Positions 1-64,000 of a stretch of 64,000 nucleotides of DNA are shown piece by piece (the first letter of the stretch is position 1; each line of letters opens with the position of its first letter). The translations under genes and the position numbers were made by a program. The notes under the pieces are model-generated. The model ran no database searches, had not been told where the DNA came from, and saw only the letters and a list, made by a program, of their open reading frames with translations. Origin of the DNA: Fusobacteria bacterium ZRK30. Its GTDB lineage: Bacteria > Fusobacteriota > Fusobacteriia > Fusobacteriales > Fusobacteriaceae. Where the stretch lies: NCBI GenBank assembly GCA_024628785.1, contig CP102405.1, forward strand, positions 806,001 through 870,000, in the 5' to 3' direction.

Positions 1-52
1 AGGCTGCAAGAGTCCCAAGAATAATTAGTATACATATCAATAATTTTTTCAT
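1..52 (-). CDS. Exported protein, 5' end only (signal peptide)
   Basis: Only the first 17 codons are inside the window. They run leftward from an ATG at 52 and read MKKLLICILIILGTLAA, a typical lysine-plus-hydrophobic signal peptide start. A strong purine-rich ribosome binding site (AGGGGGAG, 61-68) lies upstream on the same strand. The protein is therefore probably exported, or a lipoprotein if a Cys follows, but nothing about its function can be read. It is divergent from the iron transport operon. Confidence 0.6.
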   Translation of the reverse strand, partial: MKKLLICILIILGTLAA

Positions 53-149
53 AATTTTCTCCCCCTTTGAAATATTTATTATATAAATTTAATCTGAATA
101 TAATTTACAGATATTCATTCTATTAATATTTTAGCCTTAAATCAAAAGT

Positions 150-228
150 TTTACAAGTGTTTCTAAAGAATTAAGAAAAACTTATATTTTTATTAATTCT
201 TTACAGTTGTGGTAAAAAAACTTGTAAA
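150..228. repeat. Nested inverted repeats between divergent genes
   Basis: Two inverted repeats are nested. The outer arms are TTTACAAGT (150-158) and ACTTGTAAA (220-228). The inner arms are AAAGAATTAA (165-174) and TTAATTCTTT (193-202). The outer right arm overlaps the probable -35 box of the iron transport operon. They could be operator sites or a long hairpin. No standard Fur box is recognisable. Confidence 0.5.
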
Positions 229-250
229 TATTCTATTTACGTTATATAAT
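222..250 (+). promoter_or_regulatory. Probable sigma-70 promoter of the iron ABC operon
   Basis: TTGTAA (222-227) and a perfect TATAAT (245-250) are separated by 17 bp and lie about 70 bp upstream of the binding-protein gene. The -35 box overlaps the right arm of an inverted repeat, which suggests repression at this site. Confidence 0.6.
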
Positions 251-322
251 CTTTTCATAAAGTTTGTTAGTCAAAGCTTTTTATTGTGGCTTACAAATTA
301 AAATATTATCAGGAGGAAAGAA

Positions 323-1384
323 ATGAAAAAAATTATACCGTTTATATTATTATCTGCCGGTTTATTAACTGGATGTTTTAAAGGAAAAGAAGAAGTAAAA
401 ACTGTTGAAGAAACAAAAGTACCAAAGGCTACAAAAGAATTAAATATATATACAGAAAGACATTATGACATAGACAAAGAATTGATTGCAGAATTTGAAA
501 AAGAGACTGGAGTTACTGTAAATGTAGCTAAAGCCGGGGCAGACGAACTGTTAAAAAAGTTAGAGATAGAAGGAGCTGATACTCCTGCTGACCTATTCAT
601 TACTAAAGATGCAGCAAGGCTTGGGAGAGCAAAAGATTTAGGATTATTACAACAAATAAAAGATAAAGAAGTATTGGAATTAGTTCCTGCAAACATAAGA
701 GATAAGGACAACTACTGGACTTCATTTACTTACAGAGCCAGAATATTTGCATACAACAAAGAAACTACAGATCCTTCTATATTTTCTACATATGAAGATT
801 TAGCTGATCCTAAGTGGAATGGAAAAGTGTTAGTTAGAAGTTCAACAAACTCATATAATCAGGCATTGATAGCTTCTATGATAGCTGCTAATGGTGAAGA
901 GGCAACTAGAGAATGGATCCAGGGGTTAGTAGCTAATATGGCAAGGGAACCTAAGGGTAATGACAGAGACCAAAGTAAAGCAGTAATTGCCGGAATTGGA
1001 GAAGTTGCTATTATGAACTCTTACTATCTTGGAAAAATGATCCACTCAGCAGATCCTGAAGAGAGAAAAGTTGGGGAACAAATAGCTATATTCTTCCCTA
1101 ATCAAGATGGCAGAGGAACTCATATCAACGTAAGTGGAATGGGAATTACAAAATATTCAAAAAATATTGTAAATGCTGAAAGATTCATAAAGTTTTTCTT
1201 AAATGAAAAATCACAAAGTAGATTTACAAATGAAAACTATGAATACCCTTCAAATAAAAACGTAGCAGTAAACGGTACAGTTAAGTCATGGGGAGATTTC
1301 AAAGTAGACAGCTTAACTTTATCTGAGTTAGGAAAGAACTTTAAAAAAGGAACGATCATAGCCGATGAGGAAGGTTGGAAATAA
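323..1384 (+). CDS. Fe(III) ABC transporter substrate-binding lipoprotein
   Basis: This is an extracellular solute-binding protein of the FbpA/FutA ferric-iron type, which captures Fe(III) outside the inner membrane and passes it to the permease encoded next. The N-terminus is a lipoprotein signal with lipobox LTGC, modified at Cys18. The start of the mature domain (NIYTERHYD) and the tandem tyrosines Y234-Y235 in NSYYLGKM match the iron-coordinating region of the family. Its 353 residues are a normal length. AGGAGG precedes the ATG. The gene is first in an operon with a permease and an ATPase. Iron is the best guess from the Tyr pair; other trivalent metals or chelates are not excluded. Confidence 0.88.
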   Translation: MKKIIPFILLSAGLLTGCFKGKEEVKTVEETKVPKATKELNIYTERHYDIDKELIAEFEKETGVTVNVAKAGADELLKKLEIEGADTPADLFITKDAARLGRAKDLGLLQQIKDKEVLELVPANIRDKDNYWTSFTYRARIFAYNKETTDPSIFSTYEDLADPKWNGKVLVRSSTNSYNQALIASMIAANGEEATREWIQGLVANMAREPKGNDRDQSKAVIAGIGEVAIMNSYYLGKMIHSADPEERKVGEQIAIFFPNQDGRGTHINVSGMGITKYSKNIVNAERFIKFFLNEKSQSRFTNENYEYPSNKNVAVNGTVKSWGDFKVDSLTLSELGKNFKKGTIIADEEGWK

Positions 1385-1388
1385 GCCA

Positions 1389-3002
1389 ATGAATTTAAAA
1401 CTTTTAAAGAGGAATCTAAATATTAATTTAGATTCCTGGCTTTTTATAAGCATAATTTTGTCGTTTTTCTTGTTAGCTCCCATTATAACTCTATTTACAA
1501 GTTTAGCGACTCAAAATATAGAAACTTTTATCCATATAGCTGAAACTCTTTTACCTGAGTATATAAGAAACAGCTCTATAATAGCATTATTTACCGGTTT
1601 ATTTACCATGATTATAGGGGTATCTACAGCCTGGATTTTGACTATGTATGAGTTTAAATTTTCTAAACTATTTCATGTGGGGTTAATTTTACCCTTGGCA
1701 ATACCCAGTTATATAGCAGGATATGTCTATTCAGGGATCTTTTCCTATACAGGGATAATCAGCAGAACAGCCAGGAATTTATTTGGATACAATTTAAATT
1801 TAGATATTATGAACATATATGGTGTGATATTTATCTTTACATTTTTTCTCTATCCCTATGTGTTTATCATAGCCAGATCATTTTTCGCCAAACAATCGTT
1901 ATCTATGCTAGAATCAGCTAAGGTACTGGGAAAATCGGATACACAGACATTTTTTTTAGTGGTATTACCCATGGCAAGAACAGCTATTATTGGAGGAGTT
2001 ACCCTGGTTATAATGGAGGTTTTAAGTGCCTTTGGATTGCCTAGTTATTTTGGTGTTCAGACCTTTAGTACAGGTATATTCAGGACATGGCTCACATTAG
2101 GAGATACCGATGCAGCTATAAATTTAGCTATTATTCTTATGGGACTTATCTTTACAATAATCTTTATAGAGAGAAAATCCAGGGGAAGAAAACAGTATTC
2201 TTTTACTAATACTAAGATAAAGCCGATAAATAAAAAGTCACTTTCAACTAAGCATAGTGTTATAGCAATTATTGTCTGTATGATCCCTGTATTATTTGGA
2301 TTCATCATACCTCTGATGCAGCTATTTTCATGGTCACTCATGACCTATAAAGAGGTTATAGATGGAAAATTGATAAAAATAATAATGAATACATTTTTTA
2401 TAGCTATCATAGGAGCAGTCCTTGCAACTATAATAGCAGTTATTATATCCAATACATCCAGGTTGAAAAAAGGAAAGATATCTAAATTCTTATCTAAATT
2501 AACTACGATAGGGTACTCTATTCCAGGGGCAGTTATAGCCATTGGAGTTATGACATTTTTTATCTTTATAGACAGAAAAATTTTAGGAGAAAGAGTATTC
2601 TATGGCACTTTATTTTTAATGGTCTTTGCTTATGTAATAAGATATTTAGCTGTGGCATACAATAGTATAGAGAGTGGATTTGATAAGATTGGAATGAAGT
2701 TTCACGAAGCTTCCAGGAGTCTGGGAGAAGGGAAAACCAAAACATTTTTTAGGGTAGATCTGCCTATGATAAAGGGAAGTGTTATAGGGGCGGTTATTTT
2801 AACGTTTTTAGAAATCATAAAGGAATTACCCCTTACCTTGATTTTGAGACCATTTAATTTTCAAACTCTATCTGCCTATGCTAAACAGTATGCAGATGAC
2901 GAGATGGTACAGCATAGTGCCATTCCATCTATTATACTTATTCTCATAGGGATAATAATAATTCTATTTTTTGAGATAATCAACAAAAAAAAGGAGAAAT
3001 AA
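1389..3002 (+). CDS. Fe(III) ABC transporter permease (fused double permease)
   Basis: This is a membrane permease of the FbpB type, with two homologous transmembrane halves in one chain and about 12 predicted helices. Each half carries an EAA-type loop that docks on the ATPase: ESAKVLGKSDTQTFF in the first half and EASRSLGEGKTKTFF in the second. I place the start at ATG 1389, just after the upstream stop, with GAGGAAGG (1367-1374) upstream. An in-frame ATG at 1365, overlapping the preceding gene, is the alternative and would add 8 residues. It works with the binding protein before it and the ATPase after it. Confidence 0.88.
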   Translation: MNLKLLKRNLNINLDSWLFISIILSFFLLAPIITLFTSLATQNIETFIHIAETLLPEYIRNSSIIALFTGLFTMIIGVSTAWILTMYEFKFSKLFHVGLILPLAIPSYIAGYVYSGIFSYTGIISRTARNLFGYNLNLDIMNIYGVIFIFTFFLYPYVFIIARSFFAKQSLSMLESAKVLGKSDTQTFFLVVLPMARTAIIGGVTLVIMEVLSAFGLPSYFGVQTFSTGIFRTWLTLGDTDAAINLAIILMGLIFTIIFIERKSRGRKQYSFTNTKIKPINKKSLSTKHSVIAIIVCMIPVLFGFIIPLMQLFSWSLMTYKEVIDGKLIKIIMNTFFIAIIGAVLATIIAVIISNTSRLKKGKISKFLSKLTTIGYSIPGAVIAIGVMTFFIFIDRKILGERVFYGTLFLMVFAYVIRYLAVAYNSIESGFDKIGMKFHEASRSLGEGKTKTFFRVDLPMIKGSVIGAVILTFLEIIKELPLTLILRPFNFQTLSAYAKQYADDEMVQHSAIPSIILILIGIIIILFFEIINKKKEK

Positions 3003-3004
3003 TA

Positions 3005-3724
3005 ATGAATTATATAGAATTAAAAAATTTATTTTTTAAATATAGAAACTCTACAGAAGATATTTTAAAAAATATAAATTTTACTGCAAATAAGGGAGAA
3101 ATTACGGCTATCATAGGTGAGAGTGGAAGTGGAAAATCTACCCTGTTACGTATTTTGGCAGGGTTAGAAGTTCCCCAAAAGGGAGGATTAACCATCAATG
3201 AGAGGATTTTTATAGGAGAAGAAACATTTGTTCCAGTGGAAAAAAGAGGAATTGGAATGGTTTTTCAAGATTATGCCCTTTTTCCCCATCTATCTGTGGA
3301 AAAAAATATTTTATTTGGAATGGGAAAGGTAGAAAAAAAATCAGCAAAAAAAAGAGCTGACGAGGTATTAGATCTAGTTAGTATGAAAGATTTTATAAAA
3401 AGATATCCCCATGAATTAAGTGGAGGTCAGCAGCAGAGAGTGGCATTAGCACGTGCTTTAGCTCCTAAACCAGAAGTTATTCTTTTGGATGAACCATTCT
3501 CAAATTTAGATGCTAATCTTCAGGGAAAGATAAGGAATGAGCTGAAAGCGATTTTAAAAACTACTGGAGAAACAGCTGTTTTTGTGAGTCATGATAAGGA
3601 TGATTTAGAGATAGCAGATAGAGTTGTTATCCTGTATATGGGTGAAGTTATTCAGACAGGAGCTCCTATAGAAATTTTTGAAAACCCTAAAAATGAATAT
3701 GTAAGGCACATTTTAGGTATATAA
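3005..3724 (+). CDS. Fe(III) ABC transporter ATP-binding protein
   Basis: This ABC ATPase powers the iron importer. All motifs are intact: Walker A GESGSGKST, Q-loop VFQDYALFPHL, signature LSGGQQQR, Walker B VILLDEPFSNLD and the switch histidine in VSHDKDD. Its 239 residues are shorter than full FbpC or PotA proteins, so the C-terminal regulatory beta domain is missing or minimal. It starts 2 nt after the permease stop with AAGGAG upstream, so the three genes are very likely cotranscribed. A strong terminator follows at 3777-3805. Confidence 0.88.
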   Translation: MNYIELKNLFFKYRNSTEDILKNINFTANKGEITAIIGESGSGKSTLLRILAGLEVPQKGGLTINERIFIGEETFVPVEKRGIGMVFQDYALFPHLSVEKNILFGMGKVEKKSAKKRADEVLDLVSMKDFIKRYPHELSGGQQQRVALARALAPKPEVILLDEPFSNLDANLQGKIRNELKAILKTTGETAVFVSHDKDDLEIADRVVILYMGEVIQTGAPIEIFENPKNEYVRHILGI

Positions 3725-3776
3725 ATAAAATATTAGATCAACTTATTTAGTATGTTAAATATAATACAGTTAAAAA

Positions 3777-3805
3777 AAGGAGGCTGCCCAATAGGCAGCC
3801 TCCTT
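3777..3805. terminator. Bidirectional intrinsic terminator
   Basis: A 12-bp perfect stem (3777-3788 with 3794-3805) around a 5-nt loop, with an A-run before it and T-rich sequence after it. It lies between convergent genes, the iron ATPase and the cupredoxin. Confidence 0.8.
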
Positions 3806-3840
3806 ATATTATTTGCTTAAACTTTATAAGAGGTAATGTG

Positions 3841-4224
3841 CTATCTAACTACCAGTTTTCCAGCCATTTTTTTATGTCCTGAACCACAGTATACGGAACA
3901 TATAATTTCATAAATACCAGGTTTAGGAGCTATGAAATCACCCTCTGCAGGCTTTCCTTTTTTAGCTCTTAGATCAAAATTTATTTCAGAAATTTTAAAT
4001 CCATGTTCTGTGTCCTGAGTAGAAAATTTTATCCTTATTTTTTCACCGTTATTGACAACAATAACATTGGGAGAATAGGAATATCTAAAAGATTCAACCT
4101 CTATCACTCTGACACCTGAAATTGTTTCACCGGAGAGATCATAGGTTGAATAATCCATCTTTTGAGTAGTGGCGAAACTAAGCATAGAAATAATAAAAGT
4201 AAATAAAAATATTAATTTTTTCAT
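3841..4224 (-). CDS. Exported stand-alone CuA-type cupredoxin
   Basis: A 127-residue protein with a signal peptide (residues 1-18, ending SFA) and a single cupredoxin domain. The C-terminal motif CSVYCGSGHKKM (Cys109, Cys113, His117, Met120) together with the upstream His74 in TEHGF is the complete ligand set of a binuclear CuA centre, as in cytochrome oxidase subunit II and N2O reductase. No oxidase or nitrous-oxide reductase gene is nearby and the domain has no membrane anchor beyond the signal. It may be a periplasmic electron carrier or a copper-handling protein. It is a single gene, convergent with the iron operon. Confidence 0.85.
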   Translation of the reverse strand: MKKLIFLFTFIISMLSFATTQKMDYSTYDLSGETISGVRVIEVESFRYSYSPNVIVVNNGEKIRIKFSTQDTEHGFKISEINFDLRAKKGKPAEGDFIAPKPGIYEIICSVYCGSGHKKMAGKLVVR

Positions 4225-4368
4225 ATATCTTCCTCCTTATATTTTTTTTAAAAGTTGTTCTATTGATTTTACCCTGTATTAACTAAAATTCCTTTAAAAT
4301 TAATTTTCAAGACATAGAAGAATTTTTTTAGTATAATACTAAAGTAAATATAAATTTAGGAGGATAAT

Positions 4369-4932
4369 ATGAACTTTACATCACTTTTTTTTATCTCTAT
4401 AGGATTAGCAATGGATGCATTTGCAGTATCGCTGACTGAGGGAATATCACTGAGAAAACTATGTGTCAAATCGATCCTTAAAGTAGCATTGGTATTTGGG
4501 TTATTTCAAGGGGTTATGCCCTTATTAGGCTGGGCAGTAGGAGGATTATTTTATGATAAAATAGCGAGATTTGACCATTGGGTAGCTTTTGGACTCCTTG
4601 CTTTTATAGGTGTTAAGATGATAATAGATGCCAAAGAATTTGGGAAATGTGATATTCATGGAAATTGTGAGAAAAGTACTAATATTATAGTTTTAGGAAT
4701 AGCCACTAGTATTGATGCACTGGCAGTTGGATTTTCATTTTCATTACTACCAGGGTTAGATATCTATTATTCAATAGCTGTAATAGGAGTGATTACTTTT
4801 ATTTTATCCTCTGTAGGAGTTTATCTGGGAAATAAAGTGGGGCAGCTATTGGGAGCTAAGGCTGAGTACATTGGAGGAATAATCCTTATAGGGATGGGAT
4901 TTAATATACTAATACAGCATTTGACAGCTTGA
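4369..4932 (+). CDS. mntP: Manganese efflux pump MntP
   Basis: A 187-residue, six-helix membrane protein of the MntP (YebN, formerly DUF204) family, which exports Mn(II). The two homologous halves each have the acidic membrane motif typical of the family: GLAMDAFAVSL near residue 13 and ATSIDALAVGFSF in the second half. AGGAGG precedes the ATG, and a -10 like TATAAT lies at 4332-4337. The upstream region is only 144 bp and I see no yybP-ykoY-type manganese riboswitch. It is a single gene with its own terminator. Confidence 0.9.
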   Translation: MNFTSLFFISIGLAMDAFAVSLTEGISLRKLCVKSILKVALVFGLFQGVMPLLGWAVGGLFYDKIARFDHWVAFGLLAFIGVKMIIDAKEFGKCDIHGNCEKSTNIIVLGIATSIDALAVGFSFSLLPGLDIYYSIAVIGVITFILSSVGVYLGNKVGQLLGAKAEYIGGIILIGMGFNILIQHLTA

Positions 4933-5015
4933 TTTAACTTTTAAAAGTAAATTTTAGAAGAATGCTGGATTATTATTTAAAAATATTGATAGTATTGAGT
5001 TGGAGTATATTATTA

Positions 5016-5064
5016 CAAATAAAAAGATGAGTTAACTAAAATAGTTAACTCATCTTTTTATTTG
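5016..5064. terminator. Long bidirectional terminator hairpin
   Basis: A 22-bp perfect stem (5016-5037 with 5043-5064) around a 5-nt AAAAT loop, flanked by A- and T-rich runs. It lies between the convergent mntP and ctlX-like genes and can serve both. Confidence 0.85.
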
Positions 5065-5068
5065 TAAG

Positions 5069-6019
5069 TTATTTAGATCTGGAAAGAAAAATTTCTGCCA
5101 TCATACACCTGACACTTCCACCTCCATATTTTTGGATTGTATCTATATCTACACTTAATATCTTGGAAGTTCTTTCTATGGATCGTATCTGATCTTCAGA
5201 CAGGATCTCTTTAGCTGTTTTGGATAAGATAAGATATTTATCACCTCTAGAATTTTTTACCTGAAGAGCATTTCCGGCAAATTTCTCTACCTGTTTCTCT
5301 GTGATATCTATAATGGTCTTTCCATGGGAGCTCAATTCTGAAATAACTTTGTTTTTTTCACTTATATCATCGATAGAGCTAGAACAGAGGATGGCAAATT
5401 CCTCCCCTATAGCCATTAAAACATTGGTGTGGTAGATAGGAAGCCTCTCTTTATTAGACCATTGATAAGCGTGAAATAAAATAGGTATATAATCAAAATC
5501 ACTGCAAAATTTATTTAAGAGATTAAGGTCAGCTCTGGGAGAGAGGGCACAGTAAACTTTTTTGGCTGGCCTGTCTAGGATCATGCTGCCTGTTCCCTCA
5601 AGAAAGATGCCTTTTTCCTCAAATTTTGAATAGTCTATAATATCATAAATCTTAAATTTTTTATCCCTTAATATATCTAGGATATCCATCCTTCTTTCAA
5701 GTCTTCTATTTTTGGCAAACATTGGATAGAGAGCTATCCTCCCATCGTGATGAAAAGATATCCAGTTATTTGGAAAGATGGAGTCAGGTGTAGGAGGGTA
5801 TAAGGTGTCTTCTACAACCAAAACTTCAATACCTTTATGTTCTAAAGTATTTACAAAGTTATCGAATTCTATTAGTGCCTTTTCCTGGATTGAGGTGTTA
5901 TTTATTCCACAGGGAGGAGTCTGATAGTAGTTGTTGACCGCAGTTTCAGGATTATAGTGAAATCTTACAGGTTTGATCATCAAGATAGTGTCTGTAATCT
6001 GGGAAACTTTATTGTTCAT
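5069..6019 (-). CDS. ctlX: CtlX-like citrulline/arginine-type hydrolase
   Basis: A 316-residue member of the guanidino-group-modifying superfamily (arginine deiminase, DDAH, amidinotransferase fold), closest in character to the citrulline utilisation hydrolase CtlX. Visible family motifs are FPNNW, EGTGSM with the catalytic-region acidic residue, YHTN with the active-site His, and GGGSVRC near the C-terminus carrying the nucleophilic Cys. In known CtlX enzymes the reaction removes the ureido group of citrulline to give ornithine, CO2 and ammonia. It is not in the polyamine cluster downstream but would touch the same arginine/ornithine pool. DDAH-like activity is the main alternative. Confidence 0.8.
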   Translation of the reverse strand: MNNKVSQITDTILMIKPVRFHYNPETAVNNYYQTPPCGINNTSIQEKALIEFDNFVNTLEHKGIEVLVVEDTLYPPTPDSIFPNNWISFHHDGRIALYPMFAKNRRLERRMDILDILRDKKFKIYDIIDYSKFEEKGIFLEGTGSMILDRPAKKVYCALSPRADLNLLNKFCSDFDYIPILFHAYQWSNKERLPIYHTNVLMAIGEEFAILCSSSIDDISEKNKVISELSSHGKTIIDITEKQVEKFAGNALQVKNSRGDKYLILSKTAKEILSEDQIRSIERTSKILSVDIDTIQKYGGGSVRCMMAEIFLSRSK

Positions 6020-6117
6020 ATTAATATCTCCTTTTATAAAATATTGTATATTAGATAATATTTTAATACTTCATAAATCTGGTAATAGTCAAGTATTATG
6101 ATTATATTTAGACAAAA

Positions 6118-6145
6118 AAAGACCTCAGAATTTTCTGAGGTCTTT
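6118..6145. terminator. Intrinsic terminator downstream of sstT
   Basis: A 13-bp perfect stem (6118-6130 with 6133-6145) with GACCTCAGAA/TTCTGAGGTC at its core and A/T runs on both sides. The tight 2-nt apex will open to a larger loop in RNA. It terminates sstT on the minus strand. Confidence 0.75.
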
Positions 6146-6158
6146 AATTTATTTATTC

Positions 6159-7394
6159 TTATAGATTAACTTCTTTATTGATAACAATTTTCTTTCCTGC
6201 TTTTCTCCATTCAGCAAATTCAGCTACAGCTGTAAATAATGCGTCTGTTGAAGAGTTAAGACCAGTTTCTACTGAATCCTGAATTACTCCGATTACGAAT
6301 CCTACTCCAACAACCTGCATTGCTACTTCATTTGGGATACCAAATAAGCTACAAGCTAATGGGATAAGAAGTAATGATCCACCTGCTACACCAGATGCTC
6401 CACAAGCACTGACAGCTGATAAGATACTTAAGATAAGAGCAGTTCCGAAGTCTACTTGGATACCTAATGTATGTACTGCTGCAAGAGTTAATACAGATAT
6501 TGTAATAGCTGCTCCTGCCATGTTTATTGTAGCTCCTAAAGGGATAGATACTGAATACATGTCTTTATCTAATCCTAATTCCTCACATAATTCCATATTT
6601 ACCGGGATGTTAGCAGCCGAACTTCTAGTGAAGAAAGCTGTAAGTCCACTTTGCTTTAGACATCTAAATACTAATGGATAAGGGTTTTGTCTCATCATAA
6701 CAAATGCAATAGTTGGATTTACTACAAGTGCCATAAATGCCATAGATCCTAATAATAATCCTAATAATTTACCGTAAGCTAATAATGAACCTAATCCACT
6801 AGTTGCGATTGAGTTGAATACTAATCCCATGATACCGAATGGTGCTAAGTGAATAACCCATCTAACAACTTGAGATAAAGCGTTTGAGAAATCTGTGATC
6901 ATTGTTTTAGTAGAAGCTGGTGCATGCTTTAATGCTACTCCTAATAATAATGCCCAAACTAAGATTCCGATATAGTTAGCATTTGATAATGCATTGATTG
7001 GATTGTCTACAACGTTCATTAATAATGTTTTTAATACTTCACTTACACCACTTGGAGGAGATACATTTTCTACTCCTTTTCCTAAAGCGATAGTTACCGG
7101 GAATATGAAACTTCCTACTACTGCAACTACACCGGCTAAGAATGTTCCGATAAGGTAAAGACTGATAACTGATTTCATATTTGTTTTTTGACCAGGTTTA
7201 TGTTGCGATACTGCTGACATTACTAAGAAAAATACTAAGATAGGTGCTACTGCTTTTAGTGCTCCTACAAATAATGATCCTAATAATCCAACTGGTGCAG
7301 CTGCCACTGGTGCAGCGATTGATAAGATAATACCAACGATTAGACCTATAACTATTCTTTTTACTAAACTTAATTGATTCCATTTACTAAACAT
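6159..7394 (-). CDS. sstT: Serine/threonine:Na+ symporter SstT
   Basis: A 411-residue dicarboxylate/amino acid:cation symporter (DAACS family) with about 8-9 membrane segments and re-entrant loops. The N-terminus ([16 protein letters not shown]) and the loop regions [10 protein letters not shown] and [10 protein letters not shown] are typical of SstT. The last two are the conserved serine-rich hairpin and the NMxGxA-type substrate/Na+ region. It imports serine and threonine with sodium, feeding amino-acid fermentation. It is transcribed alone, with about 355 bp of AT-rich sequence upstream. Confidence 0.9.
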
Positions 7395-7709
7395 AATTTT
7401 ACCACCTTCTAAATTTATTTACCCTAATCAGTTAATTGATCTCCTTTAATTTGTTTTTTGAAATGTTAATCTGATAGGATACTTTTTTATTTGATAATAT
7501 AATACCACACTTTCAGTTTATTTTAAAGTTAAAACGTAATAAAAAAGGTTTTTTAGTGCGATAAGAATACAAAAGTTATGAATTTTGCATTTTAGTAGTG
7601 GCGTAAAATTACTTTTTTAAAAAAGATACCATTTTTTTGTGACGCTTCGAGAAAAAATTAAAAAATAATAATTTCATTTTTTCATTAAAGTGAAAAAAGT
7701 ATCTTAAAA
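7395..7709. other. Long AT-rich upstream region of sstT, no gene
   Basis: No plausible coding sequence is seen. It contains an imperfect long-range inverted repeat (AAGATAC near 7626-7632 with GTATCTT at 7699-7705). A local hairpin with TTTTTTCA/TGAAAAAA arms lies between those arms, near 7678-7699. These may be regulatory for sstT, but on sequence alone nothing further can be said. Confidence 0.35.
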
Positions 7710-7736
7710 AAGAGCTAAGCCAAAGGCTTAACTCTT
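7710..7736 (-). terminator. Terminator of the flavoprotein gene
   Basis: Stem 7710-7721 with 7725-7736 (AAGAGCTAAGCC against GGCTTAACTCTT) has one mismatch and a 3-nt loop. It lies just after the stop of the flavoprotein reductase on the minus strand. Confidence 0.65.
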
Positions 7737-7750
7737 AATATTTGATAAAA

Positions 7751-9460
7751 TTATTTCATTATTTTTTCTCCGGCTCTCTTTCCAAAGACTAAGATGTCGG
7801 TTATTGCATTCCCTCCCAGTCTATTTGTTCCGTGAATACCGCCTACAATCTCTCCTGCAGCATAAAGACCTTTTATTATATTTCCTTTAATATCTAAAAC
7901 TTCATTTTCGCTGTTTATCTTTATTCCACCCATAGTATGATGAACTGCCGGTGCAACAGTCTGGATATAGAAAGGACCCTTTTCTATCTTTATAAGATTT
8001 CCTCTTCTATTAAATTCTTGATCTTTTCCATTTTCCACATATGAATTATAGGTATTTACAGTATCTTTCAGTGTGTCTAAATTTATACCAAGTTTCTTGC
8101 TGCACTCCTCCATACTACCTTCAATAAATAGATCGGCTCTTTTTAAGCTATCTACCTCTCCTTTATTTTCAGTCGTTCTATTTGCAACTGCTTCTATTTC
8201 CTGTGCCCATACAAGATATCCTACCCCGCCATCTTGAGATAAAATAGCTTGAGAGACTACATCTCTTCTCTCTAATTCTTCTACAAATCTTTTTCCTGAT
8301 CTATTAACCAGGATTGCACCATCAAACCTAGAACCACCTACATGAGATAATGCTCCAGTTAAAGGGTTAGCAATAGGAAAGGTTTGTATATATGACATAT
8401 GGACAAAATCTACTCCCAGTTTTTCACACATCAGGTGTCCGTCTCCAGTTATTCCACTTTGATTAGTTGTTTTATATCTTTCATCTAACTCAGGATTATA
8501 TTTTTTTCTCATCTCTATATTCCCAGAAAACCCACCTGTAGTAAATATAACTCCTTTACTGCCGAAAAATTCAACAGTCTTTCCCTCAGTGATAGCTTTG
8601 ATGCCAACTACTTTTTTATCTTCTGTTATTATATCCTTGGCTTCTACTCCTGTTCTGATCTCTACTCCCAGGTTTTCAGCTTTTTTTCTTAACTTAGAGA
8701 TTAATTCTACAGCATATTTACCTTTAAATATTGCTGCCCTTGGAACGGTATGACCACCAAAATGAATAAGTTCATCTTTTTTAAACTCCACTCCTACCTC
8801 TTCTTTGAGCCAGTTATATGTGTCTAAAGCATTTTCAGATAAGATCTTAAACAACTCCTTATTGTTTTCGCCATCTCCTCCAACAAGAGCATCATTATAG
8901 TAAAGTTCAGGATTATCTTCTATTTTTTTAGATTTTTGAGCATCACTTCCAGGAATATTTATTCCACCCATAGATACTAGGGTATTTCCCCCCACAGCTG
9001 CCATTTTTTCAAGGAGAACAACTTTAGCTCCTAAGTTTGATGCAGAAATTGCTGCACTGAGACCAGCTCCTCCTCCACCAACAATAACTATTTCGAAATT
9101 TTCAACAGGTTTGAATTTATTTTTACTTACTACAATCTTCTCTAAATTTTCAGCATCTTTGAATTCCTTTAGTAAATCTTCTTTATTTTCTCCAGAAAGG
9201 ATAAGAGCATTCATAACAGCTTCCTTTATACCACGGGAACTCATAGAACATCCCTTTACATTGGGAACCATTATAGTGTTTTTTTCTATTATTTTAGAAG
9301 GGACATGATTAAAAGCTGGTTCTGATATTACCGGTGTCTCATTATGTGATAAAAATTCAATACTATTAATTCTACCTTGAACAACCGTGACTAAAGCCTC
9401 GATCTCTCCTGCATACCCAATACCAATACCTTTAAATGAACCATCTTTATATATTTTCAT
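7751..9460 (-). CDS. Fumarate-reductase-like flavoprotein (FMN-bind plus FAD domains)
   Basis: 569 residues in two parts. An N-terminal FMN-binding domain (about 1-95) has KGCSMSSRG where the family usually has SGATxTS. A fumarate-reductase/flavocytochrome c type FAD domain (about 120-569) has the dinucleotide motif IVGGGGAGLSAA. Of the four fumarate-binding/proton-transfer residues of soluble fumarate reductases, Arg399 (ELERRD), His508 (VHHTMGG) and Arg547 (GTNRLGG) are present. The usual His of the TNHPGATGDG-type motif is Gln334 here. There is no signal peptide and no haem domain. It probably reduces an unsaturated carboxylic acid, not necessarily fumarate. It is divergent from a MarR regulator across a large palindrome. 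Confidence 0.82.
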   Translation of the reverse strand: MKIYKDGSFKGIGIGYAGEIEALVTVVQGRINSIEFLSHNETPVISEPAFNHVPSKIIEKNTIMVPNVKGCSMSSRGIKEAVMNALILSGENKEDLLKEFKDAENLEKIVVSKNKFKPVENFEIVIVGGGGAGLSAAISASNLGAKVVLLEKMAAVGGNTLVSMGGINIPGSDAQKSKKIEDNPELYYNDALVGGDGENNKELFKILSENALDTYNWLKEEVGVEFKKDELIHFGGHTVPRAAIFKGKYAVELISKLRKKAENLGVEIRTGVEAKDIITEDKKVVGIKAITEGKTVEFFGSKGVIFTTGGFSGNIEMRKKYNPELDERYKTTNQSGITGDGHLMCEKLGVDFVHMSYIQTFPIANPLTGALSHVGGSRFDGAILVNRSGKRFVEELERRDVVSQAILSQDGGVGYLVWAQEIEAVANRTTENKGEVDSLKRADLFIEGSMEECSKKLGINLDTLKDTVNTYNSYVENGKDQEFNRRGNLIKIEKGPFYIQTVAPAVHHTMGGIKINSENEVLDIKGNIIKGLYAAGEIVGGIHGTNRLGGNAITDILVFGKRAGEKIMK

Positions 9461-9488
9461 ATTATTTACTCCTTAAATTAATTTATTA

Positions 9489-9536
9489 ATACTATACTCT
9501 ATATAGTACGATATCGTACTATATAGAGTATAGTAT
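9489..9536. promoter_or_regulatory. 48-bp perfect palindrome, probable MarR operator
   Basis: The sequence is a perfect inverted repeat centred between 9512 and 9513, with each 24-bp arm containing ACTATACTCTATATAGTACG. It lies 28 bp upstream of the flavoprotein start and about 144 bp upstream of the marR start, between the two divergent genes. It also contains repeated ACTATA/TATAGT submotifs, so it could hold two stacked dimer sites. MarR proteins typically bind palindromes beside divergent target genes, so an operator role is inferred. Confidence 0.7.
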
Positions 9537-9680
9537 CCCAATATGCAAAATAAGTCAATTAAATTTTTATCTGACTTATTGCTTTGGATCCTGTACTTAA
9601 TTTAATATTTGGGTTATTATATATGTAAATAATAATATTTAAGAGCATATATTATAGATAATAATATTCAGGAGGTGTTT

Positions 9681-10112
9681 ATGAGAACAGATATAGTAAT
9701 TGGTATAATATCAAATATCAGAGAAAAGAGTGCTCAGTTTATAAATGGAGAATTAAAAGAAAGAGAGGTCTCTGGACTTATCAATAGTCATGGGACTATT
9801 TTATCTGCAATGTATGATAATGATGGTCTAATGACAATGAACGGGATCGCTAAATTTATAGGGAAGAGAAAATCTACAGTAACTGATATGGTGAAAAAAT
9901 TAGAAAAATTAGGCTATATAAGTCGTCAAAAGAGTGAAAGAGATGCCAGAGTCATAGAGGTTACCCTTACAGAAAAAGGATGGATTTTTAGAGATACTTT
10001 TAAAGAGATCAGTGCAGAACTTTTGGAAAAAACCTATGATGGTTTTACAGAGGAAGAAAAGGAAGTTTTAATGGGGCTGCTTTTAAAAATCAGGAAAAAT
10101 TTTAAAGACTAA
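9681..10112 (+). CDS. MarR family transcriptional regulator
   Basis: A 143-residue winged-helix regulator. The DNA-recognition region (GIAKFIGKRKSTVTDMVKKL) and the wing (YISRQKSERDARVIEVTLTEKG) are clear. I choose ATG 9681 because AGGAGG (9670-9675) is well spaced from it. A GTG at 9675 would overlap that ribosome binding site. The gene is divergent from the flavoprotein reductase, and the 48-bp palindrome between them is its likely operator, so it probably represses that enzyme until a small aromatic or unsaturated acid ligand binds. The ligand is unknown. Confidence 0.88.
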   Translation: MRTDIVIGIISNIREKSAQFINGELKEREVSGLINSHGTILSAMYDNDGLMTMNGIAKFIGKRKSTVTDMVKKLEKLGYISRQKSERDARVIEVTLTEKGWIFRDTFKEISAELLEKTYDGFTEEEKEVLMGLLLKIRKNFKD

Positions 10113-10158
10113 AATCTTTTGGAATTTTATAGTCTTTAAAATTTTTATTTTTTATAGT

Positions 10159-10407
10159 CTATTCACACTGGGTGCAATAGTTTTCTTCAATATTAACAGA
10201 CATAAATTTTTTTCCGCAGTTTTTACAAGAATGCATCTTTAATTTCCCTAGGATACTATTAGAAGGTTTTTTCATAGATTTTTCCTTATTAGCCTGAATA
10301 CGACACCCTTCACAACAATAATATTCATTGATATCAAATGTTGTAAATTTTACTCCACAGACCTCACAGATACGAGTTATAAGTTTATCTTCTTTAATTT
10401 TTGTCAT
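10159..10407 (-). CDS. Small double zinc-ribbon protein
   Basis: 82 residues with two zinc-binding modules. The first has CEVC, then CCEGC about 15 residues later. The second has CKNC, then CTQC at the very C-terminus. The rest is lysine-rich. GGAGGT precedes the ATG. It starts 23 bp after the Nudix stop on the same strand, so the two may share a transcript. I do not recognise a specific function; nucleic-acid or protein binding is plausible for such ribbons. Confidence 0.7.
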   Translation of the reverse strand: MTKIKEDKLITRICEVCGVKFTTFDINEYYCCEGCRIQANKEKSMKKPSNSILGKLKMHSCKNCGKKFMSVNIEENYCTQCE

Positions 10408-10430
10408 CCCAGACCTCCAATGTTACCTTT

Positions 10431-10991
10431 TTATAATTGATTTAATTTCTTATTGAGTTTTGCATAGATCCTTTCTTTAAACCATACTTCTGTAGATTTA
10501 TCTATAGATTCATCTAATTCAAACCACTCCACTCCGCTATTTTCATCTGCTTTTATAGTCAAAATTTCTTTTTCATCGGCTTCAAATAAGTATGTTATAT
10601 TTAAATGCAGATGGGAAGATACGTATTCTCCTTTTTTTATATGCCCGTCAACTGTCAGTATTTCAAGGGAAAATATATCTTTTGATATAGGTATAATTTT
10701 GTTGAGACCACTCTCCTCCTGAACTTCCTTTATGGCTACAGCAAATAGATCTTCTTCTCCATCAGCGTGACCTCCCATCCAAGACCATGAATTATAGATA
10801 TTATGATATATCATCACTACCTTATTTCTATCTTTATTTACAACCCATGCAGATGCCGTCATATGTGCTATTTTATTGTCTCTGCTGAAAATATTCTTTT
10901 CTTGTTTTAAATAGTTTAATATTCCTACTTTATCATGTTCTTCTTGTTCATTATATGGCTCATATTTCTTTATTTGATCGAGTATATCCAT
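10431..10991 (-). CDS. Nudix hydrolase
   Basis: A 186-residue Nudix protein. The Nudix box reads GGHADGEEDLFAVAIKEVQE, then ESGL. It fits GX5EX7REUXEEXGU except that the usual Arg is Lys. The catalytic glutamates are retained. The N-terminal 40 residues are an extension before the fold. Such proteins hydrolyse nucleoside diphosphate derivatives; the substrate cannot be read from the sequence. It lies upstream of a zinc-ribbon gene on the same strand. Confidence 0.82.
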   Translation of the reverse strand: MDILDQIKKYEPYNEQEEHDKVGILNYLKQEKNIFSRDNKIAHMTASAWVVNKDRNKVVMIYHNIYNSWSWMGGHADGEEDLFAVAIKEVQEESGLNKIIPISKDIFSLEILTVDGHIKKGEYVSSHLHLNITYLFEADEKEILTIKADENSGVEWFELDESIDKSTEVWFKERIYAKLNKKLNQL

Positions 10992-11057
10992 CTCTAAAAC
11001 TCTCCCCTTTATATAGTTATTAATAGGTATTATAACATATAATTATTCAATACAAAA

Positions 11058-11077
11058 GCAACGTGAGGTTGCATCCA
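11058..11077 (+). repeat. Intergenic palindromic repeat, copy 1
   Basis: GCAACGTGAGGTTGCATCCA, one base different from copy 3 at 37731-37750. It lies in the 11.0-11.2 kb gap upstream of the Nudix gene. The core GCAACGT-N-ACGTTGC is palindromic, and this copy has one arm mismatch. Confidence 0.7.
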
Positions 11078-11191
11078 GAGAAGCGAAATTTAGATTTTTA
11101 TTGATTTCATTAATTTTATCTCAAAATTTTTTAATTAATATCGTAAATTTATAGATACTTTGGTGATGCCTTTGTGGGTATAATTTTCTAT

Positions 11192-11229
11192 AAAAAAAGG
11201 AATTAGACAATTGCCTAATCCCTTTTTTT
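11192..11229. terminator. Terminator of brnQ
   Basis: A 15-bp stem (11192-11206 with 11215-11229, one mismatch), with seven A and seven T at its base, lies immediately downstream of brnQ on the minus strand. Confidence 0.8.
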
Positions 11230-11230
11230 A

Positions 11231-12508
11231 TTAATCAGCTTCTACAGCTGTCATAGTTTTATTCTTTATTAAAGCTGCACCAACCGATCCAATCAATGTT
11301 GGAGCCAGCCATGCAAACCCTTCTGAAGCCATGGGTAAAGAATTGAAGGTATCTGTTAATATAGGTAAAATATTAAAACCAGCCAGAACCTCAAAGACAC
11401 TAAAAACCAGTCCAATGGTAACGCTGACTTTAAAAACCCCGGTATTTTTTATTTTAAGGATATTTAAAATTATAAGTATAATAGTTACCGGATATAGAAT
11501 TATAAGTATTGGGACAGCTATATCAACTATGAAGCCTAAACCAGTAGCGCCTAGGATAGTTGAGATGACACAGGTTACTATAGTTATGGTTTTGTAAGAA
11601 AACTTTGATTTTGCAGCAAAGAAATTAGATACTGTAGCTACCAGAGCTATAGATGTCGTAAGGCACGCTACTATTGCACATATTCCAAAAGCCATTACAC
11701 CAAATGATCCTAAAGAATTTTTTGCAAGATACATAACAAGTTCCGCTTTTCTAAGGTTTAAATTGTTGCCATTGGCCATGGCACCTAGATATAACAGTCC
11801 TCCATATACCAATGCTAACCCAAGGGCTGCTATGATACCGGATTTGACGATCATAGAACTCTGTACCCTATCATCTGTATATCCATTTCCCTTTAAGCTT
11901 TCGACAATTACAGAACCAAATATAACAGAAGCTATTGCATCCATTGTCTGATATCCTCCAAAGAAACCATAGGAGAATGAATTTTGAATTATAGTTTTTT
12001 CTCCAGGAACTCCAAAACCTAAGAATATCCCCTTAACTATAACCAGTGAAAGGATGATAAGGATAATAGGAGTCATATATTTCCCGATATTATTAAGCAG
12101 CCGAGAAGGCTTTATTACCAATATATAAACTATTACGAAATATACAATTGAGGCCACCAAGGGGTTGATCTCTCCAAAATTTGGAACGATTCCCATCTCA
12201 TAGGCAGTGGCTGCTGTTCTTGGGATGGCCAGCATAGGACCTATAGCAAGTATTAACAGCGAAAAGTAAATTGTGTTAAAATTTTCCGAGACTTTGTTGG
12301 CAAAATTATCGGTGTTTCCTGCTTTACTGAAAGCTATCAGTCCGCCCACAGGAAGACAAATCCCTGTAAGAAAAAATCCTGCTGAAGACATAAGCCATTC
12401 TTTACCGGTGACGATACCTATCTCCGGTGGGAAAATAAGGTTTCCAGCTCCAAAAAACATAGCAAATATTGCTAATCCAAATATAAATATATCATTATTT
12501 TTTTTCAT
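11231..12508 (-). CDS. brnQ: Branched-chain amino acid:cation symporter BrnQ
   Basis: A 425-residue LIVCS-family transporter with about 12 membrane segments. The N-terminal FAMFFGAGNLIFPPEIG is the family hallmark. It imports leucine, isoleucine and valine with Na+ or H+. It is a single gene with its own terminator; 240 bp separate it from the DUF554 gene upstream. I looked for a T-box leader and saw none. Confidence 0.92.
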   Translation of the reverse strand: MKKNNDIFIFGLAIFAMFFGAGNLIFPPEIGIVTGKEWLMSSAGFFLTGICLPVGGLIAFSKAGNTDNFANKVSENFNTIYFSLLILAIGPMLAIPRTAATAYEMGIVPNFGEINPLVASIVYFVIVYILVIKPSRLLNNIGKYMTPIILIILSLVIVKGIFLGFGVPGEKTIIQNSFSYGFFGGYQTMDAIASVIFGSVIVESLKGNGYTDDRVQSSMIVKSGIIAALGLALVYGGLLYLGAMANGNNLNLRKAELVMYLAKNSLGSFGVMAFGICAIVACLTTSIALVATVSNFFAAKSKFSYKTITIVTCVISTILGATGLGFIVDIAVPILIILYPVTIILIILNILKIKNTGVFKVSVTIGLVFSVFEVLAGFNILPILTDTFNSLPMASEGFAWLAPTLIGSVGAALIKNKTMTAVEAD

Positions 12509-12689
12509 CGTAGTTTCCTCCCTAGTAGTACTATATTTATGTAGTATTGTACTTGTTTTTGATGATTGTATAAGTTTAACATAAATAAAATAAAAAGTAT
12601 ATTGATTTTGTGCTTTTATTCACTTCTATACAAAAAAATTGTAAATTGACGGGTTATTTGATAGAAAGAAGATTCTCAGTGATAAAAAA

Positions 12690-12713
12690 AGCAGATAGAA
12701 GGTTCTATCTGCT
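12690..12713 (-). terminator. Terminator of the DUF554 gene
   Basis: An 11-bp perfect stem (12690-12700 with 12703-12713, AGCAGATAGAA/TTCTATCTGCT), followed on the minus strand by a run of T. Confidence 0.75.
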
Positions 12714-12746
12714 GATTGACTATAATAATTATATTTTTCCAATGAA

Positions 12747-13436
12747 CTAGATAAATAAGTATATAAATATCGGGATAAATGGAGCAAGACTGAGATTTGC
12801 AACTTTTATCTTGGTTACCCCTAAGATATTAAACCCTATGGCCATGATTACCAGTGATCCCACACATGTTATTTCATCAATAACAACTGCTGATAAAAAT
12901 GGTGAAAGTGTTCCTGCAAATAAAACTATGGCTCCCTCATAAAATAGGATCAGAAATGCTGAGAAAAATACACCTATTCCCATTGTTGCTGACATTGCAA
13001 GGACTACAAAGAGGTCTATAAATGCCTTGGCATATAATATTTCGTGGTTACCAACAAGTCCGCTTTGAAGTGAACCCACGATTGCCATTGCTCCTACACA
13101 AATTACCATGGTAGCATTTAGAAATCCTTCTACTAAGGACTCTTTTTTTTCTTTATTTGTCTTAAATTTAGTCTCTACAGCCAGTCCGAATTTTCTGAGT
13201 CTGTTATCTATATCGATTAATTCTCCGATAATACCTCCTAAAGCTATTGAACCTATTGCTACCAATATGTTCTGCCCTTTCAAGGAACCTGATATTCCAA
13301 TATATAATACACAGAGCCCCATACCACTCATAACAGTATCAATTATTTTTTTATTAAATTTATTTCTGAAAAAAACTCCCAATAAAGACCCGAAGCCCAC
13401 TGCAACAGAATTTACGATTACACCACTTAATATCAT
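12747..13436 (-). CDS. DUF554 family membrane protein
   Basis: A 229-residue protein with about 7 hydrophobic segments. It matches the DUF554 (YdfK-like) family: the start (SGVIVNSVAVGFGSLLG) and the glycine-rich GIIGELIDID segment, plus FLNATMVICVGAMAIVGSLQ, are characteristic. The function of the family is unproven; a transport role is usually assumed. It is a single gene with a downstream terminator. Confidence 0.8.
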   Translation of the reverse strand: MILSGVIVNSVAVGFGSLLGVFFRNKFNKKIIDTVMSGMGLCVLYIGISGSLKGQNILVAIGSIALGGIIGELIDIDNRLRKFGLAVETKFKTNKEKKESLVEGFLNATMVICVGAMAIVGSLQSGLVGNHEILYAKAFIDLFVVLAMSATMGIGVFFSAFLILFYEGAIVLFAGTLSPFLSAVVIDEITCVGSLVIMAIGFNILGVTKIKVANLSLAPFIPIFIYLFI

Positions 13437-13520
13437 TTTTCAGCCTCCAAAATTTGATTTGAAGTATTTTAGCAGTTCTTTTTACTTTTGTAAAGGAGGT
13501 CTCGGTGAGAGAATAAACTG

Positions 13521-13562
13521 AAAAAAGAAAATAGAGAGCTAAGGTTTTCCATGAACTCTCTA
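13521..13562 (-). terminator. Terminator of the EamA transporter gene
   Basis: Arms TAGAGAG (13532-13538) and CTCTCTA (13556-13562) with a loop of about 17 nt, followed on the minus strand by a T-rich tract (RC of 13521-13531). Confidence 0.6.
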
Positions 13563-13582
13563 TATATTATAAAATTACAATC

Positions 13583-14530
13583 TTATATTTTTTGTCGAAA
13601 GGAGTTATTTTTAGCAGGATTACTTTTGAATTTATTGTTTACAAGGAGTCCAGATATGGCTAAGAAGGAACCCCAAAAAGTATATGTTGTCATCCCTTCA
13701 TGAAATAATATATTAGAGGTAATGGTAGCGACTAAAGGGTTGAGATAATTAAAAACGGAAGTTCGGGAAGCTCCTAATTCCTTAATCCCTCTATACCATC
13801 CATAATAACCAATCACTGTACAAAACAGAGCTAAATATAGGGCTGCTAAATATGTTTTACCTTGGATACCCCCGATCACGTTAAATAAAGAGGTCTTGGA
13901 GATAAAGTTATTTGTAAAAGTGATGGGGATTAAAGTAATTAGTGCACTAATATTCATATAAGCAATTATAACAAATGGGTCATATTTTTTTAAAAGATCT
14001 TTTGTGCTGATTGTAAATATTGCCAGCATTGCAGCATTTATAATCATTAAACCGTCACCTATTACTGAAGTTCCAGAAAATAAACCATCTATTTTACCAT
14101 TTGTAATGATAAGACAAACTCCTAAAAAACTCAGCAATATTCCAGAACCTTGCAGTTTATTGATAGATTCATTTTTGGAAAAATGCATATACAGTGCTAC
14201 AAAAATTGGAGATATAGCTATGAGTAAAGATGCATTTACTGTGGTGGTGTATTTTAAAGCTGAATATTGAACAATAAAATAACCGCTAATTCCAATAAAG
14301 CTTAAGATTACTAGGTGATAGAGATCTTTCAATGAGATTAATTTTTTTGATTTCGGGATGACCATTAAGCTGAGGCCAAAAATAACACTAGAAAACAGTA
14401 CCCTTAAAAATAAAAAGTGAACAGGGCTCAGATCAGCTATCCCTATCTTACTAAATGCAAAGGATGTTCCCCAAAGTGTTACTGTTAATAAAACCCAAAG
14501 ATAAATTCTTGTGTTTTTCAATTTTATCAT
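13583..14530 (-). CDS. EamA/DMT family transporter
   Basis: A 315-residue membrane protein with 10 predicted helices in two EamA repeats. The first begins near residue 10 (WVLLTVTLWGTSFAFSK) and the second near residue 150. The conserved NASLLIAISPIFVALY and YLNPLVATITSNILF segments mark the end of each repeat. DMT transporters export amino acids or metabolites; the substrate is not predictable. It is transcribed alone. Confidence 0.85.
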   Translation of the reverse strand: MIKLKNTRIYLWVLLTVTLWGTSFAFSKIGIADLSPVHFLFLRVLFSSVIFGLSLMVIPKSKKLISLKDLYHLVILSFIGISGYFIVQYSALKYTTTVNASLLIAISPIFVALYMHFSKNESINKLQGSGILLSFLGVCLIITNGKIDGLFSGTSVIGDGLMIINAAMLAIFTISTKDLLKKYDPFVIIAYMNISALITLIPITFTNNFISKTSLFNVIGGIQGKTYLAALYLALFCTVIGYYGWYRGIKELGASRTSVFNYLNPLVATITSNILFHEGMTTYTFWGSFLAISGLLVNNKFKSNPAKNNSFRQKI

Positions 14531-14741
14531 CTCCTAATTGATTGGCACTCTAAAAATAGATACAGAGCCCTGATTGCTTTTATGTTAACATAAAGTACAT
14601 AATAATGACACTTTCTTTTAATTAATATCTCTACTAGATATTATGCTGCCTTACTCAGCTTTTAAAAGGCCTCGAAAGACTATGCCTGCCAAAATGTTGA
14701 AATCAAAATAAGAGTTAGTGCTTCTATATTCTTTTAAATAA

Positions 14742-15269
14742 TTACAGTACAAATTCTAATTGACGATCATAGGGTTCTTCTTCAACATGTTTTTTATCTA
14801 TTTCTATTACATCAACACAACCTAATTTGTTATAAAATGCTTGTGTTTCAATTGCTGAATGAGAAGATATATATAATTTTTTAGCCCCTTGTTCCTTAGC
14901 CCAAGATGTAACATATCCAAATAACATTTTGCCAATGCCGCGACCACGCATATCATTAGATGTATATATATGAGACAATTCAATATACTCTTGCTTACTT
15001 CCGAATAATTTAGATTCCACAGAAGCAAAACCTTTTAGTTGATTTTCTAAAAAAACACCTACAACCAACCCTCCTGTTTTATCTGTATTCTGTAAACATT
15101 TTATTAAAAAAGTATATTCGTCTTCTTTCCAATCATCTACAAAGTTAAAATCTATTTCCTTCCATTCATCGCCTATCTGCTCCAAACGTGTAGTAACTAC
15201 TTGTCTACGTTCAAAATTATTAAACAAAGATATGTGTATATCATTAACTTTTAACTCTCTATATTCCAT
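14742..15269 (-). CDS. GNAT family N-acetyltransferase
   Basis: 175 residues with the acetyl-CoA binding signature of GNAT enzymes (IYTSNDMRGRGIGKMLFGYV, the R/QxxGxG/A motif) and the C-terminal AFYNKLGCVDVIE element. The substrate is unknown. It is a single gene; about 210 bp of gene-free sequence lies downstream before the EamA gene. Confidence 0.82.
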   Translation of the reverse strand: MEYRELKVNDIHISLFNNFERRQVVTTRLEQIGDEWKEIDFNFVDDWKEDEYTFLIKCLQNTDKTGGLVVGVFLENQLKGFASVESKLFGSKQEYIELSHIYTSNDMRGRGIGKMLFGYVTSWAKEQGAKKLYISSHSAIETQAFYNKLGCVDVIEIDKKHVEEEPYDRQLEFVL

Positions 15270-15619
15270 TATTTACTCCTATGATCTTTATTTTCACTAT
15301 TGATTATACCCTCTAAAAAAAGGAAGTCAAAAAAGTATTATAGAAAAAAGAGTTAGGTAATGGTCTAACTCCTTTCTCTATTTAAAACTCCTTTATAGCA
15401 ATTAAAAAGTGTAAAAAAGGTTAAAATTTTGAAAAAATCAGAAAAAAAGGTTAGAATAGTTTTAACATAATTTTTTAAGAAAAGATTAGAAAAATTTGGG
15501 ATTTAATTTAATGTGACACCCAGTCAGATATCTAGGTGGACCAAAGAGCTTAAAAGTAAAGTATTTTTTTTTCAAAAGATAAAAATACTTTTTACAATAT
15601 AGATCAAAGGGGGAAGATT
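15270..15619. other. Gene-free AT-rich region with a terminator-like hairpin
   Basis: This 350-bp gap holds a terminator-like hairpin (GAGTTAG 15350-15356 with CTAACTC 15365-15371) although no gene ends there. The 21-bp repeat at 15372-15392 follows it. A second stem lies near 15560-15595 (AAAGTATTTTT with AAAAATACTTT) just before the next gene. No coding sequence or known RNA is recognised. Confidence 0.45.
15372..15392 (+). repeat. 21-bp direct repeat, copy A
   Basis: Begins CTTTCTCTATTTAAAACT and is identical to 16068-16088. Each copy directly follows a terminator-like hairpin, and the two copies flank the gene at 15620-15994. Confidence 0.75.
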
Positions 15620-15994
15620 ATGGATGAAAAGTTTTTAAAACACGAAATGGAAAACTATAAGAAGGAACAGGAAAAAATAAAAAAACTCATAGGAAGTATA
15701 GGAGCTACTCATAGTAGTAGAAATCATAAGATCTTTAACGGACTTTTTCTTATGCTTGTTGTTCTTTCATTCTTTGCAGGGGGAGTTTTACACTATATTC
15801 CATTCAATCTATCTATAGAGTTGGGAGTTCTATTGGTTTCCATAAAGATAGCATGGATGATCCACGAACAGCAGAAAGTTAATCATTTTCAGTTCTGGAT
15901 ATTAAACTCAATAGAGCTAAGGTTAAATTCTCTTCAAACAAATTTCAGAAAGATGGATAAGGAACTTAAAAAGCAGGGAGAAGAAAGGAAATAA
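15620..15994 (+). CDS. Small two-helix membrane protein, function unknown
   Basis: 124 residues: a charged N-terminal helix (1-32, rich in Lys/Glu), two hydrophobic segments (about 37-55 and 62-80), then a charged amphipathic C-terminal helix. The ribosome binding site AAGGGGGAAG precedes the ATG. I do not recognise the family. The topology suggests a membrane anchor with both charged ends on the cytoplasmic side. It is an isolated gene flanked by identical 21-bp direct repeats. Confidence 0.6.
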   Translation: MDEKFLKHEMENYKKEQEKIKKLIGSIGATHSSRNHKIFNGLFLMLVVLSFFAGGVLHYIPFNLSIELGVLLVSIKIAWMIHEQQKVNHFQFWILNSIELRLNSLQTNFRKMDKELKKQGEERK

Positions 15995-16043
15995 ATTGGG
16001 ACTAAGTACGGTTATGAAGTTTATAATTATGAATTCAAATAAA

Positions 16044-16071
16044 AAAGGCTTGACCTTTAGATCAAGCCTTT
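16044..16071. terminator. Bidirectional terminator (tmRNA and the small membrane gene)
   Basis: A 10-bp stem AAAGGCTTGA (16044-16053) with TCAAGCCTTT (16062-16071). On the minus strand it is followed by six T and lies about 50 nt past the tmRNA 3' end. On the plus strand it lies downstream of the 124-aa gene. Confidence 0.8.
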
Positions 16072-16088
16072 CTCTATTTAAAACTCCT
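16068..16088 (+). repeat. 21-bp direct repeat, copy B
   Basis: Identical to 15372-15392. It lies in the tmRNA 3' trailer, just before the terminator as read on the minus strand. Confidence 0.75.
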
Positions 16089-16123
16089 ACAAATTTCTAG
16101 AACATTTGCAGTCGTGGATTTGT

Positions 16124-16471
16124 TGGTGGAAGTGACGGGAATTGAACCCGTGTCCAAGAACACCAGTATCATAGGTTTCTACAAGCTTATTTCGTGAATT
16201 AGTCTCATATAAACTCGTCTCACAAACAGAACCAGTCTATACCAGTCAATTAAAGATGTCCCGCAGGTTTAATGACGAAACCCTTGGTAAGCCTGATGTT
16301 AATTATATTCTACCAGCCTGCACAGGCCTTAGGAAGGTAGAACACGCTGCACTATTAGGCAGCTATTGCGTAATTTTCGTTTCCATTTAAAAAAATGGTT
16401 TGACCTCTCACAGCGATCAACCTGACCTGCTTCCTATAACCTGATGCCCCTGTCGAAACCAGTGCACTCCC
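16124..16471 (-). ncRNA. ssrA: Transfer-messenger RNA (tmRNA)
   Basis: This 348-nt RNA rescues stalled ribosomes. The 3' end (16124 side) is the tRNA-like T arm GGTTCAATTCCCGTC followed by an encoded CCA. The 5' end (16471) begins GGGAGTGCACTGGTTTCGAC, the conserved tmRNA start, and its first 7 nt pair with CACTTCC before the 3' end (one G-U). The internal reading frame ends at 16355 and encodes the degradation tag (N)GNENYAIAA. smpB lies 34 bp upstream on the same strand, the usual partner arrangement. A terminator follows at 16044-16071. Confidence 0.95.
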
Positions 16472-16505
16472 GTAATGTCGAACCTTTATATTAAAGTCAT
16501 ATATC

Positions 16506-16952
16506 TTATCTATATGAATCTTTAAGAGCTCTGTCAATCTGCCTTTTGGCATCTTTTTTTGCCAGGGTATCTCTTTTGTCGTAGTTTGTTTTACCCTTCC
16601 CCAAAGCTATCTCTATCTTGATTCTTCCAGCTTTTTGGTATACTGAGATAGGTACTATAGCGTATCCTTTTTGAGATACTTTTTCATGGAGTTTTGTAAT
16701 CTCTTTTCTATGAATAAGAAGTTTTCTTACCCTTTTCTCTTCGGGGTTGTATACACTCCCAAAGTTCCAGGGAACTACACTCATACCCATAATGAAGATC
16801 TCTCCATTTATTATTCTAACAAAGGCTTCCTTTATACTTACCTGACCAGCCTTTATAGATTTTACCTCACTACCAATTAATTCTATTCCAGCTTCAAGTC
16901 TATCTTCTATAAAATATTCATGAAACGCCTTTTTGTTTTTAGCCAATGCCAT
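16506..16952 (-). CDS. smpB: tmRNA-binding protein SmpB
   Basis: 148 residues, the normal length. SmpB binds the tRNA-like domain of tmRNA and delivers it to stalled ribosomes. The N-terminal NKKAFHEYFIEDRLEAGIEL and the motif GSEVKSIKAGQVSIKEAFV are family signatures. The C-terminal tail KGKTNYDKRDTLAKKDAKRQ, which mimics an anticodon stem in the ribosome, is complete. It lies directly upstream of ssrA, so the two are likely coexpressed. Confidence 0.96.
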   Translation of the reverse strand: MALAKNKKAFHEYFIEDRLEAGIELIGSEVKSIKAGQVSIKEAFVRIINGEIFIMGMSVVPWNFGSVYNPEEKRVRKLLIHRKEITKLHEKVSQKGYAIVPISVYQKAGRIKIEIALGKGKTNYDKRDTLAKKDAKRQIDRALKDSYR

Positions 16953-17090
16953 AATATCACCTCATTCTACTAGGATATTATACTATATATACATATATTT
17001 TACAACTTCTAATCGAAGACCTTGCTGTCAATGAACCCTAATTTACAGTACAGATAATTAATGAACTATCCTCCAGAAATTAAAATAAAA

Positions 17091-17114
17091 AAAAAGCAAC
17101 ATTTGCTGCTTTTT
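17091..17114 (-). terminator. Terminator of the outer-membrane protein gene
   Basis: An 8-bp stem AAAAAGCA (17091-17098) with TGCTTTTT (17107-17114) overlaps the stop codon of the gene and is followed on the minus strand by a long T run. Confidence 0.65.
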
Positions 17115-17751
17115 AGAAATTAAATCTATAACCGACTGAAAGGGAAATTCTATCATAGTCAGCTCTTTTTTTTGAATCACTGCCCTTAGCTGAGGCTTTA
17201 CACTTATTAATTGCATACATTAATTCCATAGTGTAATTTTTGTATTCTATCCCGGCACCTATCCCTAAGTATAGACCACTATCTACATCTGTTTCGGTTT
17301 TTTCTGTATGGCCGGTGGATGTATTTTTAGCTTCTAAATCAGAAGAGTCAAAATTGAATGAGTATCCTAAATTGGTCTTTAAATATGGGGCTGCTTCTGA
17401 GTTGAAAAGAAAGTTGTATCTGCCGGTTACATATACCGGTACAGAACTGTATTGTATACCTGAGGTATCAACATTACCTGTATAATCAAAATGTTTTCTA
17501 TCAGCATGAACCTGATAAGCCACACCTAAACCTAAATCTATATGTTCATTTAAAACTTTATATCCCTCTATTGCGATTTCTTTACCCAACCCTTTTGTTT
17601 TGCCATCTAAGAGAGTTTTTCCATTCTCATCATAAGTTCTTTCATACCCGGATATTATATCTACACCAATTTTTGGATTTATATAAAAACCAGACTGGGC
17701 AAATGATACAGTTGATAAGACCATTAATACGAATAAAAAGAATTTTTTCAT
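17113..17751 (-). CDS. Outer-membrane beta-barrel protein
   Basis: 212 residues with a signal peptide (1-18, ending SFA) and alternating amphipathic strands. The C-terminus SLSVGYRFNF ends in Phe, the signal recognised by the BAM assembly machinery. The pattern and size fit an 8-stranded opacity/OmpX-like barrel. The function is unknown; adhesion, porin or structural roles are possible. Its presence supports a diderm organism. It is divergent from rpoN. Confidence 0.75.
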   Translation of the reverse strand: MKKFFLFVLMVLSTVSFAQSGFYINPKIGVDIISGYERTYDENGKTLLDGKTKGLGKEIAIEGYKVLNEHIDLGLGVAYQVHADRKHFDYTGNVDTSGIQYSSVPVYVTGRYNFLFNSEAAPYLKTNLGYSFNFDSSDLEAKNTSTGHTEKTETDVDSGLYLGIGAGIEYKNYTMELMYAINKCKASAKGSDSKKRADYDRISLSVGYRFNF

Positions 17752-17838
17752 GATTAAATTTCCTCCGTAAACTTAAAAATTTAGCACAAAAATCAACTTT
17801 TTCGTTATTAATGTGCTTATTTTATACTAGCATGTCAT

Positions 17839-17871
17839 TTTATTTTAATCAAATTAATTTATTTTAATCAA
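17839..17871. repeat. Two 14-bp direct repeats upstream of rpoN
   Basis: TTTATTTTAATCAA occurs at 17839-17852 and 17858-17871, a 19-bp period. They lie between the divergent outer-membrane protein gene and rpoN. They may be regulator binding sites or just AT-rich duplication. Confidence 0.45.
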
Positions 17872-17950
17872 TTTTGTGTGTGATTTGTAATTTAAATTTT
17901 TTAATGCTAACATATTTACTACAAAGCATATGGGGGAAGAAGGGGTTATA

Positions 17951-19108
17951 ATGGATATTTTATTGGGAACTAAACAGATATTATCCCAGAAAAACATAAG
18001 AAAATTAAAAATTTTAGAGATGAATACAGATGAACTGAACAGTTTTTTATGGAAATTTAAAAATGAAAATTTTATACCTACAACAGAATTAACAGATGAG
18101 ATCTATGAGAAAAAAGAGGAATCGTTAGAGGAATTTTTATGGGATCAGCTCAGATTTTTAAAAATAGGCAGGCTGGAAAAAGAGATCTGTAGATATTTTA
18201 TAGAGAGTCTAGATGATAAAGGTTATTTAAATATTTCATTGAATTCAGCTGCAAAAAAATTTAAAACGACAGTTTTTAAGATTAAAGAAGCAAAGGAAAT
18301 GTTGGAGCCCCTGGAGCCGGCAGGGATAGGGTCCGAAAACTTAAAGGAAGCTATTATTATCCAGAGCAGGGATTATGAGGAATTGAAAAAGATATCTCCT
18401 AAGATATGGGATGATATTTTGAATATGAGGCTAGATCGTGCAGCTATAAAATTAGATATATCAATGAATGATCTAAAGGTTCTTATAGCTCCAGTGAGAA
18501 ATTTTATATCCCATCCCAGGAGAGATTTCTCGGCTAAAAAAGCTATGATTCAAAGTTCAGACATAATAATATCCAATGAACTCATTTTAACTTTAGATAG
18601 GAGATATGAGTATCAATTTAATGGAGATGAACTGTCTCAATTTTTATCTAAAAAAAAATTAAAGGAGATAGACCTAATTAATACAGCTTTAGAGGAAAGA
18701 AGGAAAACACTTCTAAATATAGGTAAAATAATTTTAAAGAGGCAGATGGAATTTTTTAAAGGGGGGTATATGATTCCTTTAAAGTTATCGGATATTGCAG
18801 AGGAGTTGGAGCTGCATATATCTACAATAAGCAGAGCATGTAAGGATAAAATATTGGAATATAACTATAAACAATATAAATTAAATGATTTTTTTGTAGG
18901 AGAGGCAGGAGAGGGATGTTCATCCCAGAGGTTGTCTGTTGAGATCCAGAGGATAGTGGATGCAGAGAATAAAACTAACCCATATTCCGAAGAGGAGATA
19001 AGAAAAAGGCTGGAACAAAAGGAAATAAAGGTTGCCAGAAGAACTATAACTAAATACAGGGAAAAATTAGGAATATTAAAGGGGAGGCTGAGAAAGATCT
19101 ATGAATGA
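17951..19108 (+). CDS. rpoN: RNA polymerase sigma-54 factor RpoN
   Basis: 385 residues. Region I (GTKQILSQKNIRKLKILEMN) interacts with the activator. The acidic region II is nearly absent, so the protein is shorter than the roughly 480-residue proteobacterial form. The core-binding domain follows, and the C-terminal RpoN box ARRTITKYRE recognises the -24 element. I prefer ATG 17951 with AAGGGG just upstream; ATG 17930 is an alternative. The gene overlaps the sigma-54 activator gene by 8 nt, so both are probably made together. A canonical sigma-54 promoter lies 1.5 kb downstream. Confidence 0.93.
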   Translation: MDILLGTKQILSQKNIRKLKILEMNTDELNSFLWKFKNENFIPTTELTDEIYEKKEESLEEFLWDQLRFLKIGRLEKEICRYFIESLDDKGYLNISLNSAAKKFKTTVFKIKEAKEMLEPLEPAGIGSENLKEAIIIQSRDYEELKKISPKIWDDILNMRLDRAAIKLDISMNDLKVLIAPVRNFISHPRRDFSAKKAMIQSSDIIISNELILTLDRRYEYQFNGDELSQFLSKKKLKEIDLINTALEERRKTLLNIGKIILKRQMEFFKGGYMIPLKLSDIAEELELHISTISRACKDKILEYNYKQYKLNDFFVGEAGEGCSSQRLSVEIQRIVDAENKTNPYSEEEIRKRLEQKEIKVARRTITKYREKLGILKGRLRKIYE

Positions 19109-20450
19109 TAAAAATGAACTGAAATATTCAGTATTTAAAAATTTAGTAGATAATCTCTACGATGAAGTGATCGTATGGGATGAGAACTATAAGATAGTCT
19201 ATGTGAATAAGGCCAGCTATCGACACTATGGAGTATCACCGGAAGAGCTTATAGGAAAATCATTTTTTGAATTGACGAAAAAAGAATATTGGTACCCCTC
19301 TGTTCTTCCTGATGTATATAAAAATCCAAGGATTGTAAGTATAATTCAAAAAACTCATTTGGGAGCAAAAATAAAAACCACGGCAGTACCTATTTTTTCA
19401 ACTAAGGGAAAATTAGAATATGTGGCTATGAATGTAAAGGATGTCGTTTCAGAAGAAACTTCTACGGTCAAAGATACTGTGGAATTAGAAAATAAAAATT
19501 TTATTACCATGAGTAAGGAGATGAGTGATCTCTTAATCTTAACTGAAAAAATAGCAAAGATAGATTCAACAGTTTTGATTCAGGGAGAATCAGGGACAGG
19601 AAAAACATTTTTAGCCAAACATCTACATAAAAAGAGCAGGAGAAATAAAAATCCATTTATTTTTATAAATTGTGCTTCTATCAATGGGAATCTTTTGGAA
19701 TCGGAGTTGTTTGGGTATGTAAAAGGAGCTTTTACAGGAGCTATGGGAAGTGGAAAGAAGGGATTTATCCAGATGGCAGATAAGGGGATTTTATTTTTAG
19801 ATGAGATAGGTGAGATGCCCCTTGAATTGCAGGCTAAACTTCTCCATGTGATTCAGGACAGGGAGTTTATCCCGGTAGGAGGAACTAAACCTGTTAAGAT
19901 AGATATTAAAATAGTGGCTGCGACCAATAGAAATCTAAAAGAGATGGTAAATATCGGAAAATTCAGGAGAGATCTTTATTATAGGCTGAATATTTTTGAA
20001 CTTCTCATCCCACCTCTAAGAAAAAGAGAAAGAGATATAACCCCCTTGGCTAATTATTTTTTGAATAAAAATAATGAAAAATATGGAAGGAATTGTTATT
20101 TAGATGAAAAAACACTGAAAATAATGCTGGGGTATTCCTGGCCGGGAAATGTCAGGGAGCTCTCCCATATAATTGAACGATTGGTAGTGACATCTGAAAA
20201 TACTAAGATAAAGCCTGATATTTTACCTAGTGAATTCTTCACACTTCAAGATGAAGGGGAAAATGATTTTGAAAGGACAGATATAAATTTAGATGAAATA
20301 ATGAGAGAATATGAAGAAAAAATAATAAAAAAATACTATGAATTGTATCCCAGCTCTAGAAAATTAGCCAAAGAGTTAAAAATAAGCCAGAGTAAGGCAA
20401 ATAGGTTAATAAAAAAATATGTTAAACCACAAATGACTCACGAGTCATAA
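19101..20450 (+). CDS. Sigma-54-dependent activator (PAS, AAA+, HTH)
   Basis: 449 residues in three domains. An N-terminal PAS sensor (about 10-115) would bind a ligand. A central AAA+ ATPase has Walker A GESGTGKT (162-169), the sigma-54 contact loop GAFTGA (209-214), Walker B LFLDE (D234, E235) and arginine-finger region FRRDLYYRLN. The C-terminal helix-turn-helix is SSRKLAKELKISQSKANRL. There is no phosphoreceiver domain, so the signal is probably sensed directly by PAS. It overlaps rpoN and precedes a sigma-54 promoter and catabolic operon, which are the natural targets. Confidence 0.92.
   Translation: MNDKNELKYSVFKNLVDNLYDEVIVWDENYKIVYVNKASYRHYGVSPEELIGKSFFELTKKEYWYPSVLPDVYKNPRIVSIIQKTHLGAKIKTTAVPIFSTKGKLEYVAMNVKDVVSEETSTVKDTVELENKNFITMSKEMSDLLILTEKIAKIDSTVLIQGESGTGKTFLAKHLHKKSRRNKNPFIFINCASINGNLLESELFGYVKGAFTGAMGSGKKGFIQMADKGILFLDEIGEMPLELQAKLLHVIQDREFIPVGGTKPVKIDIKIVAATNRNLKEMVNIGKFRRDLYYRLNIFELLIPPLRKRERDITPLANYFLNKNNEKYGRNCYLDEKTLKIMLGYSWPGNVRELSHIIERLVVTSENTKIKPDILPSEFFTLQDEGENDFERTDINLDEIMREYEEKIIKKYYELYPSSRKLAKELKISQSKANRLIKKYVKPQMTHES
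20433..20448. promoter_or_regulatory. Candidate activator site 1 (upstream activating sequence)
   Basis: The palindrome ATGACTC-AC-GAGTCAT overlaps the last codons of the activator gene. It is about 187 bp upstream of the expected transcription start of the sigma-54 operon. The half-site ATGACTCg recurs at 20511-20528. The role is inferred from position and symmetry. Confidence 0.5.
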
Positions 20451-20503
20451 GAGACTCTCCAGTTAGAAACCTATATGTTCTATAAACAACCTAAAAAAAC
20501 CAT

Positions 20504-20535
20504 AAAAAAACGAGTTATTTATGACTCGTTTTTTT
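20504..20535. terminator. Terminator of rpoN-activator, possibly also activator site 2
   Basis: A 12-bp stem AAAAAAACGAGT (20504-20515) with ACTCGTTTTTTT (20524-20535), a good intrinsic terminator. The stem also contains two more copies of the ATGACTCG half-site (20511-20518 as ATAACTCG on the minus strand, and 20521-20528), about 107 bp upstream of the expected sigma-54 start. Confidence 0.75.
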
Positions 20536-20600
20536 AATTATTGCTTGTTTATTCCAAATTTAAACTTGTGTTACATATTTTAACTTTGATAAATAAGGTT

Positions 20601-20616
20601 TGGCACGATTTTTGCT
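20601..20616 (+). promoter_or_regulatory. Sigma-54 (-24/-12) promoter of the catabolic operon
   Basis: TGGCACGATTTTTGCT matches the sigma-54 consensus TGGCACG-N4-TTGCW exactly, with GG at 20602-20603 and GC at 20614-20615 in correct spacing. It lies 35 bp upstream of the enolase-superfamily start codon and directly downstream of rpoN and an enhancer-binding activator. Confidence 0.92.
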
Positions 20617-20650
20617 AAAAGTATAAATGAGAAGATAATAGGAGGTTAAA

Positions 20651-21787
20651 ATGAAAATAATAGATATTGAAGTGATTATACTTCGGGTTCCAGAAATAGG
20701 AAAAACATGTACTTGGGGTGATGACGCAGTTATTGTAAAAGTACATACTGATTGTGGAATTACAGGAATAGGTGAAAGTGATTCATCACCACTGGTTATA
20801 AAGTCAATAATAGAGACTCCCAATTCAAATCTATATTGCTATGGGTTAAAGGAATTATTGATTGGTGAAAATCCACTGGAAATTGAAAAGTTATGGAATA
20901 AGATGTACTGGGCATCTAACTATATGGGAAGAAGAGGAGCAGGGATTCATGCAATCAGTGCAATAGATATAGCTCTTTGGGATATTGCAGGAAAATACTA
21001 TGGTGTTCCGGTTCATACACTTTTAGGCGGGAAATATAGAGATGAAATAATGGCATACGGGACTTTTATTCCGTACAGTGATTTAGAAAAGAACAAAGAA
21101 GAGGCAAGGCGTCTTGTGGACAAGGGTTTCAAAAGTCTTAAGTTTGGTGGAGGAGTTTTCGGAGAAGATCCAGATACAGATTATAATATTGTTAAGGCTG
21201 TTAGAGATGAAATCGGAGGGGATATCGAACTTCAAATAGATCTAGCAACCAAGTGGAGAACATCAGGTCATGCTATCTATATGGCAAATAGATTAAAGGA
21301 ATTCAATTTAAATTGGATAGAGGAACCTATCTTGGCTGATGATTCGAATGGATATGCAAAATTCTCTAGCTGTGTAGAAGCTAAACTAGCAGGAGGAGAA
21401 GCTCTGACTACCGTACATGAATTTAGAGAATTTTTAGACAAATATGATGCTGATATAGTTCAGCCGGATATCACCAGGTGTGGTGGTATCACTGAAATAA
21501 AAAAAATATATGATATGTCTCAAATGCATGGGGTAAGATTGATTCCTCATGGATTTAGTACTGGAATTTTACTTGCGGCTTCTGTACAATTTTTAGCTTC
21601 AAGAGAGTATGGAACATTGATGGAATTCTCTGAAAGTCAAAGTCCTTTAGTGACAAAATTGGTTAAAGGAGCTCCAATGTTTAAAGGTGGATATGTCAAT
21701 GTCAGTGATAAACCAGGGCTTGGAATTGAACTTGATGAAGAAATAATTGAAAAATATAGGGTTAAGATTAGTGATTTATTTAAGTAA
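20651..21787 (+). CDS. Enolase-superfamily dehydratase/epimerase
   Basis: 378 residues with the N-terminal capping domain and C-terminal barrel of the mandelate racemase/muconate lactonizing group. Metal ligands are Asp197 (LQIDLA), Glu224 (IEEP) and Glu250 (AGGEA). An Asp273/His300 pair (VQPDITRCGG, IPHGFSTG) gives the MR-type general base. On the second barrel strand Lys164 is followed by Phe-Gly (SLKFGG), so the usual second Lys/Arg of KxK is absent. It should abstract a proton next to a carboxylate, as acid-sugar dehydratases and epimerases do. AGGAGG precedes the ATG. It is first gene of the sigma-54 operon; the substrate is unknown. Confidence 0.85.
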   Translation: MKIIDIEVIILRVPEIGKTCTWGDDAVIVKVHTDCGITGIGESDSSPLVIKSIIETPNSNLYCYGLKELLIGENPLEIEKLWNKMYWASNYMGRRGAGIHAISAIDIALWDIAGKYYGVPVHTLLGGKYRDEIMAYGTFIPYSDLEKNKEEARRLVDKGFKSLKFGGGVFGEDPDTDYNIVKAVRDEIGGDIELQIDLATKWRTSGHAIYMANRLKEFNLNWIEEPILADDSNGYAKFSSCVEAKLAGGEALTTVHEFREFLDKYDADIVQPDITRCGGITEIKKIYDMSQMHGVRLIPHGFSTGILLAASVQFLASREYGTLMEFSESQSPLVTKLVKGAPMFKGGYVNVSDKPGLGIELDEEIIEKYRVKISDLFK

Positions 21788-21803
21788 AAAATAGGGGGAA
21801 GAA

Positions 21804-23417
21804 ATGAGTAAAAAAACAGGTGTAAATGTAGGAGAATTAAAAACAGAAAAAAAAATAGAAGGAGCCAGAATTGATAAAGTATTAATCTCGATTAGTATAT
21901 TTTTCGTTATTCTGCTAGTCGGGTTATTGTATACCAATCCTGAAACTTCTCAGAAAATTGCAAATATTATATTTGGTAAAATGACAAATTGGTTTGGGTC
22001 ATTTACATTAATATTTACTTTTTCAGGTTTTGTACTATTAATAGGAGTAGCATTATCCAAATACGGGAACATTAAATTAGGTGACCATAAACCTGAACAT
22101 ACGACCTTTAAATGGGTTGCAATGATGATTAGTTGTGGGCTGGGGTCAGCTACTATTTATTGGGCATTTATAGAATGGGCTTATTATATAGGAACTCCTG
22201 GATTAGGAATAGAAGCTAACTCAATAAGAGCATTTGAAATGGCACTGCCTTACAATATGTTCCACTGGGGATTCAGTGCTTGGACATTATATGCTTTAGT
22301 TGGATTACCAATGTGTTATCATTTTTATGTTAGAAAAAACGAAGGTCTTAGCCTTAGTTCTATAATCAGTAAAATTACCGGAATTAAAAAAGATGGTGTT
22401 CTTGCTACGATCATTAATGTTATGTTTATTTTCATCTGTTTTGGTGGATTAAGTATTACTTTAGGAGTATCAGTACCTTTAGTTTCACAAGTATTATGTG
22501 CTGTAATTGGAATCACACCTACTTTCGGAATGAATGTTGCATTAATTTTATTAATTTCCATAGTTTATTCCCTCAGTTCATATATTGGTATCGAAAAAGG
22601 AATGGCCAGAATATCAGATTGGAATGGTAAATTAGCGATTTTCTTCCTATTAGCAATTGTAGTTTTAGGTCCTAGTTTATTTATCATGAATAATATTACT
22701 AATTCACTTGGATTAATGTTACAAAATTTCGTTGGTATGAGTTTATTTACAGATTCAATAGGGCAAACTGGATTTCCTCAATTATGGACAATATTTTACT
22801 GGTTATACTGGATAACTTATGCTCCATTTACAGGGATATTTATCGCAAAAGTTTCAAAAGGAAGAACTATCAGGTCAGTGATTATAAATACTTTAGTTAT
22901 TGGAAGTATTGGTTGTTTTTCTTTCTTTGGAGTTATTGGAAGTTTATCTATAGACAGACAATTGAGAGGCTTAGTTGACATGACTGGCTTATTAGGTGCA
23001 GGTAAAGATACATTCGCCATAATCGAAGTTATGAAAACTTTACCTTTAGGTAGTATATTCATGATGATGTTCTCAATTATAGCTGTATTATTTTTGGCAA
23101 CAACTTTAGACGGAGCAGCATTTACAATGGCATCTACAGCTACACCTGGATTAAAATCAAATGAAAACCCACATCCAATTCATAGATTGTTCTGGTGTGT
23201 ATTATTAGCTTTAGTTCCTTTAGTAATGATATTTATAGGAGCAAATTTAAATACAATCAAAACAGCAGCAATTATTACAGGAGTGCCCATAATATTCCTT
23301 ATGATAATAATGGTTTATGGATGGATAAAATGGATGGTAAAAGATTATCAAGTTCATACAAAAAAAGAAAATAATTATATTTTAATTGATAATGAAAAAG
23401 AAAATAATTATAAATAA
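21804..23417 (+). CDS. BCCT family transporter (CaiT-like)
   Basis: 537 residues with about 12 membrane segments. Family signatures are FHWGFSAWTLYALVGLP near residue 153 and FYWLYWITYAPFTGIF (331-346) followed by SKGRTIRS. BCCT proteins carry betaine, carnitine, choline and similar zwitterions. The aromatic substrate box, Trp-Trp-Trp in betaine carriers, reads Tyr335, Trp336, Tyr339 here. This is nearer the Trp-Trp-Tyr arrangement I recall for the carnitine antiporter CaiT. The glycine stretch of Na+-coupled members is CGLGS here. Expected to import the operon's substrate. The gene starts 16 bp after the enolase-type gene. Confidence 0.88.
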   Translation: MSKKTGVNVGELKTEKKIEGARIDKVLISISIFFVILLVGLLYTNPETSQKIANIIFGKMTNWFGSFTLIFTFSGFVLLIGVALSKYGNIKLGDHKPEHTTFKWVAMMISCGLGSATIYWAFIEWAYYIGTPGLGIEANSIRAFEMALPYNMFHWGFSAWTLYALVGLPMCYHFYVRKNEGLSLSSIISKITGIKKDGVLATIINVMFIFICFGGLSITLGVSVPLVSQVLCAVIGITPTFGMNVALILLISIVYSLSSYIGIEKGMARISDWNGKLAIFFLLAIVVLGPSLFIMNNITNSLGLMLQNFVGMSLFTDSIGQTGFPQLWTIFYWLYWITYAPFTGIFIAKVSKGRTIRSVIINTLVIGSIGCFSFFGVIGSLSIDRQLRGLVDMTGLLGAGKDTFAIIEVMKTLPLGSIFMMMFSIIAVLFLATTLDGAAFTMASTATPGLKSNENPHPIHRLFWCVLLALVPLVMIFIGANLNTIKTAAIITGVPIIFLMIIMVYGWIKWMVKDYQVHTKKENNYILIDNEKENNYK

Positions 23418-23467
23418 ATTTAGTAAAAAGGATGAAATTATGAATAGATTTAGTAAAAAGGATGAAA
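23418..23467 (+). repeat. 30-bp-period tandem microduplication at the start of the next gene
   Basis: ATTTAGTAAAAAGGATGAAA occurs at 23418-23437 and again at 23448-23467. The first copy supplies the ribosome binding site of the UxaA small subunit; the second is within its first codons and encodes part of the N-terminus. Confidence 0.8.
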
Positions 23468-23796
23468 AAGATAATGTTGCAACAGCATTAGTTGATTTAG
23501 GAAAAAATAAAGTAGCCCATATCTATCTATCTAATGGTGAACATTTGATAAATATACAGTCTAACGAAATGATACCCCATGGAAATAAAATTGCTCTAAA
23601 TGATATTAATAATGGAGATAAAATTTATAAATATGGTGAAGTTATAGGGATATGTACAGAGGATATAAAAAAAGGAGACTTAGTACATGTACATAATGTA
23701 AAAAGTTTAACAGTAGATATTCCACAAGAATTTAAAAAAGAAATAATGAGACAAATTAAAGTTATACAAAAAGAAGGTGAAGTAAATGAACTTTAA
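23440..23796 (+). CDS. UxaA-family lyase, small (SAF) subunit
   Basis: 118 residues forming one SAF domain, equivalent to the N-terminal domain of altronate dehydratase UxaA and to the small subunit of sulfolactate sulfo-lyase (SuyA). Matching segments are NVATALVDL, IPHGNKIALNDI, KYGEVIGICTEDIKKGD and VHVHNVKSL, the last two being family hallmarks. I choose ATG 23440, preceded by AAAAAGGAT; ATG 23386 inside the transporter gene is less likely. It overlaps the large subunit by 11 nt, which indicates translational coupling and a two-protein enzyme. Confidence 0.85.
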   Translation: MNRFSKKDEKDNVATALVDLGKNKVAHIYLSNGEHLINIQSNEMIPHGNKIALNDINNGDKIYKYGEVIGICTEDIKKGDLVHVHNVKSLTVDIPQEFKKEIMRQIKVIQKEGEVNEL

Positions 23797-24961
23797 AGGA
23801 TATAGAAGAGAAGATGGAAGTATCGGGATTAGAAATAAAACTCTGATTATAGTAGTAGATGAATGTTGTGATGGAATTGCCAGAAATATTTCAGAAAAAG
23901 TAAAAGATTCAGTAGTTTTGACTAATTCGTATACTTGTATGCTAGGTGGAAATGAAGAAACTTTTAACCAAATGATAGCAGTTGGAAAAAATCCAAATGT
24001 AGGAGGAGTTTTAGTTATTGCAATGGGGTGTGGAAGTATTTTACCTGAGCAAATCGCTGAGCCAATTGCTAAAATAGGTAAGCCTGTAGATATACTGACA
24101 TGTCAAAAAAATGGTGGAACACGTAGAACAATTGAGGTAGGAATACAAAAATTAAAAACAATATCAGATGATATTAATAAAACTCCAAGAGAAAATGTTT
24201 CTATTGATGAATTGATAGTAGGTGTGAAGTGTGGTGGATTGGATACAAGTTCTGGAATGGCATCTAATCCTAGTGCAGGAAATGCTATTGATAAATTAAT
24301 TGATGCAGGTGCCATAGGAATTGGTGGTGAATTGTTTGAACTTCAAGGGTGCCAGGAAAATCTAAGAAGGCGTGCTGTTTCTGAAGAAGTGTTTAATAAA
24401 ATAGATTCACTGATTGAAGCTGAAAAGTTAAGATGGAGTGTAGAAGGAACAAATGTTGAAACAATGAGTATTGGTAATAGTGTAGGAGGACTTATTACTA
24501 TTGAGGAAAAATCACTTGGTGCACTTTATAAAATGGGTACCAAACCAATAAAAGATATTTTAGAGATCAATAAAGATTTTATTGATAAACCGAAAGAGAG
24601 TGGATTTTATTTATCGGAAGCAACAATGTTATGTGGTGGAGCTGGGGTAAACTTTGCATCTTTAGGAGCTCAAATGGTTTTATGGACAAGTGGAGCTGCG
24701 GGATTTAACAATCCAATTATTCCCGTAATTCGTATAAGTGGAAATGAAGATCTATTCAACGCTGATATGGATATTGATGCTAGAGGAATAATGAATGGAT
24801 CAGATACTGTTGATAATGTTGGTAATAATATAATTAAAAAAATTATTGAAGTTGCAAGTGGTGAAAAGACACAGTTAGAAGATCTAGGAAGTGCAACTCT
24901 GACGTTATATCAAAAAGATCAAAGATTAGATAAGCTATTGGGGAATTGTAAAAACAGATAA
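23786..24961 (+). CDS. UxaA-family lyase, large subunit
   Basis: 391 residues matching the large part of altronate/galactarate dehydratases and SuyB. The start GYRREDGSIGIRN is typical. The central motif is KCGGLDTSSGMASNP (Cys149 onward) where UxaA and SuyB have CGGSDxxSG, so Ser is Leu152. An earlier Cys-containing motif reads AMGCGS where the family usually has GCE. The C-terminal half (GAQMVLWTSG, VIRISGN, DMDIDARGIM) is conserved. These enzymes eliminate water or sulfite from 2-hydroxy acids. Altered motifs suggest a different leaving group or substrate. It is last gene of the sigma-54 operon, followed by a terminator. Confidence 0.85.
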   Translation: MNFKGYRREDGSIGIRNKTLIIVVDECCDGIARNISEKVKDSVVLTNSYTCMLGGNEETFNQMIAVGKNPNVGGVLVIAMGCGSILPEQIAEPIAKIGKPVDILTCQKNGGTRRTIEVGIQKLKTISDDINKTPRENVSIDELIVGVKCGGLDTSSGMASNPSAGNAIDKLIDAGAIGIGGELFELQGCQENLRRRAVSEEVFNKIDSLIEAEKLRWSVEGTNVETMSIGNSVGGLITIEEKSLGALYKMGTKPIKDILEINKDFIDKPKESGFYLSEATMLCGGAGVNFASLGAQMVLWTSGAAGFNNPIIPVIRISGNEDLFNADMDIDARGIMNGSDTVDNVGNNIIKKIIEVASGEKTQLEDLGSATLTLYQKDQRLDKLLGNCKNR

Positions 24962-24978
24962 AAATGAGAATAAAAAAG

Positions 24979-25010
24979 CTCCTCCTAAATTAATTTAGGA
25001 GGAGTTTTTT
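24979..25010 (+). terminator. Terminator of the sigma-54 operon
   Basis: CTCCTCCTAAA paired with TTTAGGAGGAG, followed by TTTTTTT. It lies 17 bp after the large-subunit stop. Confidence 0.85.
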
Positions 25011-25033
25011 TACTATCTAGAATTGTGCTTGTT

Positions 25034-25053
25034 TGGATACAACGTCACGTTGC
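25034..25053 (-). repeat. Intergenic palindromic repeat, copy 2
   Basis: On the minus strand it reads GCAACGTGACGTTGTATCCA, one base different from copy 3. It lies in the 120-bp gap between the sigma-54 operon terminator and the HAD gene. Confidence 0.75.
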
Positions 25054-25084
25054 GTTATTATTGTAAGTTTTTTTAGGAAAAGAG

Positions 25085-25867
25085 CTATAAATATTTCTTT
25101 AAAAATTCTCCGACTCCAGATTCATCGTTAGAGGCAGTAACATGGTCAGCAACCTGCTTTAATTCTTCGAAGGCACCGTCCATAGCAACTCCAACTCCGG
25201 CAGTTTCCAACATCTCCTTATCGTTTAACCCGTCCCCAAAGGCTATAACCTGAGATAGAGAAATATTCTCAGCCTCCATGATATTTTTCATAGCTGTGCC
25301 CTTGTTGACATTCCCGTCTAAAATTTCCAGGAAAAATGGTCTTGAGAAGGTAGTGTAGACACTTTCTCCTAACTTATCTTTTATATCTTTTTCTATCTTT
25401 AATAGATCTTCGTGTTCTCCTACATAGAGAGCCTTTGTAGAAAACATCTCATCTAAGCGATCAAAATCTTTTTCTACAGGGTCTAGTCCTGAGATCTCTT
25501 TATATATTTCAGTCTCTTCATTTTGGATATTTTCAGAATACCATATTTCATGCTGGTACAGGTTTAAATGAGTTTTGTGCTCCCTGGCAATCTTTATCAA
25601 TGCTTTTAGTGATCTTTCCTTTATAGGATATTCTTTTTCACTACCGTTGTGATATATTATTTTAGCTCCATTATAGCAGATAGCAGGAGTCGTTAAGTTA
25701 AGTTCTTCATGGTATGACCTCATAGACTCAAAACTTCTACCGGTTGCTAAAAAGATCTTTACTCCCTTATCTTCTAATTTCTTTAATACTTTTTTATTCG
25801 TCTCGCTGATCTTATGAACGTTATCTAATAATGTTCCGTCTAGATCCAGCATAATCGCTTTTATCAT
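25085..25867 (-). CDS. HAD-superfamily (Cof-type) phosphatase
   Basis: 260 residues of the HAD IIB/Cof group. Motif I is MLDLDGTLLD near the N-terminus, with motif II LATGRSF and motif IV FGDGLNDKEM. These enzymes remove phosphate from sugar phosphates or cofactors such as FMN or PLP. I start at ATG 25867, which overlaps the upstream stop as ATGA and has GGGAGGAAC just before it; an ATG at 25879 would lie inside the upstream gene. Translation is therefore coupled to the ParB-like gene. Confidence 0.85.
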   Translation of the reverse strand: MIKAIMLDLDGTLLDNVHKISETNKKVLKKLEDKGVKIFLATGRSFESMRSYHEELNLTTPAICYNGAKIIYHNGSEKEYPIKERSLKALIKIAREHKTHLNLYQHEIWYSENIQNEETEIYKEISGLDPVEKDFDRLDEMFSTKALYVGEHEDLLKIEKDIKDKLGESVYTTFSRPFFLEILDGNVNKGTAMKNIMEAENISLSQVIAFGDGLNDKEMLETAGVGVAMDGAFEELKQVADHVTASNDESGVGEFLKKYL

Positions 25868-27642
25868 TGTTCCTCCCATCTGTTAATATACTGCATCAGT
25901 AATGTATCTATATCTATTGTACCTTCCATCTGATTTTTTTCTCCATAATTGATGATATCCATATAGAAATCAACAATGGTATAGGTATTTGATTTACCCC
26001 TGATAAAGTGCATAAATCTTTCGGTTTTAAAAAACTTTAGCCCCTCTTTATTGTGGGTTAGTTTTTCTAAATCAACAGCAAACTTTTTTTTAACCCAGTC
26101 ACCGGAAGAATTCTGTTCTACAAAGTTCCATATCTGTTTTTTTATATGGAGGATAGTTTTATAGTTTGTAGTTCCCTCATAAAGATCCATCAATTCACCA
26201 AAAGTATCTACATCCTGTCCCTTTATAAGGAGGAGTTCTTTGACTCCTTTAAGAATGTCTCCCTTAAAAGTTTTTTCTTTTTTCAATGTTTTAGAGAGCC
26301 AGTCTTGGATGGTAGAGCTTTCCGATCCAATATCTAAGTAAAGATCTTCTAATTCTTCCAATCCTATATTTTTTCCATTTTTTAAAAATTTAATTTTTCT
26401 ATGGCTAAATTTGAAGTACTGTACAATAAATTCAGCCTCATCTATTTTTTTAGGAGAAAGGTAGTCAAATGTCGGAATTAAAATCTCCAAGATATAGTCT
26501 AAAATTCCCTCTCTGATTGAGACATTGGAATAATTTTTTTTATAATAATTCATATAATCCTTCAATTCTCGGTATAATTTTAACTGGTTTTTTTGAATCA
26601 ATTTGGAAGGTTCAAATAATCTGGATTTGTCTATAAAAATATCGATAGTTGTTCGAAGTTTTGTATAATACCATGATCTGATATCCCTCCTGATTACCTT
26701 GGAAAAATAGAGTTCATCTGTAAAATCCCCTCTGATTAATTCCCGGAGGTCTAAAAGTTTATTCTTTTGAACCTCATCCATAGAACTTTCCTTATCTAAT
26801 TTATATAGTCTCCTAATGAGGGAATCAATATAGCGATTGATTTGTATCTGGGTCTGGATGGTATACTTCTTTCCCAGATAGACCATATTCATATAATCAA
26901 CTAAGGCATAGGAATAATCATATTTTTTAGTGTTGTTGATCAAATATCTTCTGTGCTCTAAAAATTTTATATAGAGATCACCCTCTAATTTTTTCTCTAA
27001 AACCATTCCATTAAATCGCAAAATTTTTATAATTGGAGTATATATATTTTGATACCAATATTTGGATTTTACAAGGGTCTTCCCATGCCCTTCCAAACTT
27101 TCAATATCATCCAGGAGCTTTTTATAGTCACCACTCTCTGTCAGATCGAGGTTTAGCTGAGTTTGTTTGGTAAATTTAAATTTTTCCCTATAGTTCAGTT
27201 CCTCCTCAGTATCTTCCCCTGAAAAAAATTCCGTTACAACTGCTTCTATAGATGAAAAATTAAGAAAATTAGCTACAGAGATCCTGTGGTTTCCATCGTA
27301 GACGTAGTATTCATCCCTTATTTTATAAAGTTCAACTGGAGGAAGTTTAAAATCTCCTAACATCTCAATATAGATGTTACACCACCTGATCTTGACGATA
27401 CTATTTTTGGGAATAAATCCCTTTTTGAAATCTTCAGTTTTCTGCACACTGCCGACAATTTTAGAGAGAGGAACACTTTGAAGTCCTAAGAGGGAATTGT
27501 TATAGGCTGAGAGTTCTTTCTGTATATCTGAAAATTTTTTTAAATCCTCTCTGTGACCCACTGAAATTCCTAATATCTTTCCCTTGCCGACAAATTTATC
27601 ATAAGCATTTTTAGCTTCTTCCTGGATATATGAACTATTCAT
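25864..27642 (-). CDS. Large protein with ParB-like N-terminal domain, function unknown
   Basis: 592 residues. The N-terminal part (about 1-140) resembles the ParB/sulfiredoxin-type fold: a segment around LQSVPLSKIVGSV, then VYDGNHRISVANFL, where the GNHR motif is the usual nucleotide-binding/catalytic patch. The remaining 450 residues are helical and rich in Lys, Tyr, Ile and Leu, and I recognise no domain in them. It sits between a phosphoesterase and a HAD phosphatase on one strand, with a 4-nt overlap to the latter. It lacks a partner such as ParA, so a chromosome-partition role is unlikely. Function unknown. Confidence 0.65.
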   Translation of the reverse strand: MNSSYIQEEAKNAYDKFVGKGKILGISVGHREDLKKFSDIQKELSAYNNSLLGLQSVPLSKIVGSVQKTEDFKKGFIPKNSIVKIRWCNIYIEMLGDFKLPPVELYKIRDEYYVYDGNHRISVANFLNFSSIEAVVTEFFSGEDTEEELNYREKFKFTKQTQLNLDLTESGDYKKLLDDIESLEGHGKTLVKSKYWYQNIYTPIIKILRFNGMVLEKKLEGDLYIKFLEHRRYLINNTKKYDYSYALVDYMNMVYLGKKYTIQTQIQINRYIDSLIRRLYKLDKESSMDEVQKNKLLDLRELIRGDFTDELYFSKVIRRDIRSWYYTKLRTTIDIFIDKSRLFEPSKLIQKNQLKLYRELKDYMNYYKKNYSNVSIREGILDYILEILIPTFDYLSPKKIDEAEFIVQYFKFSHRKIKFLKNGKNIGLEELEDLYLDIGSESSTIQDWLSKTLKKEKTFKGDILKGVKELLLIKGQDVDTFGELMDLYEGTTNYKTILHIKKQIWNFVEQNSSGDWVKKKFAVDLEKLTHNKEGLKFFKTERFMHFIRGKSNTYTIVDFYMDIINYGEKNQMEGTIDIDTLLMQYINRWEEQ

Positions 27643-27651
27643 AAAGACCTC

Positions 27652-28260
27652 CTAATTTTTCATATATTCTATAACTTTATATCCATAGGCATTGATAATC
27701 CGAGTATCTCCTACGACAGTTTCCTGGGTATCCATATGGGAAACCAGATGAATATGCCCGTGGATCCATAATTTAGGCTTAAAATACTTTAAAATTTTAT
27801 GAAAGACTTCAAATCCCTGATGGGTAAAATCTTCCCGGTCATTTATCCTCCGTGGAGGAGTATGGGTTACCATGATATCTAGTTTTCTTCCCCAGAAAAG
27901 GGAACCTAAATTTAAAATTATCCTCTGGGTCATCTCAAACTCAGAATATTGATTTTCCTGGTAGGAGTACTTTTTACTCCCTCCTAAACCAAATATTTTC
28001 AGTCCTTTATATCTTATGATCTTCCCATCTATATTTTTACAGAATGAGATATCATGTCCTTTTTTATGGACATGATTTCCATTGACATAGATGATATCCT
28101 TATTGAGAGTTGTAAAAAGGTAATCCAAATAATCATTTCCCAGATCTCCTGCTGAGATTATAAAATCAATATTGGAAAACATCTTTTTTAGCCTATCCAT
28201 GGGATATCGTCCCAAAATTTCTGTATCACTGATGATAAGTATCTTATATTTTTTCCCCAT
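27652..28260 (-). CDS. Calcineurin-like metallophosphoesterase (YfcE-like)
   Basis: 202 residues with the two-metal phosphoesterase motifs in order: IISDTE near residue 10, SAGDLGND, VNGNHVH, MVTHTPP and WIHGHIHL. YfcE-type enzymes hydrolyse phosphodiesters. The first motif is DTE where the family has D-x-H, so one metal-binding His is Glu. It lies 10 bp upstream of the ParB-like gene and is likely cotranscribed with it and the HAD phosphatase. Confidence 0.8.
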   Translation of the reverse strand: MGKKYKILIISDTEILGRYPMDRLKKMFSNIDFIISAGDLGNDYLDYLFTTLNKDIIYVNGNHVHKKGHDISFCKNIDGKIIRYKGLKIFGLGGSKKYSYQENQYSEFEMTQRIILNLGSLFWGRKLDIMVTHTPPRRINDREDFTHQGFEVFHKILKYFKPKLWIHGHIHLVSHMDTQETVVGDTRIINAYGYKVIEYMKN

Positions 28261-28395
28261 TGGAGTCCTCCCTTAGCAAAAAAGGAGGAAAAAATCCCCC
28301 TAATTTTAATATCTAAAAATATATAAATTACTTAACAAGTTAAAGATAAAATTAAGTTCAAATTACGTCTATTTAAATTTAATATCATGTTCTTT

Positions 28396-29292
28396 TTATA
28401 ATTCGTCTAAGTTATATCCCATTTCCTTTAGGAACGGCTTTTTCTTTCTCCACTTATCTTTAACTTTAACCCAAAGGTTTAAATAGATTTTTTTCTCTAA
28501 TAAAGTCTCAATATCTTTTCTAGCATCGGTACCAACAGCTTTTAAAAGGGCACCTCTTTTACCGATAACTATTCCTTTTTGAGAATCTCTCTCTACATAG
28601 ATATTGATATCATATTTATCCTTACCATTTTCCCTTCTCTCTACATTGATGATCTCAACAGCAATAGAATGAGGGATTTCATCTCTGGTTCTAGTTAATA
28701 TTTTTTCTCTTACAATCTCTATAATCATCTTATACATAGGCATATCAGTATACATATCCTCTGGATAGTACATGATTCCTTCCTCTAAAAATGGATTGAT
28801 AGCTTCTAATAATTTAGGAATACCAATAGCATATTCAGCTGACATAGTTACGATCTTGTGGAAATCTCCTAATTTTGCTCTGATCTCTCCGATTTTTTCC
28901 TCGATCTCTTCATCTTTCATAAGGTCAATCTTGTTGATAACTGCAATTCTAGGAGTATTAGGAGCTTTCATAATTTTATCAAAAACAAACTGATCTCCTG
29001 TACTGATCTCTTGAGTCCCGTCTAACACCATCATAACTGCTTCTACTTCCCTCAGTGCATTGATAGCTGTGTTGGTCATATGTTCACCTAAAAGATGCTT
29101 AGGTTTATGAATTCCCGGGGTGTCAATAAATACATATTGTGTATCTTGGATAGTTAAGATCCCCTTGATTGAATCTCTAGTTGTTCCAGCTTTATTAGAA
29201 ACTATGGCTACCTTTTCATTTACTATCTTATTCATTAATGTAGATTTTCCTACATTTGGTCTTCCTACTACTGCAATAAATCCTGCTTTCAT
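28396..29292 (-). CDS. era: GTPase Era
   Basis: 298 residues. Era binds 16S rRNA and helps assemble the 30S subunit. G motifs are GRPNVGKST (G1), DTPGIHKPKH (G3) and NKIDLM (G4); the C-terminal KH domain carries the GKRGALLKAVGTDAR RNA-binding loop. Length and order are normal. It is in a minus-strand group with the recombinase, recN and nadK. Confidence 0.96.
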   Translation of the reverse strand: MKAGFIAVVGRPNVGKSTLMNKIVNEKVAIVSNKAGTTRDSIKGILTIQDTQYVFIDTPGIHKPKHLLGEHMTNTAINALREVEAVMMVLDGTQEISTGDQFVFDKIMKAPNTPRIAVINKIDLMKDEEIEEKIGEIRAKLGDFHKIVTMSAEYAIGIPKLLEAINPFLEEGIMYYPEDMYTDMPMYKMIIEIVREKILTRTRDEIPHSIAVEIINVERRENGKDKYDINIYVERDSQKGIVIGKRGALLKAVGTDARKDIETLLEKKIYLNLWVKVKDKWRKKKPFLKEMGYNLDEL

Positions 29293-29363
29293 TAATTCTC
29301 CTTTTTTCCTGTTAAATTTTAATCTTTTTTATTATTTCCTGCTTCTTTTAAAATAAGCAGAGG

Positions 29364-30221
29364 TTATTCATCTCCGATTCCTATCTCCATATATATCTTT
29401 TTAATCTGCTGGGTATTCCTGCTGCTGTAAAGACTGGTATTTTGAATGGTAGAATATCCCATCCTATCCTTTACAACATGGGCTCCCTCTGTGTCCAAAA
29501 TATTTTTTAGAACAGAGTTTCTGATCATATGGGTATATATTTCCCTGTCTAGACTGGCTCTTTTCCCATATTTTATAAGTCTGGCTCTATAATTCTGCCT
29601 GGAAATACTGGAAAATATTTTGGTATTTTTATTTCTCAATTGATCTCTTTTTTCCTCTATAAATATCTGCAATCTTTCACTTAAAGAGTTGTCTAAAGGG
29701 ATCTTATTTATCTTAACGCCCTTAATTTGAGTGATAACCTTATAATCTTCTGATATTATGTCTTCACATCGAAGATCTAAAACTTCTGAGATTAAAATAC
29801 CAGTCTCATAGAGGATGTCCAAGATGGTCCTATCCCTGTATTCCTTAGGGGAATCATCCATAATCTCTCTCAATTTCTCAATCTCTTCCAAACTTAATAT
29901 CTCTAAAGTTCTTTTTTCAGGAGGGAGATTTTTTATCTTTTCCATAGGCAGACTATCAATTATACCATTTTTGTAAAAATATTTTAAATATCCTCGAATA
30001 GATATTATTTTTCTGTTGATACTGTTATTGGAATAGACTTTTTTTAGGTCTTTTATGAAGTTTAAGATATCTTCCTCTACTATTTCATTTAGAGGTTTAT
30101 ATCTTATAAAGATAAAAAAATCATCTATATCTTTTTTATAAGCTTCGCAGCTGTTATAACTAAAGCTGCTGTCTTTCATGTGTTTTTCAAATTCTTTAAA
30201 TCCCGGTATTTTGCTGAGCAT
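29364..30221 (-). CDS. XerC/D-like tyrosine recombinase with altered active site
   Basis: 285 residues with the SAM-like N-terminal DNA-binding domain (about 5-85) and a C-terminal catalytic domain. The nucleophile Tyr265 (NTSLYSS), the HxxR pair His231/Arg234 (THMIR) and a Lys (170 or 173) are present. The first catalytic Arg, in TGLRVSE of normal Xer proteins, is Leu143 (TGILISE), and the second His (GH in the family) is Tyr256 (MGYS). Two of the six catalytic residues are thus lost. It may be inactive for cleavage, or act only as a DNA-binding partner. It is downstream of recN. Confidence 0.8.
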   Translation of the reverse strand: MLSKIPGFKEFEKHMKDSSFSYNSCEAYKKDIDDFFIFIRYKPLNEIVEEDILNFIKDLKKVYSNNSINRKIISIRGYLKYFYKNGIIDSLPMEKIKNLPPEKRTLEILSLEEIEKLREIMDDSPKEYRDRTILDILYETGILISEVLDLRCEDIISEDYKVITQIKGVKINKIPLDNSLSERLQIFIEEKRDQLRNKNTKIFSSISRQNYRARLIKYGKRASLDREIYTHMIRNSVLKNILDTEGAHVVKDRMGYSTIQNTSLYSSRNTQQIKKIYMEIGIGDE

Positions 30222-30225
30222 ATTC

Positions 30226-31884
30226 TCACCCCTTCAGCAGTTCTTTTGCATGTTTTTTTACACTGTCACTGACCTGATCTCCTGCCAGCATTCGTGCGAT
30301 CTCATCTATCCTCTCTTCTGGATTTAGATTTTTTACTGTGGCTATAGTTTTTCCCTGGATATTTTTTTTCTTAATATAAAATTGCTGGCTGGCCTTAGCT
30401 GCAATTGCAGGGGAATGGGTTATACATATGATCTGGGCATTCTCTCCGATATCATACAATTTATCCGCTATCTTTCTAACTGTCTCTCCTCCTACCCCAG
30501 TATCGATCTCGTCAAATACCAGTATAGGAACATTATCTACAGCTGAAAATATTACCTTTAGAGCCAGCATGATCCTGCTCATCTCTCCTCCGGAAACTAC
30601 CTTGGCAAGGGGTTTCATCTCCTGCCCCAGGTTGGGAGCAATCATGAACTCTACTATATCTATTCCAGATCTTGAGATCTTCTCATCGACTTTAAAATCG
30701 ACCTTAAATCTGGCATCTTTCATATTTAAATATATTAGTTCAGAGGTAAGGTGCTCCTCGATCAGTTTAGCTTTGGTCTTACGGACAGCAGAGAGTTTAC
30801 CAGCGATCTCCTTATATTTTTTTAGGAGATCTTGTATTTTTTTATTTAACTTTTTTTCCTCAAAATCACTTTCATCCAAAAGATCCAATTCATTTTTTAT
30901 CTTATCCCGATATCCTAAAATTTCTGAGATATCTTCTCCGTATTTTTTCTTGAGATTGTTTATCTTGTCTAATCTGTCCACTACAGCGTTGAGCCGGTAC
31001 TCATCTACATCCATATTATCCTGAATGTTTTCTATATTGTATGTGAGATCCTCAACTTCGTAGTAGATTTTTTCTACTTTCTCAAAGATGGCCTCATAGT
31101 CTTTTCCATATTGGGAGAGGGTCTCCATATTTTTTTTCACACTGTGGAGTAAAGAGGTTACGTTTACCTCTCCGTCACTTATACTATAGTAGGAATTTTT
31201 TAATTTTTCAGTAATCTTACCGGCATTAAAAAGGATCTTATATTCATCTTCTAATTCCTCATCCTCATTTTTAGATAAGTTTACCTCTTCGATTTCTGCT
31301 AACTGATATTCATAGAGATCTTTTTTCTCTTTGATATTGTTTCTTGTTTCCGAAAGCTGTATTAGGAGTCTATGGACCTCCTCATAATTAGAGACAATAT
31401 CTCCCAGCTGATCTTTGATAAGGTGTTCATCTTTATTTAAAAATCTATCGATTAATTTTATATGATTTCCCCTATGGAGGAGCATCTGGTGGGAATGCTG
31501 ACCTACAATATCTACCAAGGTTCCCATAATCTCCTTTAGGTTGCTCATGGGAACTCTTCTGCCATTTACAAAAGCTTTTCCGCGGCCATTGGATTCCATC
31601 CTTCTTTGGACAATTATTTCATTATTTTCCACATCTATCCCCATCTCATGGAGTTCTTCTGCCTGATTTTCATTGGCATCAAAGACACCTTCAGCCAAAA
31701 GATAGTCAGCCCCATCTCTAAGCATCTCCATATTAGTTTTTTCACCAATAAGGAGGTTGATACCTGTAAGGATAATCGATTTTCCTGCTCCTGTCTCACC
31801 TGTGAGAGCTATTAATTTATCTTGAAATTCTAATTCTAATTTATCTATAATTGCTAAATTTTCAATTCGAAGTTCCCTTAACAT
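30226..31884 (-). CDS. recN: DNA repair protein RecN
   Basis: 552 residues of the SMC-like double-strand-break repair protein. Walker A is GETGAGKSI at residues 30-38. A long coiled-coil middle is interrupted by a short hinge. The C-terminal ABC signature VSGGEMSR and Walker B ILVFDEIDTGVGGE are intact. It overlaps nadK by 7 nt and ends 4 bp before the recombinase start, so these three genes are one transcript. Confidence 0.96.
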   Translation of the reverse strand: MLRELRIENLAIIDKLELEFQDKLIALTGETGAGKSIILTGINLLIGEKTNMEMLRDGADYLLAEGVFDANENQAEELHEMGIDVENNEIIVQRRMESNGRGKAFVNGRRVPMSNLKEIMGTLVDIVGQHSHQMLLHRGNHIKLIDRFLNKDEHLIKDQLGDIVSNYEEVHRLLIQLSETRNNIKEKKDLYEYQLAEIEEVNLSKNEDEELEDEYKILFNAGKITEKLKNSYYSISDGEVNVTSLLHSVKKNMETLSQYGKDYEAIFEKVEKIYYEVEDLTYNIENIQDNMDVDEYRLNAVVDRLDKINNLKKKYGEDISEILGYRDKIKNELDLLDESDFEEKKLNKKIQDLLKKYKEIAGKLSAVRKTKAKLIEEHLTSELIYLNMKDARFKVDFKVDEKISRSGIDIVEFMIAPNLGQEMKPLAKVVSGGEMSRIMLALKVIFSAVDNVPILVFDEIDTGVGGETVRKIADKLYDIGENAQIICITHSPAIAAKASQQFYIKKKNIQGKTIATVKNLNPEERIDEIARMLAGDQVSDSVKKHAKELLKG

Positions 31885-32672
31885 ATCTTATCTCCCCACT
31901 TTAATTTTTCCCTTAAAACAGAATAATAATTTCTCGACTTTGGCAGCACTAACTTTAGTTTTTTATCTGAATATCTGATCTTGATAATATCCTCTTTGGT
32001 AACCTCGATAGCGTCATCTCCATCGACAGCTATATAGGCGGAATCTTCTCTACCCTCTAATCTCAGTGTGATCTCCTCTTTCCCATCTACTATTATAGGT
32101 CTGGTGCTTAAGTTGTGTGGAGCGATAGGAGTAATTAAAAGTACATCCAAATTAGATCTGATGATGGGCCCTCCTGCTGAAAGGGAATAACCTGTTGATC
32201 CTGTAGGAGTAGCAACAATTAATCCATCTGCCCTGTATGTATTGATATAGTATTCCCCTGAAGCTCTAATTCTGATTAATTTTTGCAGGATTCCTCCCTT
32301 TGCCAGAACCACCTCATTGAGACCGGTATGTGTTTCTCCCCTGACTTCTACCTCCAACATGTGTCTTTCCTCTAACTTATAGTTGCCCATCAAAACATCT
32401 TCATAAACTTGAAGCGCTTCGATCCTCCTTATGTCTGTAAGAAATCCAAGACTTCCCATATTTACAGCAATAGCAAATTTGTTGTGATTAGCTATATCTT
32501 TGCTGGCCTGTAGGAGAGTTCCGTCTCCACCGATAACCACGACAAAAGCTGATCCCTCTATCTCTGACTGGACCTCTATACCGCAATTCTCGAAGAACTC
32601 TTTGGATACTTCATAAAATTTTATTGCATCTTTTTTAGAGGTATTATATATGATACATACCTTTTTTTTCAT
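31878..32672 (-). CDS. nadK: NAD kinase
   Basis: 264 residues. NAD kinase phosphorylates NAD to NADP. The conserved GGDGTLLQA motif, the LGFLTDI segment and TPTGSTGYSLSAGGPI are present. Length is normal for the short bacterial form. The ribosome binding site AGGGGGAG lies upstream. The 134-bp gap before it contains mutually exclusive hairpins that may regulate it. It is cotranscribed with recN. Confidence 0.95.
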   Translation of the reverse strand: MKKKVCIIYNTSKKDAIKFYEVSKEFFENCGIEVQSEIEGSAFVVVIGGDGTLLQASKDIANHNKFAIAVNMGSLGFLTDIRRIEALQVYEDVLMGNYKLEERHMLEVEVRGETHTGLNEVVLAKGGILQKLIRIRASGEYYINTYRADGLIVATPTGSTGYSLSAGGPIIRSNLDVLLITPIAPHNLSTRPIIVDGKEEITLRLEGREDSAYIAVDGDDAIEVTKEDIIKIRYSDKKLKLVLPKSRNYYSVLREKLKWGDKIC

Positions 32673-32686
32673 CTTTCTCCCCCTAT

Positions 32687-32763
32687 GTGACCAATGGTCA
32701 AATATATGATGTATATTTTCAACCTAGAGATATGAATCTCACTGGAAACTTTAAATCCCTAGG
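32687..32763 (-). promoter_or_regulatory. nadK leader with alternative hairpins
   Basis: On the minus strand the leader can form a long stem (32755-32763 with 32723-32731, CCTAGGGAT/ATCTCTAGG, one mismatch) or a shorter hairpin (GAGAT/ATCTC arms within 32727-32740) that reuses the same bases. A third palindrome, TGACC-N3-GGTCA (32688-32700), lies closer to the start codon. No T-run follows, so it is not a plain terminator. Confidence 0.4.
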
Positions 32764-32806
32764 CTGATTATGTGATTCTGATTTTATAGTTAGTCTTTAG
32801 ATAGTT

Positions 32807-33925
32807 CTAAAAGTTATTTGGATTGGAAGATTTTAGGTTAAACCTTGTCTCATAATAAAGATATGATCTTCCATCGGAGTTAAGTCCTAAAATTCCGATT
32901 TCACTTCCTTTTCCTACGGTCTGCCCTAATTTTACATAGTTAGAGATTAGGTTTCCATAGATAGTGATCAAGTTATATCCATGGTCTATCATGACAACTT
33001 TTCCCATATTCATAAATTTACCTGCATAGATAACCTTACCCTTATTTGCAGAAACAACCCGATCTCCTAAGTTTCCTTGGATCTCCTGTCCTGAACTACG
33101 GATTCCACCGACCTTGGCCTGATTAAATCCAACCAGAACTTTTCCAGAGATAGGTTTTTTAAAACTTCCTAAGTTTTTGGCAACAGTGGAATAATTTACA
33201 TTTCCCAGCTGCTTGGTTCTGGTTCTGATTATATTATCGATCTCTTTTTCAATAGCAGCTTTTTGCTTTTGAAGGTTTGTTATCGTGTTTTTAGCCTGGT
33301 TTGTTTTAGCTGTTGTTATCTTCTTATCTTTATTATACTGGGCAATCAGGTTATTGTGTTGTCTCTTCTTACTCTCTTGCTGTCGTTCCTTATAAGCCAG
33401 TTGAGATTGGAGTTTTTTCAGATTTCTCTGCTCCTTTTCGATATCTTCTTTTACTTTTTTTATATTGTTTTGGACACTTTTTATCTCATCCTGTCTCTCC
33501 TGGTTGGCCTTTAGGATCTCCTTAAAATTATAGGTATCAATTTCATCGGTTATATCTTTTTTCTGCCACGACTGGAGCATAGCTACATAATCATTTTCCA
33601 TATTGGTAAGTTCTTTAGAACTAAATTTTAGATTCCGCTTACCATAATCTACCTTTCTGCTGACTACATCAATCTTTATCTTTAAGAGTTCTTTTTCACT
33701 TTCGATAATTTTTAATTCTTTTTCTACACGGATTATCTGTTCTTTTAGAGTTTCTGTTTTTTTATCTATAGTCTTGATTTTTTGAGCGTTTTTTTTGATC
33801 TCTTCACCTTTTCTTTTGATCTCGTTTTCAATCTGACTGATTTGATTTTTTTTTTCATCGATACTGTTAGAGAATGTATTTGTAGTAATAATCATCAAAG
33901 TCAGTAAAAATATTAGTTTTTTCAT
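32807..33925 (-). CDS. envC: EnvC-like murein hydrolase activator
   Basis: 372 residues: a signal peptide (about 1-19), a long coiled coil (about 20-240, alternating Lys/Glu/Gln heptads) and a C-terminal LytM/M23 domain. The zinc-binding His residues of active M23 peptidases are missing (LYYETR where HxH-type LHFEIR is expected). This fits the EnvC group, which activates amidases rather than cutting peptidoglycan. It lies directly after ftsX; FtsEX normally controls EnvC across the membrane. Confidence 0.85.
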   Translation of the reverse strand: MKKLIFLLTLMIITTNTFSNSIDEKKNQISQIENEIKRKGEEIKKNAQKIKTIDKKTETLKEQIIRVEKELKIIESEKELLKIKIDVVSRKVDYGKRNLKFSSKELTNMENDYVAMLQSWQKKDITDEIDTYNFKEILKANQERQDEIKSVQNNIKKVKEDIEKEQRNLKKLQSQLAYKERQQESKKRQHNNLIAQYNKDKKITTAKTNQAKNTITNLQKQKAAIEKEIDNIIRTRTKQLGNVNYSTVAKNLGSFKKPISGKVLVGFNQAKVGGIRSSGQEIQGNLGDRVVSANKGKVIYAGKFMNMGKVVMIDHGYNLITIYGNLISNYVKLGQTVGKGSEIGILGLNSDGRSYLYYETRFNLKSSNPNNF

Positions 33926-33929
33926 AGAT

Positions 33930-34781
33930 CTACCTCTTAACCTTTATTAAGTTAAAAGATACAAATGGAAAAATTAAACCGACAAGGAGAATGATAATCC
34001 CTACAACTATTCCAGCCTGGACGGTAGAAACTATATAGTTCAACCCGGCTATCTCACTTCGAATAAATTCATAGAGGTTTAAAAAGGTTAAACTTCCTAT
34101 AATTGCTGCTGAGATAAACTTTATATTATTTATAAAATAATAGGGTCTTAAGATCTCTCTTTTTTCCATACCCAGATATAATTTAGCTTCTATATCATGA
34201 TTTTGACTGACAACACTGCTATGCATTATATTAAATATCATTATTTTTATAGGAAGCAGTGTGATTAAGAGCAATCCAATTAGAAGTTTATTATTTCTTT
34301 TTATCTTTTCATCTAATTTAGTAACACTCTTTTTATTGATTACAACTTCTTTTACACCGTCGATCTCATCGATGATGACTTTTGCTTGATTCAGGTTTTT
34401 TTCTCCCTCAGTCTTTACGACAAATGAGTTTAAGAGAGGGTTACCTATCCCACGATTACTGAGACCTAGTTGATCAGCTAATTTTTTAAATGCTAACTCT
34501 TTATTTATATAGCTGATTTGTTCGATACCATCAAGGGTTAAAATGTTTTTTTCAATCTTCTCAATACTATTTTGAGAGACGTTGTTATTCATATACACGC
34601 TGAGAGTATAACTTTTGTTTAAAGTTTTATTGCTTTGATAGATGTTATAGATAGAGATAACGCTTATATTAAAAAATAAAAATGCAAAGATCAAAGTAGT
34701 AAAACTAAGAGTATAGTAGGTTATATTTTTTTGGATTAATTCATTTATCTCGGTATTCATTTGACGTATTTTTTTAAACAT
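33930..34781 (-). CDS. ftsX: Cell division protein FtsX
   Basis: 283 residues with four membrane helices: one near 25-48 and three in the C-terminal third. Between the first two lies a large extracytoplasmic domain (about 50-170), which in other bacteria binds EnvC. The cytoplasmic N-terminus is short. It overlaps ftsE by 8 nt and stops 4 nt before envC, so ftsE-ftsX-envC is one unit. The protein looks intact, unlike its FtsE partner. Confidence 0.88.
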   Translation of the reverse strand: MFKKIRQMNTEINELIQKNITYYTLSFTTLIFAFLFFNISVISIYNIYQSNKTLNKSYTLSVYMNNNVSQNSIEKIEKNILTLDGIEQISYINKELAFKKLADQLGLSNRGIGNPLLNSFVVKTEGEKNLNQAKVIIDEIDGVKEVVINKKSVTKLDEKIKRNNKLLIGLLLITLLPIKIMIFNIMHSSVVSQNHDIEAKLYLGMEKREILRPYYFINNIKFISAAIIGSLTFLNLYEFIRSEIAGLNYIVSTVQAGIVVGIIILLVGLIFPFVSFNLIKVKR

Positions 34782-35424
34782 TGGATATTGCTCCCTTCTC
34801 TAAGATATATTTATCACAATTTATCATATTTTCAATTTTTTTATTGTTGGTAAAAATTACTATGGTTTTGCCCTTGCTGTTGAGATCCTGGAAATATTTC
34901 ATTAAACTCTCAATTTTTTCAATTTTTAAATGAATTTGAGGATTATCCAAGATGATTAATTCAGGATCTAAAACCAGAGATCTGGCGATGTTAAGTCTTT
35001 GCTTTTCCTCTAAATTCAGAGTTGTTAAAGAATTATTTTTTTTATCTAAAAGACCAAAATTTTTTAACTGTTTTTCACCTGTTTCAATGAGTTTCTTAGG
35101 AGGTAATTTTGTATGGATCTCCAAAGGAAGAGTTATATTTCCCATGACATCTTTTGTTTGTATAAGCTTAAAATCTTCAAAACAAATTCCTATTCTTTTA
35201 TGAATTATTTTTGAACGACAATTAAACTTAGAGAGGTTTTTTCCTCCGATTATGATACCTCCGGATTTAGGGATATCCAGCTGGCAGATTAAGTCGATTA
35301 TCTTATCTTTTTCTGTTTTAGATCTATAATTTAAAAGGATAAATTTTCCATTTGAAACATTTAAATTTAAATTATTAAGATGGGGTTTCTTCTCATTAGT
35401 AGTTATATTTTTAAATTTTAACAT
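34774..35424 (-). CDS. ftsE: FtsE-like protein with degenerate ATPase motifs
   Basis: 216 residues aligning end to end with FtsE ABC ATPases, next to ftsX. Almost every nucleotide motif is altered. Walker A is NYRSKTEKDK (32-41) instead of GxSGxGKST, with only Lys39 kept. The Q-loop Gln is Glu83 (CFEDF). The signature is LNLEEKQR (136-143) instead of LSGGEQQR. Walker B keeps Asp160 but the catalytic Glu is Asn161 (LDNPQ). The switch His is Asn193 (FTNN). The reading frame is open and partners are retained, so it is probably a non-hydrolysing pseudo-ATPase scaffold rather than a dead gene. Confidence 0.85.
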   Translation of the reverse strand: MLKFKNITTNEKKPHLNNLNLNVSNGKFILLNYRSKTEKDKIIDLICQLDIPKSGGIIIGGKNLSKFNCRSKIIHKRIGICFEDFKLIQTKDVMGNITLPLEIHTKLPPKKLIETGEKQLKNFGLLDKKNNSLTTLNLEEKQRLNIARSLVLDPELIILDNPQIHLKIEKIESLMKYFQDLNSKGKTIVIFTNNKKIENMINCDKYILEKGAISNV

Positions 35425-35647
35425 ATTGATTTCTCCTATGAAACAAGAGTTGATAATTGAAAGTTTACAGATAGAAAATAACTACCTATTTATCATTAAA
35501 TTATATCAATATTAAGAGGATAAGGTCAATTTTCTTTTTTTCTTGATTTAAACCTTCCAATACTCTAAAATTAAAAGAGAAAACCTTTGTTATGAAGAGT
35601 ATTAAAGTAAAGAAAGAAAACCTTAGTTAGTAAAACAAAAGGAGTAA

Positions 35648-37726
35648 ATGATGAAAAAATTAATTATAGCGGAAAAACCCAGTTTAGGGAGGAATATAGC
35701 CAGTGCATTAGGTCTGAAAAAAAGAGGAAACGGGTATATAGAAGGGGACAAATATATTGTTTCATGGGCATTCGGTCACCTGTTCGAACTATCCAATGTA
35801 GATGATTATTTTGGCAAGAAGATGAAGTGGAAGGAGGTAGAACTACCCTTTACACCGAAGAAGTTTAAATTTAAATTAAAGGAGAGCAAGGGGATTGCTG
35901 AACAATTTAAAGTTCTTAAAGATCTTATGGAGAGGGAAGATGTAGAAGGAATTATTAATTGCGGAGATGCAGACAGAGAGGGACAGATAATAATAGATAG
36001 GATTATAAAGGAATCCAAGATAAAAAAAGAGGTATACAGGTTATGGCTTCCGGAACAGACCAAGGAGACCATCATAGAGGAAGTTAAGAATATAAAACCT
36101 GACAGGGAGTATATAAAATTAGCGTTTGAGGGATATTCCAGAACTGTGATGGATTGGCTCTTTGGTATAAATTTAACCAGATATATCACACTGAAAAGTG
36201 GTCAATTGATGCCGGTAGGAAGGGTATTGATACCGGTATTAAAATTTATCTATGACAGGGATACAGCTATAGAGAAGTTCGTCAAGGAAAAATATATCCA
36301 GCTTGAGAGTGAATGTGAGAAGGACGAGGTTAAATTTAAACTGTCTAAAAGCACAAAATATCTCATAAAAGATGAGAAAAAAGCTGACTTAAAATGTGAA
36401 GAACTCAACTCCTGTGAGGGAAAAGTTTTATCCAAGGAAAATAAGGAGATTAAAAAACAGCCGGGGAAATTATTTTCATTGTCAAAATTACAATCCCAGC
36501 TTTCGAAAAAAAATAAGATAGATTTTAAGGGATCTTTGGAAATAATTCAGAAATTATATGAAAATGGATATATCACATATCCAAGGACAAATACAGAATA
36601 CCTGGCTGTGAATGAAAAGGGAAAGGTTAAGCAGCTTCTAAAGGTGCTTTCAAAGGATCACAATGTAAAGTTTAAAGATTCTAAAAAGATATTTGATGAT
36701 GATAAGGTGGAGAGTCATAGTGCGATAATTCCGACTATGAAATTTCCAAAGAACAATTTAAACGGACGGGAAAAAATAATCTATGAAACTATCTTGAATC
36801 GTTTTATCTCAAACTTTGTAGCTGAGGAAACTATTACAGCTAAGGTTGTAGTCACTATAGGTGTAGGAGATGAAAAATTTAAGCTTTCAGGAGAAAGTGT
36901 TGTACAGGCAGGATTTTACAAATACGAACCTGCGGTTTTTGAAAATAAACTACCTAATTTTATTGTAGGAGATACCTTTAAAGTTGAGTTTAAAAAAATA
37001 CTTAAGGAAACTAAGCCCCCCAGAAAAGTCTCAGAAAGGGAACTGGCAGCCCATTTAAAAAATCCATTCAGAAAGGACAGTGATACCGAAGAGGATGAGT
37101 ATAAGGCTATATTAAAAGGGATTGAGATAGGGACTGAGGCAACAAGAACAGGGATAATAGAAAATGCCAAAAAATATGAATATATATCCCAAAAAGGATC
37201 TAATTTTTCTTTGGAACCATTGGGAGGAAAAGTAGTTGAGACATTGGATAAATTAAATATAGATCTGTATAAAACAAAGACTGTAGAGTTTTCTAAACTC
37301 CTGAAAAAAGTATATAAGGGAAATAGCACTATCCAGGAAACTATCGATCTGGTTACAGAGGAACTCCAGAGAATTATAGGCCAGAATATAGAGATACCCA
37401 GGGTATACAATGATTCAGAAAGGGAGATAATCGCAGTCTGTCCCAGATGCGGAAAAAATATCTATGAGAACAGTAAGGGGTTTTCGTGTGTGGGGTATAG
37501 AGATGCCCCGCCGTGTAACTTTACCCTGTGGAAAGAGAGTAGATATAAGTCTATAGAGGTAAAGATTTCCAAAACCAGGGCTAAAAAATTAATAAAAGGG
37601 GAAACTATCTCTTTAAAGAAGATAAAAGGGAAAAATGAAAAGATATACTCAGCTGAATTTAAATTAGAAGATACGGGGAAATATGTGAACTTAAAGTTAG
37701 AAAAATATTTTCCTGTGGAAGAGTAA
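35648..37726 (+). CDS. topB: DNA topoisomerase III
   Basis: 692 residues of a type IA topoisomerase that decatenates DNA. The Toprim domain (1-140) has IIAEKPSLGR and the metal motif DADREG (107-112). The catalytic Tyr311 is in YITYPRTNTEYL. The C-terminus (about 620-690) has one zinc ribbon (CPRCGKNIYE, then Cys residues further on). AAGGAG precedes the ATG; ATG 35651 is an alternative start. It is transcribed alone, divergent from ftsE. Confidence 0.93.
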   Translation: MMKKLIIAEKPSLGRNIASALGLKKRGNGYIEGDKYIVSWAFGHLFELSNVDDYFGKKMKWKEVELPFTPKKFKFKLKESKGIAEQFKVLKDLMEREDVEGIINCGDADREGQIIIDRIIKESKIKKEVYRLWLPEQTKETIIEEVKNIKPDREYIKLAFEGYSRTVMDWLFGINLTRYITLKSGQLMPVGRVLIPVLKFIYDRDTAIEKFVKEKYIQLESECEKDEVKFKLSKSTKYLIKDEKKADLKCEELNSCEGKVLSKENKEIKKQPGKLFSLSKLQSQLSKKNKIDFKGSLEIIQKLYENGYITYPRTNTEYLAVNEKGKVKQLLKVLSKDHNVKFKDSKKIFDDDKVESHSAIIPTMKFPKNNLNGREKIIYETILNRFISNFVAEETITAKVVVTIGVGDEKFKLSGESVVQAGFYKYEPAVFENKLPNFIVGDTFKVEFKKILKETKPPRKVSERELAAHLKNPFRKDSDTEEDEYKAILKGIEIGTEATRTGIIENAKKYEYISQKGSNFSLEPLGGKVVETLDKLNIDLYKTKTVEFSKLLKKVYKGNSTIQETIDLVTEELQRIIGQNIEIPRVYNDSEREIIAVCPRCGKNIYENSKGFSCVGYRDAPPCNFTLWKESRYKSIEVKISKTRAKKLIKGETISLKKIKGKNEKIYSAEFKLEDTGKYVNLKLEKYFPVEE

Positions 37727-37730
37727 AAGA

Positions 37731-37750
37731 GCAACGTGACGTTGCATCCA
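37731..37750 (+). repeat. Intergenic palindromic repeat, copy 3
   Basis: GCAACGTGACGTTGCATCCA, with a near-perfect palindromic core GCAACGT-G-ACGTTGC. It lies 5 bp after the topB stop codon. It differs by one base from copies 1 and 2. Confidence 0.8.
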
Positions 37751-37779
37751 ATTTTGCAGGTGTAATTAAATAAAAAAAA

Positions 37780-37860
37780 TCCCTCTATCTATACGATGGA
37801 GGGGGAATAACTATATAAAGTGAAAGAGCCAGTAAACCTTTTGAGAAAGTTTACTGGCTC
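37780..37860. terminator. Two hairpins after topB
   Basis: The first stem is CCCTCTATC (37780-37788) with GATGGAGGG (37794-37802). The second is a 12-bp perfect stem GAGCCAGTAAAC (37826-37837) with GTTTACTGGCTC (37849-37860). Neither is followed by a strong T-run, so they may slow or process rather than end transcripts. Confidence 0.45.
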
Positions 37861-37961
37861 AGCATTAGAAACACCATAATGTCGCTAACACATTTCAAAA
37901 GAATTATAACCTAATTTTGAAAAAATGTAAAGTTTTATTATTGTCGTAGGGGAGGCTGGAG

Positions 37962-38876
37962 ATGTTAAAGGGGAAAAATTTAAAAAAGGGAGATACCATA
38001 GGGATAGTGGCTCCTGCTAACTCAGGTTCTAAAGAGAAGGTGCTCAGTTCAAAAAAAAAGTTAGAAAGCCTGGGATATAAGGTGAAATTAGGAAAACACA
38101 TTTTTGATACCTGGCATTCATTTGCAGGAACAGATAAAAGCAGAGTATCAGATATAAATAATTTTTTTAAAGATCCAGAAGTAGATGCAGTCATGTGTCT
38201 TCGTGGGGGATATGGAAGTATAAGGATTGTGGAAGCACTGGATATTGATATGATAAAGAAAAACCCCAAGATATTTATAGGGTACAGCGATATTACAACA
38301 CTTCACACTGCTCTGAATCAAAGAGCTGGTTTGGTTACATTCCATGGACCTATGGCAGTTTCTAATTTTTTTGATATAGAAAAATTTACGGTGGATTCAT
38401 TTGTAGAAAGTATGGAAAATATCTGTGGCAGAGAGATAATAAATCCAACAGAATTAAAATCTATGGTAGGAGGGAAGGCTATTGGAATCGTAGCAGGGGG
38501 GAATTTAATTACCCTTATGGGGGACATGGGAACTCCCAATGAACTTGATTTTAAAGGTAAAATATTATTTGTAGAGGAGATCAGAGAACCTACGTATAAG
38601 GTAGATCGTGCTCTGACCCAGCTTTTAAATTCAGGAAAACTAGGCCAGTTAAATGGAATTATATTGGGAGATTTTAATAACTGTATTCCTGCATCGGAAT
38701 ATGACATGCCCCTTATGGATCTCTTAGAGGACAGGTTAAAGAAGCTGGGTATTCCTATAATTTATAATTTTAAATCGGGCCATTGTAAACCTATGGTAAC
38801 ACTTCCCCTAGGGATAGAGGTGGAGATAGATTGTGATAAGTTAACGATTAGAAGTTTAGAGGGAGCGGTCAGATGA
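37962..38876 (+). CDS. LD-carboxypeptidase (S66 family, LdcA/MccF-like)
   Basis: 304 residues. LdcA removes the terminal D-Ala from tetrapeptides during peptidoglycan recycling. The nucleophile motif is FIGYSDITTLH, the Glu is in VEEIREPTYKVDRAL, and the His in FKSGHCKP. CLRGGYGS is the conserved N-terminal domain loop. A MccF-like immunity role is the alternative. Its stop overlaps the start of the PBP4-like gene (ATGA), so the two wall enzymes are coupled. Confidence 0.87.
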   Translation: MLKGKNLKKGDTIGIVAPANSGSKEKVLSSKKKLESLGYKVKLGKHIFDTWHSFAGTDKSRVSDINNFFKDPEVDAVMCLRGGYGSIRIVEALDIDMIKKNPKIFIGYSDITTLHTALNQRAGLVTFHGPMAVSNFFDIEKFTVDSFVESMENICGREIINPTELKSMVGGKAIGIVAGGNLITLMGDMGTPNELDFKGKILFVEEIREPTYKVDRALTQLLNSGKLGQLNGIILGDFNNCIPASEYDMPLMDLLEDRLKKLGIPIIYNFKSGHCKPMVTLPLGIEVEIDCDKLTIRSLEGAVR

Positions 38877-40369
38877 AAAACATATTAAAAAAATTGATTG
38901 TATTGATAATTTTAGTGTCTATAATTTCGTGCAGGAGTGCCGAGACCCCAACTGTTTCAATAAGATCTAGGACAGAAGCAGTGGTAAGTGATTTTAGGAA
39001 ACTGCCAAAAATAGAAAGTGCCAGCCTGGGGATAAAAGTTATGAACTTAGAAACCAATAAAACTTTATTTGAATTAAATTCTGACAAATCCCTGGTACCG
39101 GCTTCTAATATGAAATTATTGACTACAGGAGCAGCACTAGAAGTTTTAGGGGCAGATTATAGGTTTAAAACTACATTAGTCTATGACGGACAAATTGGGG
39201 AAGATGGAACTTTAAATGGAAATATCTATATTATTGGCGGGGGAGATCCTACTTTGGGGTCTAAATATCTGGCTGCAAAAAATCCTGAAAGGGTAACAGC
39301 AGAGGAAAAAAAGAAACAACTGGAATTTTTAAATATCTGGGTAGAAAAAGTAAAAACTATGGGGATAAAAAAAATTAATGGTCAGATAGTTGCTGATTGT
39401 TCTTATTATCCTGAAACAACCCTGTCTCAAACTTGGGAATGGGGGGATCTGAGGTATACCTTTGCTTCAAAGCCCAGCGGACTTACTTTTTTGGATAATA
39501 GTATCAGACTGACACTCCGAAAGGAAGATAAAAATATCAGGGCAAGTGTGTCTCCTTTATGGGTTAATACTGTGGTAACTAATAGAGTTGTAGGAGATGA
39601 TAAAAGACCGTCTAAAATAACATTGGTAGTACCTCCCTACAGCAATGAAATAATTGCATTGGGAACCATGAATAGACCTATAATTTCATATAATACAGTG
39701 ATGCAGGATCCGGCTTCTGCTTTAGGGGCAATATTTTCTGAAACTTTAGAACGGGATGGTATAGAAAATGATGGAAGCAGATTGAAGAATAGAGATGAAA
39801 CAGTAGAAAATAAAAAAAATATTATTTATACCCAGTATTCTCCTAAATTAGAGGAGATCATAGGTTATATGAATAAGTACAGTGTAAATTTATTTGCAGA
39901 GCACCTAAAGATGGAGGTGGAGAAAAAGTTAAGGAGAAAAAATAAAGAGGTAAAGGGAAACAAGGCTGAAACGATGAAGGGATACTGGAGTAGACGTGTA
40001 TCTGCAAGGGGGCTCTATATATACGATGGAAGCGGATTATCCCGTTACGATGGAGTGACTCCTGATACTGTAGTAGAGGTCTTGAAATATATGAATAAAT
40101 CTAATGATTTTTTGAGTTTTTATAATTCTTTAGCTGAGCCTGGAAAGGGTGGAACCTTTAAAAAATTTAAAGAAAAGACGGTCTTAGTGGATAATCTCCA
40201 TGGAAAAAGCGGAACTCTTACAGGAATAAAATCCTATGGGGGATATATTTATAATATTGATGGAGATCTCCTGGCCTTTTCTATAATAATAAATCATCAC
40301 GGGATGAACGGCACTGGAATATCTAAAAAATTAGAGCAAGTAATGGAGAGTATCTATTATCTGAAATAA
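38873..40369 (+). CDS. dacB: D-Ala-D-Ala carboxypeptidase, PBP4/S13 family lipoprotein
   Basis: 498 residues. The signal peptide ends in lipobox IISC (Cys20), so the protein is likely anchored as a lipoprotein. Penicillin-binding motifs are SxxK (Ser78-Lys81 in ASNMK), SxN (YSVNLFAEHL) and KSG in place of KTG (HGKSGTL). The large insert domain of S13 enzymes lies between the first two motifs. It trims peptidoglycan peptides in the periplasm and is coupled by a 4-nt overlap to ldcA. A role in wall recycling is likely. Confidence 0.88.
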   Translation: MKNILKKLIVLIILVSIISCRSAETPTVSIRSRTEAVVSDFRKLPKIESASLGIKVMNLETNKTLFELNSDKSLVPASNMKLLTTGAALEVLGADYRFKTTLVYDGQIGEDGTLNGNIYIIGGGDPTLGSKYLAAKNPERVTAEEKKKQLEFLNIWVEKVKTMGIKKINGQIVADCSYYPETTLSQTWEWGDLRYTFASKPSGLTFLDNSIRLTLRKEDKNIRASVSPLWVNTVVTNRVVGDDKRPSKITLVVPPYSNEIIALGTMNRPIISYNTVMQDPASALGAIFSETLERDGIENDGSRLKNRDETVENKKNIIYTQYSPKLEEIIGYMNKYSVNLFAEHLKMEVEKKLRRKNKEVKGNKAETMKGYWSRRVSARGLYIYDGSGLSRYDGVTPDTVVEVLKYMNKSNDFLSFYNSLAEPGKGGTFKKFKEKTVLVDNLHGKSGTLTGIKSYGGYIYNIDGDLLAFSIIINHHGMNGTGISKKLEQVMESIYYLK

Positions 40370-40656
40370 ATGAATTTTAAATAACATGGATAAATTGAAG
40401 TGTTTAGATAATGAGCACGACGAAACTCGTAAGAGATATACTGAGTAGCAAGGTAACACTTTGAAAAAGGAATTAAATTCAAAAGAAAGGTTAGATTTTA
40501 GTCTGTGTCAAAAGAGAAAAGGTTATAACCAAGAAAAAAACGATTACTGAGCTCTCTAGGTTTTTCCTCTGTGAGCTTCGTGTAAAGGTTTTGGTTTTAA
40601 TAATTAGATTAGGTCTGTGTGCTATGGGTTAGATATTTTTTAGGGGGGGATTTTTT
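40370..40656. other. 287-bp gene-free region
   Basis: It contains the perfect palindrome GGTTATAACC (40521-40530) and two copies of GTCTGTGT about 110 bp apart, but no known RNA, promoter or gene. A 20-codon ATG frame from 40386 has no ribosome binding site and I do not call it. Confidence 0.3.
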
Positions 40657-41820
40657 ATGGACAGCAATAAAATTTTAGAATTAGCTAAAAAGATATCTCC
40701 CTGGCTTTCTAAAGTCAGGGGAGACTTTCATATGTATCCGGAGCTGGGAATGCAGGAGTTTCGTACCCAGAGAAAAATTTGTGAATATTTAGATGAATTT
40801 GGGATATTGCATAAAAAGATGGCAAAAACAGGGGTAGCAGGAGAGATAAAGGGGAAAAATGCGTTTAAGACTATAGCTCTTCGAGCTGATATTGATGCTC
40901 TGCCTATTTTGGAAAAAAATGAAGTTTCTTACAAATCTAAAAACCATGGAGTTATGCATGCCTGCGGTCATGATGCACATACCACTATCCTTTTGGGGGT
41001 AGCTAAAATACTCAGTGAACAAAAAGATGAATTAGGAGTAAATGTAAGATTTATATTTCAGCCTGCAGAAGAAACTGTAGGAGGAGCAGAGCCTATGATT
41101 AAAGAGGGAGTTTTAGAAGGTGTAGATGCTATATTTGGATTACATGTGAGTTCTCTGATAGAAAAAGGAAGTGTGGAATACAGGTATAAGCAGATGAATG
41201 CTTCTTCAGACAGTATAGAGATAGAGGTTCAGGGAAGGTCTGCTCATGGGGCTTATCCTGGAGAGGGCGTAGACGCAATTGTCATAACAGCACAATTGAT
41301 AACAGCTATGCAAGCCATAGTCAGCCGGATAGATGCCAGAGACAGTGCAGTGTTGACCATGGGGATGATTGAGGGAGGGAGTGCACCTAATATCATAGCA
41401 GATTCTGTAAAATTAATGGGAACGTTAAGGACTTTGGATCCTGAAGTAAGAAAATTAGTTAAAGAAAAATTAAAAGTTTTAGTGGATACCCTGCCTGTTT
41501 CCATGGGTGGAAAGGGAATACTAAAGATTGGGAAAGGGTATTCTTCCCTTATCAACGATGATAATATGGTAGAGTTGATCAAGAGAAATGCCACGGATAT
41601 TTTAGGGATAGAGAGTGTCCTGGAAAAAGAAAAAGCTAATATGGGTGTGGAAGATTTTGGATATTATTTAGAAAAGATACCGGGAGTGTTTTTTTATCTG
41701 GGAGTAAAAAATGAAAAAAAAGGGATAACGGCATCAGCTCATAATGAGTGTTTTGATATAGATGAGGAAGCATTGCATCTAGGGGTTGCTATTCAGATTT
41801 TAAATGTCTTATCGGTATAA
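40657..41820 (+). CDS. M20 family amidohydrolase
   Basis: 387 residues of the M20D amidohydrolase group (hippurate hydrolase, N-acyl-amino-acid deacylase). Metal-binding motifs are MHACGHDAHTT near residue 100, PAEETVGGAEPM, and AHGAYPGEGVDA in the lid domain. These enzymes release an amino acid from an N-acyl or amide-linked precursor in the cytoplasm. It has a strong GGGGGG-rich ribosome binding region and its own terminator. Confidence 0.86.
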   Translation: MDSNKILELAKKISPWLSKVRGDFHMYPELGMQEFRTQRKICEYLDEFGILHKKMAKTGVAGEIKGKNAFKTIALRADIDALPILEKNEVSYKSKNHGVMHACGHDAHTTILLGVAKILSEQKDELGVNVRFIFQPAEETVGGAEPMIKEGVLEGVDAIFGLHVSSLIEKGSVEYRYKQMNASSDSIEIEVQGRSAHGAYPGEGVDAIVITAQLITAMQAIVSRIDARDSAVLTMGMIEGGSAPNIIADSVKLMGTLRTLDPEVRKLVKEKLKVLVDTLPVSMGGKGILKIGKGYSSLINDDNMVELIKRNATDILGIESVLEKEKANMGVEDFGYYLEKIPGVFFYLGVKNEKKGITASAHNECFDIDEEALHLGVAIQILNVLSV

Positions 41821-41836
41821 TTTTTATGAAAAAACT

Positions 41837-41876
41837 AAAAAGGTATCAAAAGTATAATGCTTTTGATACCTTTTTT
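41837..41876. terminator. Bidirectional terminator
   Basis: GGTATCAAAAG (41842-41852) pairs with CTTTTGATACC (41860-41870), extended by A and T runs on each side. It serves the M20 gene and the convergent XRE-cupin regulator. Confidence 0.85.
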
Positions 41877-42416
41877 TTAAAATGCCGGCGGATTGGATAC
41901 CCATAAAACTTTAACTATATTTTTTCCTGCATTGGAAATGTAGTGATTTTTTCTAGATTTATAGTAAAATGACTCCCCTTTACGGGCCTTGTATGTTTTT
42001 TCTCCTAAGTGAATCAATACGGTACCGCTCAGTACGTATCCAAACTCCTCTCCTTCGTGGGGGAGCTCCTCCTTATACCTTCCTCCCTCTTCTATGGTTA
42101 TAAGAATAGGTTCCATTTGATTTTTCTGTGCATTGGGAACAATCCATTCGATCTTATATTTTAACTCTTCATCGATATTCTCAAAGACATCTTCCTTTTT
42201 AAAGACGATTTTTTCATCTTCATCCTCATTAAAAAAATCTCGAAGGTTGGTGCCCAATCCCTCTAATATGTCTATTAGGGTAGTGATAGATGGAGATGTA
42301 AGATCTCTTTCTACTTGGGATATAAAACCTTTGGATAGTTCACATCTCATAGCTAACTCATCTTGAGTGAGAAATTTTTCCTGTCTCAGTCTTTTAATTT
42401 TTTTGCCTATATCCAT
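41877..42416 (-). CDS. XRE-cupin transcriptional regulator (PuuR-like)
   Basis: 179 residues: an N-terminal XRE helix-turn-helix (1-60; LTQDELAMRCELSKGFISQV) and a C-terminal cupin (about 105-178; GEEFGYVLSGTVLIHLGEKT). This architecture is shared with PuuR, the putrescine-responsive repressor. It is divergent from potABCD, and the pot and spe promoters share a 43-bp element that is its likely operator. Polyamines are the likely ligands. Binding is inferred, not shown. Confidence 0.87.
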   Translation of the reverse strand: MDIGKKIKRLRQEKFLTQDELAMRCELSKGFISQVERDLTSPSITTLIDILEGLGTNLRDFFNEDEDEKIVFKKEDVFENIDEELKYKIEWIVPNAQKNQMEPILITIEEGGRYKEELPHEGEEFGYVLSGTVLIHLGEKTYKARKGESFYYKSRKNHYISNAGKNIVKVLWVSNPPAF

Positions 42417-42504
42417 TTTTTACTCCCTTTTATTTATTTAAAATTATTTATTTGAAATTTAAAAACCTATTTAATATTATAGCTTGATATATGAAATAAA
42501 TCAA

Positions 42505-42533
42505 TTGACAAAGTATAGTTTTTTTTATAAAAT
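42505..42533 (+). promoter_or_regulatory. Promoter of potABCD
   Basis: Consensus TTGACA (42505-42510) and TAAAAT (42528-42533) are spaced by 17 bp. The downstream 42546-42588 element is nearly identical to that of the spe operon. Confidence 0.8.
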
Positions 42534-42545
42534 ATAACGCTAGAT

Positions 42546-42588
42546 GTTTAGTAATACTATTTTTGTAAACGTATTATATAAAACATAA
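42546..42588 (+). promoter_or_regulatory. Shared pot/spe operator element, copy 1
   Basis: 43 bp beginning GTTTAGTAATACT and ending TATATAAAACATAA; 37 of 43 bases match 46538-46580. It begins about 12 bp past the -10 box, so it overlaps or follows the transcription start. It contains the inverted pair GTAATAC/GTATTAT and GTTTA/TAAAC. It is a probable repressor site. Confidence 0.7.
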
Positions 42589-42672
42589 AATAGTAATAAC
42601 TTAATATATTAAATTAAGTGTATTTTATCTGAAATTGATACTGTTAAAATTTATATAGCAAGGAGAGATTTT

Positions 42673-43776
42673 ATGAAACAAGGAAATATAAAAATTGATT
42701 CTATATCTAAGTCTTTTGACGGAGTAGAAGTATTAAAAAATATTAGTTTTGAGATTAAAGGTGGAGAGTTTTTTTCTATTTTAGGAGGATCCGGATGTGG
42801 TAAAACTACTCTTCTTAGGATGATAGCAGGATTTATAGAAGCTGATGGAGGTGCAATCTATCTGGGGAAAGATAATATCACTCATCTGAGCCCGGACAAG
42901 AGAGATGTTAATACGATATTTCAGACCTATGCACTGTTTCCTCACCTTACAATTTATGAGAATATAGCATTCCCATTGCGGCTAAAAAAAATAAAGGAAG
43001 CAGAGGTAGATAGAGAGGTAAAAAAATATTTAGAGATGGTGAAACTCTCTGAACATGCAAATAAATATTCAACTCAACTTTCAGGGGGACAAAAGCAAAG
43101 GGTTGCTATAGCCCGTGCATTGATAAACAAACCGAAGGTTCTGCTTTTGGATGAACCCCTGTCTGCATTGGATGCAAAACTCAGACAGCATATGCTGATA
43201 GAGCTAGACAATATCCATGAGGAGGTAGGAATTACATTTGTATTTGTTACCCATGACCAGCAGGAAGCCCTCAGTGTATCCGATAGGATTGCAGTGATGA
43301 AGGATGGAGAGGTCCTCCAGATAGGAACTCCCAGCGAGATCTATGAGAGTCCGGCCAATGCATATATAGCTAACTTTATCGGTGAAACCAACTTTATAGA
43401 GGGTGAAGTCGTTGAGATAGAGGGTGAATTCGGATACCTGGAATCATCGGATTATGGAAGGATAAAATTTGAACTAGACAAGGAAGTTATGGTAGGGAAC
43501 TCTGTACAATTAACCATCAGACCTGAAAAAGTAAAGATATCTAAATCAAAACCTAGATATTTAGATGACAACGACAATATATTAAAAGGAAAGATCGAGG
43601 AGGTTATCTACTCAGGATTTCAGAGTAAGTTCTTTGTAACTGTAGGAGATAAGCTGTTCAGTGCATTTAAACAGCATGTGGATTTCTTTGAGGAAGATGC
43701 AGAAACTATCCATTGGAAAGATGAGGTCTATGTTATTTGGGATTCAGCTGACAGCTTCCTCTTAGAGGTGATGTAG
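42673..43776 (+). CDS. potA: Spermidine/putrescine ABC transporter ATPase
   Basis: 367 residues. The nucleotide-binding domain has Walker A GGSGCGKTT, signature LSGGQKQR, Walker B LLLDEPLSALD and switch His in VTHDQQEA. A C-terminal beta-barrel (TOBE) domain of about 120 residues (GEVVEIEGEFGYLE, then TIRPEKVKISKS) is typical of PotA. It is first gene of a four-gene operon. AAGGAG precedes the ATG. Confidence 0.94.
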   Translation: MKQGNIKIDSISKSFDGVEVLKNISFEIKGGEFFSILGGSGCGKTTLLRMIAGFIEADGGAIYLGKDNITHLSPDKRDVNTIFQTYALFPHLTIYENIAFPLRLKKIKEAEVDREVKKYLEMVKLSEHANKYSTQLSGGQKQRVAIARALINKPKVLLLDEPLSALDAKLRQHMLIELDNIHEEVGITFVFVTHDQQEALSVSDRIAVMKDGEVLQIGTPSEIYESPANAYIANFIGETNFIEGEVVEIEGEFGYLESSDYGRIKFELDKEVMVGNSVQLTIRPEKVKISKSKPRYLDDNDNILKGKIEEVIYSGFQSKFFVTVGDKLFSAFKQHVDFFEEDAETIHWKDEVYVIWDSADSFLLEVM

Positions 43777-44613
43777 ATGAAAAATCAGAGAAGCGGTTTG
43801 GTTTATTCAACTCCGATCACCCTTTGGCTGACCTTATTGTTTGTAGCTCCTACATTAATAGTAGTAATTTACAGCTTTTTAAAAAAAGGGATTTATGGAG
43901 GAGTGGAATGGATATTTTCCGTAGATGGATACAATTTTTTCAGCAGTTCATACTTTTTAAAAGTAGTCTGGAATACGGTGGAGATATCTGTGATTGCAAC
44001 TGTAATTACAGTCTTAATAGCTATACCAACAGCTCTTTATATAGCCACATCTAAGTATAAAAACTTTTTATTGTTTCTAATAATAATTCCATTTTGGACA
44101 AATTTTTTGATAAGGATCTATTCCTGGATAGCTCTCCTTGGAAATAATGGTCTGTTAAATAATCTTTTGATAAAACTGGGGTTTGAACCCCATCAATTTA
44201 TCTATAATAAGTTTGCAGTAATATTGGTAAGTGTCTATGCGTATCTGCCATATGCTATTTTACCTCTGTATTCTGCCATAGAAAAATTTGATTTTGCAAT
44301 AATTGATGCAGCAAGAGATTTAGGGGCGAGCAAGATGAAAGCTTATATTAAAACGTTTTTACCCAACATAAAACCGGGAGTTATAACCGCTACATTATTT
44401 ACATTCATACCGGCCTTGGGATCTTATGCTATTCCAAAATTAGTCGGGGGAAATGATTCTCAAATGCTGGGAAATATCATAGCCAGAGAACTTACAATTA
44501 CTCGAAACTGGCCTAAAGCTGCAGCTATTTCAACAATTTTAACAATAATAACGGTTGTTTTTATTGTTATTTTATCAAAATATGACAAGGATCATAAGGG
44601 AGGGAAGGTATAG
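43777..44613 (+). CDS. potB: Spermidine/putrescine ABC transporter permease PotB
   Basis: 278 residues with six membrane helices and the EAA-type loop DAARDLGASKMKAYIKTFLP that docks on PotA. The protein starts with a charged N-terminus and the first helix near residue 14. Its ATG is directly after the potA stop, and potC starts 2 nt after its stop, so translation is coupled. Confidence 0.92.
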   Translation: MKNQRSGLVYSTPITLWLTLLFVAPTLIVVIYSFLKKGIYGGVEWIFSVDGYNFFSSSYFLKVVWNTVEISVIATVITVLIAIPTALYIATSKYKNFLLFLIIIPFWTNFLIRIYSWIALLGNNGLLNNLLIKLGFEPHQFIYNKFAVILVSVYAYLPYAILPLYSAIEKFDFAIIDAARDLGASKMKAYIKTFLPNIKPGVITATLFTFIPALGSYAIPKLVGGNDSQMLGNIIARELTITRNWPKAAAISTILTIITVVFIVILSKYDKDHKGGKV

Positions 44614-44615
44614 AG

Positions 44616-45389
44616 ATGAATAAAAAGAATTTTTCATTGAATATGTTTATATTAACTTTAATATTTTTATACCTTCCCCTGGTAGTTCTTATTGTTCAAT
44701 CTTTTAATTCTGGTAAGGGAGTAGCCTGGGATGGGTTTTCTCTTAAGTGGTATGATGAATTATTCAATCACTCTGCCAGATTATGGAAATCGTTTAGGTA
44801 CAGTATTTTAATTGCGTTAACTTCATCTGTTATATCTACAGCAATAGGGACTTTAGGAGCAATCTCATTGCAGTGGTATAGTTTTAAACATAAAAAATAT
44901 CTTCGGGTAATATCCTATCTGCCCTTAGTTCTGCCGGATATAATAATGGGTGTATCATTATTAATTTTATTTACCAGTATAAAGTTTAAATTGGGACTAA
45001 TGACTATATTTTTAGCCCATACAACATTTAATATCCCCTTTGTATTGTTTATTGTGTTGTCGAGGTTACATGATTTTGATTATTCTATAGTAGAAGCGGC
45101 ATATGATCTTGGGGCTACTGAAAAGCAAGCTCTTACCAAGGTAATATTACCTAACCTTATGCCAGGGATAATATCCGGACTTTTAATGTCTATTACCCTG
45201 TCATTGGATGACTTTGTAATAACGTTTTTTGTAGCAGGACCGGGTTCTTCTACCCTGCCGCTGCATATCTACTCAATGATTAAGTTTGGGGTTTCACCAA
45301 TTATAAATGCACTTTCAGTGATATTGATTGCAGGAACAATAGCACTGGCTATGTCAACGAAAAAGATACAAAAATATATGGTAAGTTAA
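44616..45389 (+). CDS. potC: Spermidine/putrescine ABC transporter permease PotC
   Basis: 257 residues with six membrane helices, including the conserved LSLKWYDELFNHSARLWKSF segment and the EAA loop EAAYDLGATEKQALTKVILP. It forms the polyamine channel with PotB. It lies between potB and potD with short gaps. Confidence 0.92.
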   Translation: MNKKNFSLNMFILTLIFLYLPLVVLIVQSFNSGKGVAWDGFSLKWYDELFNHSARLWKSFRYSILIALTSSVISTAIGTLGAISLQWYSFKHKKYLRVISYLPLVLPDIIMGVSLLILFTSIKFKLGLMTIFLAHTTFNIPFVLFIVLSRLHDFDYSIVEAAYDLGATEKQALTKVILPNLMPGIISGLLMSITLSLDDFVITFFVAGPGSSTLPLHIYSMIKFGVSPIINALSVILIAGTIALAMSTKKIQKYMVS

Positions 45390-45405
45390 AAAAAGGAGGG
45401 AAAAG

Positions 45406-46425
45406 ATGAAAAAGAGTATTGTTTTTATTTTAATGTTACTAGCCTTGATAGGTTGTGGGAAAGAGGAGCAGAGAAACGAGTTATATCTATTTAACTGGTC
45501 GGATTATATTCCAGATGAAGTGATTACTGATTTTGAAAATGAAACAGGGATAAAGGTTATAACTGATTATTATTCTTCCAACGAAGAGATGTATGCAAAG
45601 ATAAAGGCTGGAGGAGATGGTTATGATATAACTGTTCCATCTACTGACTATGCTGAAATCATGATGAAACAAGGGATGTTGGAAAAGATAGAAAAATCTA
45701 AAATTTCAAACCTGAAGGAACTGAATGAAGATATCGGATCTAAGATTAGTTTTGACCAAAATCACGACTATATCATCCCATATTCTGTAGGAGCAACTGG
45801 AATAGCTGTAAACACAAAATATGTAAAAGATTTTGAAAGGTCGTTTGATATATATAACAGGGAAGATCTAAAGGGAAAGATGACTCTTTTAGATGATATG
45901 AGAGAGGTTATGTCTAGTGCACTAATCATTGCAGGACATTCACCAGAATCTTCTGATCCACAAGACTTAGCGGATGCTCAAAAGATCATCTTAGGATGGA
46001 AGGAAAATATCTTAAAATTTGACAGTGAGAGTTTTGGAAAAGGATTTACAAATGGTGAGTATTTAGTGGTACATGGTTACTATGAAAATATAGTGGCTCA
46101 TATGACTGATGAACAGGCTGAAAATATGGTGTTTTTCCTACCGGAAAAGGGAGCTCAGATGTATATAGACAGTATGGTTATACTAAAGGGAGCTAAAAAT
46201 ATTGAAAATGCCTACAAATTTATAGATTATATCTATAGACCGGAAGTATATGTAAAGATTGTAGATTATTTAGAAACTCCTTCTATAAATATAGGAGCAA
46301 ATAAACTCAGAGAAACTAAACCTGTCTATGATGTAGAGGATCTAAAAGATGCTTACCTTATGAAAGATTTAGGAGAGGCATTGACACCTCAAAGTGAAGT
46401 TTGGAATGAAATTTTAACTCAATAA
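45406..46425 (+). CDS. potD: Spermidine/putrescine-binding lipoprotein PotD
   Basis: 339 residues. The signal ends with lipobox LIGC (Cys17), so the protein is membrane-anchored on the outer face. The mature start ELYLFNWSDYIPDEV and the aspartate-rich DGYDITVPSTDY region are hallmarks of PotD/PotF. AAAAGGAGG precedes the ATG. It is last in the pot operon and followed by a strong terminator. Confidence 0.93.
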   Translation: MKKSIVFILMLLALIGCGKEEQRNELYLFNWSDYIPDEVITDFENETGIKVITDYYSSNEEMYAKIKAGGDGYDITVPSTDYAEIMMKQGMLEKIEKSKISNLKELNEDIGSKISFDQNHDYIIPYSVGATGIAVNTKYVKDFERSFDIYNREDLKGKMTLLDDMREVMSSALIIAGHSPESSDPQDLADAQKIILGWKENILKFDSESFGKGFTNGEYLVVHGYYENIVAHMTDEQAENMVFFLPEKGAQMYIDSMVILKGAKNIENAYKFIDYIYRPEVYVKIVDYLETPSINIGANKLRETKPVYDVEDLKDAYLMKDLGEALTPQSEVWNEILTQ

Positions 46426-46432
46426 ATAAAAT

Positions 46433-46474
46433 AAAGAAGATCGTAGATAAAGAGAGTTATCTACGATCTTCTTT
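46433..46474 (+). terminator. Terminator of potABCD
   Basis: An 18-bp perfect stem (46433-46450 with 46457-46474) containing GATCGTAGATAA/TTATCTACGATC around a 6-nt loop, followed by T-rich sequence. Confidence 0.88.
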
Positions 46475-46496
46475 TATTTGCAAAAGAAAAAATAGA

Positions 46497-46525
46497 TTGA
46501 CAAAGTTTTATTTTTTTTATACAAT
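46497..46525 (+). promoter_or_regulatory. Promoter of the spe operon
   Basis: TTGACA (46497-46502) and TACAAT (46520-46525) with 17-bp spacing. The same design, including the T-rich spacer, is found at the pot promoter. Confidence 0.8.
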
Positions 46526-46537
46526 TAAATGAAAAAA

Positions 46538-46580
46538 GTTTAGTAATACTGTTTTTTAAAACGCGCTATATAAAACATAA
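46538..46580 (+). promoter_or_regulatory. Shared pot/spe operator element, copy 2
   Basis: 43 bp, same length and same distance from the -10 box as 42546-42588. It differs at six positions, three of them adjacent (TAT to CGC). Confidence 0.7.
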
Positions 46581-46633
46581 TAAGTTAAAAAAATAAGGTT
46601 TCTAAATTCTAATTTATGGGAAAAATAAATAAC

Positions 46634-46677
46634 AAAATATTGCTCTTTCAAAATTTTGAAGGGACAATATTTTTTTT
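46634..46677 (+). terminator. Candidate attenuator in the spe leader
   Basis: Arms 46634-46653 and 46654-46673 form a long stem with the core ATATTG/CAATAT and the apex TCAAAA/TTTTGA, with a mismatched stretch between. Eight or more T follow at 46669-46677. It lies downstream of the promoter and about 45 bp before the speA start, so it can stop leader transcripts before the operon. Confidence 0.6.
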
Positions 46678-46722
46678 AGAAAAAAGGTTTAGTATTGGTA
46701 AACTTTGAATATAGGAGGGATC

Positions 46723-48159
46723 ATGCAAAAAAAGACACCACTCTTCGACGCATTAAAAAACTATCATAAAACAGAGATAGTATCTTTTGATGTTCCGGGA
46801 CATAAAAAAAGGTTTCAAAATGAATTTTCAGATTATATAGGTCATAAAATAATAGAATTAGACACCAATTCCATGAAGGAACTGGATATACTAAATAACC
46901 CAACCGGGGTAATAAGGGAAGCACATCAATTAATGGCTCATGCTTATAATGCAGATGAAGCTTTTTTTCTGGTCAATGGAACAACTTCCGGAATACAGAC
47001 AATGGTTATGAGTGCCTGCAATCCCGGGGATAAAATAATCCTTCCTAGAAATGTTCATAAAAGTGCTATCAATGCACTTATTCTAAGTGGAGCTACTCCA
47101 GTCTATATAGACCCTGAAGTAGATGAAACTCTGGGAATAAGTTTAGGTGTATGTATAGAAAAAATAAAAGAAGCTGTAATAAAAGATCCGGATATTAAGG
47201 CGGTATTTATAATTAATCCGACATATTACGGAGCTGTATCTGATTTGAAAGAGATTATAAAATTCTGCCATAAAAAAGAAATAGTAGTATTGGTAGATGA
47301 GGCTCATGGGGCACACTTTCCATTTCACGATAATTTTCCTAAAAATGCCATGGCTTTAGGAGCGGACATGTCTGCAATAAGTATCCATAAAACAGGTGGA
47401 TCTCTGACTCAAAGTTCGGTACTTCTCTTAAAAGGGGGACTCATAGATCAACAGAGGGTAAAGAAGATGCTGAATTTGACCCAGACTACAAGTGCTTCCT
47501 ATCTTTTGATGACCAGCTTAGATGTAGCAAGAAAAACTTTGGTTACAGAAGGAAAGGGGATCTTTACCAATCTTTTAGATATGATATCTAAATTTAGAGA
47601 GGAACTAAATTTCATTCCAGGGATAAGATGTTTTAAATCGATATTATCGGATAAACTCTATGATTTTGATGAGACTAAGATAGGTATCAATCTCCATGGT
47701 CTTGGACTTACCGGATTTGAAGGTTATGACATCCTGAGGGAAAAATATAATATCCAGATGGAGTTAGCTGATACTCATAATATACTTGGGATAGCCAGTA
47801 TAGGAGATCTTTGGGAAGACTATCAAAAACTCATAGATGCCCTGAAAGAGATGGCAAAAGATCATAAAGGAAATAATAAAACAATAGATTTTAATGAACT
47901 TGAAAGTCCGGAATTGGTAGTATCTCCAAGGGATGCTTTCTATTCGGAAACTGAAAGTATTTCATTAGAAAAAGCAATAGGCAAAGTAAGTGGAGAGTCC
48001 ATTATGGTATACCCTCCAGGGATTCCACTGCTGATCCAAGGGGAACGAATTACAAAGGATTTGATAGACCATATATATTTTTTAAAGGAACAAAAGGCTG
48101 TTATAACTGGGATGAACGATAAAACATTGAACAATATAAGTATTTTAAAAGGAGAATAG
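46723..48159 (+). CDS. speA: Arginine decarboxylase (SpeA, aminotransferase-fold type)
   Basis: 478 residues of the Orn/Lys/Arg decarboxylase family, Bacillus SpeA type. PLP binds the Lys of SIHKTGGSLTQSS; VDEAHGAH contains the Asp and His near the cofactor; FDVPGHKK is the N-terminal signature. Arginine rather than lysine is inferred because agmatinase follows. I start at ATG 46723 with AGGAGGG upstream; a TTG at 46705 would overlap the ribosome binding site. It heads speA-speD-speE-speB. Confidence 0.9.
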   Translation: MQKKTPLFDALKNYHKTEIVSFDVPGHKKRFQNEFSDYIGHKIIELDTNSMKELDILNNPTGVIREAHQLMAHAYNADEAFFLVNGTTSGIQTMVMSACNPGDKIILPRNVHKSAINALILSGATPVYIDPEVDETLGISLGVCIEKIKEAVIKDPDIKAVFIINPTYYGAVSDLKEIIKFCHKKEIVVLVDEAHGAHFPFHDNFPKNAMALGADMSAISIHKTGGSLTQSSVLLLKGGLIDQQRVKKMLNLTQTTSASYLLMTSLDVARKTLVTEGKGIFTNLLDMISKFREELNFIPGIRCFKSILSDKLYDFDETKIGINLHGLGLTGFEGYDILREKYNIQMELADTHNILGIASIGDLWEDYQKLIDALKEMAKDHKGNNKTIDFNELESPELVVSPRDAFYSETESISLEKAIGKVSGESIMVYPPGIPLLIQGERITKDLIDHIYFLKEQKAVITGMNDKTLNNISILKGE

Positions 48160-48161
48160 AA

Positions 48162-48596
48162 ATGACGTTAGAAACTTTAGGTAGACATATTTTGATAGAA
48201 TTTTATAACTGTAATGAAGAGATACTGGCGAGCCCGGAACTTATTGAAAAACATATGAATAAGGCGGCTGAGATAGCCAATGCGACTATAGTAAATTCGG
48301 TATTTCATCATTTTAACCCTTATGGAGTATCTGGAGCCGTTATCATCTCTGAATCTCACTTGGCTATTCATACTTGGCCGGAATATGGGTATGCAGCAGT
48401 AGATGTATTTACATGTGGAGACAAGATAAATCCATGGACAGCTTTTGATTTTTTAGAGAATGTATTTGAAGCAGATAGAAGTGAATCTATGGAGATCCCT
48501 AGAGGTATGGTGGAAAAGATCAGAAAATTCCACCCTGAACAACTGGGAAAGGTAACATTTAAACCGGAAGATAATCAAGAATCAGTTAATTATTAA
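48162..48596 (+). CDS. speD: S-adenosylmethionine decarboxylase proenzyme
   Basis: 144 residues of the short bacterial class. The proenzyme cleaves itself at Glu64-Ser65 (IISESHLAIHTWPE) to make a pyruvoyl cofactor. Other catalytic residues are His70 and Cys85 (DVFTCG). It supplies aminopropyl groups for spermidine. It starts 2 nt after speA. Confidence 0.95.
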   Translation: MTLETLGRHILIEFYNCNEEILASPELIEKHMNKAAEIANATIVNSVFHHFNPYGVSGAVIISESHLAIHTWPEYGYAAVDVFTCGDKINPWTAFDFLENVFEADRSESMEIPRGMVEKIRKFHPEQLGKVTFKPEDNQESVNY

Positions 48597-48615
48597 TTAA
48601 AATCAGGAGGAAGTT

Positions 48616-49473
48616 ATGTTAGATTTATGGTATACAGAAAATTGGACTGAGAATACAAAGTTCTCTATTAAGGTAAAAGAACACCTTCACAGCGAGATGA
48701 GTAAATTCCAAAAGATAGATTTTTTTGATTCGGAAGAATATGGTAAGTTTTTTACTTTAGACGGACTTATGATGGTCACAGAAAAAGATGAATTTATCTA
48801 TCATGATATGATTACCCATGTAGCTATGGCAACCAATCCAAAGGTAAAAAAAGTATTGGTAATTGGTGCTGGTGACGGCGGAACTGTAAGAGAACTTACT
48901 AGGTATAAAAATATAGAAAAGATAGATATGGTAGAAATAGATGAAAGGGTAGTAAGGTTATCCCAGCAATTTCTACCAGTTACAGCTGAGAAATTAGAAG
49001 ATCCTAGAGTAACTATGTATTTTGAAGATGGATTAAAATTTGTAGAAGAGGCAGAGACAGGGAAATATGATCTGATTTTAGTGGATTCTACCGACCCAAT
49101 ATCTGTAGGTGAGGGATTATTTACAACAGAATTTTATAACAATTGCTTCAGAGTATTAGGAGAGGAAGGAATCTTAATAAATCAGCATGAATCTCCATAT
49201 TTTGAAAAGTTCTCAAAAGAGATGCAGAAAGCTCATAGAAAAATATTGGATACTTTTCCAATAGCTAAAGTATATCAATTTCATCAACCTACTTATCCTT
49301 CAGGACACTGGTTATTTGGATTTGCTTCTAAAAAATTCGACCCTATAAAGGATCATAACCCGGAAGAATGGGAAAAATTAAATATAAAAACTAGATATTA
49401 TAATTCAGAGCTGCACAGAGGATGTTTTGCTCTACCGAATTATGTTAAGGAGATGTTAGAGATTGAGAAATAA
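48616..49473 (+). CDS. speE: Spermidine synthase
   Basis: 285 residues. It transfers the aminopropyl group from decarboxylated SAM to putrescine. Motifs are IGAGDGGTVREL (nucleotide binding), MVEIDERV and LVDSTDPISVGEGLFT with the catalytic Asp, then QPTYPSGHWLFGFASKK. AGGAGG lies before the ATG. It overlaps the agmatinase gene by 11 nt. Confidence 0.95.
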   Translation: MLDLWYTENWTENTKFSIKVKEHLHSEMSKFQKIDFFDSEEYGKFFTLDGLMMVTEKDEFIYHDMITHVAMATNPKVKKVLVIGAGDGGTVRELTRYKNIEKIDMVEIDERVVRLSQQFLPVTAEKLEDPRVTMYFEDGLKFVEEAETGKYDLILVDSTDPISVGEGLFTTEFYNNCFRVLGEEGILINQHESPYFEKFSKEMQKAHRKILDTFPIAKVYQFHQPTYPSGHWLFGFASKKFDPIKDHNPEEWEKLNIKTRYYNSELHRGCFALPNYVKEMLEIEK

Positions 49474-50311
49474 AAATATTTCTACTTTTATTGGATTTGA
49501 TAATGAATACCACGAATCCAAAATAGTAGTGTTTGGTGCTCCCTTTGATGGAACCACATCTTTTCGACCTGGCACCAGGTTTGCTCCAGAAGTAATGAGG
49601 AGAGAATCTTACGGATTGGAAACTTACAGCCCTTATTTAGAAAAAGATTTAGAAAATTATAATGTTTTTGATGGAGGGGATTTAGAGTTTTCATTTGGAA
49701 ATCCAAAGAGTACTTTAGACAGCATATATAGATATGCAGAAAAAATATTAAAAGATGATAAAGTTCCATTTATGGTAGGAGGGGAACATCTGGTTTCCTA
49801 TGGAACAATAAAGGCTGTACATGAGAAATATCCTGATCTTCATGTTATTCATCTGGATGCGCACGCAGATCTGAGAGATGACTATATGGGAGAGAAATTT
49901 TCCCATGCTTCGGTATTAAGAAGGTGCTGGGATATTTTAGGAGATGGAAAGATCTATCAATTTGGCATTAGATCCGGAAACAAGGAAGAATTCTTATGGG
50001 CCAAAGATCATACCTATATGGAAAAATTTGGTATAGATACCTTAGCCGAGATAACAGAAAAATTAAAGGATGTTCCAGTATATATAACTATTGATCTAGA
50101 TATTCTGGACCCCTCTATCTTTTCGGGAACTGGTACACCAGAACCGGGAGGACTGACATTCAATGAGATTGTAAAGGGGATAAAAGAATTTGAAAAATTA
50201 AATGTTGTAGGAGGAGACATAGTAGAGCTATCTCCTAACTACGATACAAGTGGAGCTTCTACAGCAACAGCTTGTAAAGTTTTAAGAGAAGTAATCCTAA
50301 CTATGGTATAA
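49463..50311 (+). CDS. speB: Agmatinase
   Basis: 282 residues of the ureohydrolase family with two-manganese motifs GGEHLVSYG, HLDAHADLRDDY and DLDILDPS. It splits agmatine to putrescine and urea, joining SpeA to SpeE. It starts with TTG at 49463, 10 nt after AAGGAG and inside the end of speE; no nearby ATG would preserve the N-terminus. It is last gene of the spe operon. Confidence 0.93.
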   Translation: MRNKNISTFIGFDNEYHESKIVVFGAPFDGTTSFRPGTRFAPEVMRRESYGLETYSPYLEKDLENYNVFDGGDLEFSFGNPKSTLDSIYRYAEKILKDDKVPFMVGGEHLVSYGTIKAVHEKYPDLHVIHLDAHADLRDDYMGEKFSHASVLRRCWDILGDGKIYQFGIRSGNKEEFLWAKDHTYMEKFGIDTLAEITEKLKDVPVYITIDLDILDPSIFSGTGTPEPGGLTFNEIVKGIKEFEKLNVVGGDIVELSPNYDTSGASTATACKVLREVILTMV

Positions 50312-50348
50312 AAAAAAGTCACAGACAAATTTGTCTGTGATTTTTTTA
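50311..50348. terminator. Bidirectional terminator after speB
   Basis: TCACAGACAAA pairs with TTTGTCTGTGA, flanked by seven A and seven T, between convergent speB and the ArsB/NhaD transporter gene. Confidence 0.88.
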
Positions 50349-50365
50349 TACTAATGTTTTATTCT

Positions 50366-51640
50366 TTAGAAATATTTAACGAATAGATAGATATTTGCTA
50401 TGATTAAGGTCTGAACAGCTATGACTATACCGAACTTCATAAATTTACCAAAGCTTATCTTACATCCTGCCTTATTGGCTGAATTTATAGCTACGACATT
50501 GGTTGCCGATGCTAAGATGGTGATATTTCCTCCTAAGAGTGATCCCATAGACAGTGCCCACCAAAGTGACATGGTATTTCCCCCTGAAAAAGTAGGGAGC
50601 ATAAAATGGATGATCTTAGAAACCATAGCTGCATTGGCTACATTCCCTATAACAGATGTAAAAGCGGCGGAAACCCAAAGCACCATAGCTGCTGCATAGT
50701 GCAGGTGACCATCAGCTAACTCTAAAACTTTATCTCCTACAAGATCTACAATTCCTGTAGCTTCTATCCCCTGTATCAACATGAATAATCCCATAAAGAA
50801 AAATAGTGTATCCCATTCTACATGTTTAAAAACTTCTATAGGTTCCCTTTTGGTTATCAGGATCAATACCACTGCACCAGTAAGAGCCATGATCGCCAAT
50901 CCCTTGTCGATGAAGTTATTCATCAAAAATCCAAAGATTACCAGAGCAAATATAGTAGCAGATTCCTGGAGCAATTTCATGTCCTTTAGGGATCTAGAGG
51001 CATCGAGTTCCATTACTCTGGCTTTTAAGTCCCTAGAGACTATCATCTTTCTACCATACATAAAATAAACTGTGATAAGAAGCACAACCAGTGAAATGAT
51101 AGCTACCGGAGCTGTATTAATCAGGAAATCATTGAAACCAAGTTTACCCTCTGCTCCTATGATAAGCTGGGTAGGGTCACCGATCAATGTAGCTAATCCA
51201 CCTATATTGGCTGACATTATAAGGGTCATAATATATACAAAGGGGTCTACCTTTAGTTGGTTTGCCAGTAAGATAGATACCGGTGCCATGAGTAAGATAG
51301 TAGTTACATTATCTAAAAATGCTGAACATACAGCTGTAATTACTGCAAGGAGCACAAGTAATGGGAAAGGTTCCCCCTTAACTAGTTGCGCTACCTTTAC
51401 TGCTAAATATTGAAATACCCCTGTCTCTGAGATGAAATGAACTATTATCATCATCCCTACCAGCAGGAGGATGATCTCCAATCTTGAACCAATAGCATGG
51501 AGTGCTTCATGCTCATTTATAATTCCTACAAGTGCCATGGAAAGACCACCTAAAAGAGTGGCTATGGGACCTGGAACTTTCTCTGTTATTATTAAATAAA
51601 ATGTTGCTATAAATATAATTAAACCTATTGCTAACTGCAT
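50366..51640 (-). CDS. ArsB/NhaD-type ion transporter
   Basis: 424 residues with about 11 membrane segments of the ArsB/NhaD/P-protein part of the ion transporter superfamily. Conserved loops are ATLIGDPTQLIIG and GGNITILASATNVVA, the first half and second half equivalents. Members carry arsenite, Na+/H+ or organic anions. It starts 19 bp after the EIIA-CBS gene on the same strand, so the two are probably one unit. The substrate is not decided by the sequence. Confidence 0.82.
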   Translation of the reverse strand: MQLAIGLIIFIATFYLIITEKVPGPIATLLGGLSMALVGIINEHEALHAIGSRLEIILLLVGMMIIVHFISETGVFQYLAVKVAQLVKGEPFPLLVLLAVITAVCSAFLDNVTTILLMAPVSILLANQLKVDPFVYIMTLIMSANIGGLATLIGDPTQLIIGAEGKLGFNDFLINTAPVAIISLVVLLITVYFMYGRKMIVSRDLKARVMELDASRSLKDMKLLQESATIFALVIFGFLMNNFIDKGLAIMALTGAVVLILITKREPIEVFKHVEWDTLFFFMGLFMLIQGIEATGIVDLVGDKVLELADGHLHYAAAMVLWVSAAFTSVIGNVANAAMVSKIIHFMLPTFSGGNTMSLWWALSMGSLLGGNITILASATNVVAINSANKAGCKISFGKFMKFGIVIAVQTLIIANIYLFVKYF

Positions 51641-51659
51641 CTTTACTTTCCTCCTAAAC

Positions 51660-52583
51660 TTATATATGTAAAACTTTTTTGATTATATGTGATCTTAAAA
51701 TTGTTCCGTAATATTTTCCCTTTTCAACCACATATATTCTGGTAAAGCCTTTATTTACCATGAGCAGGCATATTTCCATTATAGGAGTTTTTCTGTCTAC
51801 AACTATTGTTTTTTTTCTGTAAATTTCATCGATTGTGGCTGTTTTTTCATTTTTTAAATACTCCTCGAAGGGCTCCCCTATGGTGAAGAAATTTAAGTCA
51901 TCCATTACCGATGTATAGTCGGGCATACCATAGGAAATTAACTCCCTTTCTGTTATCTCTCCTAAGAAATTTCTGTTATCATCTACCACAGGAAATCCCG
52001 GTTTCTCCTCTGTGATAAGCCTTCTGGCTATATTATCTAAGGTATCGTCCGGACTCACTGGTTTTATTGTAGGATCCATAACATCTTCAGCAGTGATCTT
52101 ATTTTCCACCTTTACATCGATATGACTTAAAAGATCATATATCTCAGCTCCTGTCTTGGCGTTTTTCAATTTGTCTAAGAGGACCTTATCTTTAACAGCT
52201 ATCTTAGTGATAGAAGACATGATCTTTAAGATAACTTTACTCTTTAGAGTTTCGGCTGTGATCATAAAGAAGATCTTTACCTGATCTTTATTTCTCATAT
52301 CTGCCATATCACATTCAATAGGTTCCTTCATGACACCTATAGAGATAAGGATATCGTCATATCCATCTACCCTGGCATGGGGAATAGCAATCCCACTCCC
52401 CATTACAGTAGACACCTCAGCTTCCCTGGCAAAGACTGATTTTCTTATGAGATCTACAGATTCATTGAATATCTTGTCATTTTTAGCTGTGTTGTCGATC
52501 ATTTGACCGATAATATCTTCCTTAGTATCTCCCTCTAAATTTAAGTAGATACACCTAGGATTCAGATAACTTGATAATTTCAT
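51660..52583 (-). CDS. PTS EIIA (fructose/Ntr type) fused to a CBS pair
   Basis: 307 residues. The N-terminal EIIA domain (about 1-150) has the phosphoacceptor His69 in SGIAIPHARVDG. The C-terminal half (about 165-307) contains two CBS motifs (VMDPTIKPVSPDDTLD, then IVVDRKTPIMEICLLMVNKGF), which usually bind adenosine nucleotides. No PTS permease is nearby. With the cotranscribed ArsB/NhaD transporter it is likely a phosphorylation- and nucleotide-sensing regulator. Confidence 0.85.
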   Translation of the reverse strand: MKLSSYLNPRCIYLNLEGDTKEDIIGQMIDNTAKNDKIFNESVDLIRKSVFAREAEVSTVMGSGIAIPHARVDGYDDILISIGVMKEPIECDMADMRNKDQVKIFFMITAETLKSKVILKIMSSITKIAVKDKVLLDKLKNAKTGAEIYDLLSHIDVKVENKITAEDVMDPTIKPVSPDDTLDNIARRLITEEKPGFPVVDDNRNFLGEITERELISYGMPDYTSVMDDLNFFTIGEPFEEYLKNEKTATIDEIYRKKTIVVDRKTPIMEICLLMVNKGFTRIYVVEKGKYYGTILRSHIIKKVLHI

Positions 52584-53089
52584 ATATAACCCCCAAAATT
52601 TTTTTATTTAAAATCGAGAAAAAAATAAATTTTTTCTCGATCTTTATTTTTATATTATATTATACAATTTATTCAGATTTTTTTTATTTTTATTTTAATA
52701 TTAATTTTATTAAAGTTATTAACATAGTAATTTATTTTTTTTAGTATTGATATTGTTTGAATTTTTATTTCTGATAAGGAAGAAGACTAAAACTACTCTT
52801 CCTAACATACTGATCCTGATCATTTTAAATAAGATGGAAAATTTAGCGGCTTCCTCTCCTAAAAAAATACCTCTAGCGACGACTTGACCTCCAGTATATT
52901 CCAAGAGATTGAGTGAGAAAAAACTGAAAATCAAATTTCAAACCTTAATTTTCAGAACTATCTCTTCAATTACTTTAAGGTATTATATAACTTTTAAGGG
53001 AAATTTAATAATACTAATTTCCTTTATTCTATATAAGTAAATCATTATGATAAAATCAAAAATAATAAATTATACAAGATCAAGAAAGA
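52584..53089. other. Gap with a probable gene remnant
   Basis: About 500 bp without a complete gene. It is AT-rich apart from the minus-strand remnant at 52719-52934. No terminator or RNA gene is clear. Confidence 0.4.
52719..52934 (-). pseudogene. Remnant of a YeiH-like (UPF0324) membrane protein
   Basis: A 71-codon frame whose middle, from GGQVVARGIFLGEEAAKFSI to MIRISMLGRVVLVFFLI, resembles the late transmembrane part of YeiH-family putative sulfate exporters, where a similar VxK-xxR-xxxLxP pattern occurs. Full members are about 330 residues, so most of the gene is gone. It has no plausible start context. It could be a relic after deletion. The family match is from memory. Confidence 0.4.
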
Positions 53090-53758
53090 CTATTTTATTT
53101 TATCCAAATCTTTTAAAGATCTCAATATATGCAGTTTAGTTGATAATTTTGCCATCTCTATATCCCTGTCTAAGATAGCATCCAGTATTTTCTTATGTTC
53201 CTCTATTCTTTCAGCAGGGGGAAGTTTATGGTATTCTTCGGTATAATTGTATTTTAGGATGTTAAAAATTATCTGGTTGACCTTGGATAACATCTTATTC
53301 TGGCTTCCGCTTGCAATTTCCTGGTGAAAATCCATATCCAAAAGAAAAAACTCTTCTCCTCCATTGCTGATTCTCATCTTATCAAATATAGATTGTAAGT
53401 TTTCTTTATTCTCTTTGTCAGCATTTTTTATAAAGAGCTCTACTGCAAGAACATCCATATAACTACGATATTCCAGGATCTCATGGTAGCTGCTCCCACT
53501 GATTGCCATAAAAGGAATAAGGTTATTTAAATAGGTTCCCTCATCGACCTTATTTACAAAACTTCCCCCTCCTCTTTTTTTAGATAAGATATTAAGTGCT
53601 GCTAATTTTTCAATAGCAGATCTTACAGAAACTCTGCTGATCCCTAGTTCCTCAGCCAGTCTGACTTCAGGGGTAATCTTGTCTCCTGCCTTCCACTCCC
53701 CCTTAACGATCATCTTTTCGATATATTCGTATGCTATATCTATAGCTGTTTTCTTCAT
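53090..53758 (-). CDS. GntR family (FadR/FCD) regulator
   Basis: 222 residues. The N-terminal winged helix has KITPEVRLAEELGISRVSVR and AALNILSKKRGGGSFV; the C-terminal FCD helical bundle (about 80-215) has EILEYRSYMDVLAVELFIKN, a metal- and ligand-binding fold. FCD ligands are often organic acids. It is transcribed in the same direction as ppdK but separated from it by a terminator, so any regulation of ppdK is only a guess. Confidence 0.85.
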   Translation of the reverse strand: MKKTAIDIAYEYIEKMIVKGEWKAGDKITPEVRLAEELGISRVSVRSAIEKLAALNILSKKRGGGSFVNKVDEGTYLNNLIPFMAISGSSYHEILEYRSYMDVLAVELFIKNADKENKENLQSIFDKMRISNGGEEFFLLDMDFHQEIASGSQNKMLSKVNQIIFNILKYNYTEEYHKLPPAERIEEHKKILDAILDRDIEMAKLSTKLHILRSLKDLDKIK

Positions 53759-53815
53759 AAAACTTCAACTCCTTACTTTTAACTATTAACATCATACCCT
53801 ATTAAGGGCAAAATA

Positions 53816-53848
53816 AAAAGTAGCTAAACAGTGTGTCTAGCTACTTTT
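53816..53848 (-). terminator. Terminator of ppdK
   Basis: AAAAGTAGCTA (53816-53826) pairs with TAGCTACTTTT (53838-53848), with a loop of 11 nt. It lies 20 bp after the ppdK stop on the minus strand. Confidence 0.75.
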
Positions 53849-53867
53849 CCTTTAAAAAATTATAATT

Positions 53868-56570
53868 TTATTTGATTTCTGCCTTGGCAGCAGACAGCCT
53901 TGCTATGGGAATTCTGTATGGGGAACAGCTGACATAGTCAAAGCCCAGGCCATTTACAAATTTAATGGAATGGGGCTCACCTCCATGTTCACCACATATT
54001 CCAATCTCCAAATCTTTATTGATATTTCGTCCTTTAGTGCTGGCAATATCCATGAGCTGTCCTACACCTTCTGCGTCTATTATTTTGAATGGATCAGCCT
54101 CTAATACTCCCTCTTTCAGATAAGTCGGTAAAAATGTTCCTGTATCGTCTCTGGAGTATCCAAAGGTCATCTGGGTCAGGTCGTTTGTACCAAAGGAGAA
54201 AAATTCTGTTTCTAAAGCTATTTTATCTGCTGTAAGAGCAGCCCGGGGAACTTCGATCATAGTTCCTATTTTATATTTGATGCTATTATTTTTCTCTTCA
54301 AAAACCTTTGTAATGGTATCCAGGATCAGTTGTTTTTGTAATCTATATTCCTCTACCTTTCCAATAAGGGGTACCATTATTTCTGGATAGACATCTATCC
54401 CTCTAGAATGTACCTCTAGAGCAGCCTCTATAATAGCCCGGGTCTGCATAATGGTGATCTCAGGATAGGTGATTCCCAGACGGCATCCACGATGGCCTAA
54501 CATTGGGTTGGATTCTTTCAGATGCTCTACAGCTTCTCTGATCTTCCCGGCTGGAACATGAATTTCATGGGCCAGTTCCTCTTGTTTTTCCTTGGTATGT
54601 GGAAGGAATTCATGGAGAGGCGGATCGAGTAACCTTATGGTGACGGGTTTTTCTTTTAAAACTTCAAAGATCCCTATAAAGTCCTCCCTTTGAAGGGGCA
54701 GCATCTTAGCCAGAGCTTTTTCCCGTCCTTCTTTATTTGGAGCTAAGATCATCTCCCTCATGGCTTTGATCTTGTCTTCTTCAAAGAACATATGCTCTGT
54801 CCTGCAGAGACCGATTCCTTTAGCTCCAAATTCAATGGCTTTTTTAGCATCTTTTGGAGTGTCTGCATTTGCTCTTACTTCCATTCTGGCTAGTTTGTCT
54901 GCGATCTCTAAAATTTGGTGGAAATTATCGTCTAATTTAGGAGCTTTAGTGATAAGTTTACCCTCATATACCATTCCGGTGCTACCGTCGATAGAGATAA
55001 AATCTCCCTCTTTGAATACCTTATCTCCTACCTTAAATTTTCTTTTTTTATAGTCGATCACTATCTCTCCGGCTCCGGCAATGCAACATTTTCCCATTCC
55101 ACGGGCTACCACAGCTGCATGGGAGGTCATCCCCCCGCGAACAGTTAGGAATCCCTGAGCCAGATTCATACCGTTGATGTCCTCGGGAGAAGTCTCGAGT
55201 CTGACTAAGATAGCTTTTTCATATTTTTCAACCTCATCAGCAAAGAAAACAACCTGACCTACAGCAGCTCCTGGTGCAGCAGGCAGTCCACGTGTAAGAA
55301 CTTCTACATCTATTTTATCCTTATCAAATACCGGGTGGAGAAGTTCGTCTATCTTGCTGAGTTTTATCCTCCTGATTACTTCCTCTGAATCTATCTTATT
55401 TTCATTGTAGAGGTCCATAGCTATCTTTATCATGGCCATACCTGTTCTTTTTCCAGTTCTGGTCTGGAGGAGCCAGAGTTTTCTGTTTTCAACTGTGAAT
55501 TCCATATCCTGCATATCTGTATAATGATCTTCCAATATTGACTGAATCCTATAGAGATCTTTATATACTTCTGGCATGAGTTCTTCTAAAGATGGATGGA
55601 TCCTTCTTCTATCTTCCATAGAGATATTATTTCGGACTGCCCACTCAATAGATTCTTTTTTAGTTATTTGCCATGGAGTCCTGACACCTGCAACTACATC
55701 TTCCCCTTGGGCATTTATTAAAAATTCTCCATTAAAATAATTTTCACCAGTAGCGGCATTTCTTGTAAAGGCTACCCCAGTAGCAGAATCAGAACCGGTG
55801 TTTCCATAGACCATAGACTGTACATTTACAGCAGTTCCCCAATTAGATGGGATCCCCTCGATAGCTCTATAGGTGATAGCTCTGTCATTCATCCAACTCC
55901 TAAATACGGCCAATATAGCCAGCCATAGCTGCTCATATGGATCCTGGGGAAACTGGATTCCCATTTGTTCGTGTATAATATCTTTAAATCTACTCACTAA
56001 TGTTTTTAGATTTTCCACATTAAAATCAAGATCAGTTTTGATCTTTAAATCTTTTTTATAGTTGTCGATTATCTTTTCAAAGGGGTTGATATCCTCTTTG
56101 GATTCAGGTGTCATCCCCAGGACCACATCTCCATACATTTGAATAAATCTTCTGTAGGAGTCCCATGCAAACCTTGGGTTGTGAGTGATAGCAGCTAATC
56201 CTTCCACTATTTCGTCATTGAGTCCAAGATTTAAAACTGTATCCATCATCCCGGGCATAGACTGTCTGGCTCCAGATCTGACTGAAAATAATAATGGATT
56301 TTTAGAATCTCCAAATTTTTTACCTAAGATACCTTCAACTTCATGAATACCGTCTTTTATGTCGTTCCAAATAGAATCTTTTAGGGCTTTTTCCCCGAAC
56401 TCAGTATAAAAATTACACATTTCAGTAGTCAATGTAAACCCGGGAGGTACTGGAACACCAATCTTGGCCATCTCAGCTAGATTGGCCCCCTTTCCTCCCA
56501 GCAAATTTTTAAGTTCTGCTCCACCGTCGGCTTTTCCATTACCGAACCTATAAATCTTACCCATATCCAC
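53868..56570 (-). CDS. ppdK: Pyruvate, phosphate dikinase
   Basis: 900 residues, complete. It interconverts PEP, AMP and PPi with pyruvate, ATP and Pi. The N-terminal ATP-grasp domain starts at residue 1 (GNGKADGGAELKNLLGGKGA). The central phosphohistidine domain has GGMTSHAAVVARGMGK, and the C-terminal PEP domain has GLCRTEHMF and GTNDLTQMTFG. In fermenting anaerobes it saves energy in glycolysis or supports gluconeogenesis. GGGAGG precedes the ATG. Confidence 0.96.
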   Translation of the reverse strand: MDMGKIYRFGNGKADGGAELKNLLGGKGANLAEMAKIGVPVPPGFTLTTEMCNFYTEFGEKALKDSIWNDIKDGIHEVEGILGKKFGDSKNPLLFSVRSGARQSMPGMMDTVLNLGLNDEIVEGLAAITHNPRFAWDSYRRFIQMYGDVVLGMTPESKEDINPFEKIIDNYKKDLKIKTDLDFNVENLKTLVSRFKDIIHEQMGIQFPQDPYEQLWLAILAVFRSWMNDRAITYRAIEGIPSNWGTAVNVQSMVYGNTGSDSATGVAFTRNAATGENYFNGEFLINAQGEDVVAGVRTPWQITKKESIEWAVRNNISMEDRRRIHPSLEELMPEVYKDLYRIQSILEDHYTDMQDMEFTVENRKLWLLQTRTGKRTGMAMIKIAMDLYNENKIDSEEVIRRIKLSKIDELLHPVFDKDKIDVEVLTRGLPAAPGAAVGQVVFFADEVEKYEKAILVRLETSPEDINGMNLAQGFLTVRGGMTSHAAVVARGMGKCCIAGAGEIVIDYKKRKFKVGDKVFKEGDFISIDGSTGMVYEGKLITKAPKLDDNFHQILEIADKLARMEVRANADTPKDAKKAIEFGAKGIGLCRTEHMFFEEDKIKAMREMILAPNKEGREKALAKMLPLQREDFIGIFEVLKEKPVTIRLLDPPLHEFLPHTKEKQEELAHEIHVPAGKIREAVEHLKESNPMLGHRGCRLGITYPEITIMQTRAIIEAALEVHSRGIDVYPEIMVPLIGKVEEYRLQKQLILDTITKVFEEKNNSIKYKIGTMIEVPRAALTADKIALETEFFSFGTNDLTQMTFGYSRDDTGTFLPTYLKEGVLEADPFKIIDAEGVGQLMDIASTKGRNINKDLEIGICGEHGGEPHSIKFVNGLGFDYVSCSPYRIPIARLSAAKAEIK

Positions 56571-56709
56571 TACCTCCCTTATTTTAAACTAAAACTTTAT
56601 TATTGATTTATAAAATATGACCAACAAACTATTTTTTACTGCATTTTAATTTTCCTAACATGTATTATGTATTTACTGCTTTGTCTGTTGTTTACCTACA
56701 AAATAAAAG

Positions 56710-56733
56710 AAGAGCAGAAAAAAATCTGCTCTT
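56710..56733 (-). terminator. Terminator of the 57-codon gene
   Basis: AAGAGCAGA (56710-56718) pairs with TCTGCTCTT (56725-56733) with a 6-nt A loop. It lies 13 bp past the stop on the minus strand. Confidence 0.7.
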
Positions 56734-56746
56734 TTGTGAGTTCGTG

Positions 56747-56920
56747 TTAAAATGCTTCCATTGTGTCTCCATAGATAGTTCTGCTGCCAACTATAATTGT
56801 ACTTACATCGGAAAGATCACTTATTTTATCTCCTACTTTGATAGTACTGTCTTTACTGTCTAAATAAAATTCTTTTCGTCCGATATATATATCCCCATTT
56901 TTATAAATTACGACTAACAT
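56747..56920 (-). CDS. Small protein of 57 residues, function unknown
   Basis: The frame runs from ATG 56920 to a TAA at 56747 and begins MLVVIYKNGDIYIGRKEFYL, ending GDTMEAF. GAGGTG (56926-56931) is a good ribosome binding site and a terminator follows, so this is a real gene rather than noise. The content (short beta strands, charged loop DSKDSTIKVGD) suggests a compact beta fold. I recognise no family. It is an isolated gene between ppdK and the PerM-type transporter. Confidence 0.7.
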   Translation of the reverse strand: MLVVIYKNGDIYIGRKEFYLDSKDSTIKVGDKISDLSDVSTIIVGSRTIYGDTMEAF

Positions 56921-57087
56921 ATAATCACCTCTTAAAAAATATTTTGTTATTATAGATAATACTCTACTTTATATATTTTCCTTTTAATATTTTAAATTAG
57001 GATATTTATAAGAAAAAAGTGACAGGAAATAAAAAGAAGGGGTAGTATACTCTGTTAAGATATTTGTATTGTGACAGGGAGGAGATT

Positions 57088-58158
57088 ATGGAGAATAAAA
57101 AAAGTCAGGAGACACGAAAAGCTGTGAATATCTTTATACGGATAAGTTTTATAGCGATCCTTTTTATATGGAGTTTTACAATAATAAAGCCGCTTTTTAT
57201 GATTACCCTATGGGGGATAATAATAGCAGTATCGAGTTTGCCGCTCCATAAGGGCCTCACAAAAATATTAAGGGGGAGAGATAAATTATCGGCGATATTA
57301 TTGGTACTCACAGGGTTAATATGTGTGATATTACCTGTGGTGTTATTTATGGATTCTACAATAGGAAGTTTGGGAAAGATAGCGGGGAATTTAAAGGCCG
57401 GAACACTGACGATACCCCCAGTGAGCGAAGAAATAAAAGAAATTCCTATATTAGGTGAAAAAATAGGAGAGCTTTGGACATTGTTTAGAGGGGATTTTAG
57501 AGATATAATAGAAGCAGCAGCTCCTCAGCTCCAGATATATGCTCCTAAAATTTTAGGAATAATTTCAGCATTGGGGATAACCATAGTTCAATTTATTTTT
57601 TCCATATTGATAGGAGGAATATTTCTTATAAATGCAGAGGTTTCTAGCAGAGGAGCCGGGAAAATTTTTAAAATATTAATAGGAGAATTTGTTGAGGACT
57701 TTCATGAGGTAGCGGCAGGAACCATAAGAAGTGTCGTCCAAGGAGTTGTGGGGATAGCAGTAATCCAGGCTATTTTTGCAGGGATAGGGATGTTGGTAGC
57801 AGGAGTTCCAGGTGCAGGGATATGGAGTATATTGGTCATGATCTTGGCTGTAATTCAACTGCCGCCAATGATAATACTGTTACCCATAGCGGTATATGTG
57901 TATTCTACCCAGACTATAACCATAGGTGTGCTGTACATAATATGGACCCTATTTGTGGGTATATTAGATAACCTATTGAAACCATTTCTCTTGGGAAGGG
58001 GTGTGGATATCCCCATGCTTGTAATCCTCTTGGGATCTTTAGGAGGGATGCTTACTTATGGAATAATCGGGCTTTTTGCCGGACCTGTTATTTTAGCTTT
58101 GGGATATAAGTTTATGGTGGCCTTGGTGGAAAAAAATGAAACAAAAAATAGTGATTAG
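57088..58158 (+). CDS. AI-2E family transporter (PerM-like)
   Basis: 356 residues with about 8 membrane helices. The C-terminal part has SILVMILAVIQLPPMIILLP, then DNLLKPFLLGRG and VILLGSLGGMLTYG, all typical of the AI-2E/PerM family. Substrates of the family vary and are largely untested. I choose ATG 57088, preceded by GGGAGGAG; ATG 57064 would lie upstream of that site. It is followed at 32 bp by a FAH-family gene. Confidence 0.85.
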   Translation: MENKKSQETRKAVNIFIRISFIAILFIWSFTIIKPLFMITLWGIIIAVSSLPLHKGLTKILRGRDKLSAILLVLTGLICVILPVVLFMDSTIGSLGKIAGNLKAGTLTIPPVSEEIKEIPILGEKIGELWTLFRGDFRDIIEAAAPQLQIYAPKILGIISALGITIVQFIFSILIGGIFLINAEVSSRGAGKIFKILIGEFVEDFHEVAAGTIRSVVQGVVGIAVIQAIFAGIGMLVAGVPGAGIWSILVMILAVIQLPPMIILLPIAVYVYSTQTITIGVLYIIWTLFVGILDNLLKPFLLGRGVDIPMLVILLGSLGGMLTYGIIGLFAGPVILALGYKFMVALVEKNETKNSD

Positions 58159-58190
58159 ATATTTAATTTAAGATAACAGTGGGGGACAGG

Positions 58191-59087
58191 ATGAAATTTT
58201 TTACATTTGAATATGAAGGGTTAGAGGAAATAGGGATATTAACGAGAGATGGGAAAAAAATAATACCCATAGATGAGGTTGAGTTGAGTCAGGAGTTCTT
58301 TGATATGAATGATTTTATAGAGACCCATGAGAAAAGTGATATAGAAAAATTGGACAAACTCTGGAAGGGAGAGAAAAAAGCAGATGTATACTACGATTTT
58401 GATAAGGTTTTAGTATTAGCTCCTATTCCTCTGCCCCTTCACGACATTATATCCATCGGATTGAACTATAAGGCACATATATCAGAGACAGTGTCTGAGT
58501 TGAAACTAAAAAATGAGGTTCCTGTGAGTCCTGTAATATTCAGTAAGAGAGCAAGACATGCAGGTGGCTCTGAGGCTGTAATACCATTACACGATGATAT
58601 TACAAAAAAATTAGATTATGAAGTGGAATTAGGGGTAGTGATAGGAAAGGAAAGTTCCAAAGTCATAAAATCAGAGGTAAAGGACAGTATCTTTGGGTAT
58701 ACGATTATGAACGATATATCTGCCAGAGATCTTATGGTTGAACATCAGCAGTGGACTATGGGAAAGGGTCTGGATGGAGCTGTAGTTATGGGACCATGCA
58801 TTGTTCATAAAGACTATATAGATTATCCGGTGAGATTAAATATATCTGCTAAGATAAACGGTGAAATGAGACAAAATTCCAATACTGAAAACTTTATATT
58901 TGATATAGATACATTGGTTTCAGATATATCAAAGGGGATGACTTTAGAAGCGGGAGATATAATCTCTACTGGAACTCCGGCAGGGGTAGGGATGTCCTTT
59001 GATCCACCTAAGTATTTAAAAGATGGAGATATTATAGAGTGTGAGATTGAGGAGATAGGAGTATTGAAAAATACCGTGAAGGGATAG
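58191..59087 (+). CDS. Fumarylacetoacetate hydrolase family enzyme
   Basis: 298 residues of the FAHD group. Motifs are SIGLNYKAHISE, DYEVELGVVIGKES with metal-binding Glu residues, NDISARDLM and GTPAGVGMSFDPP. Members hydrolyse acylpyruvates or decarboxylate oxaloacetate. The ATG at 58191 follows GGGGGACAGG; the upstream GTG is less likely. It may be cotranscribed with the PerM-like gene and ends before a terminator. Confidence 0.83.
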   Translation: MKFFTFEYEGLEEIGILTRDGKKIIPIDEVELSQEFFDMNDFIETHEKSDIEKLDKLWKGEKKADVYYDFDKVLVLAPIPLPLHDIISIGLNYKAHISETVSELKLKNEVPVSPVIFSKRARHAGGSEAVIPLHDDITKKLDYEVELGVVIGKESSKVIKSEVKDSIFGYTIMNDISARDLMVEHQQWTMGKGLDGAVVMGPCIVHKDYIDYPVRLNISAKINGEMRQNSNTENFIFDIDTLVSDISKGMTLEAGDIISTGTPAGVGMSFDPPKYLKDGDIIECEIEEIGVLKNTVKG

Positions 59088-59130
59088 ATTATGGAGATCA
59101 AAATTATTTAAAATAGATTTATATAAATAG

Positions 59131-59169
59131 AAAAACGATTAAATCTAAAAAATGGATTTAGTCGTTTTT
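59131..59169 (+). terminator. Terminator of the FAH-family gene
   Basis: AAAAACGATTAAATC (59131-59145) pairs with GATTTAGTCGTTTTT (59155-59169) with one G-U, followed by more T. Confidence 0.82.
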
Positions 59170-59247
59170 TTATATATTATGGTATAATATATAAAAAAAT
59201 TAACTTTTCGTAAATGGAGAGATTGATTATTAAAGTTGGAGGTAAAG

Positions 59248-59676
59248 ATGAAAAAGTTTAACTATATGGAGATGACAAATGACGGGTATAAGATTACTTG
59301 CGGTATAGAAAATGAAGTGATGTGTAATATATATGTCTGTGTAAAAGAGGGTGTAGCTGAAAAATTAGCTAAGGAACTATCTGAGAAAAGGATGAATGCA
59401 GGTATGGAATGGGAACTGTATGATTTTGAGGAAGAGAATGGAAATAAGGGGATAGGATATACATTTAATGCTGAGGAAGAAGATGTAGATTTTGAAGCTA
59501 TGGTGGAACTATGTCATATCAATGACTTTAACTGTGTATATGAGATGGAAGCTCCCAATGGAGATTTAGATATCTATGAAGAGAAGATCGAGGAAGAGTT
59601 TGGAGAGTTCTTTGATGAAAAATTTGAAGAGATTGAAGAGTTAGAGGAGCAGATAGCTAAGGAAAGCAATAAATAA
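59248..59676 (+). CDS. Acidic protein of unknown function
   Basis: 142 residues. The N-terminal two thirds look like a small alpha/beta domain (YKITCGIENEVMCNIYVCV, then MEWELYDFEEENG). The last 40 residues are very rich in Glu and Asp and probably form a charged helix. ATG 59248 follows GGAGGT. I do not recognise the family; a resemblance to the RraB fold was considered but is not convincing. A single gene with a terminator. Confidence 0.6.
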   Translation: MKKFNYMEMTNDGYKITCGIENEVMCNIYVCVKEGVAEKLAKELSEKRMNAGMEWELYDFEEENGNKGIGYTFNAEEEDVDFEAMVELCHINDFNCVYEMEAPNGDLDIYEEKIEEEFGEFFDEKFEEIEELEEQIAKESNK

Positions 59677-59692
59677 AGATAATTCCAACGTT

Positions 59693-59719
59693 TTAGCCAC
59701 CTAGATGATAGGTGGCTAA
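59693..59719 (+). terminator. Terminator before the hrcA promoter
   Basis: TTAGCCACCT (59693-59702) pairs with AGGTGGCTAA (59710-59719), with a 7-nt loop followed by TTTTAT. Confidence 0.8.
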
Positions 59720-59736
59720 TTTTATGAGAAAAAGTG

Positions 59737-59765
59737 TTGACAAAGTTGGCAAAGAGGTATATACT
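59737..59765 (+). promoter_or_regulatory. Sigma-70 promoter of hrcA-grpE-dnaK
   Basis: TTGACA (59737-59742) and TATACT (59760-59765) with 17-bp spacing, 11 bp before the CIRCE element. Confidence 0.88.
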
Positions 59766-59775
59766 TCATCATAAG

Positions 59776-59802
59776 TTAGCAATCTAATCTAATGAGTGCT
59801 AA
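59776..59802. promoter_or_regulatory. CIRCE operator (HrcA binding site)
   Basis: TTAGCAATC, 9 bp, GAGTGCTAA. The right arm is the CIRCE consensus and the left arm has one change (A for C). It overlaps the expected transcription start, so HrcA should repress its own operon until heat shock. Confidence 0.94.
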
Positions 59803-59827
59803 CAACTGGCTGATTGGAGTGGTGAAG

Positions 59828-60853
59828 ATGATTACAGATAGAGAAAAGCTAGTGTTAGGAGCAATAATTGACTACTACTTGACTTCAGGTGGGACCATAG
59901 GTTCCAGGACATTAGTAAAAAAATATAATATAGAGTATTCATCGGCAACTATTAGAAATGTAATGGCTGATTTAGAAGATTTAGGTTATCTGTCGAAGAC
60001 CCATACATCGTCGGGAAGAATACCTACAGATCTAGGATATAAATTTTATCTTTCGGAACTCCTTAAGATAGAAAAATTATCCAGAAAAGAGATGGAAAAA
60101 ATACATCAAATATATGATGAAAAGATCGGAGAATTTGACGGGATACTGAGAAAAACTTCTAACTTGCTTTCTAAATTAACATCCTATGCAGGGATTGTAC
60201 TAGAACCCAGCATAAGTCATGAGACGATAAAAAAGGTTGAATTAGTCCATGTAACTGATTATATGGCTATGGCTGTAATAGTTATGGATGACTCTACGGT
60301 AAGGACGAGAAAGATACATTTTGAAAATCCGATAGATGAGATAGAGTTAAAAAAAATATGTATAAAACTAAATGAAAAATCATCTAAAGGTGAAGTTCAG
60401 ACCTTTGAGATAGAAGAATTTGTAAAGGAAAAAGGAAACCCGGTATTAGAGTCTATATCGGATAAAGTATATCAGGATATGGAGGGGGAATTTTTTATAA
60501 ACGGTGCTTCTACTATATTTGAGGATAAGACGGTAGAGGAAGCCAAGGAAGCCCTGGAAATCTTTAACAGACGTAAGGGACTCGATGAAATATTTAAAGA
60601 ACTGGTCAGCACAAGGGAGCATAAACAGGGAGAGGTGTATGTAGTATTTGGGGATGAACTAAATATAAAAGCACTGAAAGATTTTAGCTTTGTATATTCT
60701 TTCTATAAAAATGGTAGTTCCCAGGGAATTATAGGAGTAGTAGGGCCTAAAAGGATGGCTTATTCTAAAACTGTAGGCTTGGTGGAATACGTTACTGAAG
60801 AAGTTAATAATATGATTAATATAGCACTAAAAAAAGGAGACAGTCATGAGTAA
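59828..60853 (+). CDS. hrcA: Heat-inducible repressor HrcA
   Basis: 341 residues. The N-terminal winged helix (YNIEYSSATIRNVMADLEDLG) reads the CIRCE element; the GYLSKTHTSSGRIPTDLGY segment is the family signature. I use ATG 59828 with GGAG upstream; ATG 59792 lies within CIRCE. It is first in hrcA-grpE-dnaK and overlaps grpE by 8 nt. Confidence 0.95.
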   Translation: MITDREKLVLGAIIDYYLTSGGTIGSRTLVKKYNIEYSSATIRNVMADLEDLGYLSKTHTSSGRIPTDLGYKFYLSELLKIEKLSRKEMEKIHQIYDEKIGEFDGILRKTSNLLSKLTSYAGIVLEPSISHETIKKVELVHVTDYMAMAVIVMDDSTVRTRKIHFENPIDEIELKKICIKLNEKSSKGEVQTFEIEEFVKEKGNPVLESISDKVYQDMEGEFFINGASTIFEDKTVEEAKEALEIFNRRKGLDEIFKELVSTREHKQGEVYVVFGDELNIKALKDFSFVYSFYKNGSSQGIIGVVGPKRMAYSKTVGLVEYVTEEVNNMINIALKKGDSHE

Positions 60854-61385
60854 GAAAAAAAAGGTTGAAGAAGAAAAAGTGGAAGAAGTGTTAAATGAGG
60901 AAAAAATAGAAGAGGTTGTAGAGGAAACATTAGAAGATAAAGTAGCTAAGATCGAGGCTGATCTTGAAGATTGGAAGAGTGCGTATGCTAGAAAGAATGC
61001 AGAATTTCAAAATTTTACTAAGAGAAAGCAAAATGAATTAGAAGAATTTAGAAAATATGCTTCAGAAAAAGTAATCTTAAAAGTATTAGAAGCTGTGGAT
61101 AACCTTGAAAGAGGAGTTGCGGCATCTGTTGAAACAAAAGATTTTGATGCGTTGGTAAAAGGAGTAGAGATGACACTATCTCAAATGCATGGAATCATGA
61201 ATACAGAAGGGGTAGAACCTATTGAAGCATTAGGAGAAGAGTTTGATCCTCATCTTCACCAAGCTGTGATGACAGAAAATTGTGAAGATATCGATAATGA
61301 TCACATCATAATGGAATTACAAAAAGGATATAAGATGAAGGAAAGAGTAATCAGACCTTCAATGGTAAAAGTTTGTAAAAAATAG
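60846..61385 (+). CDS. grpE: Nucleotide exchange factor GrpE
   Basis: 179 residues. An acidic coiled-coil N-terminus (to about 90) leads to the beta domain with the ending FDPHLHQAVMTENCED and GYKMKERVIRPSMVKVCK, typical of GrpE. It releases ADP from DnaK. It overlaps hrcA. Confidence 0.95.
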   Translation: MSKKKKVEEEKVEEVLNEEKIEEVVEETLEDKVAKIEADLEDWKSAYARKNAEFQNFTKRKQNELEEFRKYASEKVILKVLEAVDNLERGVAASVETKDFDALVKGVEMTLSQMHGIMNTEGVEPIEALGEEFDPHLHQAVMTENCEDIDNDHIIMELQKGYKMKERVIRPSMVKVCKK

Positions 61386-61432
61386 TACTCATCGATGGAA
61401 ATATCGAAGTGAAAAATAAAATAATAATATAA

Positions 61433-63304
<1,872 letters not shown>

Positions 63305-63329
63305 GAATAAGAGTGGGTTTGAAAAAAAT

Positions 63330-63365
63330 AAGAGGGGGCTAAGCTTATAGGGTTTAGCCTCTCTT
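63330..63365 (+). terminator. Terminator-like hairpin after dnaK
   Basis: AAGAGGGGGCTAA (63330-63342) pairs imperfectly, with one bulged G, with TTTAGCCTCTCTT (63353-63365). A weak T-rich tail follows. Confidence 0.55.
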
Positions 63366-63464
63366 CTTGTATGGTATGGAAATCTATATTTTTCATATAC
63401 ATGAATTGGTGTCCGAAAGGACGGATGAAGCTAAAAAATGACATGAAATAGGGGGATACAATAG

Positions 63465-63917
63465 ATGTTAAAATTAGAGAGAATGTCAGAATCGGACTTT
63501 AATATGGTAAAGGGAAAGATGATTGCTGATTACGCTAAAGACAAAGTAAAGGTTGGACACTGGTCGGATAGAGATGCTTTAGAGTTATCTAAGGAAGCGT
63601 TGGATAAGATTTTAAGTGAGGGAATAGCTACTCCTAACCACTATTTGTTAAATGCCTATGAAGATGAAGTTAAGGTAGGATTTGTTTGGATGAATGAATT
63701 TAACAATGAGATGTTTGTAAATAACACTTGTATCTTTGAAGAGTTTCAGGAAAAAGAATATGAGTTGCAGTTCATTGAGTTAATTGAAGAAAAGGCCAAT
63801 GAGTTGGATATAAAAAAAATAAATGTCCATTCATATGGATATAATGAAAAAAATATAGCAGTATACAAGAAAATGGGATATGATATAACTGATATATATT
63901 TAAACAAAGGAATATAA
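63465..63917 (+). CDS. GNAT family acetyltransferase
   Basis: 150 residues. The C-terminal half carries GNAT features (NVHSYGYNEKNIAVYKKMGYD). The acetyl-CoA loop is degenerate in its central part (TCIFEEFQEKEYELQFIELI where RGxGxG is usual). The substrate is unknown. AGGGGGA is present upstream. It lies 160 bp after dnaK and is probably not part of the heat-shock operon. Confidence 0.72.
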   Translation: MLKLERMSESDFNMVKGKMIADYAKDKVKVGHWSDRDALELSKEALDKILSEGIATPNHYLLNAYEDEVKVGFVWMNEFNNEMFVNNTCIFEEFQEKEYELQFIELIEEKANELDIKKINVHSYGYNEKNIAVYKKMGYDITDIYLNKGI

Positions 63918-63952
63918 CTATAAAAGTTGGACTTTGAATGAGGAGAATAACT

Positions 63953-64000
63953 ATGGGATATAAGATAACCGATGGAATCGCAGAGGCTGTTATAGATAGT
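63953..64000 (+). CDS. Start of a gene, truncated by the window edge
   Basis: ATG 63953 with AGGAG (63940-63944) upstream begins MGYKITDGIAEAVIDS and continues past the end. The first 16 residues do not identify the product. Confidence 0.55.
   Translation, partial: MGYKITDGIAEAVIDS

Follow-up and report, generated by a model that had tools for sequence, protein, structure and literature searches.

A stand-alone, secreted CuA-type cupredoxin with possible ties to copper handling in Fusobacteriaceae that have no detectable oxidase

The window, by which we mean the whole 64,000-nucleotide stretch of DNA analyzed here, carries on its minus strand, at 3841–4224, a gene for a secreted, stand-alone CuA-type cupredoxin of 127 amino acids. 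The assignment draws on profile, structure-sequence and motif matches and on a predicted model. The reading frame runs from 4224 down to 3841, opens with an ATG codon and has a purine-rich ribosome-binding site. A signal peptide, identified by eye, occupies residues 1–19 (4168–4224, minus strand) at the N-terminus, with cleavage likely after SFA, and the cupredoxin domain is C-terminal. Residues 2–15, in the signal-peptide region, form a low-confidence helix in the predicted model. No lipobox is visible by eye, which suggests that the window protein is probably soluble in the periplasm.

The CuA ligand set is complete. We find all five ligands at the residue numbers that the first-pass annotation had given them: His74 (codon 4003–4005), Cys109 (3898–3900), Cys113 (3886–3888), His117 (3874–3876) and Met120 (3865–3867), all on the minus strand and each assigned from the sequence, the orthologues and the motif. 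Their spacing, Hx34Cx3Cx3Hx2M, is the canonical CuA motif as printed in PMC6189053. A six-frame search of the window finds this strict motif a single time, and 300 random windows (order-2 Markov) do not contain it at all. We infer that the protein is loaded with copper, two coppers to each molecule.

The window protein is homologous to the CuA domains of COX2 and NosZ and has a cupredoxin fold. It matches the Pfam models Cupredoxin_1 (2e-9) and COX2 (2e-6), each above its cut-off, and its best sequence match among solved structures is the CuA domain of the Thermus ba3 oxidase (E 4.1e-14). Only the last 90 positions of the NCBIfam NosZ model TIGR04246 match (E 3e-12), scoring 45.6 bits against a cut-off of 625, while the CoxB model gives 43.4 bits against 147.7. 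The AlphaFold2 model, built with alignment A1, has a mean pLDDT of 89.8 and superposes on Thermus ba3 CuA (2cua_A) with Z 15.2 and rmsd 1.8 over 99 residues; among the matches listed, the structure-comparison rows are cupredoxin-type chains.

The gene is conserved in two sister species, with orthologues 90% (G007) and 77% (G002) identical to the window protein. For the three pairs among these genes, dN/dS is 0.131, 0.185 and 0.199, and the window's CuA gene is thus under purifying selection (dN/dS 0.13–0.20). The proposal of a small secreted protein with a CuA domain is therefore borne out: the open reading frame is real, the homology is significant, and orthologues exist in both sister species. 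In G007, the neighborhood of the gene has the same order as in the window, and on this ground we reject contamination of the window contig. G002 retains the CuA gene together with mntP on a short contig that ends beside CuA.

In the window, the CuA gene is solitary, flanked by a convergent ABC transporter and by mntP. An operon with the iron-type ABC transporter (323–3724) is ruled out, because the genes converge with 116 bp between them and a terminator-like hairpin (3777–3805), recognized from the sequence, lies in this gap. The hairpin is common to the transporter operon and the CuA gene and separates their transcripts. On the other side, the divergent intergenic region between CuA and mntP (4225–4368) is well conserved, with 89% mean column identity across the two sister species. 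It includes a perfect 17-bp palindrome, TTTAGTATAATACTAAA (4327–4343), which overlaps the TATAAT of a promoter-like site of mntP and is kept in both sister species, in one of them with a change at its edge. The palindrome is more likely a candidate operator of mntP, a manganese exporter, than of the CuA gene. Among 94 loci, it is found only in the nine that cover the mntP–CuA region of the window's genus, and it therefore says nothing on copper. We recognized no copper-responsive operator by eye upstream of the window's CuA gene. Across the whole window, the Rfam search returns only a tmRNA (16124–16471), and thus no manganese riboswitch precedes mntP at the gathering score. Elsewhere in the window, a gene at 7751–9460 on the minus strand encodes a flavoprotein of the flavocytochrome-c type, which has an FMN-binding domain at its N-terminus and in which no signal peptide is visible.

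Electrons enter cytochrome c oxidase and nitrous-oxide reductase through CuA centers. The first-pass annotation had noted neither enzyme nearby, and this holds genome-wide at the sensitivity of our COX2, COX1, NosZ and bd searches: no nos or cox operon turned up in a search of the rest of the genome. The genome, which belongs to the family of Ilyobacter polytropus, comprises 3.6 Mb in five contigs and is 98.23% complete. Within it, the COX2 model matches this gene only, so that there is no second COX2 domain. The COX1 profile for haem-copper oxidases finds no match in 61 Fusobacteriota genomes, the window's genome included (8 of 14 control genomes matched), and that for cytochrome bd oxidase none in 37 genomes (10 of 14 controls matched). 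NosZ passes its cut-off in 0 of the 61 genomes, and in 8 of them the model touches only the CuA end of proteins; this control is weak, since no control genome passed the NosZ cut-off. The 61 genomes searched for COX1 and NosZ include 9 of the 15 that encode the CuA protein. For the maturation factor SCO1, the window's genome gives no match, while 10 of 37 genomes show weak matches, two of them above cut-off. PF01578, a c-type cytochrome assembly family, is likewise without a match in the window's genome and has one in 1 of 37. The protein itself is not a cytochrome c oxidase subunit II, as it has no membrane anchor and COX1 is found in 0/61 genomes. Nor is it a nitrous-oxide reductase, as only the CuA part of TIGR04246 matches and there is no propeller or CuZ. 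Together, these results support the view that the CuA-type domain stands alone and that neither an oxidase nor an N2O reductase is detectable in the organism.

In the Fusobacteriota genomes searched, homologues of the window protein all fall within one family. The A1 model matches 18 proteins from 15/98 genomes and 5/29 genera, and the strict Hx34Cx3Cx3Hx2M motif is retained in all 18. Judged by eye, the copies of the window's genus (g1) and of genus g4 have plain signal peptides; the others have a lipobox, which suggests that they are probably lipoproteins. In the tree, the window's clade groups with G011 (support 97/98), Ilyobacter-type chromosomal copies form their own group (99/98), and so do two of the three copies found in copper clusters (95/94). 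The tree supports no particular branching order between these groups. The sole match of a contig scan, a Methanocella locus, was dropped because its site, CNIHPGM, is plastocyanin-like and not CuA. We also observed matches on plasmids of aerobes: H16 adjoins an oxidase fragment, H23 adjoins a c-type cytochrome, and H3 is without annotation.

The window's genome has further copper genes. It encodes three Cu-ATPases above cut-off, CsoR-type repressors and an HMA protein. Cu-ATPases are found in 37/37 genomes searched, however, and therefore lend no specific support to a copper role. Contig C4 (50,305 bases; L059, L060) holds a copper island with two Cu-ATPases, the HMA protein, a CsoR-type repressor and CpxP-like proteins. 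One Cu-ATPase lies almost at the end of this contig and the HMA protein at its start, which suggests that the contig is circular. No CuA gene occurs in the parts of the island that were read, and the COX2 model gives no second copy. Multicopper oxidases have no match in the window's genome or in that of G007, though both have CuA.

Two further protein types were observed in the course of this comparison. Small Cys-rich proteins (CCIxNDCAWCAIYMGHC) with an N-terminal hydrophobic stretch are encoded at L060:6411-6932, on contig C4 of the window's genome, and at L063:17456-18061. Their genes adjoin a Cu-ATPase or a multicopper oxidase. Neither Pfam nor NCBIfam has a match for the L060 protein, and the type is possibly an undescribed copper-island protein. 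A conserved 263-amino-acid membrane polyferredoxin (Fer4_5), found at L091:8913-9704, L092:8866-9657 and L093:8594-9385, lies near genes for a small secreted protein and a two-component system. It is a candidate for electron export to the periplasm.

CuA paralogues lie inside copper clusters in three related genomes. These are G031 (I. polytropus DSM 2926, on plasmid pILYOP02), G020 and G016, and in each a multicopper oxidase of 650–680 amino acids is found near the paralogue. The other companions vary and include an HMA protein, a Cu-ATPase and CpxP-like Metal_resist proteins. On pILYOP02, the CuA gene, whose product is entered in the database as “cupredoxin domain-containing protein”, comes after a CMD/peroxidase-related gene. 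Its cluster also holds two multicopper oxidases, one of them 675 amino acids long, together with an HMA protein, Metal_resist proteins and a two-component system. The G020 cluster comprises a multicopper oxidase, HMA-like genes (by eye), a CMD gene, CuA and a convergent Cu-ATPase. That of G016 comprises a Cu-ATPase, another small protein, CuA, a CMD-like gene (by eye) and a multicopper oxidase. The gaps between the CMD and CuA genes are 50, 53 and 81 bp, with membership of the CMD family tested in two of the three clusters. Also on pILYOP02, hcp, rubredoxins and an MBL-fold protein occur within about 9 kb of CuA, and an iron-annotated ABC permease and ATPase occur about 8 kb away, which we count as weak.

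Multicopper oxidases and the CuA protein tend to occur in the same genomes. PF07731 multicopper oxidases are found in 12/98 genomes, one of these being a 27-residue open frame, and CuA is present in 7 of the 12 (hypergeometric P 2.5e-4). Within the family, 7/15 CuA genomes have a match vs 3/46 others (P 0.0012). Both P values overstate the case, because the genomes are related. All six genomes with the long multicopper oxidase also carry the CuA protein, and 8/15 CuA genomes have no multicopper oxidase match. In G085, multicopper oxidases and an HMA gene occur without a CMD–CuA pair between them, and CuA is on another contig. The genus-g4 copies sit among unrelated genes. In one of seven genus-g4 loci, that of G010, a gene for a secreted MsrA (L035:9171-10102) lies 23 bp downstream of CuA, and the two are a possible methionine-repair pair.

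We propose, at a probability of roughly 0.5, that the window protein is a periplasmic copper-handling cupredoxin with a canonical CuA site, that it works in the manner of CupA and that respiration is not its role. Four lines of evidence lead to this reading: the usual clients of CuA are missing at the sensitivity of our searches, the ligands are invariant, the only recurrent functional company of the gene is copper resistance, and CupA is matched. In particular, the placement of the relatives' copies in copper-detoxification clusters suggests that the protein probably handles copper. Once exported to the periplasm and folded as a cupredoxin with a canonical CuA-type site, it would capture periplasmic copper in a high-affinity thiolate site and so limit free Cu(I). 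It could then pass copper or electrons to other periplasmic partners, which in the relatives may be products of the copper-resistance clusters (the multicopper oxidase and the Cu-exporting ATPase). Transfer of copper to such a partner is conjectural. The gene in the window stands alone between the ABC transporter and mntP, and we therefore only infer that this unlinked copy does the same job as the copper-cluster paralogues. Against copper handling, the window's copy lies outside the copper island of its own genome, and the strict retention of the five ligands fits an electron-transfer site just as well. The missing multicopper oxidase match in that genome and in 8/15 CuA genomes overall, the separate CuA gene of G085, the unrelated surroundings of the genus-g4 copies and the failure to recognize a copper-responsive operator by eye also weigh against it.

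Such an electron-transfer role, in which a membrane polyferredoxin of the NosR/NapH/CcoG kind (Fer4_5) would pass electrons through CuA to a periplasmic acceptor outside respiration, is conceivable, albeit doubtful. Possible acceptors are a multicopper oxidase, a reductase and an enzyme of thiol repair. Besides the ligands invariant in 18/18 proteins, the proposal gains from the distribution of Fer4_5, which is found in 11/15 CuA genomes vs 19/83 others and, within the family, in 11/15 vs 14/46 (P 0.006); the genomes are not independent, and the association is confounded by kinship and genome size. The MsrA gene 23 bp from CuA and the CMD/peroxidase-related gene 50–81 bp from it in the three copper clusters would also fit. 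Yet the polyferredoxin and CuA genes share no neighborhood in the loci read, and Fer4_5 is without a match in 4/15 CuA genomes. The window's genome offers no acceptor that can be named, and the adjacency to MsrA is seen in only 1/7 genus-g4 loci. The same MsrA and CMD/peroxidase-related neighbors, together with hcp, the rubredoxins and the MBL-fold protein of pILYOP02, could instead point to surface defense against oxygen, peroxide or nitrogen oxides by copper chemistry. We consider this unlikely, as none of these neighbors is conserved beside the window's copy. Hcp and rubredoxin are, moreover, cytoplasmic.

Two other explanations invoke a respiratory enzyme, either lost or hidden. A relict from a lost oxidase or N2O reductase, retained as an apo-protein for copper-free binding, would agree with the closest matches, which are the CuA domains of these enzymes, and with the failure to detect SCO1 in the window's genome. 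It is very unlikely given the low dN/dS, the ligands kept in every protein, the signal peptides or lipoboxes seen by eye and the paralogues in copper clusters. Most improbable is a hidden partner, an oxidase or N2O reductase that has diverged beyond the reach of the models or is encoded in the missing 2% of the genome. Completeness of 98.23% leaves some room for it, and sensitivity to full NosZ was not demonstrated, with no control passing that cut-off. However, neither COX1 nor NosZ above cut-off occurs in the 61 genomes, 9/15 CuA genomes among them, and both the COX1 and the bd searches matched most of their controls. Of the roles raised by the first-pass annotation, only copper handling has gained evidence, from the CupA match and from the paralogues that three relatives carry in copper clusters; involvement with oxygen or nitrogen oxides has met with weak hints only.

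As a broader, tentative suggestion, this copper-handling cupredoxin may exemplify a CuA center used outside respiration: a free-standing, soluble or lipid-anchored, redox-active copper carrier in the periplasmic copper defense of oxidase-free, fermenting Fusobacteriaceae, possibly recharged by a membrane polyferredoxin. The CuA domain type itself has long been known. The retention of a canonical CuA protein in oxidase-free fermenters and its link to copper defense seem to be new. We found no report of a stand-alone CuA protein in Fusobacteriota, the Ilyobacter cupredoxin included, in titles and the starts of abstracts, a search that left subscription papers mostly outside its scope. A survey prints that most anaerobic bacteria, 62/85, use no copper protein (PMC2147054). 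If our reading is true, it would open to experiment the function of a CuA site freed from respiration, including a possible use of such sites in copper handling. For spectroscopy, the window protein would also offer a CuA protein that is small and soluble by nature.

The closest known systems share either the site or the fold of the window protein. Thermus ba3 CuA (PDB 2cua, 2lln) has the same cupredoxin fold and the same Hx34Cx3Cx3Hx2M motif. Compared with oxidase subunit II, the window protein is separate and secreted, has no transmembrane helix after the signal peptide and has no subunit I in its genome. Between the cysteines it carries Val111, in contrast to the Glu found there in many oxidases. 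The C-terminal CuA domain of NosZ has the same site and fold, and the window protein is without the propeller/CuZ domain. A Bacillus anthracis protein (PDB 4hcf, 4hci) is likewise a stand-alone Cupredoxin_1 domain and is alike by fold (Z 13.7–13.8); its structure is copper-bound, and the entry titles call it uncharacterized.

CupA of Streptococcus pneumoniae (PDB 4f2e, 2mry) has the same fold as the window model (Z 13.2, rmsd 1.9, 95 residues), and a genus-g4 member matches it by sequence (E 2.4e-4). In place of the CupA ligand set of Cys74, Cys111 and methionines, the window protein has the oxidase-type set and is therefore not a CupA. Its cleavable-looking signal is a further difference. The CupA gene lies in a copper-resistance operon, as do the CuA paralogues of G031, G020 and G016 in their clusters, whereas the window's copy does not. 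CupA is described as a cupredoxin copper chaperone with a binuclear site, needed for copper resistance, which uses Cys74, Cys111 and methionines as ligands and hands Cu(I) to the exporter CopA (PMC5646241, PMC7558416). PmoD of methane and ammonia oxidizers is described as an example of a CuA-type spectrum in a small non-oxidase protein, whose site lies between two molecules and has a non-canonical ligand set (PMC6189053). The window protein, in contrast, has the canonical ligand set within a single chain.

What the first reader, a model, noticed from the sequence alone, without database searches (positions are those of the whole stretch)
34774..35424. FtsE that appears to have lost ATPase activity while FtsX and EnvC are kept
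Walker A lost its glycines and Ser/Thr, Walker B catalytic Glu is Asn161, the signature SGG is lost, the Q-loop Gln is Glu83 and the switch His is Asn193. Known: E. coli FtsE needs ATP hydrolysis to drive EnvC-dependent amidase activation. The open frame and overlaps with ftsX argue against decay. Inference: in this lineage FtsEX may be an ATP-independent scaffold, or another ATPase powers it.
Basis: partly seen in the sequence, partly recalled or inferred. Interest (0 to 1): 0.76.

Follow-up and report, generated by a model that had tools for sequence, protein, structure and literature searches.

The report
Division ATPase FtsE turned pseudo-ATPase
In a group of bacteria (the family Fusobacteriaceae), the protein that normally burns ATP to control the cutting of the cell wall at division has lost the parts needed to use ATP, yet evolution still preserves it, and in later branches of the same family the gene has disappeared altogether while its partner remains.

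Summary
The protein is FtsE by operon position, profile and predicted fold, but Walker A glycines and Ser/Thr, Q-loop Gln, signature Gly, catalytic Glu and switch His are all replaced. It is not decaying: seven genomes of the genus keep it (52-94% identity to the window copy) with an 8-nt overlap into ftsX, and dN/dS is 0.065-0.16, near that of FtsX. The genome has one FtsX and no other FtsE was found. Across 98 Fusobacteriota genomes the loss is stepwise: intact FtsE only in two outlying lineages; Sebaldella keeps Walker A and the catalytic Glu but lost signature and switch; a pseudo-ATPase in four basal Fusobacteriaceae genera including Ilyobacter polytropus; no ftsE next to ftsX in the others. 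All 11 readable FtsX proteins beside a pseudo-FtsE keep the coupling helix that docks FtsE; all 45 FtsE-less Fusobacteriaceae FtsX lost it. Best reading: a nucleotide-independent structural subunit holding FtsX-EnvC at the division site, a late stage on the way to the FtsE-free FtsX reported in Fusobacterium nucleatum. The biochemistry is inferred, not measured. No earlier report of a pseudo-ATPase FtsE was found.

The parts
34774..35424 (-). ftsE homologue, 216 aa, with every nucleotide-handling motif replaced (pseudo-ATPase)
   Evidence: fold match to E. coli FtsE of FtsEX-EnvC, VIA Z 29.8, rmsd 1.6 over 215 residues
35433..35437 (-). AGGAG ribosome-binding site of ftsE; AGGAG or GGAGG also in the five other genomes of the genus examined
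35302..35331 (-). Walker A remnant NYRSKTEKDK (residues 32-41); Gly-to-Glu38 plus kept Lys39 invariant in 12 of 12 Fusobacteriaceae pseudo-FtsE
35152..35184 (-). Q-loop and part of the FtsX-docking groove, CFEDFKLIQTK (residues 81-91); Gln is Glu83; the rest of the stretch is well conserved between the pseudo-FtsE genera
   Evidence: groove position from PMC7468199
35002..35019 (-). signature remnant LNLEEK (residues 136-141)
34939..34962 (-). Walker B remnant ELIILDNP (residues 155-162), catalytic Glu is Asn161
34840..34854 (-). switch remnant FTNNK (residues 191-195), His is Asn193
33930..34781 (-). ftsX, 283 aa, FtsX_ECD 51 bits; overlaps ftsE by 8 nt; only FtsX of the genome
34134..34220 (-). 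TM2-TM3 cytoplasmic loop of FtsX with coupling-helix motif DIEAKLYLG (FtsX residues 188-216)
32807..33925 (-). envC-like amidase activator: coiled coil plus LytM/M23 domain without the zinc ligands
31878..32672 (-). NAD kinase gene following envC; the ftsX-envC-nadK order matches F. nucleatum
   Evidence: PMC5915739

Best explanation
The gene encodes a pseudo-ATPase FtsE. It keeps the ABC nucleotide-binding-domain fold and docks on the coupling helix of FtsX, but neither hydrolyses ATP nor, most likely, binds it in the usual way. With FtsX it forms a nucleotide-independent complex that places the zinc-less LytM activator EnvC at the septum, where EnvC switches on the amidase. When the amidase is used would be set by recruitment (FtsX/FtsE to the Z ring, arrival of other divisome proteins) and not by an ATPase cycle. 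In the crown of the Fusobacteriaceae the remaining scaffold became dispensable: ftsE was lost and the FtsX coupling helix with it. Shown here: motif loss, purifying selection, single copy, stepwise distribution, kept docking helix, predicted fold. Inferred: lack of ATP binding and hydrolysis, complex with FtsX, action on EnvC and the amidase.
For: Catalytic residue table. dN/dS 0.065-0.156 over nine pairs of the genus; for the closest pair 0.095 (bootstrap 0.04-0.20). One FtsX, no other FtsE found. Coupling helix kept in 11 of 11 readable FtsX beside pseudo-FtsE, lost in 45 of 45 FtsE-less Fusobacteriaceae. Pseudo-FtsE genera form a grade below the FtsE-less crown (support 99/94 and 97/94; one-clade alternative p-AU 0.041), and their FtsE proteins form one clade (95), so the dead form most likely predates gene loss. 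Fold closest to E. coli FtsE of FtsEX-EnvC. EnvC LytM lacks zinc ligands; one Amidase_3 and an FtsA are present. Precedents: ATPase-dead FtsEX still promotes separation in E. coli; F. nucleatum FtsX and EnvC act in division with no adjacent ftsE.
Against: No biochemistry. Walker A Lys39 and Walker B Asp160 are kept, so weak or unusual nucleotide binding is not excluded. Ilyobacter relatives G020 and G085 keep the catalytic Glu. Wu et al. found a cation-type ABC ATP-binding protein with FtsX in F. nucleatum, so a substitute ATPase is possible. Coupling-helix loss in the Fusobacteriaceae is one or two events on the tree, so the correlation is phylogenetically thin, and FtsE-less Leptotrichiaceae mostly keep the helix.
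Confidence: 0.72

Rival explanations
1. Another intact ABC ATPase of the genome has taken over as power source of FtsX, alone or paired with the pseudo-FtsE.
For: The genome holds 96 FtsE-profile matches, i.e. many ABC ATPases. FtsX pull-down in F. nucleatum brought down HMPREF0397_1681, a cation ABC ATP-binding protein. FtsE-less Leptotrichiaceae keep the coupling helix in 11 of 13 readable cases.
Against: In this family the helix disappears when ftsE disappears, the opposite of what a substitute docking there predicts. The ten best candidates group with other ABC families, most beside their own permease. In a heterodimer both composite sites would be broken, since Walker A and signature are lost on one chain.
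Confidence: 0.13
2. The protein still binds nucleotide (kept Lys39 and Asp160) and works as a nucleotide-sensing, non-hydrolysing switch.
For: Lys39 is invariant and Asp160 conserved but for one Asp-to-Glu in the Fusobacteriaceae proteins. Sebaldella keeps Walker A GKST and the catalytic Glu while losing signature and switch His, a plausible bind-only intermediate.
Against: All P-loop glycines and the Mg-binding Ser/Thr are gone, Glu38 would sit in the phosphate site, the A-loop is shortened, and the Q-loop residue varies freely (G, N, D, E) between genera.
Confidence: 0.12
3. Gene in decay, kept open only because translation of ftsX depends on it.
For: Catalytic motifs lost; gene lost in the crown clade; the 8-nt overlap is conserved; dN/dS in Ilyobacter relatives (0.12-0.21) is above that of FtsX.
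Against: dN/dS near 0.1 at protein level across the genus; E38-K39 and part of the FtsX-docking groove conserved between genera; kept through several successive branchings.
Confidence: 0.03

Closest known systems
FtsE of the FtsEX-EnvC type VII ABC system (E. coli 8hd0/8w6i, V. cholerae 8tzj, S. pneumoniae 6z63)
   Same: Operon ftsE-ftsX-envC, length, predicted fold (Z 29.8 to 8hd0_A), docking groove, FtsX with coupling helix and ECD, zinc-less EnvC.
   Different: All nucleotide motifs replaced; 127 bits against a cut-off of 265 for FtsE.
FtsE-less FtsX-EnvC of Fusobacterium nucleatum (Wu et al. 2018, PMC5915739)
   Same: Same phylum and gene order ftsX-envC-nadK, division role of FtsX and EnvC without an FtsE ATPase encoded there.
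   Different: F. nucleatum has no ftsE at the locus; here ftsE survives as a dead, constrained protein and FtsX keeps its docking helix.
E. coli FtsE D162N X ATPase mutant (Du et al. 2020, PMC7343993)
   Same: FtsEX that cannot hydrolyse ATP yet still promotes cell separation under some conditions.
   Different: Laboratory single-site mutant thought to be locked with ATP bound and blocking division; here natural, fixed, and with the binding site itself dismantled.
Degenerate-site heterodimeric ABC proteins (TM287/288, CFTR; from own knowledge)
   Same: Loss of catalytic motifs in an ABC domain kept by selection.
   Different: Those keep one working composite site; here one chain lost both Walker A and signature.

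Membership tests
FtsE (FtsEX) | Position directly upstream of ftsX in an ftsE-ftsX-envC operon | tested here: met
   8-nt overlap here and in six other genomes of the genus
FtsE (FtsEX) | Sequence match to the FtsE model TIGR02673 over its curated cut-off | tested here: not met
   127.1 bits against 264.85, though it is the best NCBIfam match; the intact G025 and G026 FtsE also fall below it, at 249 and 218
FtsE (FtsEX) | ABC nucleotide-binding-domain fold of FtsE | tested here: met
   pLDDT 87.6; 8hd0_A Z 29.8, rmsd 1.6, 215 residues; the input alignment held intact ABC proteins
FtsE (FtsEX) | Walker A, signature, Walker B Glu, Q-loop, switch His for ATP hydrolysis | tested here: not met
FtsE (FtsEX) | FtsX partner with coupling helix that docks FtsE | tested here: met
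   motif DIEAKLYLG in FtsX; physical docking not testable here
FtsE (FtsEX) | ATPase activity | not testable with these tools
   needs purified protein
FtsX | FtsX extracellular domain (PF18075) over cut-off | tested here: met
   51.3 bits, cut-off 23.5
EnvC amidase activator | Coiled coil plus LytM domain lacking zinc ligands, encoded with ftsX | tested here: met
EnvC amidase activator | NCBIfam EnvC model NF008644 over its cut-off | tested here: not met
   41.7 bits, cut-off 270

The most novel reading that the evidence does not exclude
The fixed Gly-to-Glu38 next to Lys39 fills the old phosphate site and holds FtsE in an ATP-bound-like closed form without nucleotide, making FtsEX a constitutively 'on', ATP-free activator of EnvC. 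This relieved the need for hydrolysis, and then for FtsE itself, in the ancestor of the FtsE-less Fusobacteriaceae.
Probability: 0.17. Interest if true: 0.78.

Novelty: new variant of a known kind. Interest (0 to 1): 0.64.

Why it matters
FtsEX is usually described as a mechanotransducer in which ATP hydrolysis by FtsE drives amidase activation. Here a phylum removed the chemistry step by step: signature and switch lost (Sebaldella, apparently on its own), whole site lost with the protein kept (this genus, Ilyobacter and two more), then gene and docking helix lost (remaining Fusobacteriaceae). It is a natural experiment that separates the scaffold role of FtsE from its ATPase role, and it gives a history for the unexplained absence of ftsE in F. 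nucleatum. Ilyobacter polytropus, a sequenced type strain, carries the pseudo-ATPase, so the question can be tested.

Tried and rejected
A second FtsX or FtsE in the genome: none found; only the ten best ABC matches were placed on the tree. The first AlphaFold run with three close relatives and one other ABC failed over the N-terminal half (pLDDT 59.9); adding distant ABC proteins from the window and viral contigs repaired it, at the price that the alignment brings in the ABC fold. Degenerate-site heterodimer: rejected, since Walker A and signature are both lost on one chain. Gene decay: rejected by dN/dS. The degenerate genera as one clade: weakly rejected (p-AU 0.041), so the grade is likely but not certain. 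Literature searches for a pseudo-ATPase FtsE, for FtsE with Ilyobacter, and for a degenerate or ATP-independent FtsEX gave no prior report; the library is open-access only. The FtsE-FtsX complex could not be modelled (single chains only). The genus name Psychrilyobacter is likely (three-replicon plan) but not proven.

Full report
What is there. The gene lies on the minus strand, 35424 to 34774, and encodes 216 residues. It is followed by ftsX (33930-34781, 8-nt overlap), an envC-like gene (32807-33925) and an NAD kinase gene (31878-32672), the order described for F. nucleatum minus ftsE (PMC5915739). TIGR02673 FtsE is the best NCBIfam match, but with 127 bits against a cut-off of 265. FtsX carries the FtsX extracellular domain (51 bits). 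The EnvC-like protein has an M23 domain whose zinc ligands are replaced, as in known EnvC (PMC11627006).

The motifs. Aligned with E. coli FtsE (verified against PDB) and two intact fusobacterial FtsE proteins (G025, G026), the window protein has YRSKTEKDK for GHSGAGKST, E83 for the Q-loop Gln, LNLEEK for LSGGEQ, D160-N161 for the Walker B Asp-Glu, and N193 for the switch His. Walker A Lys39 and Walker B Asp160 are kept. Glu38-Lys39 is invariant in all 12 Fusobacteriaceae pseudo-FtsE proteins, while the Q-loop residue drifts (G, N, D or E). [quoted passage not shown] the other two parts of that cavity are not (0.14 and 0.28).

Not decay. The gene is found in seven genomes of the genus, the other six 52-94% identical to the window copy, with a ribosome-binding site in each of the six sequences examined. 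dN/dS is 0.065-0.156 over nine pairs, close to FtsX (0.05-0.11) and NAD kinase (0.035-0.14); the bootstrap interval for the closest pair is 0.04-0.20. In the Ilyobacter group it is 0.12-0.21, somewhat relaxed against FtsX at 0.05-0.06.

No second copy found. FtsX_ECD has one real match in the genome. The ten best FtsE-profile matches group on a tree with other ABC families, and most lie beside their own permease. FtsA, one Amidase_3 protein and further M23 proteins are present.

Distribution. Of 98 Fusobacteriota genomes 79 have FtsX_ECD. ftsE lies before ftsX only in genera g1 (own), g5, g10, g14, g15, g16 and g21. Exact chromosome lengths identify G047 as Ilyobacter polytropus, G094 as Sebaldella termitidis and G040 as Streptobacillus moniliformis. 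Intact motifs occur only in g15 and g16. Sebaldella keeps GKST, the Q-loop Gln and the Walker B Asp-Glu but has lost the signature Gly and the switch His. The four Fusobacteriaceae genera lost nearly everything. The remaining FtsX-bearing genomes have no ftsE next to ftsX; a few of these loci lie so near a contig end that the upstream gene is not seen. All 13 g17 genomes (Leptotrichia, judged from the length of one chromosome recalled from memory) lack a detectable FtsX.

Order of events. An EnvC plus NAD-kinase tree puts g10, then g1, then g5+g14 as successive branches below a crown in which all members lack ftsE (support 99/94 and 97/94). Forcing the degenerate genera into one clade costs 22.8 log units, p-AU 0.041. 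The pseudo-FtsE proteins form one clade on the ABC tree (95). So the dead form most likely arose once in the stem of the main Fusobacteriaceae and was kept over several genera before the gene was lost. The small groups g3 and g7 fall outside on long branches and may be a separate loss; Leptotrichiaceae lost ftsE independently.

Coupling helix. The FtsX loop between TM2 and TM3 is the main FtsE contact in E. coli and pneumococcus (PMC11139282; PMC7468199). Its [DE]-[IV]...G motif is kept in 11 of 11 readable FtsX beside pseudo-FtsE (the twelfth is cut by a contig end), in all partial and intact cases, and lost in 45 of 45 FtsE-less Fusobacteriaceae, 41 of them with a three-residue deletion. This is what one expects if the dead FtsE still docks. 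It is one or two evolutionary events, so it is supportive, not proof. FtsE-less Leptotrichiaceae keep the motif in 11 of 13 readable cases, so another partner is conceivable there.

Fold. AlphaFold2 on an 11-sequence alignment gives pLDDT 87.6, pTM 0.85. The closest solved structure by VIA-align is E. coli FtsE in FtsEX-EnvC (8hd0_A, Z 29.8, rmsd 1.6, 215 residues); other ABC domains score nearly as high, so the fold shows an ABC domain and does not by itself single out FtsE.

Mechanism. E. coli ATPase-dead FtsEX blocks septal synthesis through FtsA, yet under bypass conditions still promotes EnvC-dependent separation if NlpD is present (PMC7343993). A lineage in which the FtsA block is absent could thus drop hydrolysis. 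The proposal is that pseudo-FtsE stabilises FtsX and EnvC at the septum without a nucleotide cycle, and that later lineages dispensed with it. Steps not shown: absence of ATP binding and hydrolysis, the physical complex, the effect on amidase activity.

Novelty. FtsE-less FtsX in F. nucleatum is known. A conserved pseudo-ATPase FtsE between the intact and the FtsE-less state was not found in the open-access literature. Motif loss in other phyla was not surveyed.

Noticed in passing
L089, L096, L080, L081 (Sebaldella group, g21): FtsE with Walker A GKST and Walker B Asp-Glu kept but signature (LSYQEK) and switch His lost: possibly a bind-only FtsE, an apparently independent route to ATPase loss.
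   Followed up: partly
FtsE-less Leptotrichiaceae FtsX, e.g. L119, L099, L079: These FtsX proteins mostly keep the coupling helix (11 of 13 readable) although no ftsE is next to them; another ABC ATPase may dock there.
   Followed up: partly
g17 genomes (probably Leptotrichia, 13 genomes): No FtsX extracellular domain detectable at all, while the one examined (G030) has four Amidase_3 proteins.
   Followed up: no
L145, L147 (g7) and L140, L141 (g3): FtsX without FtsE in two small groups that fall outside the main Fusobacteriaceae on long branches; ftsE loss there may be a separate event, and some of these loci start close to a contig end.
   Followed up: no
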